Below, one piece after another: positions 1-64,000 of a stretch of DNA of 64,000 bases (positions are counted from its first letter, which is position 1; each line of letters begins with the position of its first letter). This DNA is from Komagataeibacter sucrofermentans DSM 15973 (lineage in GTDB: Bacteria > Pseudomonadota > Alphaproteobacteria > Acetobacterales > Acetobacteraceae): positions 1,740,001 to 1,804,000 of the forward strand of contig NZ_CP137157.1 of NCBI RefSeq assembly GCF_040581405.1, in the 5' to 3' direction. The notes below the pieces were generated by a model. It searched no databases, was not told the origin of the DNA, and saw only the letters and a list, made by a program, of their open reading frames with translations. The translations under genes were made by a program, and so were the position numbers.

Positions 1-1362
1 TTTTCCATCGGGCTTGCCGCCTATCTGGCCGTGCTGGAAGGCACGTGGCTGAAAACCGGCAGGCAGGTCTATCTCGATCTCTATCAATACTGGCTCAAGG
101 TCTTTTCCATCGTCTTTGCCATGGGCGTCGTATCCGGGCTGGTCATGTCGTATGAATTCGGCACGAACTGGTCGGTCTTTTCACGCAAGGCGGGGCCAAT
201 TACCGGCGTGCTCCTGTCATATGAGGTGATGACGGCCTTTTTCCTCGAGGCCGGTTTTCTGGGTGTCATGCTGTTTGGCATGAACAAGGTGGGGCGCGGG
301 CTGCATTTTGCGGCAACGTGCCTTGTCTCGCTCGGCACGCTCATTTCCATGACATGGATCCTCGCCTCCAATTCATGGATGCAGACCCCGCGCGGCTATA
401 TGATCGAGCCGGGCACGGGCCGCTTCCTGCCGGCGGACTGGCTTGCCATCATCTTCAACCCCTCCTTCCCTTTCCGGCTGCTGCACATGGGGCTTGCGGC
501 CTTCCTGTCCGTGGCTTTTGTGGTGGGGGCAACGGCTGCGGGGCATATGCTTGCCGCCCGCAGGCGGGGCGAGCGGGCAAGCGAGCCGGTGCGGGTCATG
601 TTTTCCATGGCGATGTGGATGGCGACCATCGTAGCCCCCCTGCAACTTGTTGCAGGCGACATGCATGGCCTGAACACCCTTGAGCACCAACCCGCCAAAA
701 TCGCCGCGATGGAGGGGGACTGGACATCGGAAGACCATGCGCCCGAACTGCTGTTCGGCATTCCCAACATGAAGACGGAACATACGGATTATGCCGTGGG
801 CATTCCCCTGCTCGGCTCCCTCATCCTGACCCACAGCCTTGATGGCAAGGTGCCGGGCATGAAGGATTTTCCAGCTCAGGACCGTCCGCCTTCCTATGTC
901 ATCTTCTTTACCTTCCGCATCATGGTGGCGCTTGGCATGGCCATGATCGGCATGGGGCTGTGGTCGCTCATTTTGCGGCGGCGGGGGCAGATCTATGACA
1001 GTGCGGGCCTGCACCGTGCGGCTGTTGTCATGGCGCCGGTAGGGTTTGTGGCGCTGCTGTGCGGCTGGGTTACGACCGAGGTCGGGCGGCAGCCATGGAC
1101 CGTCTATGGCCTGCTGCGCACCGAAAACAGTGTCTCCCCCATCATGCTGCCCAGCATGGCCCTGACGATGACGGCATTTGTGGTAGTGTATTTCTTTGTA
1201 TTCGGCTCCGGGCTGATCCTGCTTGTGCGCATGCTGCGCCATGCACCGCAGACCGGCGAGCAGGGCCCCTCGACAGACAATTCAACCTCCGTGCTCGGTG
1301 CGCGCTCCCACCCGCATGAGCTACCGGGCCACGATACGCCGCATGGTTCCGGCCCGGCCTGA
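1..1362 (+). CDS. cioA: Cytochrome bd-type (cyanide-insensitive) ubiquinol oxidase subunit I, 5' partial
   Basis: Catalytic subunit of a bd-type terminal oxidase of the inner membrane. It oxidises ubiquinol and reduces oxygen to water without proton pumping. The reading frame is open from base 1, so the start lies upstream; compared with the family about 25-30 residues, including the first conserved His, are missing. The visible 453 residues show several membrane segments and the signature GWVTTEVGRQPW near bases 1063-1098, which marks the quinol oxidase I family. The Q-loop is short, as in the CIO type of Pseudomonas and acetic acid bacteria rather than E. coli CydA. The stop is 32 bases before cioB. 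Family assignment is firm; cyanide insensitivity is inferred from type. Confidence 0.95.
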   Translation, partial: FSIGLAAYLAVLEGTWLKTGRQVYLDLYQYWLKVFSIVFAMGVVSGLVMSYEFGTNWSVFSRKAGPITGVLLSYEVMTAFFLEAGFLGVMLFGMNKVGRGLHFAATCLVSLGTLISMTWILASNSWMQTPRGYMIEPGTGRFLPADWLAIIFNPSFPFRLLHMGLAAFLSVAFVVGATAAGHMLAARRRGERASEPVRVMFSMAMWMATIVAPLQLVAGDMHGLNTLEHQPAKIAAMEGDWTSEDHAPELLFGIPNMKTEHTDYAVGIPLLGSLILTHSLDGKVPGMKDFPAQDRPPSYVIFFTFRIMVALGMAMIGMGLWSLILRRRGQIYDSAGLHRAAVVMAPVGFVALLCGWVTTEVGRQPWTVYGLLRTENSVSPIMLPSMALTMTAFVVVYFFVFGSGLILLVRMLRHAPQTGEQGPSTDNSTSVLGARSHPHELPGHDTPHGSGPA

Positions 1363-1394
1363 CAACCCCGTAAACCGCTATCAGGAGATGGAGC

Positions 1395-2420
1395 ATGGAC
1401 GGCGCTGCATACTGGCTACCTGTAATCTGGGGCGTGATCCTGGCCGCCGCGATCATGATCTATATCGTGCTCGACGGGTTCGACCTTGGCATCGGCATCC
1501 TGTTTGCCTTTGAACGCAGGCGCGACAGCCGTGACATCATGGTCAACACCATTGCCCCGGTATGGGATGGCAACGAGACGTGGATGGTTTTTGGCGGCGC
1601 GGTGCTGTACGGCGTCTTTCCGGGGGCCTATTCCACCTTGCTGCCTGCCCTTTACCTGCCGGTCGTGACCATGCTGCTGGCCCTTATCTTCAGGGGGGTC
1701 GCGTTTGAATTCCGTGTCCTGACCCGTATCGGCGCGGGCAGCCGTTCAACCTTCTGGGACTTCGGGTTCATGGCGGGTTCGGTCATTGTCGCGTTCTGCC
1801 AGGGGGCGATCGTGGGGGGCGTGATACAGGGCGTATCCACCACCGAGGGCTCTTTTTCCGGTGGCCCGATAGACTGGCTGACCCCGTTCAGCGTGCTGTG
1901 CGGCGTATCCGTGGTGCTGGGTTATGCGCTGCTTGGGGCATGCTGGCTGATCTGGCGCACGGAAGGCGCATTGCAGCAGCATTGCCGCGTGTGGGCATTG
2001 CCGCTTGCGCTGACGCTACTGGCCTGCATCGTGGCCGTAAGCATATGGACCACGCAGTTGCACGCCCCTTACCTGCGGCGCTGGATTGCGTGGCCCAATA
2101 TCATGATCGTGGCGCCGGTGCCCATTCTGGTTGGCGTGCTGACAGTCATTTTCATGTGGGGATTGCGCAACAGGCACCACATCACGCCATTCCTGTGCAC
2201 GCTGGGGCTGTTCTTCCTGTCATTTTCCGGGCTGGGCATTACGGTATGGCCCCATGCCGTGCCGCCGGGGCTGACATTGTGGGATGTATCCTCTCCCCCC
2301 TCCAGCCAGGCGTTTGAACTGGTGGGAACGGCCATCCTGCTGCCTGTCATCCTTGCCTACACGGTTTATTCCTACCGGGTGTTCCGTGGCAAGGTCACGG
2401 CAGCCGACAGCTATCACTGA
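1395..2420 (+). CDS. cioB: Cytochrome bd-type ubiquinol oxidase subunit II
   Basis: Second large subunit of the bd-type oxidase, an integral membrane partner that stabilises the haems in subunit I. The 341-residue protein has the usual length and the family's early motifs: VLDGFDLGIGILF in the first membrane helix, and WDGNETWMVFGGAVLYGVFP about residue 55. An ATG preceded by AGGAG (about 1383-1387) supports the start. It follows cioA with a short gap and is followed after 10 bases by a tiny DUF2474 gene, the normal order of a cioAB operon. No CydDC assembly transporter is present in the window. Confidence 0.95.
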   Translation: MDGAAYWLPVIWGVILAAAIMIYIVLDGFDLGIGILFAFERRRDSRDIMVNTIAPVWDGNETWMVFGGAVLYGVFPGAYSTLLPALYLPVVTMLLALIFRGVAFEFRVLTRIGAGSRSTFWDFGFMAGSVIVAFCQGAIVGGVIQGVSTTEGSFSGGPIDWLTPFSVLCGVSVVLGYALLGACWLIWRTEGALQQHCRVWALPLALTLLACIVAVSIWTTQLHAPYLRRWIAWPNIMIVAPVPILVGVLTVIFMWGLRNRHHITPFLCTLGLFFLSFSGLGITVWPHAVPPGLTLWDVSSPPSSQAFELVGTAILLPVILAYTVYSYRVFRGKVTAADSYH

Positions 2421-2430
2421 GGCAGGCCCC

Positions 2431-2574
2431 ATGCGCGATTTCCCCTCACCCGCAAAAAAGCTGACCACGCCCGGCCCGCTTGGCAGGCTGGGGTGGTTCG
2501 CCCTGATCTGGGCTGCCAGCACGGCTGTTGTCATGCTGGTGGCCGAGGGGCTGCACGCGATGATCCCGCGTTGA
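2431..2574 (+). CDS. DUF2474 small single-helix subunit of the CIO oxidase
   Basis: A 47-residue protein with one predicted membrane helix (WFALIWAASTAVVMLVAEGL), starting 10 bases after the cioB stop. Small one-helix proteins after bd oxidase genes (CydX/CbdX, and the DUF2474 family in CIO operons) bind the oxidase and stabilise it. The WF...W..S pattern in the helix fits DUF2474. It is too short for most gene callers and easily missed. The start is the first ATG after cioB and gives a positively charged cytoplasmic N-terminus. Function is inferred from size, topology and position. Confidence 0.75.
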   Translation: MRDFPSPAKKLTTPGPLGRLGWFALIWAASTAVVMLVAEGLHAMIPR

Positions 2575-2960
2575 AAGGATGGGGCATGGCCTCATTGGTC
2601 CGTCATTCCCTTCATGCGGAACATGCCATGTCTTGCGCTATATCGCGAATGGCCACTTATCTGGGAACTGACAGATAAAAGTCACGCATGATGACCATGA
2701 GGAGGTGTCCGGGTCGTTATCGGCAAAACCGCCTCCGCCCATGTTTCCGCCTTCCATGCCACCTGCACGGCCGCCTTTTGTTTTTGAGAGCGTGTCGTCA
2801 GTTGATGCTGCGTGGCCAGCCCCCTGCACCGCCGTCTGCTTGTCGAAGCCGTTCTGTATCTTTCTGGAAGAAGAGGGACTGCCCTTTCACTGACGTGCGG
2901 CCCAGGAGCGGCATCCTGGCGTGAAATGGTATCGTTCCGGGGGTTCGCAATGCAGGCATT
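2575..2960. other. Intergenic stretch without a recognisable gene
   Basis: About 390 bases between the oxidase operon and the iron module. Short open frames occur on both strands, including a Gly/Met-rich minus-strand frame around 2690-2780, but none has a clear ribosome site or a family I recognise. No strong terminator or repeat was found. Confidence 0.5.
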
Positions 2961-2979
2961 GTGTGGCATAGGCATATAA

Positions 2980-3000
2980 TGCAAATGCGTCGCATTAATG
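2980..3000 (+). promoter_or_regulatory. Fur-like iron box
   Basis: The sequence contains a perfect 13-base palindrome, AATGCG-T-CGCATT (2984-2996), flanked by TGCA on the left and AATG on the right. This resembles alphaproteobacterial Fur/iron boxes built on TGCAAAT/ATTTGCA-type half sites. It sits at the front of the DUF3649-PepSY-DUF3325 genes, which are commonly linked to siderophore uptake. It overlaps the two likely ATG starts of the first gene, so either regulation is at the start codon or translation begins downstream. Confidence 0.5.
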
Positions 3001-3311
3001 AACCTGCCCCTCGCGCAAGACCCCCCGTGGCACCGGACCGGCTCGCGCGCACCGCACGGCTTAACCGCAACAGGATCGCCTGCGCCGTGCTCGCCTGCCT
3101 GCTGGCCTATGGGGTTGCCCGCCTGCTGGTGGCGGGTATTGCCGCAGGTACTGCCGGACCCGACCGCATCCATCTGGGTCAGATGATCGCGCTTTTTGGC
3201 CTGCCGGTCATGGTGGTGGTGGGCTTTGGCGCATGGCGACGGCACGCGGGGTTGCTGATGGTAGGGGCCTGTGGCTGCCTTGCCGCGGGCCTGAAGCTGT
3301 TTGCAACCTGA
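2985..3311 (+). CDS. DUF3649-type iron-uptake-associated membrane protein
   Basis: A small membrane protein of about 108 residues with three hydrophobic segments. It matches the small DUF3649-type protein that precedes PepSY and DUF3325 genes in TonB/siderophore loci of proteobacteria. ATG codons at 2979 and 2985 both lie inside the Fur-like palindrome. A GTG at 3027 is an alternative that would put the operator upstream of the gene, but no convincing Shine-Dalgarno distinguishes them. The stop (3309-3311) overlaps the next ATG as TGATG, which implies translational coupling. Family membership is moderate; biochemical function is unknown. Confidence 0.6.
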   Translation: MRRINEPAPRARPPVAPDRLARTARLNRNRIACAVLACLLAYGVARLLVAGIAAGTAGPDRIHLGQMIALFGLPVMVVVGFGAWRRHAGLLMVGACGCLAAGLKLFAT

Positions 3312-4765
3312 TGCGCGAAACCCTGCGTACCCGCCTGGGCTGGCTGCATGGCTGGCTTGGCTATGGGGCCGGGCTGGTGCTGGCCTGCATCTTCGCCACC
3401 GGCAGCGTGGCGATGTTCAATATGGAAATCACGCGCTGGATGCAGCCAGAAGTGCAACTGGCCACCCCTGTGCCCCCCACCGCCCTGGCGCTTGATGCGG
3501 CAGCACACCTGATCGCGGCCGAGCAGGCCCGTGGCGTATCAGCCTTTATCGCCCTGCCCTCGGCCCGCTCGCCCACGCTGGATGTGCTGCATTACAATGG
3601 CCATGAATTTGTTGGCGCGCGGCTCGACCCGGCCACAGGCGCGGTCATACCGGCGCGGATAACGGCAGGGGGTGGGCTGTTCTACAATTTTCACCATACC
3701 CTGTTTCTTGGCGCACGAGTGGGCACGGTTATTGTCAATATTGTTGGAATGGTCCTTCTGGTTGCCATTGTGTCCGGTGTTGTCATTCATATTCACGCGC
3801 TGGTGCCCGATATCATCCTGCTGCGCCTGTCCGCGGCCCGGCTGCGGGCCTGGCTTGATGCGCATCTGCTGGCGGGTGTGCTGTTCCTGCCCTTCATGGT
3901 CATGATGGCCTATACGGGCGTGCTGGTTAAGGCAGACATGATCGTGCCCGCAGCACCACGCCCCGCGCCGCCGGTGCAGGCGAATGCACCACTCCCTGCC
4001 CCAGTGCCGGACATGACGCGGTTGCCGCTGGCACCCCTGCTGGCCCGGGCGCGCGCCAGCCTGCCGGGGCAGGAGCCGGGTTTCATCCTTTTTGCCCCTC
4101 AGCGCGTATCCATCTTTGCAGGCGATGCCAGCAGCGCGTTCCTGACCCGCGACCATGCCGATTTCAGCCTGCCCGAGGGCCACCCCCTCCCGGTCAGCAC
4201 GACTGCCAGCCCCATCGCCCGCACCATGCAACTCATGCACGGGTTGCATTATGCGCGCTTTGCCCCACCGGGTTTGCGGTGGCTGTATTTTATATCCGGC
4301 CTGTGCGGCACTGCCGTCATGGCCAGCGGGCTGGTCCTGTTTGTAATGAAGCGCCGCCGCCATGCGGGCCATAGAGGCGCACACCGGCTGGCCGATGGGC
4401 TGAACGTAACCGTCATGGCAGGGCTACCCGCCGCCATGCTGGGTTTTTTAGAGGGCAATCGGCTCGTTCCCGCCACCCTGACCGGGCGTGAAGACTGGGA
4501 AACCGGCATTTTCTTTACGGTATGGGCGCTGTGTGCGGTGCATGCGCTCTTTCAGGCCCTGCGCGGGCAGGCACACCGGGCATGGCGGGCGCAGCTTGGC
4601 TTGGTCGGGCTGCTTGGTGCGAGCCTGCCAGTGCTGGACCTGCTCTGCTGCCCTGCCGCGTTCCGTGCGCTGCCGGGGCTGCACATGGCGGTGGATGGCA
4701 TGGGGGTTGCTGCCGCAACCGTGGCGCTTTACGCCCGCTACAGGCTTGGGCAGCAGGGCGCATGA
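3311..4765 (+). CDS. PepSY-associated TM domain protein (iron-regulated type)
   Basis: A 484-residue inner-membrane protein with the PepSY-TM architecture. The first helix begins at the motif LGWLHGWLGYGAGLVLACIF; a periplasmic region follows, then paired helices about residues 150-215 and 340-380, and further C-terminal helices. Such proteins next to siderophore receptors are thought to act in reduction or handling of imported ferric complexes, but this is not proven. I chose ATG 3311 because it overlaps the preceding stop and gives a start just before the first helix; a frame extension to 3233 would add residues that do not fit the family. The gene ends as ATGA with the DUF3325 gene. Confidence 0.85.
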   Translation: MRETLRTRLGWLHGWLGYGAGLVLACIFATGSVAMFNMEITRWMQPEVQLATPVPPTALALDAAAHLIAAEQARGVSAFIALPSARSPTLDVLHYNGHEFVGARLDPATGAVIPARITAGGGLFYNFHHTLFLGARVGTVIVNIVGMVLLVAIVSGVVIHIHALVPDIILLRLSAARLRAWLDAHLLAGVLFLPFMVMMAYTGVLVKADMIVPAAPRPAPPVQANAPLPAPVPDMTRLPLAPLLARARASLPGQEPGFILFAPQRVSIFAGDASSAFLTRDHADFSLPEGHPLPVSTTASPIARTMQLMHGLHYARFAPPGLRWLYFISGLCGTAVMASGLVLFVMKRRRHAGHRGAHRLADGLNVTVMAGLPAAMLGFLEGNRLVPATLTGREDWETGIFFTVWALCAVHALFQALRGQAHRAWRAQLGLVGLLGASLPVLDLLCCPAAFRALPGLHMAVDGMGVAAATVALYARYRLGQQGA

Positions 4766-5037
4766 CCTGCCTGTTCCTTCTCGCGCTGTGGGTGGCAGCC
4801 TTTATGTGCCATGCCGCCCTGTGGCCCACGCGCTACGGGCTGCCCGCGTTTCACCCCACCGGCCAGCGCCGCGCCCGCATGATGCGGCTGCTGCTGCCCC
4901 TTCTTGCGCTGGGGCTGGCCGTGGGCGTGCAGGGTTTTGTCGTGGGGCTGCTTTCATGGTGCGCCGCCCTGTCGCTTGGTGGTCTTCTGGCGGCCAGCCT
5001 TCTTGCCCTGAAAGGCAGGCAGGCTGACCGCCTGTAA
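4762..5037 (+). CDS. DUF3325 membrane protein
   Basis: A 91-residue protein with three hydrophobic helices and a central basic loop (TGQRRARMMR). Order and size match the DUF3325 gene that ends DUF3649-PepSY-DUF3325 operons. Its ATG overlaps the PepSY stop by four bases (ATGA), so the three genes form one coupled unit. Role unknown; association with iron uptake is inferred from the neighbours and the Fur-like box at the front of the operon. Confidence 0.75.
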   Translation: MTCLFLLALWVAAFMCHAALWPTRYGLPAFHPTGQRRARMMRLLLPLLALGLAVGVQGFVVGLLSWCAALSLGGLLAASLLALKGRQADRL

Positions 5038-5071
5038 ACAGCAGATGTTCGGGTTGAAGCTTCAGCCGGTT

Positions 5072-5584
5072 TTACCAGCCGCCCCAACCCCACCCGCCGA
5101 CATAACCACCATAAGGATAGTAATAGCCGGGATAACCATACCCGTACCCATATCCATCATACGGGTAGGGCGGCGGTCCGTACCAGCCGGGGCCACGATC
5201 CCAACCGCCCCCCCAGCCGCCGCGATCCCAGCCACCACCACGTGGGCCACCGCCCGGACCGCCCGGACCACCCGGACCGCCATGCGGGCCACCGTGAAAA
5301 CCACCGCCACCGGGACCACCAAAACCCGGACCACCGCCATGGCCGCCCGGCCCACCGCCAAATCCGCCACCGCCTGGGCCACCGTGAAAACCACCGCCAC
5401 CGGGACCACCAAAACCCGGACCGCCGCCGTGGCCGCCCGGCCCACCGCCAAATCCGCCACCGCCGGGGCCACCGGGGCCACCGGGGCCATGCTGGGCATG
5501 TGCGATGGATGGGCCTGCTACGGGCGCCAGCGCAAGCGCCATCGCAACAAAGGCCACGGTCCATGATTTTGTACGCGTCATCAT
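5072..5584 (-). CDS. Secreted glycine-rich repeat protein
   Basis: A 170-residue protein with an N-terminal signal peptide (basic start, hydrophobic core, likely cleavage after AHA about residue 30). The mature part is almost only Gly, Pro, His and Phe, arranged as GGPGGGGF/GGGPGGH repeats, ending in a Trp/Tyr/Gly-rich tail. Two 30-residue units are nearly identical and come from a 90-base tandem duplication. Two adjacent ATGs (5584 and 5581) are possible. It converges with the iron operon, 34 bases away. No enzyme motif is present; it could be a low-complexity envelope or extracellular protein. No function assigned. Confidence 0.6.
   Translation of the reverse strand: MMTRTKSWTVAFVAMALALAPVAGPSIAHAQHGPGGPGGPGGGGFGGGPGGHGGGPGFGGPGGGGFHGGPGGGGFGGGPGGHGGGPGFGGPGGGGFHGGPHGGPGGPGGPGGGPRGGGWDRGGWGGGWDRGPGWYGPPPYPYDGYGYGYGYPGYYYPYGGYVGGWGWGGW
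5281..5460. repeat. Tandem 90-base repeat, two copies
   Basis: Two copies of a 90-base unit lie head to tail inside the Gly-rich gene; for example ACCGTGAAAA occurs at 5291 and again at 5381, and AATCCGCCAC ends at 5370 and at 5460. The copies differ at only a few positions. Each encodes 30 residues, so copy-number change would keep the frame. Confidence 0.85.
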
Positions 5585-6321
5585 ACCTTACTCCTTATGT
5601 TGCCATCGTGCTGGCCCGGCACGACAAAACAATGGCGGATTGTCACAGTAATGTATCATTAGCCCGCCAGAGGCCAGGTGCAGGCATGCGGCCCATGCAT
5701 GATCCGCTCCGTCTTACGATCATCTGCCACGCGTAACCCTTGCACACTCCCCCCTGAACACAAAGGCGGGGTGGAACTGCACCTTTGGGGCATCGTACCC
5801 GGTGGGTGCGCACCTCGCTGCCGGACCTGCGACATAATTAACGTTTTCAATAGTAAAATTATTTGATCCGCCTGCCCATGCTGGCGAGATCCATGAAAAA
5901 ATGATTCAAAAACGGAACAAATGAACGCAATTATCATTTGTTCGTTAAGAAGGATGCAGCCTAAGGCAGTGAAGGTAGCCATCCGGCCACACAGCCATCA
6001 TGCACTTTTACAATACCTCTTATGGCCTGGACTATTCCGGCCCGGCAGGTCAGCCTTCCCCTGTTTACGGCTGCCAGACTTGTGTGTGCCAGTCATATGG
6101 CGCGGGCGCAGGGGTGGCATGGTTGCAGGGGTGAGTGTGGCTATTATGCACACCGGGCATCATAAATAACGTAATAACACGGTAAAACCATATTTACCCG
6201 TTGACCGGGTTATTTTTGGCGAATTATACACACATACATGTTGTGGAATTAATATAGCACGACAGGAAACAGGACTCTGCACCAGCCCCGCAACCGGGCT
6301 TCAGTCTAGGAAAGACGCAGG
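5585..6321. other. Long intergenic region upstream of the TonB receptor gene
   Basis: About 740 bases with no credible gene. It holds the promoter of the Gly-rich gene near its left edge, an AT-rich centre (about 5830-5940) and the receptor promoter near 6201. The leader between the promoter and the receptor ATG contains a small hairpin (AGCCC-N7-GGGCT, about 6283-6301). I looked for a cobalamin or SAM riboswitch pattern and did not find one. Confidence 0.5.
6201..6230 (+). promoter_or_regulatory. Sigma-70-type promoter for the TonB receptor gene
   Basis: TTGACC at 6201-6206 and TATACA at 6225-6230 are separated by 18 bases and lie about 95 bases upstream of the receptor ATG, giving an untranslated leader of roughly 85 bases. 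Match to consensus is five of six at the -35 and good at the -10. Confidence 0.55.
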
Positions 6322-8724
6322 ATGAACACGCTCCACAAGCCGGCACGGCTCTCGAAAATTGTCCTTCTGACCGGTGTGGTATCCGTGTCCTGCTCTCCTG
6401 TCGCCGCCTGGGCCGACCCGGTGGTCGAACGTATCACCACCACCAAGGACGTGGGCGATGTCTCGCCCGCCTTCCGCACATCCACGCCGCGCCACAGCAC
6501 CACGCGTGTTGCGATTGTAACGGGGGCCGACCTGCTCAAGACCGGGCAGACAAACGTGATCGCGGCACTCCAGCAGTCCTCGCCCGAAATCAACGCCCCT
6601 CCGGGCGGCGGCGGCGGCGGTTATTCCACCACCCCCACCCAGACCGTCATCCTGCGTAACCTCAACGCGGATGAAACGCTCGTGCTCGTCAATGGCGTGC
6701 GCCGCCATGCCAGCGCCATCGGCAACTGGAACTATGGCCCGGCCCAGGGCACGGAACCGGCTGACCTGAGCCTGATCCCGCTCAGCGCGATCGACCATGT
6801 GGAAATCGTGACCGAAGGCGCCACCGCGCTGTACGGGCAGGACGCCATTGGCGGCGCGATCAACATCGTGCTCAAGGCGGGCAACCGCAATGGTGGCACC
6901 GCCAACATCCAGAACAGCGGCTACTACAGGGGCGATGGCCAGGGCATTACCGCCTATGGCGACCTTGAGCGCCAGCTCGGCAGCAAGGGTGGCGGCATGG
7001 ACCTGGCATGGCAGGTGCAGAACCAGCTGCCCACCCACCGCGATGGCATCCACCCCACGCTAGGCGATGTAAACCGCATTGAAGGCATCAGCCGTTCGCT
7101 GTCCGAACTGTTCAGCTTCAACGCGCACATGCCCATCAGCCGCTCGGTCGAGGCCTATGGCACCGCCACCCTCGCCCATCGCAGCACCGACCGCATCGGC
7201 TTCATCCGCGGGCCGACGAACATCAACAACGTGCCCTCGCTCCACCCCAACGGGTTCGAGCCGATCGAAACGTTCGATGAAATGGATTTTCAGGTCAATG
7301 GCGGCCTGCGCGGCACCATGCCCGCAGGCGTTGCGTGGAACACCTATGCCTCGTTCGGGCGCGAACAGGTCAATGAAGGCGTGTATGACGACAACAACCC
7401 CACCTTTGGCGCGCTGAGCCAGACCAGCTTCAACCAGGGCAAGATCGTCAATGCCGAGCTGATTGGTGGCGCCAAGTTTTCCAAGCGCTTCACGAGCCGG
7501 GCGCTGCCCAAGCCCGCCGTGCTCGACTGGGGGCTGGAATACCGGCACGATACCTACCAGATCGGCGCGGGCGACTATCAGTCCTGGGCCACGGGGCCGG
7601 AATATACCGGCAGCAACTCGCCCGGCGCCACCGGCTATAACGGCTTTCAGCCCAGCAACGCGGGCAACTGGTCGCGTGATATCTTCGATGGCCACGTGGG
7701 GCTGGACATTTTCGTCACCCGCAAGTGGGAATGGACGATCGGCGGCCATGTGGTGAACTATTCCGACACCACCACCGCGCCAACCGGCTCGATCGGCACG
7801 CGCTACAACTTTACCAAGAACTTCTCGATCCACGCCAACGTCAATACCGGCTACCGGCCGCCCACGCTGGGCGCGATCCATTACGATGCCACAACGTCCG
7901 GCCCGGGCTATACCACCGTCAACCTTTCCCAGGTCAATGAAGTCGCACGCCTGCTCGGCGCGCATAACCCCAAGGGCGAATACTCGCGCAGCTACAGCAT
8001 CGGGCTGGACTGGAAGCCCGTGCGCGACCTGCAGCTTTCGCTTGATGGCTACCGTATCGACATCAATGACCGCATCGAGAGCACCAGCGCCTTTTCCGGC
8101 CCGGTCATGGCCAGTTACCTCGCGGCTCATGGCGTTGGCGACAACATCACCTATGCCAGCTACATGACCAATGTGGGCAACACCACAACCAACGGCTTTA
8201 CGGCCAAGATCAGCTACAAATTCCCCATCAAGCCCGCCTATGGCGTGCTGATCGGCTCCGTGCAGGCCAATGCGGCCGATACCGAGCTGACCCGTTACGC
8301 TTCCACCCCCTCCATCCTGACCTCGCTGGGGCAGACCTACTTCTCCAAGGCGGCCGAGACGGAACTGCTGCGCTCCTCGCCCAAGAACAAGGAATCCTTC
8401 TCGCTTAACTGGAGCAAGGGCCGCTACAGCGTCTTCGTGCAGGAACAGCGCTATGCCGGGGTGGCGTGGCTTGTCTACCAGAGCGATCCGGGCGCCTACT
8501 GGACCCATGTGCGCCCGCAGATGATAACAAACCTTGAAGCCTCGGCGCGGGTGGGCCATGGTTTTGTCATCACGCTGGGGGCCAACAACCTGTTCAACAA
8601 ATATCCGACCCGCACCAACAGGCAGGCGCTCAAGGAAAGCAGTGGCGTGTTCGCCTACCCCATGACCGCGCCCGGCGGGTATGAAGGCGGCTATTACTAT
8701 GCCCGCCTTGGATACACGTTCTGA
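6322..8724 (+). CDS. TonB-dependent outer-membrane receptor
   Basis: An 800-residue outer-membrane receptor that would import a ligand using TonB energy. It has a signal peptide (cleavage about residue 31 after AWA). The plug domain is about residues 60-190, with the conserved LVNGVRRH and IDHVEIVTEGATALYGQDAIGG-type segment, and a 22-strand-type barrel ends in an aromatic C-terminus (LGYTF). It is paralogous to the receptor at 51403-53862: both have RHSTT near the plug start and LLKTGQTNV in the first plug strand. The gene stops 14 bases before a solute-binding protein gene, so it likely supplies the outer-membrane step for the ABC importer that follows. Ligand unknown. Confidence 0.9.
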   Translation: MNTLHKPARLSKIVLLTGVVSVSCSPVAAWADPVVERITTTKDVGDVSPAFRTSTPRHSTTRVAIVTGADLLKTGQTNVIAALQQSSPEINAPPGGGGGGYSTTPTQTVILRNLNADETLVLVNGVRRHASAIGNWNYGPAQGTEPADLSLIPLSAIDHVEIVTEGATALYGQDAIGGAINIVLKAGNRNGGTANIQNSGYYRGDGQGITAYGDLERQLGSKGGGMDLAWQVQNQLPTHRDGIHPTLGDVNRIEGISRSLSELFSFNAHMPISRSVEAYGTATLAHRSTDRIGFIRGPTNINNVPSLHPNGFEPIETFDEMDFQVNGGLRGTMPAGVAWNTYASFGREQVNEGVYDDNNPTFGALSQTSFNQGKIVNAELIGGAKFSKRFTSRALPKPAVLDWGLEYRHDTYQIGAGDYQSWATGPEYTGSNSPGATGYNGFQPSNAGNWSRDIFDGHVGLDIFVTRKWEWTIGGHVVNYSDTTTAPTGSIGTRYNFTKNFSIHANVNTGYRPPTLGAIHYDATTSGPGYTTVNLSQVNEVARLLGAHNPKGEYSRSYSIGLDWKPVRDLQLSLDGYRIDINDRIESTSAFSGPVMASYLAAHGVGDNITYASYMTNVGNTTTNGFTAKISYKFPIKPAYGVLIGSVQANAADTELTRYASTPSILTSLGQTYFSKAAETELLRSSPKNKESFSLNWSKGRYSVFVQEQRYAGVAWLVYQSDPGAYWTHVRPQMITNLEASARVGHGFVITLGANNLFNKYPTRTNRQALKESSGVFAYPMTAPGGYEGGYYYARLGYTF

Positions 8725-8738
8725 CCGGCCCGCACCGC

Positions 8739-10388
8739 ATGCCTCATCCGTTTCGTGCCAACATGTCATCATCGTGGCCAGTGCTTGCGCTGGCCACGTG
8801 CCTGGCTTTTCATGCCCCTGCCCCCGCGCGGGCAGCCGATGCAGCCCCCCCCGGTGGCACGCTGCTCTATCTGGAAAAGCAGCCGCACAAGAACCTTTAT
8901 CCCCCCGCTGGCGGCTTCTACCCCAATGGCGGCATCCTGGCCCAGATCACGGACCGGCTGACCTGGCAGAACACCGACACGCTTGCCATCGAGCCGTGGA
9001 TTGCAACCGGCTGGGGCGTGAATGAAGACAGCACCGTCTTTACCTTCACGCTGCGCCCCGGCGTTACCTTCTCCGATGGCACACCGGTCGATGCGGCGGC
9101 AGTCGCCCTCAATTACGATACATTTGGCAAGGGCAACCGCGCGCTGCACCTGCCGCCCTCCGAAGTCATCAACAATTACGAACGCAGCGAGGTCATCGAC
9201 CCGCTGACGGTGCGCTTTTACTTCAGCAGGCCTTCGCCCGGTTTTTTGCAGGGCACATCGGTCATCGGCTCGGGGCTGGTCTCGCCCGCAAGCCTGCGCC
9301 GCCCGCTTGATGAATGGGGCGACGCGCGGCATGTCATCGGCTCCGGCCCGTTCGTGGTGCGCGACGAGGTGCCGGGCAAGTCGGTCGATCTGGCCACCCG
9401 CCCCGACTATGCCTGGGGGCCTGCACAGCTTGCCCCGCAGGGGCCGAGCCGACTGGCGGGCGTGCGCATCATCGTGGTGCCTGAAGACAGCATCCGCATT
9501 GGCGCCTTCATTGCAGGGCAGGCCGATTTCGCCCGCGCGGTCGAGGCCTATGATGAGGAACAGATCACCCGCCATGGCGATACGGTCTACGCCGCCTCCA
9601 CCCGTGGGGTGAACAACAGCGTGGTCTTCCGCCCCGACAACCCGCTGGTGGCCGACCCGCGCGTGCGCCTGGCCCTGCTGCACGCCACCGACCGGCCCGA
9701 CATCCTGCGCACGCTCTATTCCCCCCATTACCCGCTGGCGCGTTCGGTCATTGCCGCCGATGCGCAGGGCTTTGTCGATCACAGCACGGACCTGACCTAT
9801 GACCCGGTCCTGGCCGCCCGGCTGCTTGATGAAGCCGGATGGACGCTCGACCCCGATGGCTGGCGGCGGCGCAATGGCGTGACCCTCGCGCTGGCCGTGC
9901 ATGAGGCCCTGCCCCAGCCGCAGAGCCGGAGCATGCTGGTGCTGCTGGCCCAGCAATGGCGCAGAACAGGCGTGCAACTGACCATCCTGTCAGGCAGTCC
10001 GGCCATGACGGTGCTCGACAACCTCAACCCCGCCGTCACCCCCCTGTTCCATGCCGAGGTAGGCCGCGCCGACCCCGATGTGATCAAGAGCGCGTTCTAC
10101 CCCACCAACCGTAACGTGCTGCTGCAAAAGGGCGGGCAGAGCCGCCATGTGGACCACTTTGTCGACCCCGAACTCAACGGGCTGCTCGATCAGGTCGCCT
10201 CGGACACCGACCCCGCCACCCGCCTTGCCGACCTTGCCCGCGTGCAGGCCGACATTCTGGCCAAGGGCTACAGTATTCCCATATTCGAGGAGCCGCAGGT
10301 CTATGCGGGATCGGCCCGCGTGCACGACATGCATTTCGAGGCCGTGGGGCGGCCTGTTTTCTACCGTACCTGGCTGGCAAGACCGTAG
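8739..10388 (+). CDS. ABC importer periplasmic solute-binding protein, family 5 (peptide/opine/nickel type)
   Basis: A 549-residue periplasmic binding protein of the DppA/OppA/NikA class. It has a signal peptide ending near ARAADAA (about residue 33). The family-5 body contains the diagnostic segment FTFTLRPGVTFSDGTPVDAAAV about residue 100. The overall flavour recalls the TIGR04028 group of binding proteins, found with flavin-dependent oxidoreductases; that is recall, not a search. A second ATG at 8763 is an alternative start. The gene lies between the TonB receptor and two permease genes in one apparent operon. Substrate is unknown; the neighbouring FAD monooxygenase hints at a small organic compound rather than nutritional peptides. 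Confidence 0.88.
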   Translation: MPHPFRANMSSSWPVLALATCLAFHAPAPARAADAAPPGGTLLYLEKQPHKNLYPPAGGFYPNGGILAQITDRLTWQNTDTLAIEPWIATGWGVNEDSTVFTFTLRPGVTFSDGTPVDAAAVALNYDTFGKGNRALHLPPSEVINNYERSEVIDPLTVRFYFSRPSPGFLQGTSVIGSGLVSPASLRRPLDEWGDARHVIGSGPFVVRDEVPGKSVDLATRPDYAWGPAQLAPQGPSRLAGVRIIVVPEDSIRIGAFIAGQADFARAVEAYDEEQITRHGDTVYAASTRGVNNSVVFRPDNPLVADPRVRLALLHATDRPDILRTLYSPHYPLARSVIAADAQGFVDHSTDLTYDPVLAARLLDEAGWTLDPDGWRRRNGVTLALAVHEALPQPQSRSMLVLLAQQWRRTGVQLTILSGSPAMTVLDNLNPAVTPLFHAEVGRADPDVIKSAFYPTNRNVLLQKGGQSRHVDHFVDPELNGLLDQVASDTDPATRLADLARVQADILAKGYSIPIFEEPQVYAGSARVHDMHFEAVGRPVFYRTWLARP

Positions 10389-10403
10389 GATGAGGCGCCA
10401 CCC

Positions 10404-11351
10404 ATGACACGTTACATTCTCTCCCGTGCGCTGCAGGCGCTGCTGGTGCTGTGGGGGGCGTTCACGCTCTCGTTCGTGCTGTTACAGGTCATGCCGGGCG
10501 ATGCCGTGCTGATCAAGTTCCAGGACCCCGAACTTGGCCTCAGCCCGCAGCAGATCAGTGATATACGCGCAAGCTATGGCGCTGATGAATCCGCCTTCGT
10601 GCAATATGCCCATGTGCTGGGCCGCACGCTGGCGGGCCAGCTTGGCTATTCCATCGAGACCGGGGTGCCGGTCAGCCGCATGCTGCACGCCGCCTACCCC
10701 ACCACGCTGCGCCTTGCGGTGGTGAGCTTTGGCGGCGCGATCATGCTGGCTGCCGGTTTTGCCACCGCCGCCCTGCTTGTGCCCCTGCGCCCCCTGCGCG
10801 CGGCCCTGCGGCTGGTGCCGGGGCTGGCGAGCGGCATTCCCGTCTTCTGGCTCGAGATTGTGGCGATCCAGCTTGTCTCGTTTCACTGGAAGCTGGTGCC
10901 GGTGGTCGGCGTTTCGGGCTGGGCGGCGGCGGTGCTGCCGGGGCTGGCGCTGGCCATTCCCATTTCAGCACCGCTGACGCAGGTGTTCCTGAGCGCGGCG
11001 GAACGGGTCATGGCCCAGCCCTTCATTGACGTGCTGCGCGCGCGCGGCGCCTCGCCGCTGCGTATTCTTTACGCCCACGTGCTGCCCAACGCGTTGCCGC
11101 CCACGCTCACCATAAGCGGGCTGGTGTTTGGCGAAATTCTGGCAGGCGCCGTGGTGACCGAGACCGTATTCGGGCTGGACGGGCTGGGGCAGTTGGCCCA
11201 GCAGGCCGTGGCCAATCAGGACGTGGCGGTGCTGCAGGCCATCATCCTCATTTCGGTGGCGGGTTTCGTGGTCATCAACTTTACCATTGATGCGCTCCAT
11301 CCGCTGATCGACCCGCGCATCCGCCGCACGCAGGCGGGAGGGGCGGCATGA
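10404..11351 (+). CDS. ABC importer permease, DppB-like
   Basis: A 315-residue inner-membrane permease with six predicted helices. It has the family-typical N-terminus (MTRYILSRALQALLVLWGAFTLSF) and the BPD_transp_1 motif EAA-like segment DVLRARGASPLRILYAHVLP about residue 210, which contacts the ATPase. It starts 15 bases after the binding-protein stop and ends in an ATGA overlap with the second permease gene. Function follows from family and operon context; substrate specificity cannot be read from it. Confidence 0.92.
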   Translation: MTRYILSRALQALLVLWGAFTLSFVLLQVMPGDAVLIKFQDPELGLSPQQISDIRASYGADESAFVQYAHVLGRTLAGQLGYSIETGVPVSRMLHAAYPTTLRLAVVSFGGAIMLAAGFATAALLVPLRPLRAALRLVPGLASGIPVFWLEIVAIQLVSFHWKLVPVVGVSGWAAAVLPGLALAIPISAPLTQVFLSAAERVMAQPFIDVLRARGASPLRILYAHVLPNALPPTLTISGLVFGEILAGAVVTETVFGLDGLGQLAQQAVANQDVAVLQAIILISVAGFVVINFTIDALHPLIDPRIRRTQAGGAA

Positions 11352-12172
11352 ACACGGCCCTTGCGCAGTGGCGTCAGCGCCATGACGTGACCCTGCCACG
11401 CCTGCTTGGCGTGGTGCCCGTGCTTGTGCTGGTGCTCGTGGCCCTCTGCCCCGGCCTGTTCACCCGGCTTGACCCGCTGGCCGGCCAGACGGGCGAGCGG
11501 CTCATGGCGCCGTCAGCCACGCACTGGTTTGGCACGGACCAGTTCGGGCGCGATGTGTTCTCACGCATTATGCATGGCAGTTTCTCCACCCTTTCCGCCG
11601 CCATGCTGGCGGTGGCGATCAGCCTGCTTGTGGCCATTCCGCTGGGGCTTGCAGCGGGACTGGGCGGGCGCAGGCTGTCGGCGGCCATCCTGGCGGGGGC
11701 AGACATGGTGCTGGCCATCCCCGAGCTTTTCCTCTCGCTCAGCATCATTACCCTGATCGGGCCGGGGGCTACGCATGTGGCCTTTGCCGTGGGCATAAGC
11801 CAGGTGGCTGGCTTTACGCGCATGATCCGCACGGAGGTGGTGCGCGTGCGCGCGACCGAATATGTCGAGGCCGCCTTTGGCATCGGCTCCACCTTCTGGC
11901 AGGTGGTGTGGCGCCATATCGTGCCCAACAGCCTTGCCCCCGCGCTGTCGCTGGCCACGCTGCGGCTGGGCACGGCCATCCTGGCCATATCGACCATCTG
12001 CTTCCTGGGCTACGGGCCATCGCCCCCCACGCCGGAATGGGGCCTGATGATTACCGAAGGGCGCAACTACCTTGCAACCGCCTGGTGGCTGACCACCTTC
12101 CCCGGCCTTGCCATCATCTTCTCCGCATGGGCGGCAACGCTGCTTTCACGTGCCATAAGGGTGGACCAATGA
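11348..12172 (+). CDS. ABC importer permease, DppC-like
   Basis: A 274-residue permease. The periplasmic segment has the DppC-family pattern HWFGTDQFGRDVFSRIMHG (about residues 57-75), and the EAA loop reads EYVEAAFGIGSTFWQVVWRH about residue 170. It pairs with the preceding DppB-like permease to form the membrane pore. Both ends overlap neighbours (ATGA with the upstream permease, ATGA with the ATPase), so the operon is tightly coupled. Confidence 0.92.
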   Translation: MNTALAQWRQRHDVTLPRLLGVVPVLVLVLVALCPGLFTRLDPLAGQTGERLMAPSATHWFGTDQFGRDVFSRIMHGSFSTLSAAMLAVAISLLVAIPLGLAAGLGGRRLSAAILAGADMVLAIPELFLSLSIITLIGPGATHVAFAVGISQVAGFTRMIRTEVVRVRATEYVEAAFGIGSTFWQVVWRHIVPNSLAPALSLATLRLGTAILAISTICFLGYGPSPPTPEWGLMITEGRNYLATAWWLTTFPGLAIIFSAWAATLLSRAIRVDQ

Positions 12173-13797
12173 ACACTGTCTCCCCTCAACTCAGCATCCG
12201 TGACCTTGATGTGGTGTATGAAAGCCGGGGCAGCGCGCATCATGCGCTCAAGGGCGTATCGCTAGACGTACGCGCAGGCGAGATGCTGGCGCTGGTGGGT
12301 GAATCCGGCTCGGGCAAGTCAACGCTGGGCCGCGCCATACTGGGCCTTCTGCCCGAGAGCGCGCGCATCCAGCGCGGGTCGATCCGGGTGGGCGGCACGG
12401 AAATCGTGGAGATGCCCGAGCGCGCGCTACGCCGTATCCGTGGGGCGCGGGTGGCCCTTATTCCGCAGGACCCGGCCCATTCGCTCGACCCCGTGCGCAC
12501 CATTGGCGCCCAGCTTGTCGAGGCGGTGCACCTGCATGAACCCCGCCACCCTGTAGCCGATACGCGGCGCATGCTGGTGGGCCTGCTTGAGCGCGTGGGC
12601 ATAAAGGAGCCGGAGCGGCGACTGCACCAGTACCCGCATGAACTCTCGGGCGGCATGCGCCAGCGCGTGCTGATTGCCGCCGCCATTGCCCAGCGCCCGG
12701 CCCTGATCGTGGCGGATGAACCCACAAGCGCGCTCGATGTATCGGTGCAGGTGCAGATCATGGCGCTGCTGGCCGCACTGCGCCATGAACTCGGCACGGC
12801 CATGCTGTTCATCACCCACGATCTGGGCCTGGCCAGCGAGCAGGCCGACCGCGTGGCCGTGCTCCAGCATGGCACGCTATGCGAAACCGGCGAGACGAAA
12901 GCCCTGTTCGCCAACCCGCGCACGCCCTATACCCGCCGCCTGCTGGCCGACCTGCCCCTGTTCCATGAAGCACGCGCCCCCCGCCGGGCGGACGGCCCGC
13001 GCGAGGATGCGATTGTCGTCTCGCACCTGACCTATGCCTATAAGGGGGCTGGCGGCAGGCCGGGACACAAGGCGGTGCGCGATATTTCCTTTAACGTGGT
13101 GGCCGGGCAGACCCATGGCATCGTGGGTGAATCCGGCTCGGGCAAGACCACGCTGCTGCGCTGCCTGCTGGGGCTGATTACGCCTGATGGCGGGTCGGTG
13201 CATATTCTGGGCGAGAACCCGGCACGGGTTGAAGGGGCCGCCCGGCGCGCGCTACGCAGGGCCGTGCAGTTTGTCTACCAGAACCCGCATGTATCGTTCG
13301 ACCCGCGCGACCGGGCGGCCGATATTCTGGCCGAGCCCCTTATCAATGCGGGCCTGCGCGACCGCAGCGCGCGCGCGGAACGGGTGCGGGCCATGCTGGA
13401 GCGGGTGCAACTGCCGCCCGCTGTGCTGGAGCGCAGGGCGGCCAACATGTCTGGCGGGCAGAGCCAGCGCCTGGCCATTGCGCGCGCGCTATTGTGCGAC
13501 CCCAAAATCCTGATTCTGGATGAAGTGGTCTCGGCACTCGACGTATCGGTGCAGGCCGAGATCCTGACCCTGCTTGAAACGCTGCAGCAGCAGCTTAACC
13601 TGACCTATGTGTTCGTATCGCACGATCTGGCCGTGGTGCGGCGCATTGCCGACACCGTCTCGATCATCCGCGCGGGCGAGCAGGTCGAGCATGGCCCGAC
13701 CGAGACCGTATTCTCCACCCCGCGCGATGATTACACAAAGCGCCTGCTGGCAGCGATACCCGGCCGCGACCTGATGCGCCCGGCCATGCAGGCCTGA
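12169..13797 (+). CDS. ABC importer fused dual ATP-binding protein (DppD-DppF type)
   Basis: A 542-residue protein with two complete ABC ATPase domains in tandem, equivalent to fused DppD and DppF. Domain 1 (about 1-265) has Walker A GESGSGKST and signature LSGGMRQR. Domain 2 (about 285-535) has GESGSGKTT and MSGGQSQR, and each has a DE Walker B ([20 protein letters not shown]). One chain can therefore energise the two-permease pore. The start at 12169 overlaps the permease stop (ATGA); a longer open frame from 11908 lies inside the permease gene and is not used. Domain 2 has V instead of P in the usual DEPT(S)ALD, a common variation. Confidence 0.93.
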   Translation: MNTVSPQLSIRDLDVVYESRGSAHHALKGVSLDVRAGEMLALVGESGSGKSTLGRAILGLLPESARIQRGSIRVGGTEIVEMPERALRRIRGARVALIPQDPAHSLDPVRTIGAQLVEAVHLHEPRHPVADTRRMLVGLLERVGIKEPERRLHQYPHELSGGMRQRVLIAAAIAQRPALIVADEPTSALDVSVQVQIMALLAALRHELGTAMLFITHDLGLASEQADRVAVLQHGTLCETGETKALFANPRTPYTRRLLADLPLFHEARAPRRADGPREDAIVVSHLTYAYKGAGGRPGHKAVRDISFNVVAGQTHGIVGESGSGKTTLLRCLLGLITPDGGSVHILGENPARVEGAARRALRRAVQFVYQNPHVSFDPRDRAADILAEPLINAGLRDRSARAERVRAMLERVQLPPAVLERRAANMSGGQSQRLAIARALLCDPKILILDEVVSALDVSVQAEILTLLETLQQQLNLTYVFVSHDLAVVRRIADTVSIIRAGEQVEHGPTETVFSTPRDDYTKRLLAAIPGRDLMRPAMQA

Positions 13798-13821
13798 AAG
13801 AAGACGGCATCGAGAAACCTG

Positions 13822-14847
13822 TCAGGCGTCCTCGACCGGTTCCGTGCCGTACAGGGCGCTTTCAATCAGGTCAGCGCTTTCGTGCGTGTAGCGCCTGAGG
13901 TCTGGCATAAGGCTGCGGGCGGCATCCTCCACCGCGCGCGACAGGGCCTCGAGCGCGGGCGACGGGGTCAGGCCCGCCGGTGTCACCACGCCAAAAAAGA
14001 ACGGCAGGTTTACATCAAGCGGGCGTATGGCCAGATCAGGCTGGTGGAATGCGGCGGCCGTGACCGGATCGACAATACCCACGCCGAGCCCCGCCCGCGC
14101 CAGCCCCATCAGCACCGTGGCCATGTTGGAATCCATGATGGTGGCGGGCGTCCAGCCCATTTGTGCAAAAGCGCGTTCGATCGTGTTGCGTATCCTGAAC
14201 GGGTTGGCCAGCGTGAGCAGCCTGCTCTCGGCCAGGTCATGCAGGCTGACACGCTCATGGGCGGCCATCGGGTCATCCGCCCGCATTACCGCAACACAGG
14301 GCGCCATGCCGATCCATTGCAGGGTTACGCCAGGGTGGTTGAACGGAAAACTGACCAGCCCGAATGTCGCATCCCTGCGCCCCACCGTGCGCACCACCTC
14401 ATCAGCCGGAACGCTGCGTATATGCACCTCACGCGGGAGGGTGCCCTGCGGCAGGCGGCCGAGCGCCATGGGCAGCAGGCCCGCCGCCAGCGCGGGAATG
14501 GCGCATAGATGCAGGGAATTTTCCACATCATGGGCAATGGCGTGCACATTCTCGCGCAGGCGCTGCACGCCGCCCAGAAGCGCCAGCGCCTCGGGCTGGA
14601 AACGCAGGGCCTGCTCGGTGGGGGTGATACGCGGCCCGTTGCGGTGGAACAGCGTAAACCCCAGCCCTGCCTCAAGATCCTGCACCATGCGCGTGACCAT
14701 GGATTGCGACCGCCCCACAAGGCGCGCGCCCCCCGTCATGCTGCCAGTGGCCATGACGGCACAGAAGGCCTCAAGCTGTCTCAGATCGGGAAGTGCTGCA
14801 TCCATGCCTGTCATGCTAGCCACGAACCCTCGCGCCAGCAAACGCAA
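13822..14847 (-). CDS. LysR-family transcriptional regulator
   Basis: A 341-residue regulator with an N-terminal winged helix-turn-helix (LRQLEAFCAVMATGSMTGGARLVGRSQ-type region, about residues 22-80) and a substrate-binding-like effector domain to the C-terminus. The TTG start at 14847 is supported by a strong AGGAGG about 10 bases upstream; ATG 14814 and ATG 14805 are alternatives that still keep the DNA-binding domain. It lies just after the FAD monooxygenase gene on the same strand and converges with the ABC operon, so it may control that uptake island. Effector unknown. Confidence 0.88.
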   Translation of the reverse strand: MRLLARGFVASMTGMDAALPDLRQLEAFCAVMATGSMTGGARLVGRSQSMVTRMVQDLEAGLGFTLFHRNGPRITPTEQALRFQPEALALLGGVQRLRENVHAIAHDVENSLHLCAIPALAAGLLPMALGRLPQGTLPREVHIRSVPADEVVRTVGRRDATFGLVSFPFNHPGVTLQWIGMAPCVAVMRADDPMAAHERVSLHDLAESRLLTLANPFRIRNTIERAFAQMGWTPATIMDSNMATVLMGLARAGLGVGIVDPVTAAAFHQPDLAIRPLDVNLPFFFGVVTPAGLTPSPALEALSRAVEDAARSLMPDLRRYTHESADLIESALYGTEPVEDA

Positions 14848-14864
14848 ACGCGGCAGGCCTCCTT

Positions 14865-16340
14865 TTACCCTATCGCAGGAAGCGGGGTGTCATGCCATTC
14901 ATCACCCCTGAGTTCGGGCGTATCGAACGCCACGAGATTGGCATAATGGGTCTCGCGGTCCTCCACGAACAGGGCGCGGGTGATATGGCGCGCAAGGCGC
15001 TCGGCCCCGTCGCTTATGGCCGGAATATCGCCGCTGACCTTGCCATGCGACAGCGTGGCGGGGAAGCAGAAGCAGTGCACGTATTTCAGCCATGGGCACG
15101 AACCGGGCACTTTTTCCAAAAACTCGAACCCCGGCCCGAGATCGGGCGAAGTGGCCAGTTCCGCGCTGACATGGCCCGAGGGCATGTCCTGCGCGGTGGG
15201 GGTGAAGCGGTCTTTCCACAGCCGGATATGCGGCGCGATGGTGGCCAGTTCGGGCCGCCGCGACAGGTCGGAGCAGAAGCCGGTGGCGGCAATAATGAAA
15301 TCGGTTTCCATCACCCCGCGCGGGGTATGAAGGCGCACGGCATTGCCCGCCATTTCAAGCCGGTCGATGGAGCAGGACAGATGGAAGAAGGCATTGGGGT
15401 GGCTGGACACCCGCAACACGCTTGGCCGTGGCGGCGGGGTCTGGGCATCGAGCACCGTATCCATGAAGCGCCATTTCCACCCATCGGGCAGGCCGACAAA
15501 GCCCTGCACCACGCCCATGCTGCCAATGCCGGTGAATTTGTTGATGGCAGGCAGGGTTGCGCGCCGGATGACCATATCCACCCGCGCGGCCCCGGCCTCA
15601 AGCGCCGTGGCGGCGTTATCCATGGCTGAGGCCCCTGCCCCCACCACAACCACGCGGCGGTTCTTCAGGGCCTCGAAATCAATGGGGTCGGCTGAATGGC
15701 GCCAGTAATCACGCGGCAGGCCCGCAATGACCGGCGGCACATAGCTGCCGCCCAGCCCGTCGCGCCCCGTGGCCAGCACCAGATGGCGGCACAGAAGGGT
15801 TTCGGTTATGCCACCCTGCACCACCGTCAGCGCCAGCACGCCATCGGCCGCGCGGGCCACGTTGGTCAGGGTCACGCCATTGCGCACCGGCAGGTCGAGC
15901 ACGCTGCGCAGCCATTCCAGATAGGCCATCCATGTCTGGCGGGGGATCTTGTCCAGCCCATCCCACGCAACATTGCCAAAGCGCGCTTCGTACCACGCGC
16001 GAAAGGTCAGGCCCGGCAGGCCCATGCACGGGCCGGACAGCGTTTTGGGCGAGCGCAGCGTGGTCATGCGGGCATAGGTGACCCATGGCCCCTCCTGGCC
16101 CGCAGGCGCCTGATCGAGCACGACATGATTGAGCAGCCCGTAGCGCCTGAGGTAACCCGACGCCGTAAGCCCCGCCATGCCACCGCCAATCACGACCACA
16201 TCAAGCACGTGCCGCCCGTCAACGCTGCGCTCGGGCACCCACGAGCGGGTGGGCAGATCCAGCCAGGCCAGATCCTGCCGCACGCGGCTTTCCAGCGTTG
16301 CAAGACCGCCAGGAATTTCGGGTGGCTGAGAAAACGTCAT
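14865..16340 (-). CDS. FAD-dependent monooxygenase-like oxidoreductase
   Basis: A 491-residue two-dinucleotide-domain flavoprotein. The FAD-binding Rossmann motif VVIGGGMAGLTA lies about residue 50, and a second NAD(P)-type motif VVVVGAGASAMDNAATALEAG about residue 235; an ATG motif (IIAATGF) appears about residue 353. This arrangement is that of flavin-containing/Baeyer-Villiger-type monooxygenases or related NAD(P)/FAD oxidoreductases. It is transcribed with the LysR gene that follows after 17 bases. With the neighbouring receptor and ABC importer it could oxidise the imported compound. Substrate unknown; the assignment to a monooxygenase rather than another oxidoreductase is tentative. Confidence 0.75.
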   Translation of the reverse strand: MTFSQPPEIPGGLATLESRVRQDLAWLDLPTRSWVPERSVDGRHVLDVVVIGGGMAGLTASGYLRRYGLLNHVVLDQAPAGQEGPWVTYARMTTLRSPKTLSGPCMGLPGLTFRAWYEARFGNVAWDGLDKIPRQTWMAYLEWLRSVLDLPVRNGVTLTNVARAADGVLALTVVQGGITETLLCRHLVLATGRDGLGGSYVPPVIAGLPRDYWRHSADPIDFEALKNRRVVVVGAGASAMDNAATALEAGAARVDMVIRRATLPAINKFTGIGSMGVVQGFVGLPDGWKWRFMDTVLDAQTPPPRPSVLRVSSHPNAFFHLSCSIDRLEMAGNAVRLHTPRGVMETDFIIAATGFCSDLSRRPELATIAPHIRLWKDRFTPTAQDMPSGHVSAELATSPDLGPGFEFLEKVPGSCPWLKYVHCFCFPATLSHGKVSGDIPAISDGAERLARHITRALFVEDRETHYANLVAFDTPELRGDEWHDTPLPAIG

Positions 16341-16568
16341 TGATCGTGGTTCCTAAAACGCTACGCTGGCCGGGCCAGGCTTCAGGCCATGGCGGAAAGG
16401 CCAATGAGGCTTGGGGCAAACCTAAAAATTCCTTCCGCCCAGATCAAGATAAATCATGCATGATTTGCGTTAAATAATATCTTTGTTGCGTAACGTGCAT
16501 AATAGGCGCCGCGCATGGCACAGGCACATCATTTTTCAAGAATCAAAGTGCCCCGATCCGACCGCCTG

Positions 16569-17546
16569 TCAGGTCGGTGATATCCGATCGGCCTGCATGC
16601 GGCTGACTACAACGGCACCGCCCCACAGGGCCAGAAAAACCAGCACGATGCCCGCACCCAGTGCCGCAAAATGGTCGCTGGCCATCATCAGCCCCCGCAT
16701 GAGCAGGCTGCCACCTGCAACAGGGCCTACCCCCTGCCCCAGTTCAATCACGCCAATGCCCACGGCTGCCACAAGGGAGACAAGGCTGATGCCCAGATCA
16801 TAGGCCACGCGCCTGCGGCCCGAGCGCATGCCCCAGCCATAGGCACGGCACATGAGCAAAGTATCGAGCGTATCAACCAGCGCCATGCCTGCCGTAAAAA
16901 GCAGCGGAAACGCCATGACCCCAGCAAGACCCAGCCCGTGCCGGGCCTGAACCGCCGCCATGCCCAGCAGGCCGATTTCACTTGCGGTATCAAACCCCAG
17001 CCCGAACAGGAAACCGAGCGGATACATCTGCCAGCTCCGGCCAATCCACCGCCCCACCCACCGAGATATAATGCCTGCGGATGGCGCAGCACCTGCGGGC
17101 AACGGGGCAGGCTGGCGCAGGGCCCGCCACTGGCCCATGGCCATGCGGGCATTGGCCACGACCGCTACGAGCATGAAAGCCGCCGAGACCAGCGTGCCGA
17201 AGCTTTCGCCCACCAGATGCCACCGCTCCAGCCAGCCCTGCGCGGGCAGCACCACCAGCGCAAGGGTGGCCAGAATGACCACGGTGGAATGACCAAGCGA
17301 GAAGAACAGCCCCACCAGCGAAGGCGCGCGCCCTGCCAGCATGAGCCTGCGTGTCACCACGTCAATCGCCACGATATGGTCGGCGTCAAGCCCGTGCCGC
17401 AGGCCAAATGTCCATGCCAGCCCCGCAGCCCCCAACAGAACGGGCGAGGCCCCCAGCATGGTCATGGCCCAGGCCCATGCGGCCAGATTGGCCAGCAGCA
17501 GGGCGCACATCATGGCGCGTGTTCCATGCCGGGCTTCCTTGAGCAT
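16569..17546 (-). CDS. nixA: Nickel/cobalt permease, HoxN/NixA (NiCoT) family
   Basis: A 325-residue, eight-helix-type inner-membrane transporter for Ni2+ (or Co2+). It carries the NiCoT signature RHGLDADHIVAID (H-x4-DH) about residues 50-62, LGHSTVV about residue 85 and GFDTASEIGLL about residue 180. It starts 23 bases after urtE, so it is probably the last gene of the urea transport operon. It would feed nickel to the urease encoded at 29466-34469. Metal preference is inferred from the urease context. Confidence 0.9.
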   Translation of the reverse strand: MLKEARHGTRAMMCALLLANLAAWAWAMTMLGASPVLLGAAGLAWTFGLRHGLDADHIVAIDVVTRRLMLAGRAPSLVGLFFSLGHSTVVILATLALVVLPAQGWLERWHLVGESFGTLVSAAFMLVAVVANARMAMGQWRALRQPAPLPAGAAPSAGIISRWVGRWIGRSWQMYPLGFLFGLGFDTASEIGLLGMAAVQARHGLGLAGVMAFPLLFTAGMALVDTLDTLLMCRAYGWGMRSGRRRVAYDLGISLVSLVAAVGIGVIELGQGVGPVAGGSLLMRGLMMASDHFAALGAGIVLVFLALWGGAVVVSRMQADRISPT

Positions 17547-17569
17547 ATCGATTTCTTTCCGCCTGCTGG

Positions 17570-18265
17570 TCAGATGGTGATGTAGGCGCGCACATCCTCC
17601 GCCACGAGGTCGCGGGCCTGGCCTGCCAGCACGACCTTGCCCCGGTCGAGCACGGCGATCGTGTCAGCCAGTTCATAGGCAAAATCGAAATACTGCTCTA
17701 CCAGCACGATGGCCATGTCGCCCCGGTCGCGCAGCATGCCGATGATGGCGCCGATATCCTTGATGATGCTGGGCTGGATGCCCTCGGTCGGTTCATCAAG
17801 CACCAGCAGGCGCGGGCGGATGACCAGCGCGCGCGCAATGGCAAGCTGCTGCTGCTGCCCGCCCGACAGGTCGCCGCCCCGCCGGTCGAGCATTTTTGCC
17901 AGCACGGGAAACAGGTCGAATATCTCATCAGGCACCCGGCGCTGCCCGCGTGGCAGCAGGCCGAAGCCGGTTTCAAGGTTTTCGCGCACGCTGAGCAGCG
18001 GAAAGATGTCGCGCCCCTGCGGCACGGTGGCAATGCCGCGTCGGGCGCGGTCATAGGCGGCGAGCCGAGTAATGTCCTCGCCCTCCCACATGATCGTGCC
18101 AGCGCTTGTGGCATGCATGCCGGTTATGGCGCGGATCAGGCTGGTCTTGCCCACGCCATTGCGGCCCAGCACGCAGGTGACCGCCCCGGCCCCTGCCGCG
18201 AGCGAGACGCCACGCAGGGCAATCGCCGCGCCATAATGCAGGTGCACGTCGTTAACCTCGAGCAT
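17570..18265 (-). CDS. urtE: Urea ABC transporter ATP-binding protein UrtE
   Basis: A 231-residue LivF-like ATPase. Walker A is GRNGVGKTS about residue 34, and the signature is LSGGQQQQLAIARAL about residue 135. The LVLDEPTEGIQPSIIKDIG stretch (TEGIQPSI) is typical of UrtE among branched-chain-type ATPases. It works with UrtD as the second ATPase of the urea importer. The start lies 35 bases after the urtD stop. Assignment rests on the urtABCDE order. Confidence 0.95.
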   Translation of the reverse strand: MLEVNDVHLHYGAAIALRGVSLAAGAGAVTCVLGRNGVGKTSLIRAITGMHATSAGTIMWEGEDITRLAAYDRARRGIATVPQGRDIFPLLSVRENLETGFGLLPRGQRRVPDEIFDLFPVLAKMLDRRGGDLSGGQQQQLAIARALVIRPRLLVLDEPTEGIQPSIIKDIGAIIGMLRDRGDMAIVLVEQYFDFAYELADTIAVLDRGKVVLAGQARDLVAEDVRAYITI

Positions 18266-18300
18266 GCGCGTTACCTCCCTTTACGCCCGTGCGGCGCCGT

Positions 18301-19041
18301 TTAGCGCCCAAGATAGACCTCGATCACGCGCGGGTCGGCGCTGACCGCATCCAGCGTGCCTTCAGCCAGCACGCTGCCTTCATGCAGCACCGTCACGTCC
18401 ACGCCGAGGGCGCGCACGAAGTCCATGTCATGCTCCACCACCACCACGCTGCGGGTGCGGTTGATCTCGCGCAGCAGGTCAGCGGTGGCCATGGTCTCGG
18501 CATCGGTCATGCCCGCCACGGGTTCATCCACCAAAAGCAGTTCAGGCTCCTGGCCCATGAGCATGCCAATCTCGAGCCACTGCTTCTGCCCATGGCTCAT
18601 GCCGCCTGCGGGCTGATCGGCCATGGCTTCGAGCCGGGTCAGGCGCAGGAGGTGGTCGATGCGTTCGCGCTCGCCCTTGCTGCGGCGCGCCATGAGCACG
18701 GCAAAGGGCGAGCGCACGCCCTTGAGCGACAGCAGCAGGTTCTCGGTCACGCTCAGCGCCTCGAACACGGTGGGCTTCTGGAACTTGCGGCCAATGCCCA
18801 GCCGGGCGATGGCGGGCTCATCCAGCCGGGTCAGATCGCGGCCCTGAAAGCGCACGGTGCCAGTATCGGGCCGGGTCTTGCCGGTGATGATGTCCATCAT
18901 CGTTGTCTTGCCCGCGCCGTTGGGGCCGACAATGGCGCGCATCTCGCCCGGGCGCAGCGCAAGGCTGAGGTTGTTGATGGCGCGAAAGCCATCAAACGTC
19001 ACGCTCACATCGCGCATGTCGAGCAGCAGGTCATCGGTCAT
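18301..19041 (-). CDS. urtD: Urea ABC transporter ATP-binding protein UrtD
   Basis: A 246-residue LivG-like ATPase with Walker A GPNGAGKTT about residue 38, signature-region MSHGQKQWLEIGMLM about residue 145 (the variant SHGQKQWLEIGML is characteristic of UrtD) and Walker B LLLVDEPVAGMTD. Its ATG overlaps the urtC stop by four bases. Together with UrtE it powers import through UrtB/UrtC. Confidence 0.96.
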   Translation of the reverse strand: MTDDLLLDMRDVSVTFDGFRAINNLSLALRPGEMRAIVGPNGAGKTTMMDIITGKTRPDTGTVRFQGRDLTRLDEPAIARLGIGRKFQKPTVFEALSVTENLLLSLKGVRSPFAVLMARRSKGERERIDHLLRLTRLEAMADQPAGGMSHGQKQWLEIGMLMGQEPELLLVDEPVAGMTDAETMATADLLREINRTRSVVVVEHDMDFVRALGVDVTVLHEGSVLAEGTLDAVSADPRVIEVYLGR

Positions 19042-20177
19042 GCCTCGTCTCCCTGCGTATCCGCCACTTCAGGGGTCACTTCCTCGGGTGGGGCCTTGCG
19101 GGCATGCCGCCACAGCCCCATCAGCCCGTTGGGCAGGAACAGCGTGGTGCCGATGAACAGCAGCCCCAGCCCATACAGCCAGAACTCCGGCAGCCAGGCG
19201 GTGAACAGCGTCTTGCCCAGATTGACCAGAATGGCTCCCAGCACGGCGCCGCACAGCGTGCCACGCCCCCCCACCGCCACCCAGATCACGGACTCGATGG
19301 AGTTGGCGGGCGCGAACTCACCGGGGTTGATGATGCCTACCTGCGTGACATACAGCGCCCCGCCCAGGCCCGCGATCATGGCCGAGAACACCCACACCAG
19401 CAGCTTGGCCTGCTCGGGGCGGTAGCCCAGGAAGCGGGTGCGGCTTTCGGCATCGCGCACGGCCACCAGCAGGTTGCCAAAGCGGCTGCCCACCACAAAA
19501 CGCGCGGCCAGCAGGCTTGCGGCCAGCAGCAGGCCGGTCACCAGCAGCAGCACGGCGCGGGTCAGCGGCGCGTGCAGGTCAGCGCCCAGAATGTCCTTGA
19601 AGTCGGTCAGGCCATTATTGCCGCCAAAGCCCAGACCGTTCTGGAAAAACGCCAGCATGAGCGCATAGGTCAGCGCCTGCGTGATGATGGACAGGTACAC
19701 CCCCGACACGCGCGAGCGGAAGGCAAGCCAGCCAAACACCCCGGCCAGCAGCCCCGGCACCGCCACGACCAGCACGGCGGCCCAGGCGAAATGCTCCGAC
19801 CCCCACCAGTACCACGGCAGGTTCTTCCATGAGAGGAAGATCATGAAATCCGGCAGGTCGGCATTGCCATAAACGCCCCGCGCCCCGATCTCGCGCATGA
19901 GGTACATGCCCATGGCATACCCCCCCAGCGCGAAGAACGCGGCATGCCCCAGCGTAAGGATGCCCGCAAACCCCCATACCAGATCCACCGCCAGCGCCAG
20001 CATGGCATAGGACAGGTATTTACCCGCCAGCGACACCACGAAGGCCGAGGCGTGCAGCGGATTGCCCTCGGGCAGCAGGCTGGCCACGGCAAGCCCGCCT
20101 GCCGCCACCACAACGGCCATCGCCATCCAGATCACGCCACGCAGGGAACGCGGGGCATGGGTTGAAAACGGGTTCAT
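19038..20177 (-). CDS. urtC: Urea ABC transporter permease UrtC
   Basis: A 379-residue LivM-like permease with about ten hydrophobic segments. The segment GYNLVWG-like DLVWGFAGILTLGHAAFFALGGYAMGMYLM is present in the first third, and the ARDAESRTRFLGY-like loop (VRDAESRTRFLGYRPEQAK) is typical of UrtC. Start and stop both overlap neighbours (ATGA), so urtB, urtC and urtD are translationally coupled. Confidence 0.95.
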   Translation of the reverse strand: MNPFSTHAPRSLRGVIWMAMAVVVAAGGLAVASLLPEGNPLHASAFVVSLAGKYLSYAMLALAVDLVWGFAGILTLGHAAFFALGGYAMGMYLMREIGARGVYGNADLPDFMIFLSWKNLPWYWWGSEHFAWAAVLVVAVPGLLAGVFGWLAFRSRVSGVYLSIITQALTYALMLAFFQNGLGFGGNNGLTDFKDILGADLHAPLTRAVLLLVTGLLLAASLLAARFVVGSRFGNLLVAVRDAESRTRFLGYRPEQAKLLVWVFSAMIAGLGGALYVTQVGIINPGEFAPANSIESVIWVAVGGRGTLCGAVLGAILVNLGKTLFTAWLPEFWLYGLGLLFIGTTLFLPNGLMGLWRHARKAPPEEVTPEVADTQGDEA

Positions 20178-21778
20178 GATTCAACTCCCCGCCCGCGCAC
20201 GGGAAACATGCCGCGCGGATGGCGCTGGATGTAAAGGATGACCAGCACGAGAATGGCGATCTTGGCCGAGACCGCGCCAATGGTCGGCTCCAGCACCTTG
20301 CCGCCCATGCCCAGCGCAAGTGCAGCCGCCAGCGTGCCCCACAGGTTGCCCACCCCGCCAAACACCACCACCATGAAGCTGTCGATGATGTAGGACTGCC
20401 CGAGATTGGGGCTGACATTGTCAATCTGGCTGACCGCAACGCCCGCAAGCCCCGCAAGCCCTGCCCCCAGCCCGAAGGCCAGCGCATCGACCCGTGGCGT
20501 GCGGATGCCCATCAGGGCCGCCATGCGGCGGTTCTGGGTCACGGCACGCATCTGCAGCCCCAGCGGCGTGCGGCGCAGCACCAGCATCAGCCCGCCAAGC
20601 ACCAGCCCCGCAAAGACAAGGATGGCCAGCCGGTTGAGCGTAATGTCCATGCCACCCACCGCAACCGAGCCCGAAAGCCAGCCCGGCGTCTGCACCGCGA
20701 TGTTGGTCGGCCCGAAAATGGAGCGCACCGCCTGCTGCAAGATGAGCGACAAGCCCCATGTGGCCAGAAGCGTTTCAAGCGGGCGACCATACAGGAAGCG
20801 GATCAGCCCGCGCTCGATCACGATGCCAAGCGCCCCGCACACCACGAACGCCACCGGAATGGCCACAAGAATGACCACCGGCTCCAGCGCGGGCACGGTG
20901 GCGCGGATGGCCTGCTGCACCATCCACGTCACGTAGGCGCCGATCATCATCATCTCGCCATGGGCCATGTTGATCACGCCCATCACGCCAAAGGTGATGG
21001 CAAGCCCCGTGGCCGCAAGCAGCAGCACCGAGCCGTAGCTCAGGCCATAAAAGGCATTCTGCGCCACACCCCAGGCACGCAGGTGCCAGTCGATGCGCGA
21101 TACGGCGGCCTGCGCCTCATGGCGCAGCGCTGGCGCTTCCGCATCGGACTGGGCAAGGGCTGCGAGAATGCCACGTGCCTCGGGGCCACCGGCTGCGGCC
21201 AGCGCGCGCACGGCTTCAAGCCGGGGGGCGAGCGCATCAGGCGCCGGGGGCTGGCCGAGAATGGTCGCGGCCCGCACTTCCGTCAGCCGGGTGCGCACGG
21301 TTGCATCCTTTTCCACCGCAAGGGCGTGCTCGACCACCGGCAGCATGGCCGGGTCGTGCCGGGCGTAAAGCGCATCGGCTGCCCTGAGCCGCGTTGCGGG
21401 CTGGGGTGCAAGCAGTTCCCTTCCCGCCTGCGCGCCCGCCAGCGCGGTGCGGATGCGGTTGTTCAGGCGGATCGGCTTCAGCCCCTCCGGCACGGATGCT
21501 ACGGGCTGGCCCGTGCGGGCCTCCACCACGCTCTCCCCGTGGCGGATATAGACGTTGCCATCAGGGGCTGCGAACAGGCTCCGCTCGCCCAGTGCCAGCA
21601 ACGCAGCCCCTGCCTGCGGGTCATCTGATGTTGCAAGGGTGGAGATCGCCGCCGTGACCGCCGCGAGTTGCGGGCTGGCGAGGTCGGCAAAGGCATCCGC
21701 CCGCGCCCCATGGCCCGGCAGCACCATGGCCCCAAGCCACAGCACCGCCAGCAGGCAGGCGGTACGGACCCTATGCAT
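20174..21778 (-). CDS. urtB: Urea ABC transporter permease UrtB
   Basis: A 534-residue LivH-like permease. The N-terminal ~220 residues form a signal-peptide-led extracytoplasmic extension rich in Ala-containing helices, as is usual in proteobacterial UrtB. The C-terminal ~300 residues form the membrane pore, with FGVMGVINMAHGEMMMIGAY about residue 265. The ATG at 21778 overlaps the urtA TAG by eight bases; this start gives a normal signal peptide (MHRVRTACLLAVLWLGAMVL) and is preferred over the longer frame to 21850, which runs inside urtA. Confidence 0.94.
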   Translation of the reverse strand: MHRVRTACLLAVLWLGAMVLPGHGARADAFADLASPQLAAVTAAISTLATSDDPQAGAALLALGERSLFAAPDGNVYIRHGESVVEARTGQPVASVPEGLKPIRLNNRIRTALAGAQAGRELLAPQPATRLRAADALYARHDPAMLPVVEHALAVEKDATVRTRLTEVRAATILGQPPAPDALAPRLEAVRALAAAGGPEARGILAALAQSDAEAPALRHEAQAAVSRIDWHLRAWGVAQNAFYGLSYGSVLLLAATGLAITFGVMGVINMAHGEMMMIGAYVTWMVQQAIRATVPALEPVVILVAIPVAFVVCGALGIVIERGLIRFLYGRPLETLLATWGLSLILQQAVRSIFGPTNIAVQTPGWLSGSVAVGGMDITLNRLAILVFAGLVLGGLMLVLRRTPLGLQMRAVTQNRRMAALMGIRTPRVDALAFGLGAGLAGLAGVAVSQIDNVSPNLGQSYIIDSFMVVVFGGVGNLWGTLAAALALGMGGKVLEPTIGAVSAKIAILVLVILYIQRHPRGMFPVRGRGVES

Positions 21779-23111
21779 GCCTGTGCCCGAGGCAGGTCTT
21801 GGTGGCAGTGTTGTAATTGCCGCAGGCAATGGGCTTGCTCCAGTCGCCAATCAGGTTTTTCGTTTCCGGCACCCACGGCGACCACGCCTGCCCGGGCACG
21901 AGGGCCGGGGTCTTCCACACCACCGAAAACTGCCCGTCATCCTGTATCTCGCCAATATAGACCGGCTTTGTCAGATGGTGGTCGGGCAGCATCTCGGCCA
22001 CGCCACCGGTCAGGTTGGGCTGGCGGATGCCGATCATCGCGTCAATCACCTTGTCATGATCGGTGGTGCCTGCCTTGGTCACCGCCTGCACCCACATATT
22101 GAAGCCGATGTAATGCGCCTCCATCGGGTCGTTGGTGGTGCGCTTGGGGTTTTTGGTGAATTCATGCCACTGCTTGATGAAAGCGGTATTGGCCGGGGTG
22201 TCGATGCTCTCGAAGTAGTTCCACGCGGCAAGCTGGCCCACCAGCGGGGCGGTATCCATGCCGGCCAGTTCCTCCTCACCCACGCTGAAGGCCATGACCG
22301 GGATGTCGGTGGCCGAAATGCCCTGATTGCCCAGTTCCTTGTAGAACGGCACGTTGGCATCACCATTGATGGTCGAGACCACGGCGGTTTTCTTGCCCGC
22401 CGAGCCGAAGGCCTTGATCTGCGAGACGATGGTCTGCCAGTCCGACTGCCCGAACGGCGTGTAGTTGACCATGATATCGGCTTCCGCGATGCCCTTGGCC
22501 TTGAGGTAATTGACCAGGATCTGGTTGGTCGTGCGCGGATAGACGTAATCCGTGCCCACCAGCGCGAAACGCTTCGCCCCGCCGCCGTCCTCGCTCAGCA
22601 GGTAGTCCACCGCCGGTATGGCCTGCTGGTTGGGGGCAGCGCCGGTATAGAAGATGTTGCGGCTGCACTCCTGGCCTTCATACTGCACGGGATAGAACAG
22701 GATGCCGTTGAGTTCCTCGAACACCGGCAGCACCGACTTGCGTGAAACGCTGGTCCAGCAGCCAAACACGGCCGATGCCTTGTCCACCGACAGGAGCTGG
22801 CGCGCCTTCTCGGCAAAGAGCGGCCAGTTCGAGGCGGGGTCAACCACCACGGCTTCAAGCGGGCGGCCAAGCAGCCCGCCCTTGCGGTTCTGCTCGGCAA
22901 TCAGCATCAGCATGGCGTCCTTGAGCGTGGTCTCGCTGATGGCCATCGTGCCGGACAGCGAATGCAGGATGCCAACCCTGATCGGCTCGCCCGCGGGTGC
23001 TGCCGCCCGCGCCGGTGCCGCGCGCCACATACCCCCCACAGCAGCCGCCGAGGAGGCAAGGGCAAGACGTCCGAACGCGCGACGGGAAAGGTGAGGCAGT
23101 GTGACGGGCAT
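21771..23111 (-). CDS. urtA: Urea ABC transporter substrate-binding protein UrtA
   Basis: A 446-residue periplasmic urea-binding protein of the branched-chain-amino-acid type. The N-terminus contains SRRAFGRLALASSAAA, a twin-arginine-like export signal, ending near ARAAAPAG. The mature start IRVGILHSLSGTMAISE and the stretch GCWTSVSRKSVLPVFEE are typical of UrtA/FmdD. ATG 23111 has AAAGGA nine bases upstream and is preferred over the longer frame to 23141. It heads a minus-strand operon urtABCDE-nixA and is divergent from the sensor kinase gene at 23245. Confidence 0.96.
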   Translation of the reverse strand: MPVTLPHLSRRAFGRLALASSAAAVGGMWRAAPARAAAPAGEPIRVGILHSLSGTMAISETTLKDAMLMLIAEQNRKGGLLGRPLEAVVVDPASNWPLFAEKARQLLSVDKASAVFGCWTSVSRKSVLPVFEELNGILFYPVQYEGQECSRNIFYTGAAPNQQAIPAVDYLLSEDGGGAKRFALVGTDYVYPRTTNQILVNYLKAKGIAEADIMVNYTPFGQSDWQTIVSQIKAFGSAGKKTAVVSTINGDANVPFYKELGNQGISATDIPVMAFSVGEEELAGMDTAPLVGQLAAWNYFESIDTPANTAFIKQWHEFTKNPKRTTNDPMEAHYIGFNMWVQAVTKAGTTDHDKVIDAMIGIRQPNLTGGVAEMLPDHHLTKPVYIGEIQDDGQFSVVWKTPALVPGQAWSPWVPETKNLIGDWSKPIACGNYNTATKTCLGHRHA

Positions 23112-23166
23112 GGTGAACGGTCCTTTTGCTGCTGCCTGCATTGTCGGCGCACCGAAAAGCTCTTCC

Positions 23167-23186
23167 CATACGCATTCCTGCGTATG
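23167..23186. promoter_or_regulatory. 20-base palindrome in the urtA / sensor-kinase divergent promoter
   Basis: CATACGCA-TTCC-TGCGTATG is a perfect inverted repeat with 8-base arms and a 4-base centre. It lies 56 bases upstream of urtA and 59 bases upstream of the sensor gene. A looser pair, GTTACG (23204-23209) and CGTAAC (23228-23233), lies on the kinase side. LuxR-type response regulators bind such symmetrical TACG/CGTA-type sites, so the product of 26562-27455 is the natural candidate; binding is not shown by sequence alone. Confidence 0.55.
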
Positions 23187-23244
23187 TCCCCCACGGGCTT
23201 TCCGTTACGATTATGCACGCTGCCACCCGTAACGCCCGAAAGCC

Positions 23245-26200
23245 GTGATCTTGCCGCACCCGACCAGCCGCCTGCGCATCGTGCGCCCCCGCCGGGCCTA
23301 CAGCCGCTGGGCCGCCGACCAGACATTCGAGGACTACGCCCTGCGCTTTACCGCGCGCAGCGCGCGCATGGCCACGCCGATGCGCGCAGCACGCACGGCG
23401 CTGGGCTCCATCTCGTTCCTGGCGCTCGAGGCCATGGGCGGCACGCTCACGCTGGCCTTCGGCTTTGCCAACACGGCCACGGCCATAGCGCTCGTCACGG
23501 CTGTCCTCTTCGCCATTACGCTGCCGCTATGCGCAACGGCCGCGCGCGCGGGGCTGGATATCGACCTGCTCACGCGCGGCACCGGCTTTGGCTATATCGG
23601 CTCGACCATCACCTCGCTGCTCTATGCCATTTTCACCTTCATCTTCTTCGGGCTCGAGGCGGCGATCCTGGCGGGCACGCTGCACGGGCTGCTGGGCATG
23701 AAGCTGTGGCTGGCGTATCTGCTGTGCGCGGTTCTCATCATTCCGCTGGTCACGTGGGGCATCACGTTCATCGCCCGCTTCCAGATTGCGACACAGCCGG
23801 TCTGGCTGGCGCTCAACCTCATCCCCCTTGTGGTAATGGCGGCGCTGCACCCCGAACTGCTGGGGCAGTGGACCCATTTCAACGCGCCTTACGGCACGCC
23901 GGGGCGCATCGACCCCCTTGCCGTGGGCACCGGCGCCTCGCTCATGATCGTGCTGGTGTGCCAGAGTGCCGAGCAGATCGACTTCCTGCGCTTTCTGCCC
24001 GAACCCACGCGTTGCAACCGGCGGCAATGGTGGGCAGCCCTGGTGCTGGGCGGCCCGGGCTGGATCGTGCTCGATGCCTTCAAGCTGCTGGCGGGCTCGT
24101 TTCTGGCATGGGTGGTGCTGCGGGCAGGCTTTTCGCCGCTGCAGGCGGTGCAGCCGGGGGTCATGTACCGTTTTGCCTGGGGCACCTTCACCCCTGCCCC
24201 GGTGGCAACCGCGCTGACGGTGGCGCTGGTGGCGCTGGCGCAGGTCAAGGTCAACATCACCAACGCCTATGCGGGGTCGCTGGCGTGGTCGAACTTCTTC
24301 TCGCGCCTGACCCACACCCATCCGGGCCGGGTGTTCTATGTCATCTTCAATATCATGATCGCGCTTTTGCTGATGGAGGCCGGGCTGGTCAGCACCATCC
24401 AGACCGGCATTACGCTGTACGGCGTGCTGGCCTGCGCGTGGATCGGCGCGATACTGGGGGATGTGGCGCTGTGCAAGCCGCTTGGCCTCAGCCCGCCCTT
24501 TGTCGAGTTCAAGCGCGCGCTGCTGCCGGACTTCAACATCGTGGGGCTGGGGGCATGGGGTATTGCCGCAGCCACCGGCGTTGCGGCCTTTGTAGGCTAT
24601 CTGGGCCCGATGACCGCAGCCTATGCGCCTTTCCTGACGCTGGTGGTGGCCTTTGCAGCGGCACCGGTGCTGGCATGGCTGACCGGGGGGCGCACCTATC
24701 TGGCCCGCCAGCAGCCCGCGGGCTGGAACGACCGGCCCGCCATGACCTGCGTGATCTGCGAACATGCCTTCGAGGCACGGGACATGGCCCCCTGTCCGGC
24801 CTATGGCGGCACGATCTGCTCGCTTTGCTGCTCGCTCGACGGGCGCTGCCGCGACCGCTGCAAGCCGGTCTCGACCCGCATGGGCAGCCAGCTTGCCACC
24901 CCGCTCCGCGCCCTGCCGCCCCGCCTGCGCCGCTGGCTTGTAGCGCCTGCGGGGCGGTTCACGCTCATGCTGGCGGGCATGACGCTGGGCATGGGGCTGC
25001 TGGCATGGGCCACGGGCCATGCGTGGCGTAGCATCATGGTGCCGGTCTTCCTTGCGGGCACGGTGGGCGCGTGGCTGCTGGTCATGGCGCAGGAGGGGCG
25101 GCGCACCGCCACGCGCGAGACCCTGCACCAGACCCGCCAGCTCATGAACGAGATCCGCGCCCGCCGCCGCACCGACCACGCGCTGAAGCTCGCGCGTGAA
25201 AAGGCTGAGGCCGCAAGTCTGGCCAAGACCCGCTACATCAGCGGCATCAGCCACGAGATCCGCTCGCCGCTCAATGCCATCATGGGCTATATCCAGTTGC
25301 TGCAGCACGATACGCGCCTGCCGCCCGAGCGCCATCAGGCATTGGGCATCATGCGCGAAAGTGGCGAGCACATCACCAGCATCCTGTCCGGCCTGCTTGA
25401 CATCTCGCGCATCGAGGCCGGGCGGATCGAACTGCATGCCGATACCATCGCCCTGCCCGCCTTTGTGGAATCCGTGGCCCAGATGATCCGCCCACAGGCA
25501 CAGGCGCGCGGGCTGGAGCTGATATGGCGGCCGGGCTACCTGCCTGCCGTCGTGACCTGCGATGAGCACCGCCTGCGCCAGATCCTGCTCAACCTGCTGT
25601 CAAACGCGGTCAAGTTCACCCGGCAGGGCACGGTCACGTTCTCGGCACGCTGGCAGGGGCAGATTGCGGAATTCATCATAGAAGACACCGGCCCCGGCAT
25701 CGCAGAGGAAGACCATGCCCGCATTTTCGAGCCCTTTGAGCGTGGAAGCGCCAGCGCGGGCGTGCCGGGCACCGGGCTGGGGCTGACCATCACCCGGCTG
25801 CTGACCGAGATCCTGGGTGGCGAACTGACCTTTACCAGCACGCCGGGCAAGGGCTCGCGCTTCAGGGTGCGGCTCATGCTGTCTGACCGGCAGGTGGAAC
25901 TGCCCGCGCGCCTGCCTGCCTTCCCCACCGGGTATGAAGGGCCGCGCCGCACCGTGCTGGTGGTGGATGACAATGCCGAGCACCGCCTGATCATGCGCGA
26001 GATCCTTGAACACTGCGGCTTTGCCTTTGAAGGCGCGGAAAGCGGGGCGGAATGTCTCGACCGCCTGCCGCTGGTGCAACCCGACCTGCTGCTGCTCGAC
26101 CTGTCCATGCCGGGCATGGACGGGCGCGACCTCGCGCTGCGCATCCGCCGCTCACCCCATGCCGGCGTGCCGATCATGTTCCTGACCGGCAATCTGGTGG

Positions 26201-26565
26201 AAAGCGCCAACCGCCATGTCCCCTCCCTTGAGGACTGCCCCGTGCTGGGCAAGCCGGTAAACCTGTCAGCTCTGATAACCCAGATGGGCCAGATGCTTGG
26301 CCTTGAATGGATCTTTCCCGCCACTGAGGCCGATGACAGCAGGCTGCCTGCGCCACCCGATACCCCCGCCACCGTGCCCGAGGCGGAGCGCGTGGCCCTG
26401 CTTGCCCTGCTTGATGGCGGCAATCTGCGCCACCTGCGCGCCCACCTGACAACCCTGCGCGACCAGCATCCGGCCCTGAGTAGTGCGATCGAGCCGCTGC
26501 TGGCCCTTGCCGCATCCTACCAGCTTGAAGCCCTGCGCCACCACCTGGAGCGACCCACGCCATGA
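23245..26565 (+). CDS. NCS1 permease-like sensor fused to hybrid histidine kinase and receiver
   Basis: A 1106-residue membrane sensor. Residues ~20-480 form a complete NCS1 (purine/cytosine/allantoin permease) membrane domain beginning RRAYSRWAADQTFEDYALRF. Residues 502-539 hold eight Cys (C502, 505, 517, 525, 528, 529, 535, 539), suggesting a metal-binding module. Two further hydrophobic helices occur about 570-620. The kinase core has H-box ISHEIRSPLNAIMGY with His670 and ATP-lid motifs VKFTRQG, DTGPGIAEED and GTGLGLTI. A receiver follows with acceptor Asp952 (LLLDLSMPG). Start is GTG 23245, as no upstream ATG fits. It overlaps the response regulator (ATGA) and is divergent from urtA, so it likely senses urea or a related N source. 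Ligand unproven. Confidence 0.88.
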   Translation: MILPHPTSRLRIVRPRRAYSRWAADQTFEDYALRFTARSARMATPMRAARTALGSISFLALEAMGGTLTLAFGFANTATAIALVTAVLFAITLPLCATAARAGLDIDLLTRGTGFGYIGSTITSLLYAIFTFIFFGLEAAILAGTLHGLLGMKLWLAYLLCAVLIIPLVTWGITFIARFQIATQPVWLALNLIPLVVMAALHPELLGQWTHFNAPYGTPGRIDPLAVGTGASLMIVLVCQSAEQIDFLRFLPEPTRCNRRQWWAALVLGGPGWIVLDAFKLLAGSFLAWVVLRAGFSPLQAVQPGVMYRFAWGTFTPAPVATALTVALVALAQVKVNITNAYAGSLAWSNFFSRLTHTHPGRVFYVIFNIMIALLLMEAGLVSTIQTGITLYGVLACAWIGAILGDVALCKPLGLSPPFVEFKRALLPDFNIVGLGAWGIAAATGVAAFVGYLGPMTAAYAPFLTLVVAFAAAPVLAWLTGGRTYLARQQPAGWNDRPAMTCVICEHAFEARDMAPCPAYGGTICSLCCSLDGRCRDRCKPVSTRMGSQLATPLRALPPRLRRWLVAPAGRFTLMLAGMTLGMGLLAWATGHAWRSIMVPVFLAGTVGAWLLVMAQEGRRTATRETLHQTRQLMNEIRARRRTDHALKLAREKAEAASLAKTRYISGISHEIRSPLNAIMGYIQLLQHDTRLPPERHQALGIMRESGEHITSILSGLLDISRIEAGRIELHADTIALPAFVESVAQMIRPQAQARGLELIWRPGYLPAVVTCDEHRLRQILLNLLSNAVKFTRQGTVTFSARWQGQIAEFIIEDTGPGIAEEDHARIFEPFERGSASAGVPGTGLGLTITRLLTEILGGELTFTSTPGKGSRFRVRLMLSDRQVELPARLPAFPTGYEGPRRTVLVVDDNAEHRLIMREILEHCGFAFEGAESGAECLDRLPLVQPDLLLLDLSMPGMDGRDLALRIRRSPHAGVPIMFLTGNLVESANRHVPSLEDCPVLGKPVNLSALITQMGQMLGLEWIFPATEADDSRLPAPPDTPATVPEAERVALLALLDGGNLRHLRAHLTTLRDQHPALSSAIEPLLALAASYQLEALRHHLERPTP

Positions 26566-27455
26566 CCGTGCCCGATCCCTCCCGCAAATCCGTTCTTGTC
26601 ATTGATGATGACCCTGCCGTTCTGGGCCTGATGGACGAAAAACTGACTGATGGCGGCTATACGGTGCTGCTGGCGCAGTCCGGCATGGCTGCGCTTGCCG
26701 TAGTGGCGCGCACCGTGCCGGACCTGATCATGGTCGATGCCCTCATGCCCGGCATGAACGGGTGGGAAGTGTGCGCGGCGCTACATGATGACCCGCGCCT
26801 GAGCCTGGTGCCCATCATCTTCATGACCGGGCTGACCGAGACCGAGCATGTGATCCGCGCCTTTGAGGCAGGCGCCGCCGATTACGTGACCAAGCCCTTG
26901 CGGCTGGAGGAAGTCATGGCCCGCATTGGCGTGCGCATGGAGTCCGCCGCGCGCATCCGCGCGGCTCATGGCGCGCTTGACCATGCGGGCCGCTTCCTTC
27001 TGGCCACCAGCCATGCAGGCGATGTGCTGTGGGCTACGCCACAGGCCGGGCTTGTGCTGCGCGAACTGTCAGGCACGGACGATGCGGGCGCGGCCATGCC
27101 GTTGCCCACCCCCCTGCCCGCGCCCGGCAGCGTGCTCCTGCGCCATAATGTGGGTGAAAACGAGCTTGTGCTGACCCTTGTGGGCGTAAGCGGCCCGGAT
27201 GAACTGCTGCTGCGCATAAGCCGGCAGCCGCTTTTCCCCCAGCGCATCCTGCAGGACAGGCTGGGCCTGAGCGCGCGCGAGGCGGAGGTGCTGTTGTGGA
27301 TCTCGCGCGGCAAGACCAGCCGCGATATTGCCGATATTCTGCAGGTCAGCCCACGCACGATCGACAAGCATATCGAGCAGATTTACAATAAAACCGGCCT
27401 GAGCACGCGGGCGGCGGCGGCGGCGACCGCATCGCGCCTGCTGCAGGAGCGCTAG
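26562..27455 (+). CDS. Two-component response regulator, receiver plus LuxR-type HTH
   Basis: A 297-residue regulator. The receiver (about 10-125) has acidic pocket DDD at 15-17, phosphoacceptor Asp59 (LIMVDALMPGMNG) and Lys in VTKP about residue 109. A middle linker (~130-230) is not recognised. The C-terminal LuxR/NarL helix-turn-helix (about 237-290) reads LSAREAEVLLWISRGKTSRD then VSPRTIDKHIEQIYNKTG. It overlaps the fused kinase gene (ATGA), so the two form a cognate pair. Likely targets are the palindrome upstream of urtA and perhaps the ureD promoter. Confidence 0.92.
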   Translation: MTVPDPSRKSVLVIDDDPAVLGLMDEKLTDGGYTVLLAQSGMAALAVVARTVPDLIMVDALMPGMNGWEVCAALHDDPRLSLVPIIFMTGLTETEHVIRAFEAGAADYVTKPLRLEEVMARIGVRMESAARIRAAHGALDHAGRFLLATSHAGDVLWATPQAGLVLRELSGTDDAGAAMPLPTPLPAPGSVLLRHNVGENELVLTLVGVSGPDELLLRISRQPLFPQRILQDRLGLSAREAEVLLWISRGKTSRDIADILQVSPRTIDKHIEQIYNKTGLSTRAAAAATASRLLQER

Positions 27456-27482
27456 GCGCGAAATCCGCTCAGATTTTCCGGG

Positions 27483-27503
27483 CGCCGCCTTTTTTAGGCG
27501 GCG
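27483..27503. terminator. GCCGCC/GGCGGC hairpin, copy A
   Basis: CGCCGCCT-TTTTT-AGGCGGCG is a perfect 8-base stem between convergent genes (response regulator on +, secreted protein on -). It lies 27 bases after the regulator stop and about 20 bases after the minus-strand stop. It is probably a bidirectional terminator and belongs to the dispersed hairpin family seen at five other places in the window. Confidence 0.65.
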
Positions 27504-27522
27504 TTCCCTGAAGCTTTTACAG

Positions 27523-27963
27523 TCAAGGCACGGCTCGTGCCGCATCATCCGAAAGGCGATCCTGCTGCATGTCGGGCGCGCCGATTTCGGGGCACATCCT
27601 GCGCTGCTCATGGCCGCGTATGACAGCCAGTTTCTGGCGCACCTGATCCAGATTGCGCTCGGTGGCATCCTCCCGGATCGGGTGGCCCGCAGGCGTAAGC
27701 GTTGCTCCTTTCATGATGCCGAAGCCCAGCACGGGATCGAATTTGACAAAGAAGCCCTTCTCCGCCGGAGCCTTGTCCTGAGCCTCGGCCCTGGCCTCGC
27801 TGTGGCTGAGAGCGGCAAGCCGGTCAGACAGGCGCACATCCTCGGCCAGCAGGTGGCGGCAATCCAGTTTTTCGGGGGCGGGAGCAGCCTGTGCCAGGCC
27901 CGCGCCCATGATCCCGGCCAGCAGGGCAAAGCCATACGTGGCGTTTCGCTTGAGGGTCAGCAT
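27523..27963 (-). CDS. Secreted hypothetical protein next to the porin gene
   Basis: A 146-residue protein with a clear signal peptide (MLTLKRNATYGFALLAGIMG, cleavage near AQA about residue 26). The mature part is charged and helical, with two Cys (CRHL and MCPE) that could pair in the periplasm. ATG 27963 has GGGAGA upstream; the longer open frame to 28302 runs over the porin gene and is rejected. It follows the porin gene on the same strand after 67 bases, in the middle of the urea island. I do not recognise a family. Confidence 0.6.
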   Translation of the reverse strand: MLTLKRNATYGFALLAGIMGAGLAQAAPAPEKLDCRHLLAEDVRLSDRLAALSHSEARAEAQDKAPAEKGFFVKFDPVLGFGIMKGATLTPAGHPIREDATERNLDQVRQKLAVIRGHEQRRMCPEIGAPDMQQDRLSDDAARAVP

Positions 27964-28030
27964 TCCGATCTCTCCCGGCGGTGGGTCAGCCCTGCCGCCT
28001 GATAAAATGACATCAACAGGCCAGCCGTTT

Positions 28031-29227
28031 TCAGTACTGGAACTGCATGCCCAGCAAAAAAGCCCCCACCGCGCGCGTGCCCATGGGCTTGTAGCGCACA
28101 TAGTCGAACGTAAAGCGCAGGTTGTGGCCATCCATGACATAGTTGCCACCCAGATCCAGCTGGGTGGTTTTGGGGTGGCCGGGCCCGTACATGTCCTTCT
28201 TGAAGCGGAACTGCTGGTAACGCACCAGCGGCTGGAGGCGCCCCCAGCCCAGCCGGTAGGGAATGAGGTACGCCGTGCTGGCCAGGAAGGCCGTGCCGTC
28301 ATTCACGCCACCCACATTGCCGTAATCGGCCGAGCGCTGCCTGTAGCCTGCCGCGATATCCTTCACGCCGCCGGTATAATACTGGTAATACGCCCCCTCG
28401 AGCGTATAGACGCCGTATTTCGCGCCCTCGCCAATGCGCTTTTCAAACAGGCCATCAACATTCCACGCCTTGTAGTCGCCCTTGTCCTGCGCCGTGCCCA
28501 CGCCATCAGTTTCGTACTGGCCTGCCAGGCCAATGGCCAGGATGTCGGCCTTGCCGTAATAGGTACTGGCCGTGTAGTAGGCGGGCGACGGCTCGGGATC
28601 GAGGAAGTTGTATTCCATGCGCGCGGCAAAGAGCGGATGCTCGCCATAATTGGAGCCGCCACGCACCCAGTTATGCCCACGATAGACACCGGCTACATAA
28701 CGGAAACGGTCCTTGAGCAGCTTGCCCCATACCGAGATGCCATCATCACGCCCCGACCATGCGCCCGGATACTGCGACACCATCGGAAAGGCATAGGTGC
28801 TGAGGAAGTAGGGTCCATCAAGGTTCGAGCGATCACTTGGCGTGAGCATGCGCCCGCCCCAGATGTTGAACGCCTTCCACCGCTCGAACTGCAGCACACC
28901 ATCAAGCACGTTCCAGTTGCCATCGCGCAGGCGCTCGAGGTTGAGCGTTGACTTGACGTATTTGTGGAACTGCGCACCCATATAGATACGCAGGTCGTTG
29001 GCACTTGCCGCATCCTTGTTGCCGGGCACGGTGGTGTCATGGCTCAGATACTGCGCGCGCACGCCCAGACCCAGCGTAAAGAACTGGTCCTTGCCAAAAT
29101 TGACCGTGGTGGCCGCGCGGGCATGGGGCATGCTGGCGCCAAGCGCCATACAGGCCGAAAGGATACTGCCGCAACGCAGCAGCTTCTTCTTCCGGTTCAT
29201 CCTGAACCGGGACACAAGCGCAATCAT
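28031..29227 (-). CDS. Outer-membrane porin-like protein
   Basis: A 398-residue predicted beta-barrel. It has a basic start and signal peptide (RMNRKKKLLRCGSILSACMA, cleavage near ARA), alternating aromatic strands throughout and a terminal aromatic residue (MQFQY). It recalls phosphate-selective porin O/P and related carbohydrate or amide porins, but I cannot name the subfamily. ATG 29227 has AAGGGG six bases upstream, so it is preferred to 29233 or 29290. It lies between urease genes and the sensory pair. By analogy to FmdC-type porins it may let urea or short amides cross the outer membrane; that is inference. Confidence 0.7.
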   Translation of the reverse strand: MIALVSRFRMNRKKKLLRCGSILSACMALGASMPHARAATTVNFGKDQFFTLGLGVRAQYLSHDTTVPGNKDAASANDLRIYMGAQFHKYVKSTLNLERLRDGNWNVLDGVLQFERWKAFNIWGGRMLTPSDRSNLDGPYFLSTYAFPMVSQYPGAWSGRDDGISVWGKLLKDRFRYVAGVYRGHNWVRGGSNYGEHPLFAARMEYNFLDPEPSPAYYTASTYYGKADILAIGLAGQYETDGVGTAQDKGDYKAWNVDGLFEKRIGEGAKYGVYTLEGAYYQYYTGGVKDIAAGYRQRSADYGNVGGVNDGTAFLASTAYLIPYRLGWGRLQPLVRYQQFRFKKDMYGPGHPKTTQLDLGGNYVMDGHNLRFTFDYVRYKPMGTRAVGAFLLGMQFQY

Positions 29228-29409
29228 GAACATCCCCTTGTGGCTGCGGTCACCGACCGGCGACAGGGAAACATTACGAAATTGTACCATCAGGACGGGA
29301 TGCGTGAAATTACTTATAACGGTCGTTTATGAGCTTATTCATGCCATTTGGGCACAGCGATGCGCCCGCCCTCCGATGCGTAACCACCTGAGCGCAGAGA
29401 TAAAAAAAA

Positions 29410-29429
29410 CCGCCTTTTGAAAAAGGCGG
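29410..29429. terminator. GCCGCC/GGCGGC hairpin, copy B
   Basis: CCGCCTTTT-GA-AAAAGGCGG lies 36 bases downstream of the ureG stop (minus strand). On the minus strand the order is stop codon, AATAATAAAGTTTTTTGG, then the hairpin and an A/T tail. It separates the urease operon from the porin gene. Confidence 0.7.
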
Positions 29430-29465
29430 CACCAAAAAACTTTATTATTTTAAAGCAACAGTTTT

Positions 29466-30080
29466 TTACAGGCCGCCCTGTTCGATGATGAAACGGGCAA
29501 TGTCCTCCACCCCGTCGCCTGCGCGGATATTGGCAAACACAAAGGGCCTCTGGCCACGCATCCGCCTGCTGTCGCGGTCCATTACCCCAAGGTCAGCCCC
29601 CACATGTGGGGCGAGGTCGATCTTGTTGATGACCAGCAGATCGCTGCGCGTGATGCCGGGGCCGCCCTTGCGTGGGATCTTGTCACCTGCTGAGACATCA
29701 ATGACATAGATGGTCAGGTCAGCCAGTTCGGGGCTGAAGGTGGCGGCAAGGTTGTCGCCCCCGCTTTCCACCAGCACCAGATCCAGCCCGGCAAAGCGCT
29801 CCGTCAGTTCCGCAATGCCGGCAAGGTTTATGCTGGCATCCTCGCGTATGGCCGTGTGCGGGCAACCGCCGGTCTCGATGCCCATGATGCGCTCGGGCGG
29901 GAGCGAGCCCGCACGGGTCAGGAACTCGGCATCCTCGCGCGTATAGATATCGTTGGTGATGGCGGCGATATTGTAATCATTGCGAAAGCGGCGGCATAGC
30001 GCATCCATCAACGCTGTCTTGCCCGTGCCCACCGGGCCGCCAATGCCCACGCGCAGCGGGCCGTGCTTTGGCTTTGTCAT
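29466..30080 (-). CDS. ureG: Urease accessory GTPase UreG
   Basis: A 204-residue GTPase that drives nickel insertion into urease. It shows the P-loop [17 protein letters not shown] about residues 14-30, the nickel-binding motif [15 protein letters not shown] about residue 71 (Cys-Pro-His) and the guanine motif NKIDLA about residue 151. Length is standard. It is the last gene of the ureDABCEFG operon and its ATG overlaps the ureF stop (ATGA). Confidence 0.97.
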
Positions 30081-30760
30081 GTTCTGAACAACCTCGTTTC
30101 CTGGGTTTCGTGATGCATGGCGGCAAGGTCGGCGGCAAAACAGGCTCCGCCCACATCATCCAGCGTCTGGCGCGCAGCCTGCGCCGCAGCCTGCGCCAGC
30201 ACGGGTTCAAGCCGGGCCAGTGCGTGCAGCCCATCGGTCTGGCCCAGCGGCACCAGCCGCACGGCAGCCGACACCAATGCCGCCACCGCCGCATACCCGC
30301 CCGAGAGCACGGCCTGCGGGGCGGCCACGCCGCCACGGCGAAACACCAGCCCCTGCACCACCGGCAGCGGCCAGCGCGTGCCCGCCAGCGCTGCCTTGGG
30401 TGGCACGACATGCCACACCGCCGCCGCCCGCAAAAAGGCCTCGCCCTGATACACCGCCTCCTCATACCGCTCGCGCGAGGCGGCGGAGGCACAGGCGAAG
30501 CGGGCAATCTCGCGCAGGCGGGCGTCATCCTTCCCCGCCTGCCATGCCGCGTGCACAATAATCAGGTCATTGCCAAGACTGCCATGCCCCAGCAACGCGC
30601 CAACCCACGCGCACAGGGTTTCCACATCACGCACATCGCCTCGCTCGACCGCCCATTCCAGCCCATGACTGTAGGCGTAGCCCCCCGTGGGGAAAGCGGG
30701 CGATACCCATGAGAGCAGCCGCAGAAAATTCTGCCCGGCCAGACCTGCGGGTTCAGTCAT
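30077..30760 (-). CDS. ureF: Urease accessory protein UreF
   Basis: A 227-residue all-helical accessory protein that couples the UreG GTPase to the apo-urease/UreD complex. The N-terminal signature [21 protein letters not shown] (read around residues 15-35) is diagnostic. ATG 30760 overlaps the ureE stop by eight bases; the longer frame to 30898 would run over the His-rich tail of ureE and is not used. Confidence 0.95.
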
Positions 30761-31267
30761 GTGAATGGACGTGGCCGCCATGCGCATGCGGGTGAGCATG
30801 GTCGTGGTGGTGCTCATGGCCATGCGCTGCCCCGCGCCCGGCATAGGCCCCGCTTTCGGGGTCAAAGGCCGCCCGGACCTGTCGCACATGCCCGCCAAGG
30901 CCCGCGATCATGTCGGCAATGACATGGTCATGCCGCACAAGGATGCGCTGTGCCGTAATAGCGGCGGGCAGGTGCCGGTTGCCCAGATGCCACGCCAGCC
31001 GCAGCAGGTGCAGCGGGTCATGGGCTGTGACTTCCATCAGGTCTTCAGGCAGGGCTTCCACGCGAATGACGCGACCATCATCAAGCACCAGCCCATCACC
31101 ATCGGCCAGCAGGCGCGCGTGTTCAAGCTCAAGCAGCACGCGCGCGCCCGAGCGCAGGGTGAGCATCATGCGCCTGCGATGGCGGCCTTCATAATCGGCG
31201 GCGAACACATCCGCGGCCTCGGCCACGGGCCAGCTTCCCGCTGGCAGGATTTCGGTTACATGCGTCA

Positions 31268-31268
<1 letters not shown>
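30753..31268 (-). CDS. ureE: Urease accessory nickel metallochaperone UreE
   Basis: A 171-residue nickel chaperone. The N-terminal domain (1-70) and C-terminal metal-binding domain (70-150) are normal. The extreme C-terminus is a His-rich tail (HGHEHHHDHAHPHAHGGH) that would store or buffer Ni2+. The start codon overlaps the ureC stop (TGATG). Together with the nearby nickel permease the locus is well equipped for nickel supply. Confidence 0.95.
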
Positions 31269-32970
<1,702 letters not shown>

Positions 32971-32974
<4 letters not shown>

Positions 32975-33315
32975 TGGTCCACACTCCCCATCACATCGCC
33001 CCTGAAGCCGATCACGCGCCGCAGGCCCCGCAGCGGCACCAGTGTCACATCACGCTCCTGCCCTGGCTCGAAGCGCACCGCCCCGCCCGAGGGTACATCA
33101 AGCCGCCAGCCCAGCGCCTGCGTGCGCTCAAAGCACAGGGCGGGATTGACCTCGGCAAAATGATAATGGCTGCCGACCTGCACGGGGCGGTCGCCGGTGT
33201 TGGTGACGCGCAGGGTGCGCCGGGGCTGGCCTTCGTTGAGGGCAATCTCGCCCTCATCGGTCAGGATCTCGCCCGGCACGGCGCCTTCGGGCAGGGGGTC
33301 AGCGTATCGGGTCAT
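32971..33315 (-). CDS. ureB: Urease beta subunit UreB
   Basis: A 114-residue structural subunit. The core begins [17 protein letters not shown] and contains [21 protein letters not shown], both conserved in UreB. The N-terminus is some 12 residues longer than many homologues ([12 protein letters not shown]). The start overlaps ureA by 17 bases; a shorter start is possible but no inner ATG is available. Confidence 0.96.
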
Positions 33316-33601
33316 GGACTGTCACCAGTTTCGTGCCATCGGGGAAGGTCGCCTCGACCTGAACATCATGGATCATCTCGGCCACGCCGGGCATGACCTG
33401 CGCGCGGGTCAGTACATGGCCGCCACTGGCCATCAGTTCGGCCACGCTCAGCCCGTCGCGCGCGCCTTCAACCACATGGTCGGTAATCAGGGCCACGGCC
33501 TCGGGGTAGTTCAGCCGCACACCACGCTCCAGCCTGCGGCGGGCCACGATGGCTGCCATGGCAATGAGCAGCTTGTCCTTTTCCCTTGGTGTCAGCTTCA
33601 T
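33299..33601 (-). CDS. ureA: Urease gamma subunit UreA
   Basis: A 100-residue structural subunit of exactly the usual length, beginning [17 protein letters not shown] and containing [14 protein letters not shown] and [23 protein letters not shown] 33601 is chosen because it gives the family N-terminus; the open frame extends upstream to 33910 inside ureD. A 34-base gap separates it from ureD. Confidence 0.97.
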
Positions 33602-33635
33602 GTCGTGCTCCGCTTCCTTGCCTGCCTGTGCTGTA

Positions 33636-34469
33636 TCATGACCGCCATGTAGAGGGCATGGGCCGCCCGGCCCGCAATACCGGCAGGATATGACGCAGCG
33701 CCACCTCAAGCCCCCAGCCCCCGGCCCCCACGCCGCGCACCACCAGCATGCCGTTCCACGCCGAGGCGGCAAAGCCCGCGCATTGCGGCGCTGCCAGCCG
33801 TTCGCGCACCGGGGCCAGCAGGTCCATTGCCTGCGGGCTGGCCAGCACCAGTGTCGCCACCGCCCCCTGCCCCGCTGCCATGGCGGGCTGGGCCAGCAGG
33901 GCCGCGACATCGGTGCTTTCCAGGCGCAGCATGTCTTCGAGCAGCAGTTCGCCCTCGCGCCTTATGGTCAGCCGGTCGCGCACATGCAGGCTGGAAAGCT
34001 GCTCGCCCGCGCCAAGGCGGCCAAAGATCCGGCTCTCGAGAAAGAGGAAGGTAGCGGACTGCGCCATATCCACCACCATGTGGCGACGCAGGCGGCTGCC
34101 ATCGAAAAAGATCGTGCCATGGGGCAGCCATTCCAGCCGTGCGCCAGCACCAACCTGGCATGTAACCGTCATGTCCGCCGGACCATCCTCGGGGCGGGCG
34201 CGATAGACCCGCTCGGCAGCCTGCGATGTGACCAGCAGTTCCGTGCCGGGGCCGCAGGCCAGCCGCCCGCTGATGCGATCCCCCGCCGCGATGCCGCCGG
34301 ATATATTGACCGTGGCGGCTTCCAGCCCGTTGCCCAGCACGCGCGGAAAAAGCAGGCGGCAGCAACCTGCCTGCACCAGATCGGCCATGCGGGTGCGGGG
34401 ACCATCGGCCCTGACTTCCAGCCCGAACTGCCCCCTTGCGCGCTGGAGTGGGGTTGTTCCCGCGTTCAT
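33636..34469 (-). CDS. ureD: Urease accessory protein UreD
   Basis: A 277-residue scaffold that binds apo-urease and is needed for nickel insertion (UreD/UreH). Recognisable segments are [23 protein letters not shown], the family's GG..GD motif, and [20 protein letters not shown] 34469 fits the family N-terminus; the open frame runs further to 34652 without homologous features. It is the first gene of ureDABCEFG. Confidence 0.93.
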
Positions 34470-34513
34470 TTCCGTCCTGACAGCATCGGGGCTATCGTAG
34501 CAGCCGGGTGGGG

Positions 34514-34538
34514 TACGTCCATTGCGTAGAATTACGTA
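34514..34538. promoter_or_regulatory. TACG/CGTA-rich inverted repeats upstream of ureD
   Basis: TACG (34514-34517) faces CGTA (34525-34528) with 7 bases between, followed by ATTACGTAAT (34531-34540), a perfect 10-base palindrome. The region starts 45 bases upstream of the ureD ATG. The half sites resemble those in the palindrome between urtA and the sensor gene, where TACG and CGTA are 8 bases apart. A shared regulator is plausible but unproven. Confidence 0.35.
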
Positions 34539-34677
34539 ATGCCACGGGCCTGTCCGGAGCCAGCACCCTGCCCTACGCGCGGGGTCAGTCGGGCGATGCG
34601 TTGTGAACCGGTTGGCCAAAACGCGCCATGTCCACATTTCCGCCCGATACAATCACGCCAAGGCAGGTCGCGGCGGG

Positions 34678-35169
34678 CTATCCCTGGTCCATCTCCATCA
34701 AAACGATTTCAATCGGGTCACCACCTACACCATGAGAAAAGTATCCTTTCCCGATCGTCTTGAAACCATTTCGTTCGTAGAACTTGTGCGCGTTTAGTGT
34801 GGCTTCTACTCTGATCGGCCCCGAGTGGCCTTTGCCTGCGATTTCCACGCCAAGCCTGAGAAGTCGCTTGCCAAGCCCCTGGCCCGTGGCTTTCGGTAAC
34901 AGGAACAAGCGGGTCACCTCACCGGGAACAGCATCAACAAACCCCTGTATTTCCCCATTCTTTTCGACGACGAACGTGTTGTTTTCCTTGATCACGTCCT
35001 CGTAATAATCGGCGGTGCGTTCGCCCATCCACCCCGCAAGCTGATCACGACTGTAATGCTGTTTTCCCAGCCCCTGAATGGATTGCGCCGTTACGTCATA
35101 CAGCAATTGACCATCACCCGGGCGAGCCGGCCGCAGAATAGTATCCTTTTTATCTTCAATAGTAATCAT
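34678..35169 (-). CDS. GNAT-family N-acetyltransferase
   Basis: A 163-residue acetyltransferase. The acetyl-CoA motif is LFLLPKATGQGLGKRLLRLG about residues 88-107, and motif B is ATLNAHKFYERNGFKTIGKG about residues 123-142. Substrate unknown: the family acetylates amines ranging from amino acids to antibiotics and proteins. It stands alone between the urease operon and a long gap, with lower GC content than the urease genes, which may indicate a separate origin. Confidence 0.85.
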   Translation of the reverse strand: MITIEDKKDTILRPARPGDGQLLYDVTAQSIQGLGKQHYSRDQLAGWMGERTADYYEDVIKENNTFVVEKNGEIQGFVDAVPGEVTRLFLLPKATGQGLGKRLLRLGVEIAGKGHSGPIRVEATLNAHKFYERNGFKTIGKGYFSHGVGGDPIEIVLMEMDQG

Positions 35170-35506
35170 AGGCCCTCTTCTTTCCGGTCACCGCGTGACT
35201 TGACCCAAAAATCCTGAAGCCTGCATGGCAGAATATTCGCGACGACAAGGGCGGGCTACCGATGCCTGTTGACGATCGAGTTATCCGACCTTCCGAACGA
35301 CAATCATGAAGGCGTAAACAAACCTCAACGTTCCCCCTGCCAGCGATTGTCAATCAGGTGCCCGTTATCATTCTCTACTTGTTGCGGCAGATCCCGGTCT
35401 TGCCGCACATTCTCACCCCGGAAATCAGCGGCTCCAGATCAGGAATGGCGATTTTGCACCAGTTCGCCCTGCCCACCCGGCTGGCGGGTGGGCAGGCAAA
35501 GTTGAA
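35170..35506. other. Intergenic stretch without a gene
   Basis: About 340 bases between the acetyltransferase (transcribed leftwards) and the aldo/keto reductase stop. No supported gene was found. A short open frame at 35269-35505 lacks any family resemblance. The right end carries a strong hairpin, listed separately. Confidence 0.5.
35469..35495. terminator. Hairpin downstream of the aldo/keto reductase gene
   Basis: CTGCCCACCCG-GCTGG-CGGGTGGGCAG is a perfect 11-base stem with a 5-base loop, 11 bases after the stop of the minus-strand gene at 35507. It lacks a long T tract, so it may be a terminator or an mRNA-stabilising stem. Confidence 0.6.
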
Positions 35507-36553
35507 TCAGGGTGCCGGGTTGCAATGCACCTGATGGATCGCGTTGATTTTTGCCTCGAGTTCCGGCGTGATCACCAGATCAACCGAACCGAGAATGGTC
35601 CTGAGTTGCTCGATGCTGGTGGCGCCGATGATGTTTGAAGTCACGAACGGGCGGGACGTGACAAAGGCGATGGCCATCTGAACCGGGTCGATCCCTTCTG
35701 CTTTTGCCAGCGCAATATAGGCGCTAACCGCTTCCTCCACGCCCGGCTTCTCGTAGCGTTGGGCGCGGTTGAACAGCGTGGTGCGCGCGCCAGCAGGCCG
35801 CGCGCCGCCAAGGTATTTGCCGCTCAGATAGCCCTGCGCCAGGGGCGAATAGGCCAGCAGGCCCACCTTTTCACGCAGGGCGATCTCGGCCAGGCCAATC
35901 TCGAAGGTGCGGTTGATGAGGTTATAGGCATTCTGGATCGACACGACGCGCGGCGCGCCGTGGCGGGATTCGGCCAGATATTGCGAAACACCCCATGCTG
36001 TCTCGTTAGAAAGGCCGACATGGCGGATCTTGCCCTCGCACACCAGATCGCCCAGCACGCCAAGCGTCTCGGCAATGGGCACTTCGTCAGCCTCGGGCAG
36101 GCTGGTGAATGTGTTGCCGCCAGCCCCGAACAGCCCCACCTTGCGGTCTGGCCAGTGCAGTTGGTACAGATCAATGTAATCCATGCCAAGACGCCGCAGC
36201 GAGCCCTCAAGCGCGTAACGGATCTGCTTTGGCGTCAGCCGGGTTTCCTCCCCGCCGGGGCGGAACCACGGCGATGTGCCCCGCCCCACCACCTTGCTGG
36301 CAATGACCAGTCGCTCACGCCCGCCCCGCGCCCTGAGCCAGCTGCCGATGATGGTTTCGGTAGCGCCCTGGGTCTCGGCGCGGGGCGGAATGGAATAAAG
36401 CTCGGCGGTATCGATGAAGTTGATGCCGTGATCGAGCGCCATATCAAGCTGGGCATGGCCTTCGGCTTCCGTATTCTGCTGGCCAAAGGTCATGGTGCCA
36501 AGACAGATCTCACTGACCATGATGCCAGTGCGACCGAGTTCACGTTGCTGCAT
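35507..36553 (-). CDS. tas: Aldo/keto reductase, Tas-like
   Basis: A 348-residue NADPH-dependent oxidoreductase. Catalytic residues lie in FIDTAELY (Asp, Tyr), VIASKVVG (Lys) and LYQLHWPD (His). The segments GTMTFGQQNTEAEGHAQLD and the C-terminal AIHQVHCNPAP closely recall E. coli Tas. ATG 36553 has AGGCAGG upstream and matches the family start; the frame to 36637 is not used. Physiological substrate unknown. Confidence 0.88.
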   Translation of the reverse strand: MQQRELGRTGIMVSEICLGTMTFGQQNTEAEGHAQLDMALDHGINFIDTAELYSIPPRAETQGATETIIGSWLRARGGRERLVIASKVVGRGTSPWFRPGGEETRLTPKQIRYALEGSLRRLGMDYIDLYQLHWPDRKVGLFGAGGNTFTSLPEADEVPIAETLGVLGDLVCEGKIRHVGLSNETAWGVSQYLAESRHGAPRVVSIQNAYNLINRTFEIGLAEIALREKVGLLAYSPLAQGYLSGKYLGGARPAGARTTLFNRAQRYEKPGVEEAVSAYIALAKAEGIDPVQMAIAFVTSRPFVTSNIIGATSIEQLRTILGSVDLVITPELEAKINAIHQVHCNPAP

Positions 36554-36667
36554 GTAAAAACCTGCCTGGTTGGTAGGGCGTGGTACGGGCCGTTCGTCAG
36601 GGCGAGTGTTGCAAAAGACGGACGGCAGCGCAATCACACCCGGCCAGGCAGGGATCAGCCGACGGCT

Positions 36668-37384
36668 TCAGTCAAACGTGCCACCACGCGGGCGAATGAT
36701 GGGCAGAATGTTGCCGGTGACGGAGTAATAGACGCGCTCGGAAATATTGGTGGCGTGGTCGCCAATGCGTTCAAGGTTCTTTGCAATGAACAGCAGATGG
36801 GTGCACGAGCCGATATTGCGCGGGTCTTCCATCATATAGGTCACGAGTTCACGGAACAGCGATACATAGAGTTCATCTACCGCTGTGTCCGACTGCCAAA
36901 CAATGCGCGCGAGTTCCGGGTCACGCTGGTCCATCGCATCAATGGTGCGGCGCAGGTTTTCCTGCACCAGTCGGCCCATGCTATGCAGGCCCGTGAGCGA
37001 TATGGGGCATGAAAGCAGTTCGTTGCGCATGGCACGGCGTGCAATCGAGGCCGCGCAATCGCCAATCCGCTCCAGGTCACCCGACATTTTCAACGCCGCC
37101 ACCACCTCGCGCAGGTCGCCTGCCATGGGTGCTCGCAGGGCAAGAAGGCGGATGACCAGCGCCTCGGTCTGGCGCTCGAGTTCATCGACATGAGGGTCCA
37201 TTTCCGGCGCATCGACGGCTGCGGCCTCATCATGCTCGACCACCGCCGTAATGGCCTGTGCCACCTGGCGCTCGACCATGCCGCCCATCTTGTTGATGAG
37301 CGAACGAAGCTGTTCAAGTTCCTGTTCGTAACTCTGCACGGTGTGCATTGATTCCTGAGGCATCATCACGTCTTTCGTCATCAA
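36668..37384 (-). CDS. phoU: Phosphate transport regulator PhoU
   Basis: A 238-residue, two-repeat helical-bundle protein that links PstSCAB to the PhoR kinase and represses the Pho regulon when phosphate is plentiful. The paired metal-binding motifs appear as [17 protein letters not shown] about residue 98 and [16 protein letters not shown] about residue 200. Start codons at 37384, 37381 and downstream are possible; the first overlaps the pstB stop (ATGA). Confidence 0.95.
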
Positions 37385-38178
37385 CCGAAGCGGCCGGTAA
37401 TGTAATCCTGGGTGCGTTTTTCATGCGGCGCGGTAAACATCTTGTCCGCAGTGTCCACTTCAACGAGTTCGCCCATGTAGAAAAAGGCCACGCGATCCGC
37501 ACAGCGGGCCGCCTGCTGGAGGTTGTGGGTGACGATGGCAATCGAGAATTCCTGCTTGAGCTCATCAAGCAATTCCTCGATCCGCGCGGTCGAGATCGGG
37601 TCGAGCGCGCTGGTCGGTTCATCGAGCAAAATGATTTCAGGCCGGGTTGCAATGGTGCGTGCAATGCACAGACGCTGCTGCTGTCCGCCAGACAGGGCTG
37701 CGGCGGAGGCATTGAGCCGGTCCTTCACCTCGCCCCACAGGGCAACACGGCGCAGCACGTTTTCCACGCGCTGGTCCATCTCGCCGCGTGAGAGGCGCTC
37801 ATGCAGCCGCACGCCAAAGGCGATGTTGTCATAGATCGACATGGGGAACGGCGTGGGCTTCTGGAACACCATGCCAATGCGCGAACGCAGCACGTTCACG
37901 TCGATGCCGGGCGAGAGGATGTTACGGCCATCGAACAGCACCTCGCCCATGGCGCGCTGGCCAGGATAGAGGTCATACATCCGGTTGAGAATGCGCAGCA
38001 GCGTTGACTTGCCACACCCTGAAGGCCCGATCATGCCGGTCACCTGCCGGGTGGGGAAATCAAGCGAGATACCGCGCAGCGCGTGGTTTTCGCCGTACCA
38101 GAAATCAAGGTTGCGGATGGCGATGGCCGGAGCCGACTGCGCCTGGGCGGGCCTGTTATCCATAAGGACGGTGTTCAT
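37381..38178 (-). CDS. pstB: Phosphate ABC transporter ATP-binding protein PstB
   Basis: A 265-residue ATPase with Walker [10 protein letters not shown], signature [17 protein letters not shown] and Walker [16 protein letters not shown]. The stretch [24 protein letters not shown] and the C-terminal [19 protein letters not shown] are typical of PstB. It overlaps both pstA and phoU by four bases. Confidence 0.97.
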
Positions 38179-39071
38179 GATGATGCGGTTCCATTACGTG
38201 AAAGCCACCAGCGGGCGAAGATGTTGGTTGCCAGCACCGCAACCGTAATCAGCAGCGCGCCGGTCCAGGCCATCTGCACCCAGTCATCATAGGCCGAACC
38301 GGCATATTGATAGATGGTGACAGGCAGGCTCGCCATCGGCGCATTGAGGTTGATGGACCAGTTCAGGTTGCCAAGCGAGGTAAAGAGCAGCGGCGCGGTC
38401 TCGCCCGAGATGCGGGCCAGGGCCAGCAGGATGCCGGTCATGATGCCGCCACGCGCCGCGCGCAGGCAGATGCTCACGATCACCCGCCAGCCCGGCGCGC
38501 CCAGCGCATAGGCGGCCTCACGCATGGCGCGGGGCACGAGGTGCAGCATGTCTTCGGTCGTGCGCACCACTATGGGAATGAACAGGATGGCCAGCGCCAG
38601 CGTGCCCGCCATACCCGAGAAATGCCCCGCAGGCTCCACTACCACCAGATAGACGAACAGCCCGACAAGGATGGAAGGCACGGACAGCATCATGTCCGAC
38701 ACGAAGCGCACGAACGAGACAATCTTCCCGTCATGGCTGAATTCCGACAGGTAGATGCCGGTCAGCATGCCAACGGGCGTGCCGAGCAGGGCGGCGAGCA
38801 AGGTCTGCTCGCAACTTCCCACAATGGCGTTGGCAAGCCCCCCACCACTGCCAGGCGCTGCTGTGCTGTGCAGGAAGGTTGAAAGCGACAGCCCCGCCGC
38901 GCCGCGCGTGACCAGAGTCCATAAAATTGAAAACAGCAGGAACAGGACAACCACGGTGGCGATACCGCACAGCACGTTGATCAACCGCTCGACAATCCTG
39001 CGCCGCACGGCCTGCGCGCCACCGCGCTGCCACCCGTCCGCGGCCCCGACCTGTACATTCTGGGCTGACAT
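38175..39071 (-). CDS. pstA: Phosphate ABC transporter permease PstA
   Basis: A 298-residue permease with six hydrophobic segments. [37 protein letters not shown] and the ATPase-contact loop [18 protein letters not shown] are PstA features. It follows pstC after 14 bases and overlaps pstB. Confidence 0.95.
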
Positions 39072-39085
39072 ATAAGGCTACTTCC

Positions 39086-40063
39086 CTAGTTCTTTATGCC
39101 GCGCTGGAGGAACATGCGCGAGCAGGCCAAGGTAATGAATGAAATAACCATCAGGATCGCACCGAGCGCCAGCAGCGCCGAGAGCTTGAGGCTGCTGGCC
39201 GAACTTTCGGGGAATTCCAGCGCAATCAGCGAGGCGATGGTATTGCCGGGCGCGAACAGCGACCAGCCCAGCCGGTTGCTGTTGCCAATGACAAAGGTCA
39301 CGGCCATCGTCTCGCCCAGGGCGCGGCCCGTACCCAGCATGATGCCGCCCATCACCGCCTGCCGCGACCACGGCAGCACCACCTTGCGCATTACTTCCCA
39401 CCGGGTCGCCCCCAGGCCAAAGGCGCTTTCCTTCAGCACGGCGGGAATGGAGACGAACACATCGGCCATGACCGAGCAGATGAAGGGCGTAACCATGATG
39501 GCCAGGATGAGGCCGCTGGTCAGCAGGCCCGTGCCATAGGGCGCGCCACGGAACAGCAGCCCGATGCCCGGCACATGGCCCAGATAGCGCGTGGCCACGA
39601 GCTCGACATAATGCGCCATGAACGGCACCACGATGAAGAACCCCCACATGCCAAATATGATGGAAGGCACGGCAGCCAGAAGCTGCACGGCCATCTCGAT
39701 CACGCGCGCGAGTGCCGGGGGCGCCATTTCAACCAGCCAGAAGGCCACGCCAAAGGCGAAGGGCACGGCAAACACAAGCGCCACGACCGTGGTGACCAGC
39801 GTGCCGAAAATCGATGTCGCCGCGCCAAAATTGTGCGTGATGGGGTTCCATGCCTTACTGGTGATGAACCCCGGCCCGAAGGTGGAAAAAGCCTGCCACC
39901 CGCCACTGACCAACACGATGATGATGCCCGCCATGACCAGCAGGATGGACCACCCGGCCAGCCGGGCCAGCACGCCAAAGGCAATCTCACCGGCATTGCC
40001 CCCTGCGTTGCGCCCGGAAACAGCCGCCTCCTGGCCTGCGGTGGTGGATGACACTTCCATCAT
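39086..40063 (-). CDS. pstC: Phosphate ABC transporter permease PstC
   Basis: A 325-residue permease with the PstC features PSIIFGMWGFFIVVPFM and VLKESAFGLGATRWEVMRKV, the loop that contacts PstB. AGGAA lies 5-8 bases before the paired ATGs at 40063/40060, so I prefer these over the ATG at 40081, which has no ribosome site. It heads pstCAB-phoU. A pstS gene, which normally precedes pstC, is absent from this window. Confidence 0.93.
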   Translation of the reverse strand: MMEVSSTTAGQEAAVSGRNAGGNAGEIAFGVLARLAGWSILLVMAGIIIVLVSGGWQAFSTFGPGFITSKAWNPITHNFGAATSIFGTLVTTVVALVFAVPFAFGVAFWLVEMAPPALARVIEMAVQLLAAVPSIIFGMWGFFIVVPFMAHYVELVATRYLGHVPGIGLLFRGAPYGTGLLTSGLILAIMVTPFICSVMADVFVSIPAVLKESAFGLGATRWEVMRKVVLPWSRQAVMGGIMLGTGRALGETMAVTFVIGNSNRLGWSLFAPGNTIASLIALEFPESSASSLKLSALLALGAILMVISFITLACSRMFLQRGIKN

Positions 40064-40142
40064 GGAGTTCCTGATATGCATGACATGAATGCAGCACTAA
40101 GCGAATTGACTGACTCGTGACAATAATAACGTGCGGCTTTTT

Positions 40143-40161
40143 TCATGAAGTTTTTATGACA
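40143..40161 (-). promoter_or_regulatory. PHO-box-like PhoB site upstream of pstC
   Basis: Read on the minus strand the site is TGTCATAAAAACTTCATGA, close to the PhoB box (direct TGTCAT-type heptads 11 bases apart with an A-rich spacer). It lies about 80 bases upstream of the pstC start. This supports phosphate-starvation control of pstCAB-phoU. Confidence 0.6.
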
Positions 40162-40323
40162 CCTGCCATTACATGCATGTATGCCTAATATCTACTTGTG
40201 GCACGTCATATAAAGTTCACATATTTCGGGTTGAAGCAGCCCGGGGAAATGCGGCATAGCACCCGCAACGGGCAGGATGGAAAGACCGGCTGCCCCTTAA
40301 AAGCACAGGCAGGAACGAGCCTT

Positions 40324-40551
40324 ATGTTTAAATCCAGCGTTATTGAAATCGATGGCGTGTTCATCGGCATCGTGTTTCAGGATGGCCCTGATGAATCCTA
40401 TACCTTCCGCGCCATGCACGAGCGCGTGACCCAGATGGATGGTGACATCCTTCCCTCTTACGAAGATGCCGTGGCCCGCGCGCGCACCCGCTTCCGCCTC
40501 GGGCGCTGCAAGCCTGTGCGCAGCCTCGACGCCGTCCGGCGTTATACCTGA
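40324..40551 (+). CDS. Small hypothetical protein between pst and pit
   Basis: A 75-residue protein with no signal or membrane segment. It has an N-terminal beta-like half (SSVIEIDGVFIGIVF) and a basic C-terminal half (ARARTRFRLGRCKPVRS). ATG 40324 has AGGA about 11 bases upstream; the frame is open to 40198 but the extension lacks features. It is divergent from pstC, sharing the region with the PHO-box-like site, and upstream of pit. I do not recognise a family; a link to phosphate metabolism is inferred from position only. Confidence 0.5.
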   Translation: MFKSSVIEIDGVFIGIVFQDGPDESYTFRAMHERVTQMDGDILPSYEDAVARARTRFRLGRCKPVRSLDAVRRYT

Positions 40552-40667
40552 AAGCAGTATTTCATATTCATAAATATGAATATTATATTAAATAAGAATG
40601 AGTATTATTTATTTTAAGAAACTTTTTATTTAATATAGCATGACAATAACTTCTGGTGTGTTGTTTC

Positions 40668-42023
40668 ATGCTTCATTTTGCACCCTATTCAACTTTTTCT
40701 ATCCTGGCGCTAGTCCTGTGCTTCGCACTGGTATGCGTATTCGAATTCGTCAACGGCTTTCATGATACGGCCAATGCGGTAGCCACCGTCATCTATACCA
40801 AATCGCTCAAGCCGCGCACCGCCGTGATCTGGTCGGGGCTGATGAACTTCGTGGGCGTGGTGCTTGGTGGCATCAGCGTCGCCTACGGGCTGGTGGAACT
40901 GCTGCCCGCCGATGTGCTCTCGCCACCCAATGGCGACCCGGCGGTGCCCATGCTCATTGCCCTGTTTGGCACGGCGCTGGCGTGGAACCTGTTCACCTGG
41001 TGGTTCGGCATCCCCAATTCCAGTTCGCATTGCGTCATTGGCGCGCTGATCGGCATTGCCATTGGCGATGCGCTGCTGCACACCCGCGCCATTGGCAACA
41101 GCGTTGACTGGTCACAGATCTGGAAGATTTTGCGCGCGCTGGCCATCTCGCCCCTGCTGGGGCTGATTGGCGCGGGCGGGCTGTATTTCATCATCAAGCA
41201 CCTTGTGCATGACCCCGAGCTGTATCAGCCGCCCCAGGGCGACAAGCCCACGCGCGGCTGGGTGCGCGGGCTGCTGATCCTAACCTGCACCGGTGTCAGC
41301 TTCTCGCACGGCAGCAATGACGGGCAGAAAAGCATCGGCCTGATCATGCTGACCATTATCGGCATCCTGCCCGCAACCTTTGCCCTCGCCCCCAACAGCA
41401 CGCCCCAGATTAGCCATATTGCCCAATACGCCACCGACGCGGTCCCCCTGATCACGCAATACGACCATGACGGCCTGCGCGAGGAAGCCATTGCCTCGGT
41501 CAACCGCCTGACCCAGACCACGCCTGATACGGTCGTGCCCTCGCAACTGCGCGCCGACCTGTATGAGGTCGTGGCCGGGCTGAAGGCCGTCTCGCTCAAC
41601 ACGCAGGCCTCTGCCCATGACCGCGCCACCGCGAAAACCCTGAGCAACCAGATGCGCCCGGTCGTGGAATACGCACCATGGTGGGTGCGCCTGCTCAGCG
41701 CGCTGTGCCTGGGCATTGGCACCATGATCGGCTACAAGCGCATCGTGCACACGCTGGGCGAGAAGATCGGCAACACGCACCTCACCCCCGCGCAGGGCGC
41801 ATCGGCCGAACTGGTGGGCGCGGGCCTGATCGCAACGGCGGGCTATACCGGCCTGCCGGTCAGCACCACACACATCATCACCGCCGGTATTGCGGGCACC
41901 ATGCTTGGCTCGGGCTCGGGCATCAACCGGGGCATGCTGGTCAAGATCGCGCTGGCATGGGTCTTTACCCTGCCTGTCACCATCACCATCGCCGCCAGCC
42001 TGTTCTACCTGTTGAGCTGGTAA
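40668..42023 (+). CDS. pit: Low-affinity inorganic phosphate transporter, PiT family
   Basis: A 451-residue inner-membrane carrier for metal-phosphate. The two PiT signatures are visible: FVNGFHDTANAVATVIYT near the N-terminus and SFSHGSNDGQKSIGLIM about residue 210, plus GLPVSTTHIITAGIAGTML near the C-terminus. A soluble loop occupies about residues 245-335. ATG 40668 is preferred over GTG 40656. The upstream 110 bases are very AT-rich and probably hold the promoter. It is followed after 15 bases by ppk2. Confidence 0.93.
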   Translation: MLHFAPYSTFSILALVLCFALVCVFEFVNGFHDTANAVATVIYTKSLKPRTAVIWSGLMNFVGVVLGGISVAYGLVELLPADVLSPPNGDPAVPMLIALFGTALAWNLFTWWFGIPNSSSHCVIGALIGIAIGDALLHTRAIGNSVDWSQIWKILRALAISPLLGLIGAGGLYFIIKHLVHDPELYQPPQGDKPTRGWVRGLLILTCTGVSFSHGSNDGQKSIGLIMLTIIGILPATFALAPNSTPQISHIAQYATDAVPLITQYDHDGLREEAIASVNRLTQTTPDTVVPSQLRADLYEVVAGLKAVSLNTQASAHDRATAKTLSNQMRPVVEYAPWWVRLLSALCLGIGTMIGYKRIVHTLGEKIGNTHLTPAQGASAELVGAGLIATAGYTGLPVSTTHIITAGIAGTMLGSGSGINRGMLVKIALAWVFTLPVTITIAASLFYLLSW

Positions 42024-42038
42024 AGGCGCGCACTGCAA

Positions 42039-42968
42039 ATGGAAACGATCCCTCACATGAACGACACCCGCAAAGACCCCAAGGCCCCGTCAGACCGCGA
42101 CCGCCTGCGTGAAGAGGTGCTTGATGACATTGACGAGGAAATTGAACTCGAACTCGATGATGCCCGCCTCGGTTCGGAAAACGGGGCGGAAAACACCGAT
42201 TTCAGGAAAACCTATTTCCGCGAACTGCTGCGCCTGCAGGGCGAACTGGTCACGCTGCAGGACTGGGTGAAGGAGACCGGCCACCGCCTTGTCGTGATCT
42301 GCGAAGGGCGTGACGCGGCGGGCAAGGGTGGTGTGATCAAGCGTATTACCCAGCGCCTCAACCCGCGCATCTGCCGCGTGGCCGCCCTGCCTGCCCCCAA
42401 TGACCGCGAGCGCACGCAATGGTATTTCCAGCGTTACGTGGCCCACCTGCCCGCCGCGGGCGAGATCGTGCTGTTTGACCGCAGCTGGTACAACCGCGCG
42501 GGCGTGGAGCGCGTGATGAATTTCTGCACGGATGAGGAATATGACGAGTTCTTCCGCTCCGTACCGGAATTCGAGCGCATGCTGGTGCGCAGCGGCATCC
42601 AGATTGTCAAATACTGGTTCTCCATTTCTGATGATGAGCAGGAACTGCGCTTCCGTGCCCGCATGGAAGACCCGCTGAAGCAGTGGAAGCTCAGCCCGAT
42701 GGACCTTGAAAGCCGCCGCCGCTGGGAATCCTACACCCTAGCCAAAGAAATCATGCTCGAACGCTCGAACATCGATGAAGCGCCATGGTGGATCGTGCGC
42801 GCGGACAACAAGAAGAAAGCCCGCCTCAACTGTATCAGCCACCTGCTCTCGCAGGTGCCATACCACGACATCCACAAGCCCGAAGTTCGCCTGCCCGAGC
42901 GGGTCTACAGCCCGGACTACATCCGTCAGCCCGTGCCCGAGACCATGTTCGTGCCGGAGAAATACTGA
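42039..42968 (+). CDS. ppk2: Polyphosphate kinase 2
   Basis: A 309-residue PPK2-family kinase that transfers phosphate between polyphosphate and nucleotides. It shows Walker A EGRDAAGKGGVIKRIT about residue 89, Walker B/lid FDRSWYNRAGVERVM about residue 147 and KYWFSISDDEQ about residue 188. An acidic N-terminal tail precedes the core. ATG 42057 (MNDTRKD) is an alternative start. Its position behind pit suggests co-expression of phosphate uptake and storage. Confidence 0.94.
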   Translation: METIPHMNDTRKDPKAPSDRDRLREEVLDDIDEEIELELDDARLGSENGAENTDFRKTYFRELLRLQGELVTLQDWVKETGHRLVVICEGRDAAGKGGVIKRITQRLNPRICRVAALPAPNDRERTQWYFQRYVAHLPAAGEIVLFDRSWYNRAGVERVMNFCTDEEYDEFFRSVPEFERMLVRSGIQIVKYWFSISDDEQELRFRARMEDPLKQWKLSPMDLESRRRWESYTLAKEIMLERSNIDEAPWWIVRADNKKKARLNCISHLLSQVPYHDIHKPEVRLPERVYSPDYIRQPVPETMFVPEKY

Positions 42969-43013
42969 AGAACAAAAGCTTCTGGAGAAGATTTTTTTAA
43001 TCCTTCAGATAAC

Positions 43014-43038
43014 GCCGCCTTTTTTGAAAAAAGGCGGC
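43014..43038. terminator. GCCGCC/GGCGGC hairpin, copy C
   Basis: GCCGCCTTTTTT-G-AAAAAAGGCGGC is a perfect 12-base stem between the convergent ppk2 and SDR genes, with T/A runs on both sides, so it can terminate both. On the minus strand it is preceded by AAAGTTTTTGGGT, like copy B. Confidence 0.8.
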
Positions 43039-43070
43039 ACCCAAAAACTTTCGTATCCTCAAATACTTTC

Positions 43071-43871
43071 TTACAGGATACCGCCTGCAATCGGCAGATT
43101 AACACCGGTCATGTAGCTGGAATCATCCCCAAGCAGGAATTCTACCACGCCGGGAATTTCCTTGATGTCGCCATAGCGGCGCATCGGCACGGAATTGATC
43201 ATCTGCTCGGCCACGACCTTGGGGTCGGTCGAGAAATACTGGCTGCCCGTCTTGGCCTGCAGTTCCACCTGCCGGTCCCACATGAAGCCGGGGCCCATGA
43301 AGGCGGGACTGATGGCATTGACCCTGATGTTATAGGGCGCCAGATCTTTCGATGCCGTCTGGGTCAGGCCGATAATGGCGAATTTCGAGGCCCCATAGGC
43401 GGCCATGTTCGGCGGGCCGCCCACGCCCGCCATGCTGGCCGTGTTCACGATACGACCGAATTTGCGCGCCACCATATGGCGCGAGACCGCGCGCAGCACA
43501 TGAAACGCGCCACACACATTGATGGTCATGACACGGGCAAAATCCTCCACCGGGTAATCCTGCACCGGCGCGAAGGCCCCCTGATAGCCTGCATTGTTGA
43601 ACAGAAAGTCGATCTGGCCAAAATCAGCCACCACCTGGTCCACCACGGCCTGCACGCCTGCCGCATCGGTTACGTCGCAGCCATAGCCACGCGCCGTAAC
43701 ACCGGCAGCGGCCACCGTGCGCACGGCCTCATCCAGTTTCTCGCCCGCAAGGTCAAGCAGGGCAATGGCCGAGCCTGAGGCCGCCAGACGCTGCGCCGTA
43801 GCCAGGCCAATATTGCCCGCGGCACCTGTTACCAGCGTTACCTTGCCGCCAAACCGTTTGCTATCCGTCAT
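43071..43871 (-). CDS. Xylitol-dehydrogenase-like short-chain dehydrogenase
   Basis: A 266-residue NAD(P)-dependent SDR. It has the cofactor motif TGAAGNIGLATA about residue 16, NNAG about residue 92, and catalytic Ser in NTASMAG with YGASK (Tyr, Lys) about residue 159. Segments such as FLFNNAGYQGAFAPVQDYP and SPAFMGPGFMW closely match my memory of Gluconobacter oxydans NAD-xylitol dehydrogenase, which oxidises xylitol to D-xylulose. The exact polyol is not certain. It is a lone gene ending at hairpin C. Confidence 0.85.
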   Translation of the reverse strand: MTDSKRFGGKVTLVTGAAGNIGLATAQRLAASGSAIALLDLAGEKLDEAVRTVAAAGVTARGYGCDVTDAAGVQAVVDQVVADFGQIDFLFNNAGYQGAFAPVQDYPVEDFARVMTINVCGAFHVLRAVSRHMVARKFGRIVNTASMAGVGGPPNMAAYGASKFAIIGLTQTASKDLAPYNIRVNAISPAFMGPGFMWDRQVELQAKTGSQYFSTDPKVVAEQMINSVPMRRYGDIKEIPGVVEFLLGDDSSYMTGVNLPIAGGIL

Positions 43872-44067
43872 ATGCCACGCTCTCTCCGTTCATGCCTCTG
43901 GCATTGCGTCACGGGCCTGCTGGCCCGTGCGTCCTGCCATGCTCCTTTCATCATATCGCTTTGGCTTCGTGCCGGTTCAACAGCTTTTGCAATACTGACC
44001 TGCCACTGAGCGGGCAAGACTTCCTGCCGGACCAGAAGGCAGGGCGGTTCAGGAATCCATCACGTTT

Positions 44068-46368
44068 TTACAGATCGGCACTGATGGAGAATTTGAAGGT
44101 CTGCGGGTCACCCATGACCAGATACCCCTGATAACCCGAGGCCCAGTAACGCTGGTTGCCCACGTTATCGACCTCAAAGCGGGCCGTAAGCGGCTTTTTG
44201 GCGGCCAGGAATGTATAACGCGCGCCAAGATCGAAGCGCGACCAGACCGGAAGGTGCGCCGTATTGGCATTGTTGAACTGCTGCTTGCCGGTATTGATTA
44301 CGCGGCCAACCAGCGTCAGCCCTTTTGCAAACGGCACGTCATATTCAAGGTTGCCGTTGATGCTGTAGTTGGGCACGCCAATGACCGTCCTGCCGTCATA
44401 CAGGCCTCCTGCCGTGTGCAACTGCCTGGCGTCGATCAGCGTCAGGCCACCATTGAAGCGCAGCCCGCGCAGGATTTCGCCATTGAAGGTCAGTTCCATG
44501 CCCCGGTTCCGCTGCCTGCCATCCTGCGTATAGATCGACTGGCCGGTCGTGCCATAGGCCTCGCTCATGCCATAGGGCATGGCGGTCTGGAAAAACGCGA
44601 CACCGGCGGCAAAGCGGCCCACGTCATACTTGGCGCCAACTTCGTACTGCGTGCTCTGATAGGGCGTGAAGACCTGGCCCTGGTTGACATAGGCCGCCCC
44701 CACCGTCGTGCCCGCCGAGAGACCCTGGATGCGGTTGAAGTAAAGCGCCATGTGGCTGACCGGATGAATGACCAGCCCGATGATGGGCGAGAAGGCCGCT
44801 GCATCGTAATGGGTGGTCAGCTTGGCGGTATCGTAATCAAATGAGTCCGACAGGATATCCTGATACCGGAACCCGCCGGTCAGGGCGATCCGGTCATGCC
44901 AGAAGGTCATCGTATCCGACAGGAAGAAGCTGTACAGCTTGTTCCATGCCGTGCGCCCCGGATCAGCAAGGCTGCCACCAGTATAAGCGTTTTCAACCGG
45001 CCGGAACTGCGTGGGGTGATAGATGTTGCCCGCAACGCCCGTGCCCATGGCATAGGCCCCATCGGTTGCTTCCCATATGGCCGAGCCACCGGCGTTGATC
45101 TCGTGGTGGATGGGCCCGGTATTGACCCGTGCGCGCACGCCCGCCTGCGTGGCCTCGTTCATGACATTATAGACATTGGTCATCGAGCCCACCGTGCCAT
45201 CGCCCGTGGCTGCATTGCTCAGGGTCGTTGTGGCATAATTTCCCATCTCGTTGCCGCTCTGGGCGCCGAATTTGGCGTAGGTGGTGATATGGCTGCCAAA
45301 GTCATGCTCGATATTGAGCGTGCCAAACAGATAGGTCAGGTCGGTATAGGCCCAGCGCTGCCCCCAGTTGGCCGAAGGCGCGGTTGTTCTGGGCACGGTC
45401 GTGCCCGCAGGCAGGCCGGTTACGACAATGGCGCTGCGCCCGCCAAAGACCTGCTGCTTCTGGTAATTCATGTTCATGTCGATGCGCGTGTCATCATCAT
45501 GCCAGTCAAACGCGAGGCCCAGGGCCACGTCATCGCGCCGCTCGCCCTTGATCGGGGTCTCGCCATCCAGCCCCGCCGCGTTGAAACGCAGCCCGAAGGC
45601 GTGATCCCTGCCAAACCGGCGGCTGATATCAAAGGCGCCGCCGCCCTGCCCGCTACTGGTATAATCGCCGGTAAGGCGCGTGATGTCGGTCGCCCCCGCC
45701 CGCTTGGGCATGAGGTTGACATTGCCGCCGAGTGCCGAGCCACCGGGCGCCGCACCGTTGAGGAACGCGCTGGCCCCGTTGAGCACCTGAACCGAATCAT
45801 AAAGCTGGGGCGAGACAAGCTGCCGGGGGGTGACGCCATACAGGCCATCAATCGCAACATCATCGCCATACAGCGTAAAACCACGGATCTGGAACAGCTG
45901 GGCGTAGTTGCCATAGCCCATGGTCGTGCGCACGGTGGGGTCATTGAGCAGCACATCGCCCAGCGTCTGTGACTGCTGGTTGAGGATCAGGCTGGAATTG
46001 TAACTGCGGATGTTGAAAGGCACATCCAGCCCCTTCTTGTTGCCCAGCGCGCCAAGGTCGCCCCCGCTGCTGACATACATGCGGTTGCGACGCGCGGCGG
46101 TTACGACCATGTCCTCATGCCCGGATGTTTCAGCAGTCGGGGCGGACGTGGGCGCAGGCGCTGCCGCACGTTTTTTTTGCTGAGTCCGGGCCGACGGAGC
46201 GCCGGTTCTGCCCGCATCATCCGCCACCGCGCCAGGCTGCTCGCCCGCCCGCGCCGCAGTAATGAAAGCCGCCGGGCCATAGCCCCCCGCCAGCAGTGAG
46301 GCGGTACAGATCGTGGTCAGGTACAGGGCGCGAAGACTCATTTCAAAGCTCACAGGGTCACGTTTCAT
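44068..46368 (-). CDS. TonB-dependent siderophore receptor
   Basis: A 766-residue outer-membrane receptor of the FhuA/FoxA type. The signal peptide ends near AARAG (about residue 42), followed by a low-complexity linker and a TonB-box-like MVVTAARRN about residue 85. The plug includes QTLGDVLLNDPTVRTTMGYGNYAQLFQIRGF and PGGSALGGNVNLMPKRAG, typical of siderophore receptors; the barrel ends in FKFSISADL. ATG 46341 is an alternative start. Fur-like boxes lie directly upstream. Siderophore identity unknown. Confidence 0.93.
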   Translation of the reverse strand: MKRDPVSFEMSLRALYLTTICTASLLAGGYGPAAFITAARAGEQPGAVADDAGRTGAPSARTQQKKRAAAPAPTSAPTAETSGHEDMVVTAARRNRMYVSSGGDLGALGNKKGLDVPFNIRSYNSSLILNQQSQTLGDVLLNDPTVRTTMGYGNYAQLFQIRGFTLYGDDVAIDGLYGVTPRQLVSPQLYDSVQVLNGASAFLNGAAPGGSALGGNVNLMPKRAGATDITRLTGDYTSSGQGGGAFDISRRFGRDHAFGLRFNAAGLDGETPIKGERRDDVALGLAFDWHDDDTRIDMNMNYQKQQVFGGRSAIVVTGLPAGTTVPRTTAPSANWGQRWAYTDLTYLFGTLNIEHDFGSHITTYAKFGAQSGNEMGNYATTTLSNAATGDGTVGSMTNVYNVMNEATQAGVRARVNTGPIHHEINAGGSAIWEATDGAYAMGTGVAGNIYHPTQFRPVENAYTGGSLADPGRTAWNKLYSFFLSDTMTFWHDRIALTGGFRYQDILSDSFDYDTAKLTTHYDAAAFSPIIGLVIHPVSHMALYFNRIQGLSAGTTVGAAYVNQGQVFTPYQSTQYEVGAKYDVGRFAAGVAFFQTAMPYGMSEAYGTTGQSIYTQDGRQRNRGMELTFNGEILRGLRFNGGLTLIDARQLHTAGGLYDGRTVIGVPNYSINGNLEYDVPFAKGLTLVGRVINTGKQQFNNANTAHLPVWSRFDLGARYTFLAAKKPLTARFEVDNVGNQRYWASGYQGYLVMGDPQTFKFSISADL

Positions 46369-46385
46369 ACCCGCTTTATCAGGTT

Positions 46386-46436
46386 AATGATAATGAATTG
46401 CAATAATAAATGTACATGAATTGCATTCTCATCATA
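46386..46436 (-). promoter_or_regulatory. Fur-like boxes upstream of the siderophore receptor
   Basis: AATGATAATGAATTGCAAT (46386-46404) is close to the classical GATAATGATAATCATTATC Fur box. A second similar AT-rich site, with TGAATTGCATTCTCATCAT, lies at about 46417-46436. Both are within 70 bases upstream of the receptor ATG, consistent with iron repression. Confidence 0.6.
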
Positions 46437-46600
46437 TGCTGGCAAAATGCAGCCATGCAGGCGGAAAATCGCAATAATGCACTGAAATAAATATAAATTT
46501 TCTGATGAAGCTTTTTTCGGAAAGCCTCAAAAACCCTCATCCGGCAAGTTTTATCAAACCGTGACAGCACGCTTCAGCCCATCCTTTAACACTCCCGGCA

Positions 46601-46906
46601 TCAGGAAAGTGGATGGATATGAGAAAGCCCCGCTCCTGTTGCGGCAGGGGGATACAAGATGCAGTTCGGCATCCATCTGCCTGGCAATGTATTGGCAATG
46701 GCAAGACCACTGCCATCCGTGATGGGGAAACCGCGCACGAACGGATTGGTCAGGCGCGTCAGGACCGGCCCGGCAAGAGGACTCATCACTGGCAATGTCC
46801 ACCGTGCCGTTGTTGCGCAGGCTGAGGCACGGCGGCACGTCACTCTGGCGCTGATGGACCGCGCGCAGGAAGGCATAACCTGTCGCATGACGCGATTGAT
46901 GAACAT
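46601..46906 (-). pseudogene. Decayed two-component histidine kinase, C-terminal fragment
   Basis: Two overlapping minus-strand frames together give the C-terminal ATPase domain of a sensor kinase. One frame has LSLRNNGTVDIAS (N/G1-like box). The other has LTRLTNPFVRGFP and DGSGLAIANT (F and G2 boxes). The first frame then resumes with IARQMDAELHLVSP. No single frame contains all of it, so at least two frameshifts have occurred, and the N-terminal sensor and H-box are missing. It is the remnant of a kinase of the QseC/TctE kind. Recognition is by motif only. Confidence 0.6.
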
Positions 46907-46915
46907 GGAATTCTG

Positions 46916-46946
46916 AACGCCGCCTTATTTTCAAAAAGGCGGCGTT
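46916..46946. terminator. GCCGCC/GGCGGC hairpin, copy D
   Basis: AACGCCGCCTT and AAGGCGGCGTT form an 11-base stem just downstream of the minus-strand DUF1348 stop (46964), preceded on that strand by ATAATAAAG. It lies between that gene and the decayed kinase. Confidence 0.7.
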
Positions 46947-46963
46947 TTCTTTATTATGTCTTC

Positions 46964-47428
46964 CTACAGACCCAGATCGGACAGTCCCGGATGATCGTCA
47001 GGGCGGCGACCGCCGGGCCAGTCAAACAGCCGGTCCTGTACTGTAATCGGCAGGTCATTGATTGAGGCGAAGCGGCGCTGCATCAGGCCATCTGCATCGA
47101 ACTCCCACAACTCGTTGCCATAAGACCGAAACCACGCGCCCGCGCCATCACGCCACTCATAGGCAAAACGGACGGCCATGCGGTTGTGACGAAAACCCCA
47201 GAGTTCCTTGATCAGGCGGTAATCGTGTTCCGTGCTCCATTTGCGGGTTAGGAAAGAGATGATCTCATCGCGCCCCCGGATGAATTCCGTGCGGTTGCGC
47301 CACTGGCTGTCCGGCGTATAGGCCTGGGCCACCTGCGCAGGGTTCTGGCTGTTCCAGGCATCTTCAGCAAGACGGACCTTAAGGGCCGCGGTCTGCGCAT
47401 CAAACGGCGGCAAGGGAGGACGGGACAT
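46964..47428 (-). CDS. DUF1348 / nuclear transport factor 2-like protein
   Basis: A 154-residue NTF2-fold protein. Segments [28 protein letters not shown] and the C-terminal [15 protein letters not shown] are characteristic of DUF1348. Members are small cone-shaped proteins that may bind or convert small hydrophobic ligands; none is clearly characterised. ATG 47428 has AGGAG upstream; the longer frame to 47506 is not needed. It is divergent from the GlxA-type regulator, a pairing that suggests control by it. Confidence 0.88.
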
Positions 47429-47525
47429 GCAGGAACTCCTGTATTCAATACAAAAACAAGCGTATGGAGTGAGTGTGGTTCCTGAACCACATTGACGAAA
47501 TGACAATGATCCCTCATTTCAGGCC

Positions 47526-48467
47526 ATGACCCGTTCCATCGGCTTTGTGCTCTACCCCGATTTCCAGCTACTTGATGCCGCCGGGCCTGCCACGGCGTTC
47601 GAGCTTGCCGGGCGTATCAGCGGGCAGGATCATGACCTGAAAATGCTGTCACGCCATGGCGGGCTGGTGCAGTCCTCTTCCAAAATCGCGGTGCAGACCC
47701 TGCCGCTTGATGCGGCGGACGTGTTTGACACCCTCATCACCGTTGGTGGCGAAGGCCACGGCACGGCCATGCACTGCGCGGACCTGCGCGCCTTCCTGCA
47801 ACGCCACGGGGGCCGCACGCGCCGCATGTGCAGTGTATGCTCGGGTGCGTTCGTGCTGGCCGCCGCAGGCCTGCTGCAGGGCCGGCGCGTCACCACGCAT
47901 TGGCAGCAGGCGCAGAAATTCAGTCATATGTTTGCCGATATCAGGCTCGAGCCTGACGCCATTTTCATCCATGATGGCCCTGTCTGGACCTCAGCTGGCA
48001 TCAGTGCGGGCATTGACCTTGCACTCGCGCTGATAACCCAGGACCACGGGGAAGATGTTGCCCGCCAGACAGCGCGGCAGATGGTTGTCTTTCACCGCCG
48101 CCCCGGCGGGCAATCACAGTTTTCAGCCCTGCTGGAAATGGAAGGAGGAGCCGCCCGTTTTGACACCCTTCTGGGCTGGATACGCGCCCACCTGTCGCAA
48201 CGCCTGACAGTAGAGGTGCTGGCGGAGCGGATGGCCATGAGCCCACGCCATTTTTCCCGCGCGTTTCAGGCCTCGGTCGGAACCAGTCCGGCAAAGGCTG
48301 TTGAACGCCTGCGTGTGGAGGCGGCGCATGAACGGATCGTGCATTCCGCCATACCAATCGAGGCCATTGCGATCACCACGGGATTTCATGACCCCGAGCG
48401 CATGCGGCGGGCGTTCGTGCGTGTGTTCGGCTTGCCGCCACAGGCAATCCGTCGTGCGGCGCGATGA
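47526..48467 (+). CDS. GlxA-family transcriptional regulator (DJ-1/PfpI plus AraC)
   Basis: A 313-residue regulator. Residues 1-190 form a DJ-1/PfpI-like domain with the CSVCSGAFVLAAAGLL elbow about residue 100 and DGPVWTSAGISAGIDL about residue 145. Residues 210-310 form an AraC-type double helix-turn-helix (LAERMAMSPRHFSRAFQ and IAITTGFHDPERMRRAF). Such regulators respond to small metabolites. It is divergent from the DUF1348 gene, 97 bases away. Confidence 0.9.
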   Translation: MTRSIGFVLYPDFQLLDAAGPATAFELAGRISGQDHDLKMLSRHGGLVQSSSKIAVQTLPLDAADVFDTLITVGGEGHGTAMHCADLRAFLQRHGGRTRRMCSVCSGAFVLAAAGLLQGRRVTTHWQQAQKFSHMFADIRLEPDAIFIHDGPVWTSAGISAGIDLALALITQDHGEDVARQTARQMVVFHRRPGGQSQFSALLEMEGGAARFDTLLGWIRAHLSQRLTVEVLAERMAMSPRHFSRAFQASVGTSPAKAVERLRVEAAHERIVHSAIPIEAIAITTGFHDPERMRRAFVRVFGLPPQAIRRAAR

Positions 48468-48720
48468 CTTGCTTCATGGTGCAGGCCCATGCCGGATTAC
48501 CGGCCCCTGTTCCATCTGAAGCAACATCACGCGTAATAACACGGTCTGCACCAATAATGGCGTAATCGCCTGCCGTGATACGAGGCAGGACAGGGATGCC
48601 TGCTGCCAGTCTACACATGCAAACACTCAACAATCCGCCACCGCAGTGCAGGATGGGTGAACGGGAGGCATTTTTCACAATGCCCGTTCGCCATCCCGAC
48701 CAGCACCACCGGGAAACCCG

Positions 48721-49557
48721 ATGAGACAATACTCCAGCTTCATGATCACCACGCTCTCCTGTTGCGCATTCATGCCAGCCGTGGCGTGCGCGCATGATCG
48801 CCTTCATCAGGATAGGCCAGCCGTCAGCACGGACGCAGGCCAGAACGAGCGGATTTTCACCCTGCCGCTGAAGGATGGAGGACAGTTACGGGTGCTCTCT
48901 GCCGCCCCGGCCAGACCGCGGGCAACCCTCGTCATGCTACCTGGCGGGGCGGGTGATGTCGGCGTTGAACCAGATGGCAGCATCCGGCACGGCAACAACT
49001 TTGTCGTACGCACGCGCGGCCTGTGGAACTTGCGGGGTTATGCCGTGCTCATTCCCGATACGCGTGACCATGCCAGCCTCAGGGGCCAACGCAGTTCTGC
49101 CACCTATGCCCGCGTTGTCGCGGATCTCGTCGCTTTTGCGCACCGGCAGGGGTCTCAAGCGGTTTTTGTGCTTGGCACGAGCCAGGGCAGCATCGCGGCC
49201 GTCAATGGCGCGGCCCATGCGCCGGCAGGCAGCATTGCCGGTGTCGTGCTGACGGAATCCGTGTCCGTCATGGGAGGCAGCAGGGAAACGGTTTTCAGCG
49301 CCGACCCGCAAAACATACGGGCACCCGTTCTGGTCGTGGCCAACCGCGATGACCGTTGCAACGTGGCGCCACCCCAGGCTGCCCGACAGATCGCAGATGC
49401 CATGATGGCAAGCCGGGACGTGCGGGTGCTGATGGTGGCGGGTGGCACCACCCGATCGAAAAAAGCCTGCGGCTCACTAAGTCCGCACGGCTATTTCGGT
49501 ATTGAAGATCAGGTAATTGACGCCATCAGCCAATGGCTCGATGCCCATGCCGGATGA
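48721..49557 (+). CDS. Secreted alpha/beta-hydrolase-like protein
   Basis: A 278-residue protein with a signal peptide (cleavage near ACA-HD about residue 24). It has an alpha/beta-hydrolase fold: oxyanion-type strand LVMLPGGAGDVG about residue 75, nucleophile elbow GTSQGS (G-x-S-x-G/S) about residue 158, acid in VVANRDDRC about residue 205, and a late His in SPHGYFGIE about residue 260. Substrate unknown; esterase or peptidase are both possible. A terminator-like hairpin follows nine bases after the stop. The 250 bases upstream show no gene. Confidence 0.8.
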   Translation: MRQYSSFMITTLSCCAFMPAVACAHDRLHQDRPAVSTDAGQNERIFTLPLKDGGQLRVLSAAPARPRATLVMLPGGAGDVGVEPDGSIRHGNNFVVRTRGLWNLRGYAVLIPDTRDHASLRGQRSSATYARVVADLVAFAHRQGSQAVFVLGTSQGSIAAVNGAAHAPAGSIAGVVLTESVSVMGGSRETVFSADPQNIRAPVLVVANRDDRCNVAPPQAARQIADAMMASRDVRVLMVAGGTTRSKKACGSLSPHGYFGIEDQVIDAISQWLDAHAG

Positions 49558-49565
49558 TCCCTGCC

Positions 49566-49601
49566 CTGATGACCCCTGCCGGGCAGGCTGAAAATCATCA
49601 G
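49566..49601 (+). terminator. Hairpin after the secreted hydrolase gene
   Basis: Outer arms CTGATGA (49566-49572) and TCATCAG (49595-49601) enclose an inner CCTGCC/GGCAGG stem. It begins nine bases after the hydrolase stop. The T tract is weak, so termination strength is uncertain. Confidence 0.5.
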
Positions 49602-49768
49602 GCCATGTTCAGCTTAGGCCCTGATTTCAGGGCGAAATCAACTACCCGAAAAATCGCATGGCGTCATATGAAATCAGGCGCAGAAAATGCATGACTGGAT
49701 TTACCGACAAGCGCTGGTCTTTCCCTCTTCATATCCATATCTGCGCCTGAATAATTTTTTCGTGAGCA

Positions 49769-50683
49769 ATGCGGATGAAGAATACCGGTCTTTCGGCGGG
49801 CATGATGCTGGCGTTTGCGGCATACGCTTCGTTTTCGATCAGTGATGCCTATTCCAAGCTGCTGGCAGGCCAGATCGACCCGTTTGAGGTCGCGTTTTTC
49901 GGCGGTGTCTTTGGCCTGCTGCTCATCCCCTTCATCCGGGGCAAAAACGAATCCTACCGTGACCTGTTCGTGGTGCGCAATCCCATGATGTGGCTGGTGC
50001 GGGCTGCCTCCACCTTTGCCGCCACGGCGGCGAGCGTCGAGGCCTTCATGCTCCTGCCCATGCCGGAAGCCTTTTCGCTCATTTTCCTCATGCCGCTTTT
50101 CGTCACCGTCCTCTCGGTCGTGCTGCTGCGGGAAAAAGTGTCCACGCTGGGGTGGCTGTCGGTCATCGTGGGCTTTATCGGCGTGCTGATCGTGCTGCGG
50201 CCCGGTCTGCGCGCGTTGCAGTTCGGGCATCTGTGCGCCCTGATCTCGGCTGTGGCGAATGCCGTGGGCGTCATTGCCTACCGCCTGTCGGGCCGCGACA
50301 CGCCGCGCCTGTCCATGTTCAGTTCCAGCCTGTGCGGTCCCCTTCTGGGCAATGGCGTGCTGATGGTGGCCCATGCAAGCTGGCCGCAGGGCGGCACGAT
50401 ATGGATGTTCCTGTTCGGCTACGGCTTTCTGGCCGCACTGGGGCAGTTGCTGATGATGATGTCCGCCACCCGCGCCACCGCAAGCGCCATCGCCCTGCCA
50501 CAATACAGCCAGATGCTGTGGGCCGTGGCCTTCAGTTTCTATGTCTTTCATGAGCAGCCTGATGACTGGACCTTTGTGGGCATTGCGGTCATTACCGCAT
50601 CGGGTCTGTTCAAATGGGCCTATCCGCGCCTGATCGGCAGGATGATACCCATGCAGCGCCATGAGGCTGCGCAACCCTTATAA
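49769..50683 (+). CDS. DMT-superfamily permease (EamA type)
   Basis: A 304-residue, ten-helix-type inner-membrane transporter with two EamA repeats. Segments such as MLLPMPEAFSLIFLMPLFVTVLS and LGWLSVIVGFIGVLIVLRPG are typical of S-adenosylmethionine/amino-acid-exporter-like DMT proteins. Substrate unknown. ATG 49775 is an alternative start. It resembles the DMT gene at 62778-63710, suggesting paralogues. Hairpin copy E follows the stop. Confidence 0.85.
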   Translation: MRMKNTGLSAGMMLAFAAYASFSISDAYSKLLAGQIDPFEVAFFGGVFGLLLIPFIRGKNESYRDLFVVRNPMMWLVRAASTFAATAASVEAFMLLPMPEAFSLIFLMPLFVTVLSVVLLREKVSTLGWLSVIVGFIGVLIVLRPGLRALQFGHLCALISAVANAVGVIAYRLSGRDTPRLSMFSSSLCGPLLGNGVLMVAHASWPQGGTIWMFLFGYGFLAALGQLLMMMSATRATASAIALPQYSQMLWAVAFSFYVFHEQPDDWTFVGIAVITASGLFKWAYPRLIGRMIPMQRHEAAQPL

Positions 50684-50722
50684 AAAACTGTTTGCACACC
50701 ACGCATTGATAAAGATTTTCCG

Positions 50723-50751
50723 ATGCCGCCTTTTTTCAGAAAGGGCGGCAT
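50723..50751. terminator. GCCGCC/GGCGGC hairpin, copy E
   Basis: ATGCCGCC and GGCGGCAT arms with a TTTTTTCAGAAAG-type centre and a TTTTT tail, 40 bases after the DMT gene stop. Between stop and hairpin the sequence AAAAACTGTTTGC and TAAAGATTTTC parallels the flank of copy B. Good intrinsic terminator. Confidence 0.75.
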
Positions 50752-50769
50752 TTTTCATAATGCCGGGTC

Positions 50770-51227
50770 ATGCGCCCCACTGCCTACGAAGGTTTTGTTG
50801 AAGGGCTTTGGCCTGAGCAAAAGCTCCAGCCGCCCAAAGTGAGCAACCCGCCACAGGCTTGACGCTTGTGGCCAGGGATGGCGTATTCCGCACGGATCGC
50901 GCATGCCGCGTTGCGCAAGACGGAACCGGTGTGTGATGACTGATCGCTCCATCACCCAACGCGGTGCCGCACTACGCCGCAAGGTTCGATTTTCGTGAAC
51001 TGATGCCCGCCCCTTAGCTGGCGGGCATGGCTGCGGGCAGCAACCCTGCCACCGTGCTGCGCGCGCTCAACGAACGGCTCACATGTCTGTTCAACCGCAA
51101 ACACCAGATCGGACATGCTTATTGCATGGGATGTAAAAGCCGCGCGGCGATCGACAGGATCCTGCGCCACCGGATCATTTCCCTGCTGGCAGAATATTTT
51201 TACGAAAACCCGGGCAAGGTCACCAAA
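50770..51227 (+). pseudogene. mcrB: Decayed McrB-type 5-methylcytosine restriction ATPase
   Basis: Shifting frames on the plus strand give pieces of McrB in order. First is TAYEGFVEGLWPE (family Y-x-F-EG-RP motif), then LVARDGVFR, then RFDFRELMPAP interrupted by a TAG stop. The last is a readable C-terminal piece, LNERLTCLFNRKHQIGHAYCMG followed by RHRIISLLAEYFYENPGKV. The full protein would be several hundred residues, so most of the AAA+ domain is deleted and frameshifts are present. It is a remnant of a type IV restriction system and not functional. No McrC was found. Confidence 0.7.
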
Positions 51228-51230
51228 AAA

Positions 51231-51253
51231 ATGCCGCCCTTGAAAGGCGGCAT
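51231..51253. terminator. GCCGCC/GGCGGC hairpin, copy F
   Basis: ATGCCGCC and GGCGGCAT arms, eight bases each, lie directly after the McrB remnant. The plus-strand flank AGAAACTTTTATTATTTTC is the reverse complement of the conserved AATAATAAAGTTTCT flank, so this copy points opposite to copy E and the two bracket the pseudogene. Confidence 0.7.
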
Positions 51254-51402
51254 CCAGAAACTTTTATTATTTTCAGGGCATTTCTCAAAAACTGTCCGGT
51301 AAATGACCAAAGCCTGATCTCCCGGACCAACGCGCCGGGCACGGATCATGACACCCGTGCCCTGCTACGTATCAAATGTGCTTTGTGTTGCGACCCGTTT
51401 GC

Positions 51403-53862
51403 TCAGAAATCGAGCGACGTCTTGACATAATACATGCCGCCATTGAACCCGTAGGGCGAGTAGGACGCATATTTTGCCAGACCCTGCTGCGAATTGGCAA
51501 TCGAGCTGGAAACACGGGTCGGGTATTTGTTGCCAAGGTTGTTGGCACCTACGCCAATGGTCCACCGCGGCACGGGCTTGTAGTCAACTTCCATGTTGGT
51601 GATGAAACCGGGGTTCTGCTCGAACGGCACGGAACCTGGGCCTGTCGGAGCCGCCATGTAGGTAATGGAGCCATAGCGCATTTCCTGCACGAAAACCGAC
51701 CACTTCTTGTACTGCCAGTTCATGCTGATCTGCTCGCGGTTTTTCGGCGCGGCGTGCAGCACCATCTGCTTGGTAAATTCGTTGACCAGGTTGTTCCGGC
51801 TCGAACGGATTTCGTTATCCGAGAAGTTGATGCCCATGGCAAAGCGGAACTTGCCGTAATGGCTGGTGTGCAGGGTGTAATCGGCGCTCAGGTCACCACC
51901 AAATGTCTGGGTATTGTAAAGGTTGGCATAGTAGCTGAGCGAAGTGACGTTACCCATACCCGTCGGAGGGGGATTGTTCGGGTCAACAGAAAAACTCTTG
52001 GAGCTACCCATCCGATCATTGATGGCAATGTAGTACAGGTTGCCCGCCAGGTGGAAACCATCCACGGGCGTCGCATCAATACCAATGGTATAGCTGCGTG
52101 AATACTCACCCTTGAGGGTAGTCGCGCCATAGGACTTGGCGAGGGCACTGCTGGAGGGAATCTGATCCACGACATAACCGGGATAGGGCGCCGAATAGAA
52201 ATACGAAATTTCACCCAGCGTTGGCGGACGGTAGCCGGAATTGATGTTGGCGCGGATGGCCCAGCGCTTGTTGAAGTTGTAGCGCGTGCCGACCGAACCT
52301 GTCTCGACGGTTGCCAGATTGCTGTAGTTGGCAACGCGGCCGCCCAGGGTCCATTCCCACTTCTTGGTGATATAGAAATCAAGGTTGGCAAAACCTTCGT
52401 ACACGTCACGGTTCGTGTTCGATACGGCCAGCGCGGGGTTGCCAGGGTGATCGGTCGCACCCTGCCCACTCCACGAAGCCGTCTCGCCTTCGGTCATCTG
52501 GAAGGTGTCGTGGCGATATTCCGCACCGAACCGCAGGTTGATGTCCTTGGGCAGCAGGCCGGTATGGAACGAGCGCGATCCCCTGAGCCCGGTTGTCAGC
52601 TCGGTCGAGATCGACTTGCCATCATAAAAGGATGTCTGGGTCGGGTCGTATGTATATGCGTTACCCGTCAGCGAGGCGTTTTCGGAATCCTTGGTGCCGT
52701 AGGCCTGCTGGTCGCGCCCGAATGTTACATACGCATCCCATGCAAAGCCGAGTTTGCGCGTACGGATGCCATTGTCGGTCTCGAAGTCGTACTGGTCCAT
52801 GGTAATGTAAGGCTGGTTACCATTGGGGTAGAGCGACGGGTTGATCCAGATATCCGAGCTCGTATTGGGGCGGAAGGTTTCAGCCACGTTGGCACGACGA
52901 TGCGAGAAGGTGGACGTGCTGTAAAAGTTGAGCCCATGCCCCATGGGCACGGACATGTTTTCGCTCAGGGTTTCAAGCGTGCTCTTGGGCAGGCCCAGCC
53001 CACGCTGCACATTGCGGTTTGCCGTATCGTTACGCGCGCCTTCGAACAGCGTGCCATAGAAATCGCCACCGCGCGTGGTGGGCAGCTGGTGGGTTACCTG
53101 CGCCGCAAGGTCAAGGTAACCGCCCTTGTTGCCCAGCGCCATGGCGTAGCTGGCTGAACCGTCAAACGCCTGCCCGTCGCCCGCGTAATAACCGCTGTTC
53201 TTGAAATTGACCGTGCCGCCGCTCGTATCGCGCTTGAGCACGATATTGACCGCGCCCGCGATGGCATCCTGGCCATACAGTGCGGACGCGCCTTCGGTCA
53301 CGACCTCGATATGGTCAATCGCGGTAATGGGGATCAGCGAAATATCGGCCGGTTCACTACCCCAGTTCGTGCCCGCGTTGGAGTTGAAGTTGGCACCGAT
53401 ATGGCGGCGATGGCCGTTGACCAGAATCAGCGTGTCATCAGGCGACTGCCCGCGCAGCTGCATGGTCTGGACAAAGGAACTCGCGCCACCGCCAGGCAGG
53501 GCTGCGGTGGTAATGGCGGGGTTGGCCTGCGCCAGCGCGGAAAGCACATTGGTCTGGCCGGTCTTGAGCAGTTCCGCACCCGTTACGACCGTAACCTGCG
53601 TGGTGCTGTGCCGCGCCGTACCGGGTGAAAAGACGGAATTGGTCTGATGGCCGCCGACATGGATCTCTTCGGGGTGGCTCGAGGCACGCAGGGCTGCGGG
53701 CATGGCCTGCCTGGGCGCGGGCGCTTTCTTATCGGTGGCGATCCGATAATGTTTTTGCGGCGTCGAAACGGTAGCGCTCGCGGCTTCACTAACAGCCGGC
53801 ACGAATGTACCAAATGCCACCCCGGCCACCAGATATAACTTGCGCTTTGACAGGCCTGACAT
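51403..53862 (-). CDS. TonB-dependent outer-membrane receptor (paralogue of 6322-8724)
   Basis: An 819-residue receptor with a signal peptide (cleavage near VSEA about residue 27) and a linker with HPEEIHVGG about residue 65. The plug contains RHSTTQVTVVTGAELLKTGQTNV and DDTLILVNGHRRHIGANFNS, and the barrel ends in MYYVKTSLDF. It shares plug and barrel motifs with the receptor at 6322. It is divergent from a LysR regulator, 342 bases away, which may control it. Ligand unknown; no ABC genes adjoin it. Confidence 0.9.
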   Translation of the reverse strand: MSGLSKRKLYLVAGVAFGTFVPAVSEAASATVSTPQKHYRIATDKKAPAPRQAMPAALRASSHPEEIHVGGHQTNSVFSPGTARHSTTQVTVVTGAELLKTGQTNVLSALAQANPAITTAALPGGGASSFVQTMQLRGQSPDDTLILVNGHRRHIGANFNSNAGTNWGSEPADISLIPITAIDHIEVVTEGASALYGQDAIAGAVNIVLKRDTSGGTVNFKNSGYYAGDGQAFDGSASYAMALGNKGGYLDLAAQVTHQLPTTRGGDFYGTLFEGARNDTANRNVQRGLGLPKSTLETLSENMSVPMGHGLNFYSTSTFSHRRANVAETFRPNTSSDIWINPSLYPNGNQPYITMDQYDFETDNGIRTRKLGFAWDAYVTFGRDQQAYGTKDSENASLTGNAYTYDPTQTSFYDGKSISTELTTGLRGSRSFHTGLLPKDINLRFGAEYRHDTFQMTEGETASWSGQGATDHPGNPALAVSNTNRDVYEGFANLDFYITKKWEWTLGGRVANYSNLATVETGSVGTRYNFNKRWAIRANINSGYRPPTLGEISYFYSAPYPGYVVDQIPSSSALAKSYGATTLKGEYSRSYTIGIDATPVDGFHLAGNLYYIAINDRMGSSKSFSVDPNNPPPTGMGNVTSLSYYANLYNTQTFGGDLSADYTLHTSHYGKFRFAMGINFSDNEIRSSRNNLVNEFTKQMVLHAAPKNREQISMNWQYKKWSVFVQEMRYGSITYMAAPTGPGSVPFEQNPGFITNMEVDYKPVPRWTIGVGANNLGNKYPTRVSSSIANSQQGLAKYASYSPYGFNGGMYYVKTSLDF

Positions 53863-54204
53863 ATGCCTCTCCCCCCTGAAACTCGACCGAACGTTCCGTA
53901 ATGAATATGTGCGATCTTATGATGCGCGTTCGTTATGATTTGGCGTCATATGAATTATTGATATGTTAGGAAACCGGATTGGTTCTTACTTGGACATGAC
54001 AAATTATATAACTGAAATGCCTTTATTTTTTCTGGCGTGTTGCTTTTTTGCATAATAATTTCAAGTATCAGCAAGCATGCCGGACAGGCGTGCATGGGCG
54101 CCTGCAGCAACCGTCCCGCGCCATCGCGCCATATGGCACAATATGTTGACAGTTAAATAAAAACCCCTAATGTCAAGGTTATAAATACATAACCTACAAC
54201 TTTT
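53863..54204. other. Divergent intergenic region, receptor / LysR
   Basis: About 340 AT-rich bases containing both divergent promoters. The right end has an inverted repeat, TTGACA at 54146-54151 and TGTCAA at 54171-54176, 19 bases apart, which could be a LysR operator. A weak -35/-10 pair (TTGACA, then TAATGT after 16 bases) overlaps it, so the regulator may repress itself. No gene is seen in the region. Confidence 0.45.
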
Positions 54205-55155
54205 ATGGAGTTCCCGTTGGATATACGCCGACTACAGGCTTTTATTAAAATTATCGACCTTGGCAGCATTTCGCGTGCGGCTGACCTGCTCAATATTGCC
54301 CAGCCCGCATTGAGCCAGCAACTGGCCACACTTGAGAATGCTTTCAAGCAGAAGCTTGTCATCCGCAGCAAGAGCGGCGTAACCCCCACCACCGCCGGGG
54401 CGGAACTGTACCGGCATGCCCAGACCCTGACCAAACAGTTCGACCGGGCAATGGTTGAAATCAGCCAGGGGTCAGGCCCGCTGGTGGGCAAGGTCTCGGT
54501 CGGGCTATCTCCCTACAGCGCTGGGTCCACGCTTTCGGTCAAGCTGCTGCAGCTCGTGCGCGAGCGCCTGCCCAACATTACCCTGCACCTGACCGAAAGC
54601 TTTGATGACATATACAGCGAACTGATCATGACCGGGCGGCTGGACATGGCGGTGATTCATGGCGCAGGCCCCATCAAGGGCGTTATTTTCACACCGCTGA
54701 TGAAGGAAGAATTCTTCCTGCTCGCGCCACATGACCTGGAATTCCCCCAGAATGAAAAAGGCGCCGTGCAGCTTGCTGACATTGCCGACATTCCCCTGCT
54801 GCTGCCGCCCAAGCATAATTTTGTCCGCAAAAGCGTGGACATGGCCTTCATACGCAAGCAGCTTGAACCCCGCATCGTGGCCGAAATCGAGGCGCTGATT
54901 ACCCTGCAGGGCGCCATAGAGCAGGGCATTGGCAGCACCATCCTGCCCTGGTCCGTTGCCAGCCGCATTGTCGTGCCGGGCAAGTCGCGTATCTTTCCGC
55001 TGCACAACCCCGTCATTCAGGAAGACGTTTCGCTCTGTATTCCCGAAATCATTCCCGAGACCGAGGCCTCGGTAGCGGTGCGTGAACTCCTCATTGACCT
55101 CGCCAAGACCATGGCCGCCTCACATAACTGGCCGGGCGCCCAGCCTTTCGGCTGA
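54205..55155 (+). CDS. LysR-family transcriptional regulator
   Basis: A 316-residue LysR regulator. The N-terminal helix-turn-helix reads LDIRRLQAFIKIIDLGSISRAA then LNIAQPALSQQLATLE, and the effector domain follows. The early sequence recalls the nitrogen-assimilation-control (Nac) group, but that is impressionistic. It is divergent from the receptor gene and convergent with aspA, with only 4 bases between the stops. Either neighbour could be a target. Confidence 0.9.
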   Translation: MEFPLDIRRLQAFIKIIDLGSISRAADLLNIAQPALSQQLATLENAFKQKLVIRSKSGVTPTTAGAELYRHAQTLTKQFDRAMVEISQGSGPLVGKVSVGLSPYSAGSTLSVKLLQLVRERLPNITLHLTESFDDIYSELIMTGRLDMAVIHGAGPIKGVIFTPLMKEEFFLLAPHDLEFPQNEKGAVQLADIADIPLLLPPKHNFVRKSVDMAFIRKQLEPRIVAEIEALITLQGAIEQGIGSTILPWSVASRIVVPGKSRIFPLHNPVIQEDVSLCIPEIIPETEASVAVRELLIDLAKTMAASHNWPGAQPFG

Positions 55156-55159
55156 AGGT

Positions 55160-56659
55160 TCAGAGCGCACCACGCCCGATATTGGGGCGGGTCAGCGCAT
55201 CGGGCTGCAACAGGGCCGCAAGCTGTTCGGGCGAAAGCAGCCGGTCCTCCACGATCAGATCCGTCACCTTGCGGTCTTCAGCCAGTGCGCGCTTGGCAAT
55301 GGCCGAGCAGATATCGTAACCCAGCACCGGCACCAGGGCTGTAATGATGCCGATATTAAGGTCAAACAGATACTGACACCGCGCCCGATCAGCACAAATG
55401 CCGCTGATGCAGCGCGTGGTCAGGGTTTCGATAGCGGCGCGTAATGTTTTGATCGATGTAAACAGGCAATAGCCAATCATCGGTTCAAACGGATTGAGCT
55501 GCAACTGCCCGCCATCGGCGCACATCGTAACGGTCAGGTCGTGACCCGCAACCAGATAAGCCACCTGATTAACTGCCTCGGGTATGACGGGATTGACCTT
55601 GCCCGGCATGATGGAAGACCCGGCCTGCACCGCTGGCAGCACGATTTCGCCTATCCCCGTGCGCGGCCCGCTCGACAGCAGGCGCAGGTCGCTGGACATT
55701 TTTGACAGTTTGAGCGCGAGGCGCTTGAGCGCGCCCGAAAACAGCACAAAAGCACCCACATCCGATGTCGCCTCGATCAGGTCGGGCGAGCTGCTCATGG
55801 GCCGCCCGGTCAGGCTGCGCAGTTCCGCCATGACAGCGGGGGCATAGCGCGGGTCGGTATTCAGCCCCGTGCCAATGGCGGTACCGCCCAGGTTGACCTG
55901 CTCAAAGGCTGCAGCATGGGCCTTTATGCTCCTGATTTCTTCCGCCACAGAACTGCGGAATGCCCCGAATTCCTGCCCCAGCGTCATGGGCACGGCATCG
56001 CGCAACTGCGTACGGCCAACCTTCAGGATGGCATCAAACGCCTCTGCTTTTTCATCCAGCGCCGCGTGCAGCCCATCAAGGGCCGCCACCAGCGGATCGA
56101 CAGCCAGCAGCAGGCCAAGACGGAGCGCTGTGGGATAAACATCATTGGTGGACTGCGCCATGTTGACATGGTCATTGGGGTGCAGCACGCTGTAGGTGCC
56201 CGGTTTTTCCCCCAGCAGCCCCAAGGCGACATTGGCAATGACCTCGTTGGCATTCATGTTCGTCGACGTGCCTGCCCCACCCTGCATGGCATCCACCACA
56301 AACTGCGCGCGATAGGCGGGGTTTTGCAGGATCTGCTGGCAGGCGGCGTCAATGGCATTGGCGCGCGTGGGGTCGAGGTAGCCCAGCGCAAGGTTGGCCC
56401 GCGCCGCTGCCTGCTTGACGATAGCCAACCCCTGCACCAGCTCGGGAAAACTGCCGATCGTGGTGCCGCTTATGGGAAAGTTATCCAGCGCGCGCCTTGT
56501 ATGCACGCCCCATAGCACGCCGGGGGGCAGCGTGACCTCGCCCAACATGTCGCGCTCGACACGGGGGCCGGACTGCCCGCTCTCCGCTGCCACAGGGCTG
56601 GCCTGGCCCGTCAGGGTGCAGGTCGCGCCATCTCGCGCCGGAGCGGGCATATTAATCAT
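55160..56659 (-). CDS. aspA: Aspartate ammonia-lyase (aspartase)
   Basis: A 499-residue member of the fumarase/aspartase superfamily, converting L-aspartate to fumarate and ammonia. It shows GVHTRRALDNFPISG near residue 50, MQGGAGTSTNMNANEVIAN about residue 123 and the superfamily signature GSSIMPGKVNPVIPE about residue 348 with its catalytic Ser loop. The first 35 residues are an extra tail compared with typical enzymes. The sequence fits aspartase better than fumarase (GGAGTSTNMNANEV). Start at 56659 has GGGGA upstream. Confidence 0.9.
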   Translation of the reverse strand: MINMPAPARDGATCTLTGQASPVAAESGQSGPRVERDMLGEVTLPPGVLWGVHTRRALDNFPISGTTIGSFPELVQGLAIVKQAAARANLALGYLDPTRANAIDAACQQILQNPAYRAQFVVDAMQGGAGTSTNMNANEVIANVALGLLGEKPGTYSVLHPNDHVNMAQSTNDVYPTALRLGLLLAVDPLVAALDGLHAALDEKAEAFDAILKVGRTQLRDAVPMTLGQEFGAFRSSVAEEIRSIKAHAAAFEQVNLGGTAIGTGLNTDPRYAPAVMAELRSLTGRPMSSSPDLIEATSDVGAFVLFSGALKRLALKLSKMSSDLRLLSSGPRTGIGEIVLPAVQAGSSIMPGKVNPVIPEAVNQVAYLVAGHDLTVTMCADGGQLQLNPFEPMIGYCLFTSIKTLRAAIETLTTRCISGICADRARCQYLFDLNIGIITALVPVLGYDICSAIAKRALAEDRKVTDLIVEDRLLSPEQLAALLQPDALTRPNIGRGAL

Positions 56660-56807
56660 TTCGGTCTATCCCCGTTGAGAAGAATGCTACGACGCGGGTG
56701 GAACGATGCCGCCACCACGCCTGTATTCGCCTGTAAAGACATGATGACAGCCCAGAAAAATACGACGGAATGACGACCAAACCGCCGCACCACCCGGCCT
56801 GAGCTTA

Positions 56808-57269
56808 TCAGTCAGGCTGGATCTGCATGATTGCGGCGCCATATCCGACCAGTGCGCCAGCCTGCCCCGTCACTTCGGCAACCGTGCCCGCAACCGGTGC
56901 GGGAACGGGCACCTGCAGGCTGTCGAGTGTCAGGAGCGCTACAATATCGCCCTGCGCCACCTTGGCCCCGACTGGAGCAAAAGCGGCATCGCGTTGCGGA
57001 TGAGTCAGGCACAGATGACCAAAATACGGTGTTTTCACCGCTACCAGTCCGCCCCCGGCATCAGGCTGCGCTGCCGGGAGGGCATGAGGGGCTGTTGCAG
57101 CAGGTGCTGCCTGCCCCACGCGGATCCGCAGCTTCAGCCCCGCCGCCTCGTTGCACAGTTCCAGGCTTTCCAGCCCGGCCTGCGCCAGCCATGTCGCCAT
57201 CTGGCCAATCTGTTCAGGCTCTGGCAGCCGATCAAAATGGGGCACCAGCTGTTCGGACCGGTTGTTCAT
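56808..57269 (-). CDS. BCCP-like protein lacking the biotinyl lysine
   Basis: A 153-residue AccB-like protein. The N-terminal 55 residues resemble the helical start of biotin carboxyl carrier proteins, then a Pro/Ala linker and a C-terminal biotinyl/lipoyl-type barrel (about 80-153) follow. Where active BCCPs have EAMK, this protein has LDSLQV, so the acceptor Lys is replaced (Gln by alignment) and it is not expected to carry biotin. The ATG overlaps the biotin carboxylase stop by four bases, so it is the last gene of SDR-accB-accC. It might be a structural or regulatory subunit. Confidence 0.75.
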
Positions 57270-58633
57270 GAGGCTGTCCTTTGCGCAAGCCAGCGTTCAA
57301 GGTAGTGAATATCCACGCCGCCACGCGCAAATGCGGGGTCGGCCAGCAGGTCCTGATGCAGGGCGATGTTGGTTGACACCCCTTCCACCTTCATTTCCGC
57401 CAGCGCCACCCGCATGCGGGCAATGGCCTGCTCACGGGTCGCGCCGTAACTGATGATCTTGCCGATAAGCGAGTCATAATAAGGCTGCACCGTGTAGCCC
57501 GCCACGACATGCGTATCGACCCGGATGCCCGGGCCACCGGGCAGATCCCAGCGCGTGATGGTGCCGGGCGAAGGCATGAAGGTAAACGGATCCTCGGCAT
57601 TGAGGCGGCATTCAATGGCATGGCCGCGCAGCCCGATATCCGCCTGCGCGATGCCAAGCCGCTGGCCCTGGGCAATGCGCAGCTGCTCGGCCACGATGTC
57701 GATGCCTGTTGTCTCTTCCGTAATCGGGTGCTCGACCTGCACGCGGGTGTTCATCTCGATAAAGGCGAACACGCCATCTTCATACAGGAACTCGAACGTG
57801 CCCGCGCCACGGTAGCCGATACGCCTGCACGCTTCGGCGCAGCGTTCGCCAATTTCGGCAATGGTTTCGGGTGCGATGCCGGGGGCGGATGCTTCCTCCA
57901 GCACTTTCTGGTGGCGGCGCTGTAGCGAGCAGTCGCGCGCGCCCAGCCACAGCGCGGTGCCGTGGGTGTCGCACAGAACCTGAATTTCGATATGACGCGG
58001 CTTCTGCATGAAGCGTTCAAGATACAGCGTCGGGTTGCCAAAGGCCTGCTCGGCCTCCTTGGCGGTCAGCGTTACGGCCTGTGCCAGGTCCGCCACACGC
58101 TCGACCACGCGCATCCCGCGCCCGCCGCCACCACCTGATGCCTTGACGATGACCGGAAAGCCGACATCGAGCGCAATGGCCTTCACGGCGTCCATATCAG
58201 CGGGCAGCGGCCCGTCCGAGCCGGGCACGCAGGGCACGCCCGCCTCACGCATGGCGCGCTTGGCGGTAATCTTGTCGCCCATCATGCGGATGGAAGCCCC
58301 GGTCGGGCCGATGAAGGTCAGGCCCGCTTTTTCCACCACATCGGCAAAATCAGCATTTTCCGACAGGAAGCCGTAGCCGGGGTGAATGGCCTGCGCCCCG
58401 GTCAGCCGGGCGGCGAGCAGCAGCCCGTCGGGGTCGAGATAGCTGCGGGCTGCGGCGGCGGGGCCAATGCACAGCGCAACATCGGCCTCATGCACATGGC
58501 GGCTGTCGGCATCGGCTTCGGAATACACCGCCACCGTCTCCAGCCCGAGCTGGCGGCAGGCGCGCTGGATGCGCAGTGCGATCTCGCCGCGATTAGCGAT
58601 CAGCACCCGGTTGAAACGTGGGGTCTCACTCAT
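57266..58633 (-). CDS. Biotin carboxylase subunit (AccC-like)
   Basis: A 455-residue ATP-grasp enzyme that carboxylates biotin using bicarbonate and ATP. It contains [19 protein letters not shown] at the start, [10 protein letters not shown] about residue 83, the glycine-rich loop [12 protein letters not shown] about residue 160, and [17 protein letters not shown] about residue 285. The C-terminal domain is complete. The start overlaps accB (ATGA) and the stop overlaps the degenerate BCCP gene. The pxp genes opposite suggest it serves a dedicated carboxylase rather than acetyl-CoA carboxylase; that is inference. Confidence 0.92.
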
Positions 58634-59067
58634 GCCAGCCGGAACAGGGGGGTCCCTGCCTCCACTTCGGTGCCGTCTTCCACCAGCACGGCGGCGATCT
58701 TGCCAGCCTGCCCGGCACGGACGGCGTTGAACACCTTCATCGCCTCGACCAGGCCCACTTCCTGCCCTGCCTGCACGTCCTGCCCCACCGTTATGAACGG
58801 CGGCGCGCCCGGCGCGGGCGAGAGATGGAACACGCCATAGGACGGGGCGGCAATGACCGCCTCCTCCGCCACCGGCGGCGCAGCCTGTGGCGTGGCCGCT
58901 ACGGGCGCGGGAGCCACTCCTGCGGGCGGGGCGGATGGCGCAACCTCAGGCTGCGCACCGCCGCCACGGGTAATGCGGATACGGCAGCCGCCTTCCTCGA
59001 CCTCCAGCTCCGTGACCGGAGCCGTGGCCAGCAGGTCGATCAGCCGCCTGACATGCGTGAGATCCAC
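58630..59067 (-). CDS. Biotin carboxyl carrier protein (AccB-like)
   Basis: A 145-residue BCCP. The N-terminal helical segment ([20 protein letters not shown]) is followed by an Ala/Pro-rich linker. The C-terminal biotinyl domain has the intact VEAMKVFN motif about residue 110 for biotin attachment. It forms the first half of a carrier pair with the degenerate protein at 56808, and overlaps accC by four bases. It starts 5 bases after the SDR stop. Confidence 0.9.
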
Positions 59068-59072
59068 TGGTC

Positions 59073-59828
59073 TTACGCCGCGCCGGATGTCTTTTTGGCG
59101 AAGTTCAGCCCACCCACGACCTGCATGGTCGGCAGCACTTCCATGAAGCTGACATTCATGCGCTGCGGCGACATGACGGCGAAGGCGACGGAGTTTGCGA
59201 TATCCTCGGGCAGCAGGGACTCATATTCATCAAAGAATCGCTTCTTCGCCTCTTCCATGTTCCCGATCAGGCGGCCGAACACCTCGGTTTCGCAACGCGC
59301 GGGCGAGACTTCGGTCACGCGGATGCGACGGCCGAACAGGTCGCAGCGCAGCTGCTGCGAGAGCGAATGCACGCCTGCCTTGGTGGCGTGATAGACCGTG
59401 TTGCCCCCAGCAAAGGCGTAATGGCCCGCAATGGAGGTGATGTTGACGATATGCCCGCGATCACGCTCGATCATGCCGGCCACCACGAGGCGGGTCAGCT
59501 GCAGCACCGCGCGCAGGTTCACGTCCACCAGCGCATCGATATCCTCAGGCGTGGTGTTGGTGATGTTGCCCGTGCGCGACTGCCCGGCATTGTTGACCAG
59601 GATGTCGATCTCGAGACCCTTGACCAGCGCCTCGATCCCGGCCTGGTCGGACACGCTGACAGCGTGCACGACGCAGCCGGTTTCCTGCGACAGCTGCTCC
59701 AGCCGGGCCGCGTCACGCGCCAGGGCATGAACCTCGATCCCTTCCTGCGCCAGGCGGCGCACGATCTGCGCGCCAATGCCAGAAGATGCGCCAGTGACAA
59801 GGGCGGTACGATACGGCTGGTTGCTCAT
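59073..59828 (-). CDS. Short-chain dehydrogenase/reductase
   Basis: A 251-residue classical SDR. The cofactor motif is TGASSGIGAQIV about residue 12, NNAG about residue 85, Ser in ITSIAG about residue 132 and YHATK about residue 147. It resembles the YdfG/sepiapterin-reductase-like SDR group; substrate unknown. It is the first gene of the minus-strand unit with accB and accC and divergent from the pxp genes, so a role in the same pathway is likely. Confidence 0.88.
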   Translation of the reverse strand: MSNQPYRTALVTGASSGIGAQIVRRLAQEGIEVHALARDAARLEQLSQETGCVVHAVSVSDQAGIEALVKGLEIDILVNNAGQSRTGNITNTTPEDIDALVDVNLRAVLQLTRLVVAGMIERDRGHIVNITSIAGHYAFAGGNTVYHATKAGVHSLSQQLRCDLFGRRIRVTEVSPARCETEVFGRLIGNMEEAKKRFFDEYESLLPEDIANSVAFAVMSPQRMNVSFMEVLPTMQVVGGLNFAKKTSGAA

Positions 59829-60146
59829 GGTAAGAAAACCCGATCCTGAACAGAGAAACTAACACCACCCGGCCCCACAGCGGATACCGGATGCTCAGCT
59901 ATTGATTTTCATGCTAACGGCCATGAACAACAAGCGCCAAGAGCACTTCGTTCTCACGCCATAACATAATATGATGGCCCGGCTATCATGCTGAGCCATA
60001 AGATTATTCAATAGCCTCACAACCACAATTGCACTGGCCATCGTTACGTAAACGGTCATAGTATTGCAGTCGGCACTTCAGGCCGCGAAACCTATATTGT
60101 TACGGTTCAGGTTCAATAACCAGCGCCGTTCCAGGGACTGTGTATT
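59829..60146. other. Divergent intergenic region, SDR-acc / pxp
   Basis: About 320 bases between two divergent operons. An AT-rich centre (about 59950-60030, with CATAACATAATATGATGG) probably holds both promoters. I saw no clear operator palindrome and no gene. Confidence 0.45.
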
Positions 60147-60839
60147 TTGAACACGGATATAAAGAACGATGTGGCGCGCGATACCGCCGCGGCGCCTGCC
60201 ATAAGCATGATCGGCACACGCGCCATGCTGTTCGAGGCGCCGGGTGATTTCACCATGGCCCACCAGCGCCGGGTCTGGGCATTGATGGACGCAGCACAGG
60301 CGCGGCCCGACGTGTGCGAACTCATTCCCGGCGTGACCAACCTCATGCTGATCTTTTCCGCCCCGCCCGACAGCCCGCAGGCGGTGGCGGACTGGCTGTG
60401 CCATGCCTGGAACACCCTGCCCGAGCGGCACATCGAGGGAAAGCTGTTCGAGATCGGCGTGCGCTATGGCGGCGCGCTGGGCGAGGATCTGGCTGCGGTC
60501 TGCGCCCATTCGGGCCTGTCGCCGCAGGACGTCATTTCCATCCATCACGGTAGTGAATACACGGTCTGCGCCATTGGCAGCGCGCCGGGCTTTGGCTACC
60601 TGCATGGCCTTGACCCCCGCATCGCAACGCCGCGCAAGACCGTGCCATCGCTGAACATGCAGGCGGGTACCGTCATCATCGGCGGCATGCAGGCTGGCAT
60701 TTCCGCGCTGACAGGACCGAACGGGTGGAATTCCATCGGGTTTACCGACCTGCGCGTGTTCGATCCGTACAAACAGCCCCCTGCCCTGTTTGCCGTTGGC
60801 GATCGCATCCGCTTTTACCCCGAAAGCATCGAGCTGTGA
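60147..60839 (+). CDS. pxpB: 5-oxoprolinase subunit B / carboxyltransferase domain (PxpB, KipI-like)
   Basis: A 230-residue KipI/AHS1-domain protein. Typical segments are IHHGSEYTVCAIGSAPGFGYL about residue 131, ATPRKTVPSL and GGMQAGISAL, which are conserved in PxpB and in the carboxyltransferase half of urea carboxylase. The first usable start in frame is TTG 60147 with CAGGGA upstream; ATG 60207 would shorten it by 20 residues without losing the domain. The stop overlaps the next start (GTGA). Confidence 0.9.
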   Translation: MNTDIKNDVARDTAAAPAISMIGTRAMLFEAPGDFTMAHQRRVWALMDAAQARPDVCELIPGVTNLMLIFSAPPDSPQAVADWLCHAWNTLPERHIEGKLFEIGVRYGGALGEDLAAVCAHSGLSPQDVISIHHGSEYTVCAIGSAPGFGYLHGLDPRIATPRKTVPSLNMQAGTVIIGGMQAGISALTGPNGWNSIGFTDLRVFDPYKQPPALFAVGDRIRFYPESIEL

Positions 60840-61846
60840 TTACGATCCTTGAAACATCCGCCCTGAATACGGTGCAGGATCTCGGTCGCCCCGGATACCG
60901 TAATCTGGGCGTGGGCACGTCGGGCGCCATGGATGCGCTTGCCCTGCAGGTCGGCAATATCCTGCTGGGCAACCAGATGGATGATGCCTGCATAGAACTG
61001 CAGACCTATCCGTTCGTGCTGCGCTTTGACGCACCCGCCACCTTTGCCGTGACGGGCATGGACGCCGCGATCGAACTTGATGGCCGCACGATCCTGCCGT
61101 GGATGGTCGAGACGGCGGCGGCAGGCCAGGTGCTGCGCATCGGGCCGCCCAAGGCGGGCGCGCGCGGCTATATCTGCCTTGCCGGGGGCATTGAGGTGCC
61201 GGTGGTGCTGGGCTCGCGCAGCACGCAGTTGCGTGGCGGCTTTGGCGGGCTTGACGGTCGCCCGCTGGAGGCAGGCGATACGCTCAGGACCACGGGTGCC
61301 GCGCTGGATGTGGCGGGCTATGGCGCCCTGCCCCCCGCTGCGGTGCTGGATGCCGTAGCAGGCGGGGAGGATGCCAAGGTCATCAACCTGCGCGCGATGC
61401 CAGCAACCGATTACACCCTGTTCACACCCGAAGCCCAGCAGCGGCTGTGGGATACCGCCTGGCGCATTACGCCACAGAGCAACCGCGTCGGCTACCGCCT
61501 GTCGGGCGCCCCGCTTGAACTGCGCCACCGGGTTGAACTGCGCTCCTATGGCGTGATTGCCGGTATCGTGCAGGTTCCGCCCGCGGGCGAGCCGATCGTG
61601 CAACTGGCCGATGCCAATACCGTGGGCGGTTACCCGCGCATCGCCACCGTAATCGAGGCCGATCTGTGGCGACTGGCGCAGGCGCGCATCGGCATGCGCA
61701 TCCGCTTGCATGAATGCAGCTTTGCCGAAGGTGTTGCCGCCATGCAGCCGGTCAACGCCTATCTTGACGACCTGCGCATGATGGTTGCCCATTACCGCGC
61801 ATCCGCACGCAGCCGCGCTGGCATGAAATCTGGAGCCAAGGCATGA
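60836..61846 (+). CDS. pxpC: 5-oxoprolinase subunit C / biotin-dependent carboxyltransferase (PxpC, KipA-like)
   Basis: A 336-residue AHS2-domain protein beginning ITILETSALNTVQDLGRPGYR. It contains GARGYICLAGGIEVPVVLGSRST about residue 105 and SNRVGYRLSGAPLE about residue 222, both conserved in PxpC and in urea carboxylase/allophanate-type enzymes. The GTG at 60836 overlaps the PxpB stop by four bases and is the family start; the frame extends upstream to 60725 inside pxpB. It overlaps pxpA (ATGA). Confidence 0.93.
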   Translation: MITILETSALNTVQDLGRPGYRNLGVGTSGAMDALALQVGNILLGNQMDDACIELQTYPFVLRFDAPATFAVTGMDAAIELDGRTILPWMVETAAAGQVLRIGPPKAGARGYICLAGGIEVPVVLGSRSTQLRGGFGGLDGRPLEAGDTLRTTGAALDVAGYGALPPAAVLDAVAGGEDAKVINLRAMPATDYTLFTPEAQQRLWDTAWRITPQSNRVGYRLSGAPLELRHRVELRSYGVIAGIVQVPPAGEPIVQLADANTVGGYPRIATVIEADLWRLAQARIGMRIRLHECSFAEGVAAMQPVNAYLDDLRMMVAHYRASARSRAGMKSGAKA

Positions 61847-62604
61847 AGATCGACCTCAATTCCGACATGGGCGAAGGTTTTGGCCGCTGGCGCATTGCTG
61901 ATGATGACGGGTTGATGGACACCGTCTCATCAGCCAATATCGCCTGTGGTTTCCATGCCGGTGACTACGCCATCATGGACCGCACCGTGCGACTGGCGAA
62001 GGAAAAGGGCGTGGGCATTGGCGCCCATCCCGGCCTGCCCGACCTGATGGGCTTTGGCCGCCGCACCATGGCCGTGTCCGATGCAGATATGGAATCCATG
62101 ATGTGCTACCAGATCGGCGCGCTGCAGGGCATTGCCGCCCGCCACGGCCATCGGGTGACCCATGTCAGTTACCATGCCGCCTTTGGCAACATGGCCAATG
62201 CGGATGAGGGCCTTGCCCTGCGCCTGACCCGCGCCATCGCGGCCCTTGACCGGAACCTGAGCGTGTTCTGCATGCCCGGCCAGGCGACCGAGCGTGCCGC
62301 CGAGAAGGCCGGCCTGCGGGCACAGACCCTGTTCCTGGCCGATCGTGCCTATACCACGGCCGGCACGCTGGTGCCGCGCGGGCAGCCGGGTGCTGTCATT
62401 CACGACCTTGCGGGCGTGCGGGCGCGTGTGAAGCAGTTCCTGCATGACGGATCGGTCACGACCATTGACGGCGCACGCCTGCCGGTCAGGGCGCAGTCCA
62501 TTCTGGTGCACAGCGACACGCCGGGATCACTGGAACTCGCCCGCGCCATCCGCGCGGAAATCGAGGCAAGCGGGGGCGTGCTGACCCCTGCCTGCCAGCT
62601 TTAA
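61843..62604 (+). CDS. pxpA: 5-oxoprolinase subunit A, LamB/YcsF family (PxpA)
   Basis: A 253-residue enzyme with the LamB/YcsF signature MKIDLNSDMGEGFGRW at the start, SSANIACGFHAGDYAIMDRTV about residue 26 and GAHPGLPDLMGFGRR about residue 60. PxpA acts with PxpB and PxpC in ATP-dependent cleavage of 5-oxoproline to glutamate. Its start overlaps pxpC (ATGA), so pxpBCA is one coupled unit, in the common order. Confidence 0.94.
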   Translation: MKIDLNSDMGEGFGRWRIADDDGLMDTVSSANIACGFHAGDYAIMDRTVRLAKEKGVGIGAHPGLPDLMGFGRRTMAVSDADMESMMCYQIGALQGIAARHGHRVTHVSYHAAFGNMANADEGLALRLTRAIAALDRNLSVFCMPGQATERAAEKAGLRAQTLFLADRAYTTAGTLVPRGQPGAVIHDLAGVRARVKQFLHDGSVTTIDGARLPVRAQSILVHSDTPGSLELARAIRAEIEASGGVLTPACQL

Positions 62605-62777
62605 GGCCCAGGCATCCTCTACCCATAAGAATTTTCTATTGCACCGCAACGAACGCCTATGACCCGGAATCCGCCCCCTGCGTTACGGTGCCGCAACATG
62701 AAGTGCGTGGGGGCACCCGGCAGCATTGATTGATGAAGCGCGCCGCTGTCCATGTCGTGCATTGAGGTACGGATAAA

Positions 62778-63710
62778 ATGAAGCATGACCTGAAACGTGG
62801 CGCCCTTCTTCTGGCATCGGCAACGTTTTTTACCGCCGCCCTCAATGCCCTGCAGAAACTGACCGGCTCCACGCTTCCCGCACTCGAGATCATTTTCTTC
62901 CGGAACCTGTTTTCGCTCCCCTTCGTGCTGCTGATTGCATCACGCAGCGGCATTGTGCTGAAAACACATCATTTTGGCGGCCATGTCCTGCGCTCGGTGG
63001 TGGGCCTGATCAGCATGATCATGGTCGTGATAACCGTGACCCGCCTGCCACTGGCCGAACAGCAGGTCCTGTCCTACACGCAGCCCCTGTTTCTGGTCCT
63101 GCTGTCGATACCGCTGTTGCATGAACGGCCCTCGCTCCAGCGCTGGGTTGCGGTCTCGATCGGGTTCTCAGGCGTGATCGTGGTGGCCCTTGGCAAGGGG
63201 CTGCTACATGGCCATGCCGCAACAGGCGCTGCCGTGCCCAACTGGGCCTATTTCGTGGCTCTGGCGCAGGGGGCCGTCGGCGCGCTGACCACCATGCAGA
63301 TACGCCAGCTTTCCGCCACGGAATCCAGCACCACAATCGCCCTGTGGCAGGCCATTCTCATGACGGTCATGACCGCGCTGCCGCTGCCCTTCATCTGGAC
63401 CACGCCGGGCCTGACCGAAGCGGGCTGCCTTGTTGCCGTGGGTGCCTTTGCCGGTATCGCGCAGGTGCTCCAGACCGAGGCCTTCGCCTCGGCGCAGGTC
63501 TCCGCCATTGGCCCGTTTGCCTATTCCGGGCTGCTCTGGGCCGCGCTGATCGGGTGGTTCGGGTTTGGCGAGATGCCCGGCATCGCCATGGGCATTGGCG
63601 GGCTGCTGATCATTGGCTCGGGCGTGTGGATGCTGCGCAATGACCGCCCGGCCAGGCAGAAAGTGGTGGCGGAAGGCACGATGGATGCCGCCACCGGCAC
63701 CCCGCCCTGA
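62778..63710 (+). CDS. DMT-superfamily permease (EamA type)
   Basis: A 310-residue, ten-helix-type transporter with two EamA repeats (LNALQKLTGSTLPALEIIFFRNLFSLPF and LPLAEQQVLSYTQPLFLVLLSI-type segments). It lies 173 bases after pxpA and could move a substrate or product of the pathway. It resembles the DMT gene at 49769-50683. Substrate unknown. A short AT-rich stretch upstream may hold its own promoter. Confidence 0.85.
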   Translation: MKHDLKRGALLLASATFFTAALNALQKLTGSTLPALEIIFFRNLFSLPFVLLIASRSGIVLKTHHFGGHVLRSVVGLISMIMVVITVTRLPLAEQQVLSYTQPLFLVLLSIPLLHERPSLQRWVAVSIGFSGVIVVALGKGLLHGHAATGAAVPNWAYFVALAQGAVGALTTMQIRQLSATESSTTIALWQAILMTVMTALPLPFIWTTPGLTEAGCLVAVGAFAGIAQVLQTEAFASAQVSAIGPFAYSGLLWAALIGWFGFGEMPGIAMGIGGLLIIGSGVWMLRNDRPARQKVVAEGTMDAATGTPP

Positions 63711-63766
63711 TCGCCATGCGCCACCCCTCCCTCTCGTAATTCATGGCACACCAGGAGTCCTAAAGC

Positions 63767-64000
63767 GTGACAACAGGTGAAATGACCACCGACGCCCGAA
63801 GCAGGCGCGCAATTCCTGCCCGCTACGTGTTCTTCTTTCTTGTCTTCCTGATGTACGCCATTAGCTATGGCGACCGCGCGGCGCTCTCCATCGCCCTGCC
63901 CACGATGGGCAGGGAGTTTTCGCTGACACCGGTGCAGATGGGCTGGGTCTCGTCGAGTTTCCTGTGGTCATATTTCCTGCTCAACCTGCCCTCGACCATC
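63767..64000 (+). CDS. MFS transporter, ACS-family-like, 3' partial
   Basis: The first 78 residues of a major-facilitator permease cut by the window edge. RYVFFFLVFLMYAISYGDRAALSIALPTM and GREFSLTPVQMGWVSSSFLWSYFLLNLP are the typical first two helices and motif of the anion:cation symporter (hexuronate/galactarate/phthalate) family. GTG 63767 has CAGGAG nine bases upstream; ATG 63782 is an in-frame alternative. Substrate cannot be told. Confidence 0.8.
   Translation, partial: MTTGEMTTDARSRRAIPARYVFFFLVFLMYAISYGDRAALSIALPTMGREFSLTPVQMGWVSSSFLWSYFLLNLPSTI

Follow-up and report, generated by a model that had tools for sequence, protein, structure and literature searches.

PxpABC is known as an ATP-driven 5-oxoprolinase, and its PxpB and PxpC subunits are similar to the urea carboxylase carboxyltransferase. 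In 2011, Lombard and Moreira (PMC3199775) raised the question of whether carboxyltransferase-like genes that stand alone work with other biotin carboxylases. A six-gene operon of S. aureus with acc and pxp genes has been described (PMC11315280), and annotations of a lactobacillus and of rhizobia show the same gene set; the acc-pxp pairing is already in print, as gene lists.

Open reading frames and family profiles in the window, a 64,000-nucleotide stretch of Komagataeibacter sucrofermentans DSM 15973 numbered from its first letter, gave two divergent operons. The minus-strand operon begins with an SDR oxidoreductase gene (59073..59828), followed by accB (biotin carboxyl carrier protein, BCCP; 58630..59067), in which the VEAMKV motif is intact, accC (biotin carboxylase; 57266..58633), whose product is 58% identical to the other AccC in the genome, and psiB (56808..57269). 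The name psiB is coined here for a BCCP paralog without the biotinyl lysine that has an AccB-like N-terminal domain and a biotinyl-type barrel. The accC gene overlaps accB and psiB by 4 bases each. Beyond a divergent intergenic region (59829..60146), the plus-strand operon comprises pxpB (CT_C_D-type carboxyltransferase subunit; 60147..60839), pxpC (CT_A_B-type; 60836..61846, GTG start), pxpA (LamB/YcsF-type hydrolase; 61843..62604) and an EamA-type transporter gene (62778..63710), which lies 3' of pxpA in most Acetobacteraceae loci. Flanking genes encode an aspartase/fumarase-family lyase (55160..56659, minus strand), a NAC-like LysR regulator (54205..55155, plus strand; 303.6 bits vs. a cut-off of 309) and an MFS transporter truncated where the window ends (63767..64000, plus strand). 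An aminotransferase gene outside the window, after the MFS gene (G000:C1:1805161-1806363), has a product 65.5% identical to a rhizobial one. Every gene named in the original prediction (AccC, AccB with EAMK, SDR, PxpB, PxpC and PxpA, in divergent arrangement) is present with an open frame; psiB, at the start of the interval considered there, had gone undescribed.

The AccC scored above the acetyl-CoA carboxylase equivalog cut-off (TIGR00514; 656 vs. 626.5) and AccB slightly below its own (107 vs. 115). PxpB was above the 5-oxoprolinase cut-off (TIGR00370; 165 vs. 145.6) and PxpA above that of a PxpA subfamily, the PxpA equivalogs not being reached; PxpC passed the broad TIGR00724 cut-off but did not come near that of the PxpC equivalog (281 vs. 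500). The pxpC and pxpB genes of the cluster are the only CT_A_B and CT_C_D matches in the genome, the genome search gave no Hydantoinase_B match, and a second accBC lies elsewhere in the same genome. Judged by sequence, AccC, AccB with EAMK and the CT_A_B and CT_C_D genes would together provide a biotin-dependent carboxylase in the broad sense.

CT_A_B domains were found at 61 places, comprising 19 urea-carboxylase-sized frames, the window, one contig-end piece and 40 standalone PxpC loci that were fetched. Among the latter, drawn from 150 Pseudomonadota genomes, accC was nearby at 12 of 40, in three architectures, and was not nearby at the other 28; if each locus is assumed to have a 2-3% probability of such a neighbor by chance, P for this linkage is ~1e-11 to 1e-9. 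A fused architecture, with PxpB-PxpC adjoining BC-BCCP, exists as well. Loci of the best 80 of 225 relatives of the window PxpB, 43 of the 80 from Acetobacteraceae, contained accC in 71, psiB in 78, and matches to the SDR in 78, LysR in 76, EamA in 56 and the lyase in 37 cases, with L142 (cut by a contig end) and L156 (acc-psiB-pxpA module ~11 kb away) scored as misses and L196 covering only 14.8 kb. The association of acc with pxp genes is not confined to one family or order. The co-occurrence check proposed in the original prediction gave linkage in relatives, and the two findings that it named as fatal, acc unlinked to pxp and an acc pair serving as the only AccBC of the cell, were not borne out. 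A chance neighborhood was rejected on both counts (12/40 and the 71 of the best 80 of 225), and a role as sole AccBC was rejected by the second accBC. A further reading, in which the acc genes encode half of a spare acetyl- or acyl-CoA carboxylase and lie beside pxp by chance, is very improbable; the AccC score and the S. aureus and L. pentosus papers, in which the additional acc genes are taken for fatty-acid or ACC genes, favor that view, but the other accBC, the linkage in the related loci and the fused architectures oppose it. These results suggest that acc genes beside pxp have been misread as fatty-acid genes.

The general base of the urea carboxylase carboxyltransferase is Lys1605 (PMC5770610). 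This position is Lys in all 19 urea carboxylases and Arg in the window PxpB, as it also is in PxpB of accC-less sets and in PDB entry 9yx5. No carboxyltransferase residue common to all biotin-linked classes and urea carboxylase but missing from class I was found in PxpB or PxpC. Entry 9yx5 contains PxpB and PxpC homologues together with a BC-BCCP subunit (AccA3), and therefore a union of PxpBC with a biotin carboxylase and carrier exists. The source of 9yx5 is probably M. smegmatis, judging from nearly identical alignments to 3mml and from the entry titles of 9yx0-9yx4.

Several loci depart from the full set. Seven Enterobacterales loci among the best 80 of 225, nested in the alphaproteobacterial clade, keep psiB and pxpBCA with accBC absent within the 15-21 kb of each, and psiB is the sole carrier-like gene found there; three of six such genomes, when searched, had just one free-standing AccC-sized frame. 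A dedicated biotin carboxylase is thus not strictly required. The pairing, called unexplained in the original prediction, is less so in view of the S. aureus, lactobacillus and rhizobial sets. In the PxpC tree (85 rows, after omission as near copies of most of the 80 relatives, around half the urea carboxylases and eight loci of class II), class II, to which the window belongs, forms its own starred clade and has its own PxpB motif (SAPGFGYLHGLDPRIATPRK in the window). Both accBC and psiB are missing from the 19.5 kb fetched for two loci inside this clade, L073 and L125; the L125 genome carries another, complete set (L049). Genome G051 has accB-accC-psiB-pxpA and no CT_A_B match anywhere, and its module is flanked by transposase-like frames.

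These departures bear on the reading that PxpABC is an ordinary ATP-dependent, biotin-free 5-oxoprolinase, with acc and psiB modulating it or serving another pathway step. Consistent with this reading are the PxpB and PxpA scores, the sole CT_A_B and CT_C_D matches with the negative Hydantoinase_B search, the Arg in place of the urea carboxylase Lys, the Enterobacterales members without accBC and the two bare loci of the same clade. The reading is nonetheless rather unlikely, given the low PxpC equivalog score, the separate class II clade and motif, the repeated accBC linkage in three architectures and 9yx5.

The most unusual part of the cluster is psiB. Its product is a Biotin_lipoyl protein (Pfam E 7e-9) that lacks the biotin lysine, is 25% identical to AccB of the same cluster and is predicted by modeling to have the BCCP fold; the profile match covers E. 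coli AccB residues 23-175, and the AccB N-terminal domain is common to both proteins. Carriers scoring at least 28 bits in L043-L103 and L124-L212 and unfused to accC were assigned to psiB or AccB by whichever profile scored better; the lysine was absent from all 92 distinct psiB proteins (105/105 rows) and present in 89 of 90 distinct AccB-type carriers (103 rows), rows exceeding proteins because some genomes are represented twice. The one that departs, a second carrier in L078, has Ser at the Lys site, scores higher with the AccB profile, sits on a long branch and groups with AccB. The psiB gene is a conserved part of the gene content and is under purifying selection. That psiB is a pseudogene was rejected by its retention in 78 of the best 80 of 225 loci. 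An ordinary AccB variant was likewise rejected; only three of the 30 best psiB-profile matches in the 150 Pseudomonadota genomes lacked the Lys, these being the window locus and two class II loci, and the other 27 were Lys-bearing carriers adjoining accC. A literature search found no account of psiB. PMC11926652 describes plant BADC proteins as BCCP paralogs that lack the biotinylation motif and are part of a biotin-dependent carboxylase, and proposes them as inhibitors in vivo. By analogy, psiB could be a negative regulator or decoy, a rival of AccB for AccC or a guard against the housekeeping AccBC, and dispensable to an otherwise biotin-dependent lactam-opening enzyme; the shared N-terminal domain fits such a role. 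The retention of psiB where accBC was lost makes it quite unlikely.

In the reading we favor, at roughly even odds (about 0.5), the products of the cluster form a multi-subunit enzyme resembling a urea carboxylase split into separate chains. Its substrate, which it would activate and open, would be an amide or lactam, either 5-oxoproline or a substituted relative of it, and psiB would be a non-biotinylated, BADC-like assembly or docking subunit. We infer the reaction, substrate, biotin dependence, assembly, step order and role of psiB as follows. AccC would carboxylate biotin on AccB using ATP and bicarbonate, PxpB-PxpC would act as the carboxyltransferase that moves the carboxyl group onto the substrate amide, and PxpA would open the activated ring by hydrolysis; the resulting amino acid may then be converted to a 2-oxo acid by the aminotransferase encoded downstream. 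By analogy to BADC in plant acetyl-CoA carboxylase, psiB would join the AccC-AccB module to PxpBC. The multi-protein, biotin-dependent enzyme of the original prediction thus has support in part: the cross-order linkage, second accBC, fused forms and 9yx5 are favorable; the Arg at the general-base position, the missing biotin-linked marker residue, the seven of the best 80 of 225 loci without accBC, L073, L125 and G051 count against it.

Rhizobial neighbors include an amino-acid ABC transporter, an aminotransferase, an SDR and a 4-carboxy-4-hydroxy-2-oxoadipate aldolase, and they therefore hint at a substituted glutamate lactam as substrate. This stays a guess from gene neighborhoods, because the aldolase match, seen at 33 of the best 80 of 225 loci, occurs in 0 of the 43 from Acetobacteraceae, and two Enterobacterales matches examined have just 32-34% identity. 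In a bolder and more tentative proposal, the enzyme would be of a kind not recognized before, found largely in bacteria associated with plants, that opens lactams by biotin-dependent N-carboxylation. Its sixth subunit, psiB, would resemble a carrier but have lost biotin, and would dock the module with the biotin carboxylase onto PxpBC; in Enterobacterales, after loss of the dedicated accBC, psiB might give the enzyme the use of the acetyl-CoA carboxylase module that serves fatty acid synthesis. The cluster makes the 2011 question testable with six small genes.

Compared with known systems, the cluster has the same three families as 5-oxoprolinase (YbgJKL, KipI/KipA/YcsF), in the order pxpB-pxpC-pxpA with 4-base overlaps, and the predicted PxpC model best matches E. 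coli YbgK (5dud), but its PxpC is below the equivalog cut-off, class II has its own clade and motif, and the set is linked to accB, accC, psiB, an SDR and an aminotransferase. Urea carboxylase and urea amidolyase (3va7, 5i8i) share the BC, BCCP, CT_A_B and CT_C_D domains with the window set; all 19 urea-carboxylase-sized frames fetched contain these in one chain, whereas the window parts are separate chains with PxpA and psiB in addition. M. smegmatis Msmeg0435-0436 (3mml) and 9yx5 with AccA3 have PxpB and PxpC homologues with Arg at the same position, but they are nearest to class IV sets rather than to the window's class, and 9yx5 gave no match to a separate psiB-like chain. The psiB-less sets (the S. 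aureus six-gene operon, PMC11315280; Lactiplantibacillus; class III) also combine accB, accC and pxpABC in one operon; psiB was not found in three sampled Pseudomonadota sets, whose PxpB, unlike that of the window, retains the urea carboxylase Lys, and none is annotated in the Lactiplantibacillus set. As a conserved BCCP homologue without the biotinylation lysine, psiB matches the BADC type in this trait; BADC belongs to the plastid heteromeric acetyl-CoA carboxylase of plants, whereas psiB is a bacterial protein linked to PxpBC in pxp clusters, and it offers a bacterial counterpart of BADC.

The genes of the cluster are arranged in the window as two divergent operons. The minus-strand operon consists of an SDR gene (59073-59828), accB for the biotin carrier (BCCP) with the motif VEAMKV (58630-59067), and accC for the biotin carboxylase (BC; 57266-58633), and is completed by psiB (56808-57269), a small gene named here, which encodes a BCCP paralog without the biotinyl lysine; accB overlaps accC, and accC overlaps psiB, by four bases. 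The plus-strand operon consists of pxpB (60147-60839), pxpC (60836 to 61846, with a GTG start) and pxpA (61843-62604), followed on the same strand by genes for an EamA transporter and an MFS transporter and, beyond the window end, by an aminotransferase gene. On its other side, the cluster is bordered by a LysR gene of the NAC-like kind and by a gene of the aspartase family. The nearest named records were from Komagataeibacter and Novacetimonas. The original prediction, a BC and an EAMK carrier divergent from PxpB, PxpC and PxpA with an SDR, was correct for every gene that it named and incomplete in that psiB was missed. Its interpretation, a multi-protein biotin-dependent amide or lactam carboxylase/hydrolase, found support in part.

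The pairing of acc with pxp genes, which the original prediction had left unexplained, is real and recurs in relatives. Among 150 Pseudomonadota genomes, 45 contained a total of 61 places with a CT_A_B (PxpC-type) domain, 19 of which were urea carboxylases with all domains in a single frame. Forty standalone CT_A_B loci were retrieved for neighborhood comparison and sorted by linked acc genes; accC was nearby in 12 and was not found near the other 28 (class I). Class II, the window's kind (three loci), has accB, accC and the Lys-less carrier, and class III (three loci) has pxpA, accB, accC, pxpB and pxpC without psiB. In the six class IV loci (L074, L080-L082, L089, and L094), PxpB and PxpC, fused in five, have a BC-BCCP chain as neighbor; its BC frame is 583-888 residues long and bears an (E/D)AMKM motif in the tail in all six. 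From sequence, class IV is predicted to be a split, urea-carboxylase-like set of two or three chains with PxpA.

Species genomes were also scanned with the class II PxpB, and the best 80 of the 225 relatives obtained, from Acetobacteraceae (43), Rhizobiales, Rhodobacterales and Enterobacterales (7), were analyzed. Among these best 80, pxpC was present in 80, pxpA, psiB and SDR in 78 each, LysR in 76, accC in 71, EamA in 56 and AspA-like in 37. Gene order was variable: psiB lies between accC and pxpB in rhizobia, and in Paracoccus a carrier without EAMK (profile scores, psiB 52 and AccB 26) lies between pxpC and pxpA. Some Acetobacteraceae genomes with a window-type cluster also hold a separate second set, pxpB-pxpC-pxpA-accB-accC-psiB (L124, L126-L129, and L061), with its own Lys-less carrier.

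Several loci break this pattern. Seven Enterobacterales loci (Rahnella, Pantoea, and Erwinia) had psiB, pxpBCA and SDR, and neither accC nor a carrier other than psiB was found there. Because these loci were nested within the alphaproteobacterial class II clade of the PxpC tree, accBC was probably lost and psiB retained. Six such genomes were searched: three (Rahnella laticis, Pantoea SOD02, and Pantoea RIT-PI-b) had one free-standing AccC-sized frame, apart from urea-carboxylase-sized ones, one had two, and two were fragmentary. Loci L073 and L125 and genome G051 count against a strict acc-psiB-pxp rule. L073 and L125 lie inside the class II clade of the PxpC tree, yet have no accBC or psiB nearby; G051 has SDR-accB-accC-psiB-pxpA without pxpBC (L059, 8195-12018) and no CT_A_B match anywhere in the genome. 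Transposase-like frames flank the L059 module, so pxpBC may have been lost from G051. In the Acetobacter pasteurianus-type locus (L055, 4160-5180, and L166), pxpC is broken into two frames, which indicates that some cluster members are decaying.

The alternative that the cluster encodes the only AccBC of the cell does not hold, since a second carrier and BC were matched side by side in the same genome (C1:2826464-2826682 and 2827690-2828007). The only two biotin carboxylase C-domain matches in this genome were those of the cluster and of the second pair, and the two pairs share 58% identity in AccC and 34% in AccB. PxpB and PxpC had one match each, and Hydantoinase_B none, in the window genome.

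We give roughly even odds to the reading that the window cluster encodes a biotin-dependent split enzyme; a recheck, which brought in the class IV carrier motifs and the exceptions L073 and L125, did not shift these odds. The acc-pxp linkage favors it, and the strongest outside evidence for a carboxylase is PDB entry 9yx5. Going by chain names and alignments, chains V and W of 9yx5 are allophanate hydrolase subunits 2 and 1, and their alignments resemble those of M. smegmatis 3mml. AccA3, a BC-BCCP subunit, has 9yx5 among the entries listed as containing it. Class IV is the closest of our classes to 9yx5, and the class IV locus L082 gave a strong match to 3mml/9yx5. The active site points the other way. 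Lys1605 of K. lactis urea amidolyase is the likely general base (PMC5770610). All 19 urea carboxylases and all three class III sets have Lys at this position; the window PxpB has Arg, as do the aligned PxpB of classes I, II and IV. Judged from the alignment, Arg here speaks against the window set working as a carboxylase. It does not exclude union with a biotin carboxylase, because 9yx5 subunit 1 also has Arg at this position. Also against the split biotin enzyme, no PxpB or PxpC residue was found that is common to classes II, III, IV and urea carboxylase but absent from class I. Class II has its own PxpB motif, and its PxpC carries Q and N within the loop GEPIVQLADANT, which may mean that its substrate differs from that of class I.

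Of the best 80 loci, 79 gave an aminotransferase match (tblastn E no higher than 1e-15), with a median identity of 66%. Two rhizobial records also carry an ABC transporter for amino acids, together with a 4-carboxy-4-hydroxy-2-oxoadipate aldolase. These neighbors suggest that the enzyme product is likely an amino acid, which would then be transaminated; our guess for the substrate is a substituted pyroglutamate.

A putative hydro-lyase gene (8765-9553) lies between accC and pxpA in a Lactiplantibacillus pxp-acc operon (L215) and presumably recalls ycsI of the Bacillus operon. PxpABC was reportedly described by Niehaus in 2017 as an ATP-dependent 5-oxoprolinase. Other sources also describe it as such, with PxpBC assumed to phosphorylate 5-oxoproline (PMC13274462), and report a six-gene S. 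aureus operon including pxpB, pxpC, pxpA, accB and accC, whose accBC were interpreted as fatty-acid genes (PMC11315280). Both an extra ACC pair and pxpBC were reported in L. pentosus, with no link drawn in the accessible text (PMC12427679), and Lombard and Moreira (2011; PMC3199775) considered that carboxyltransferase genes of the urea-carboxylase type that stand alone might partner with other biotin carboxylases. No account of a bacterial Lys-less carrier beside pxp was found in a literature search that covered titles and abstract openings and took in few subscription papers; BADC is known from plants (PMC11926652). Set beside these systems, the acc-pxp union is partly known already, and psiB is the new element.
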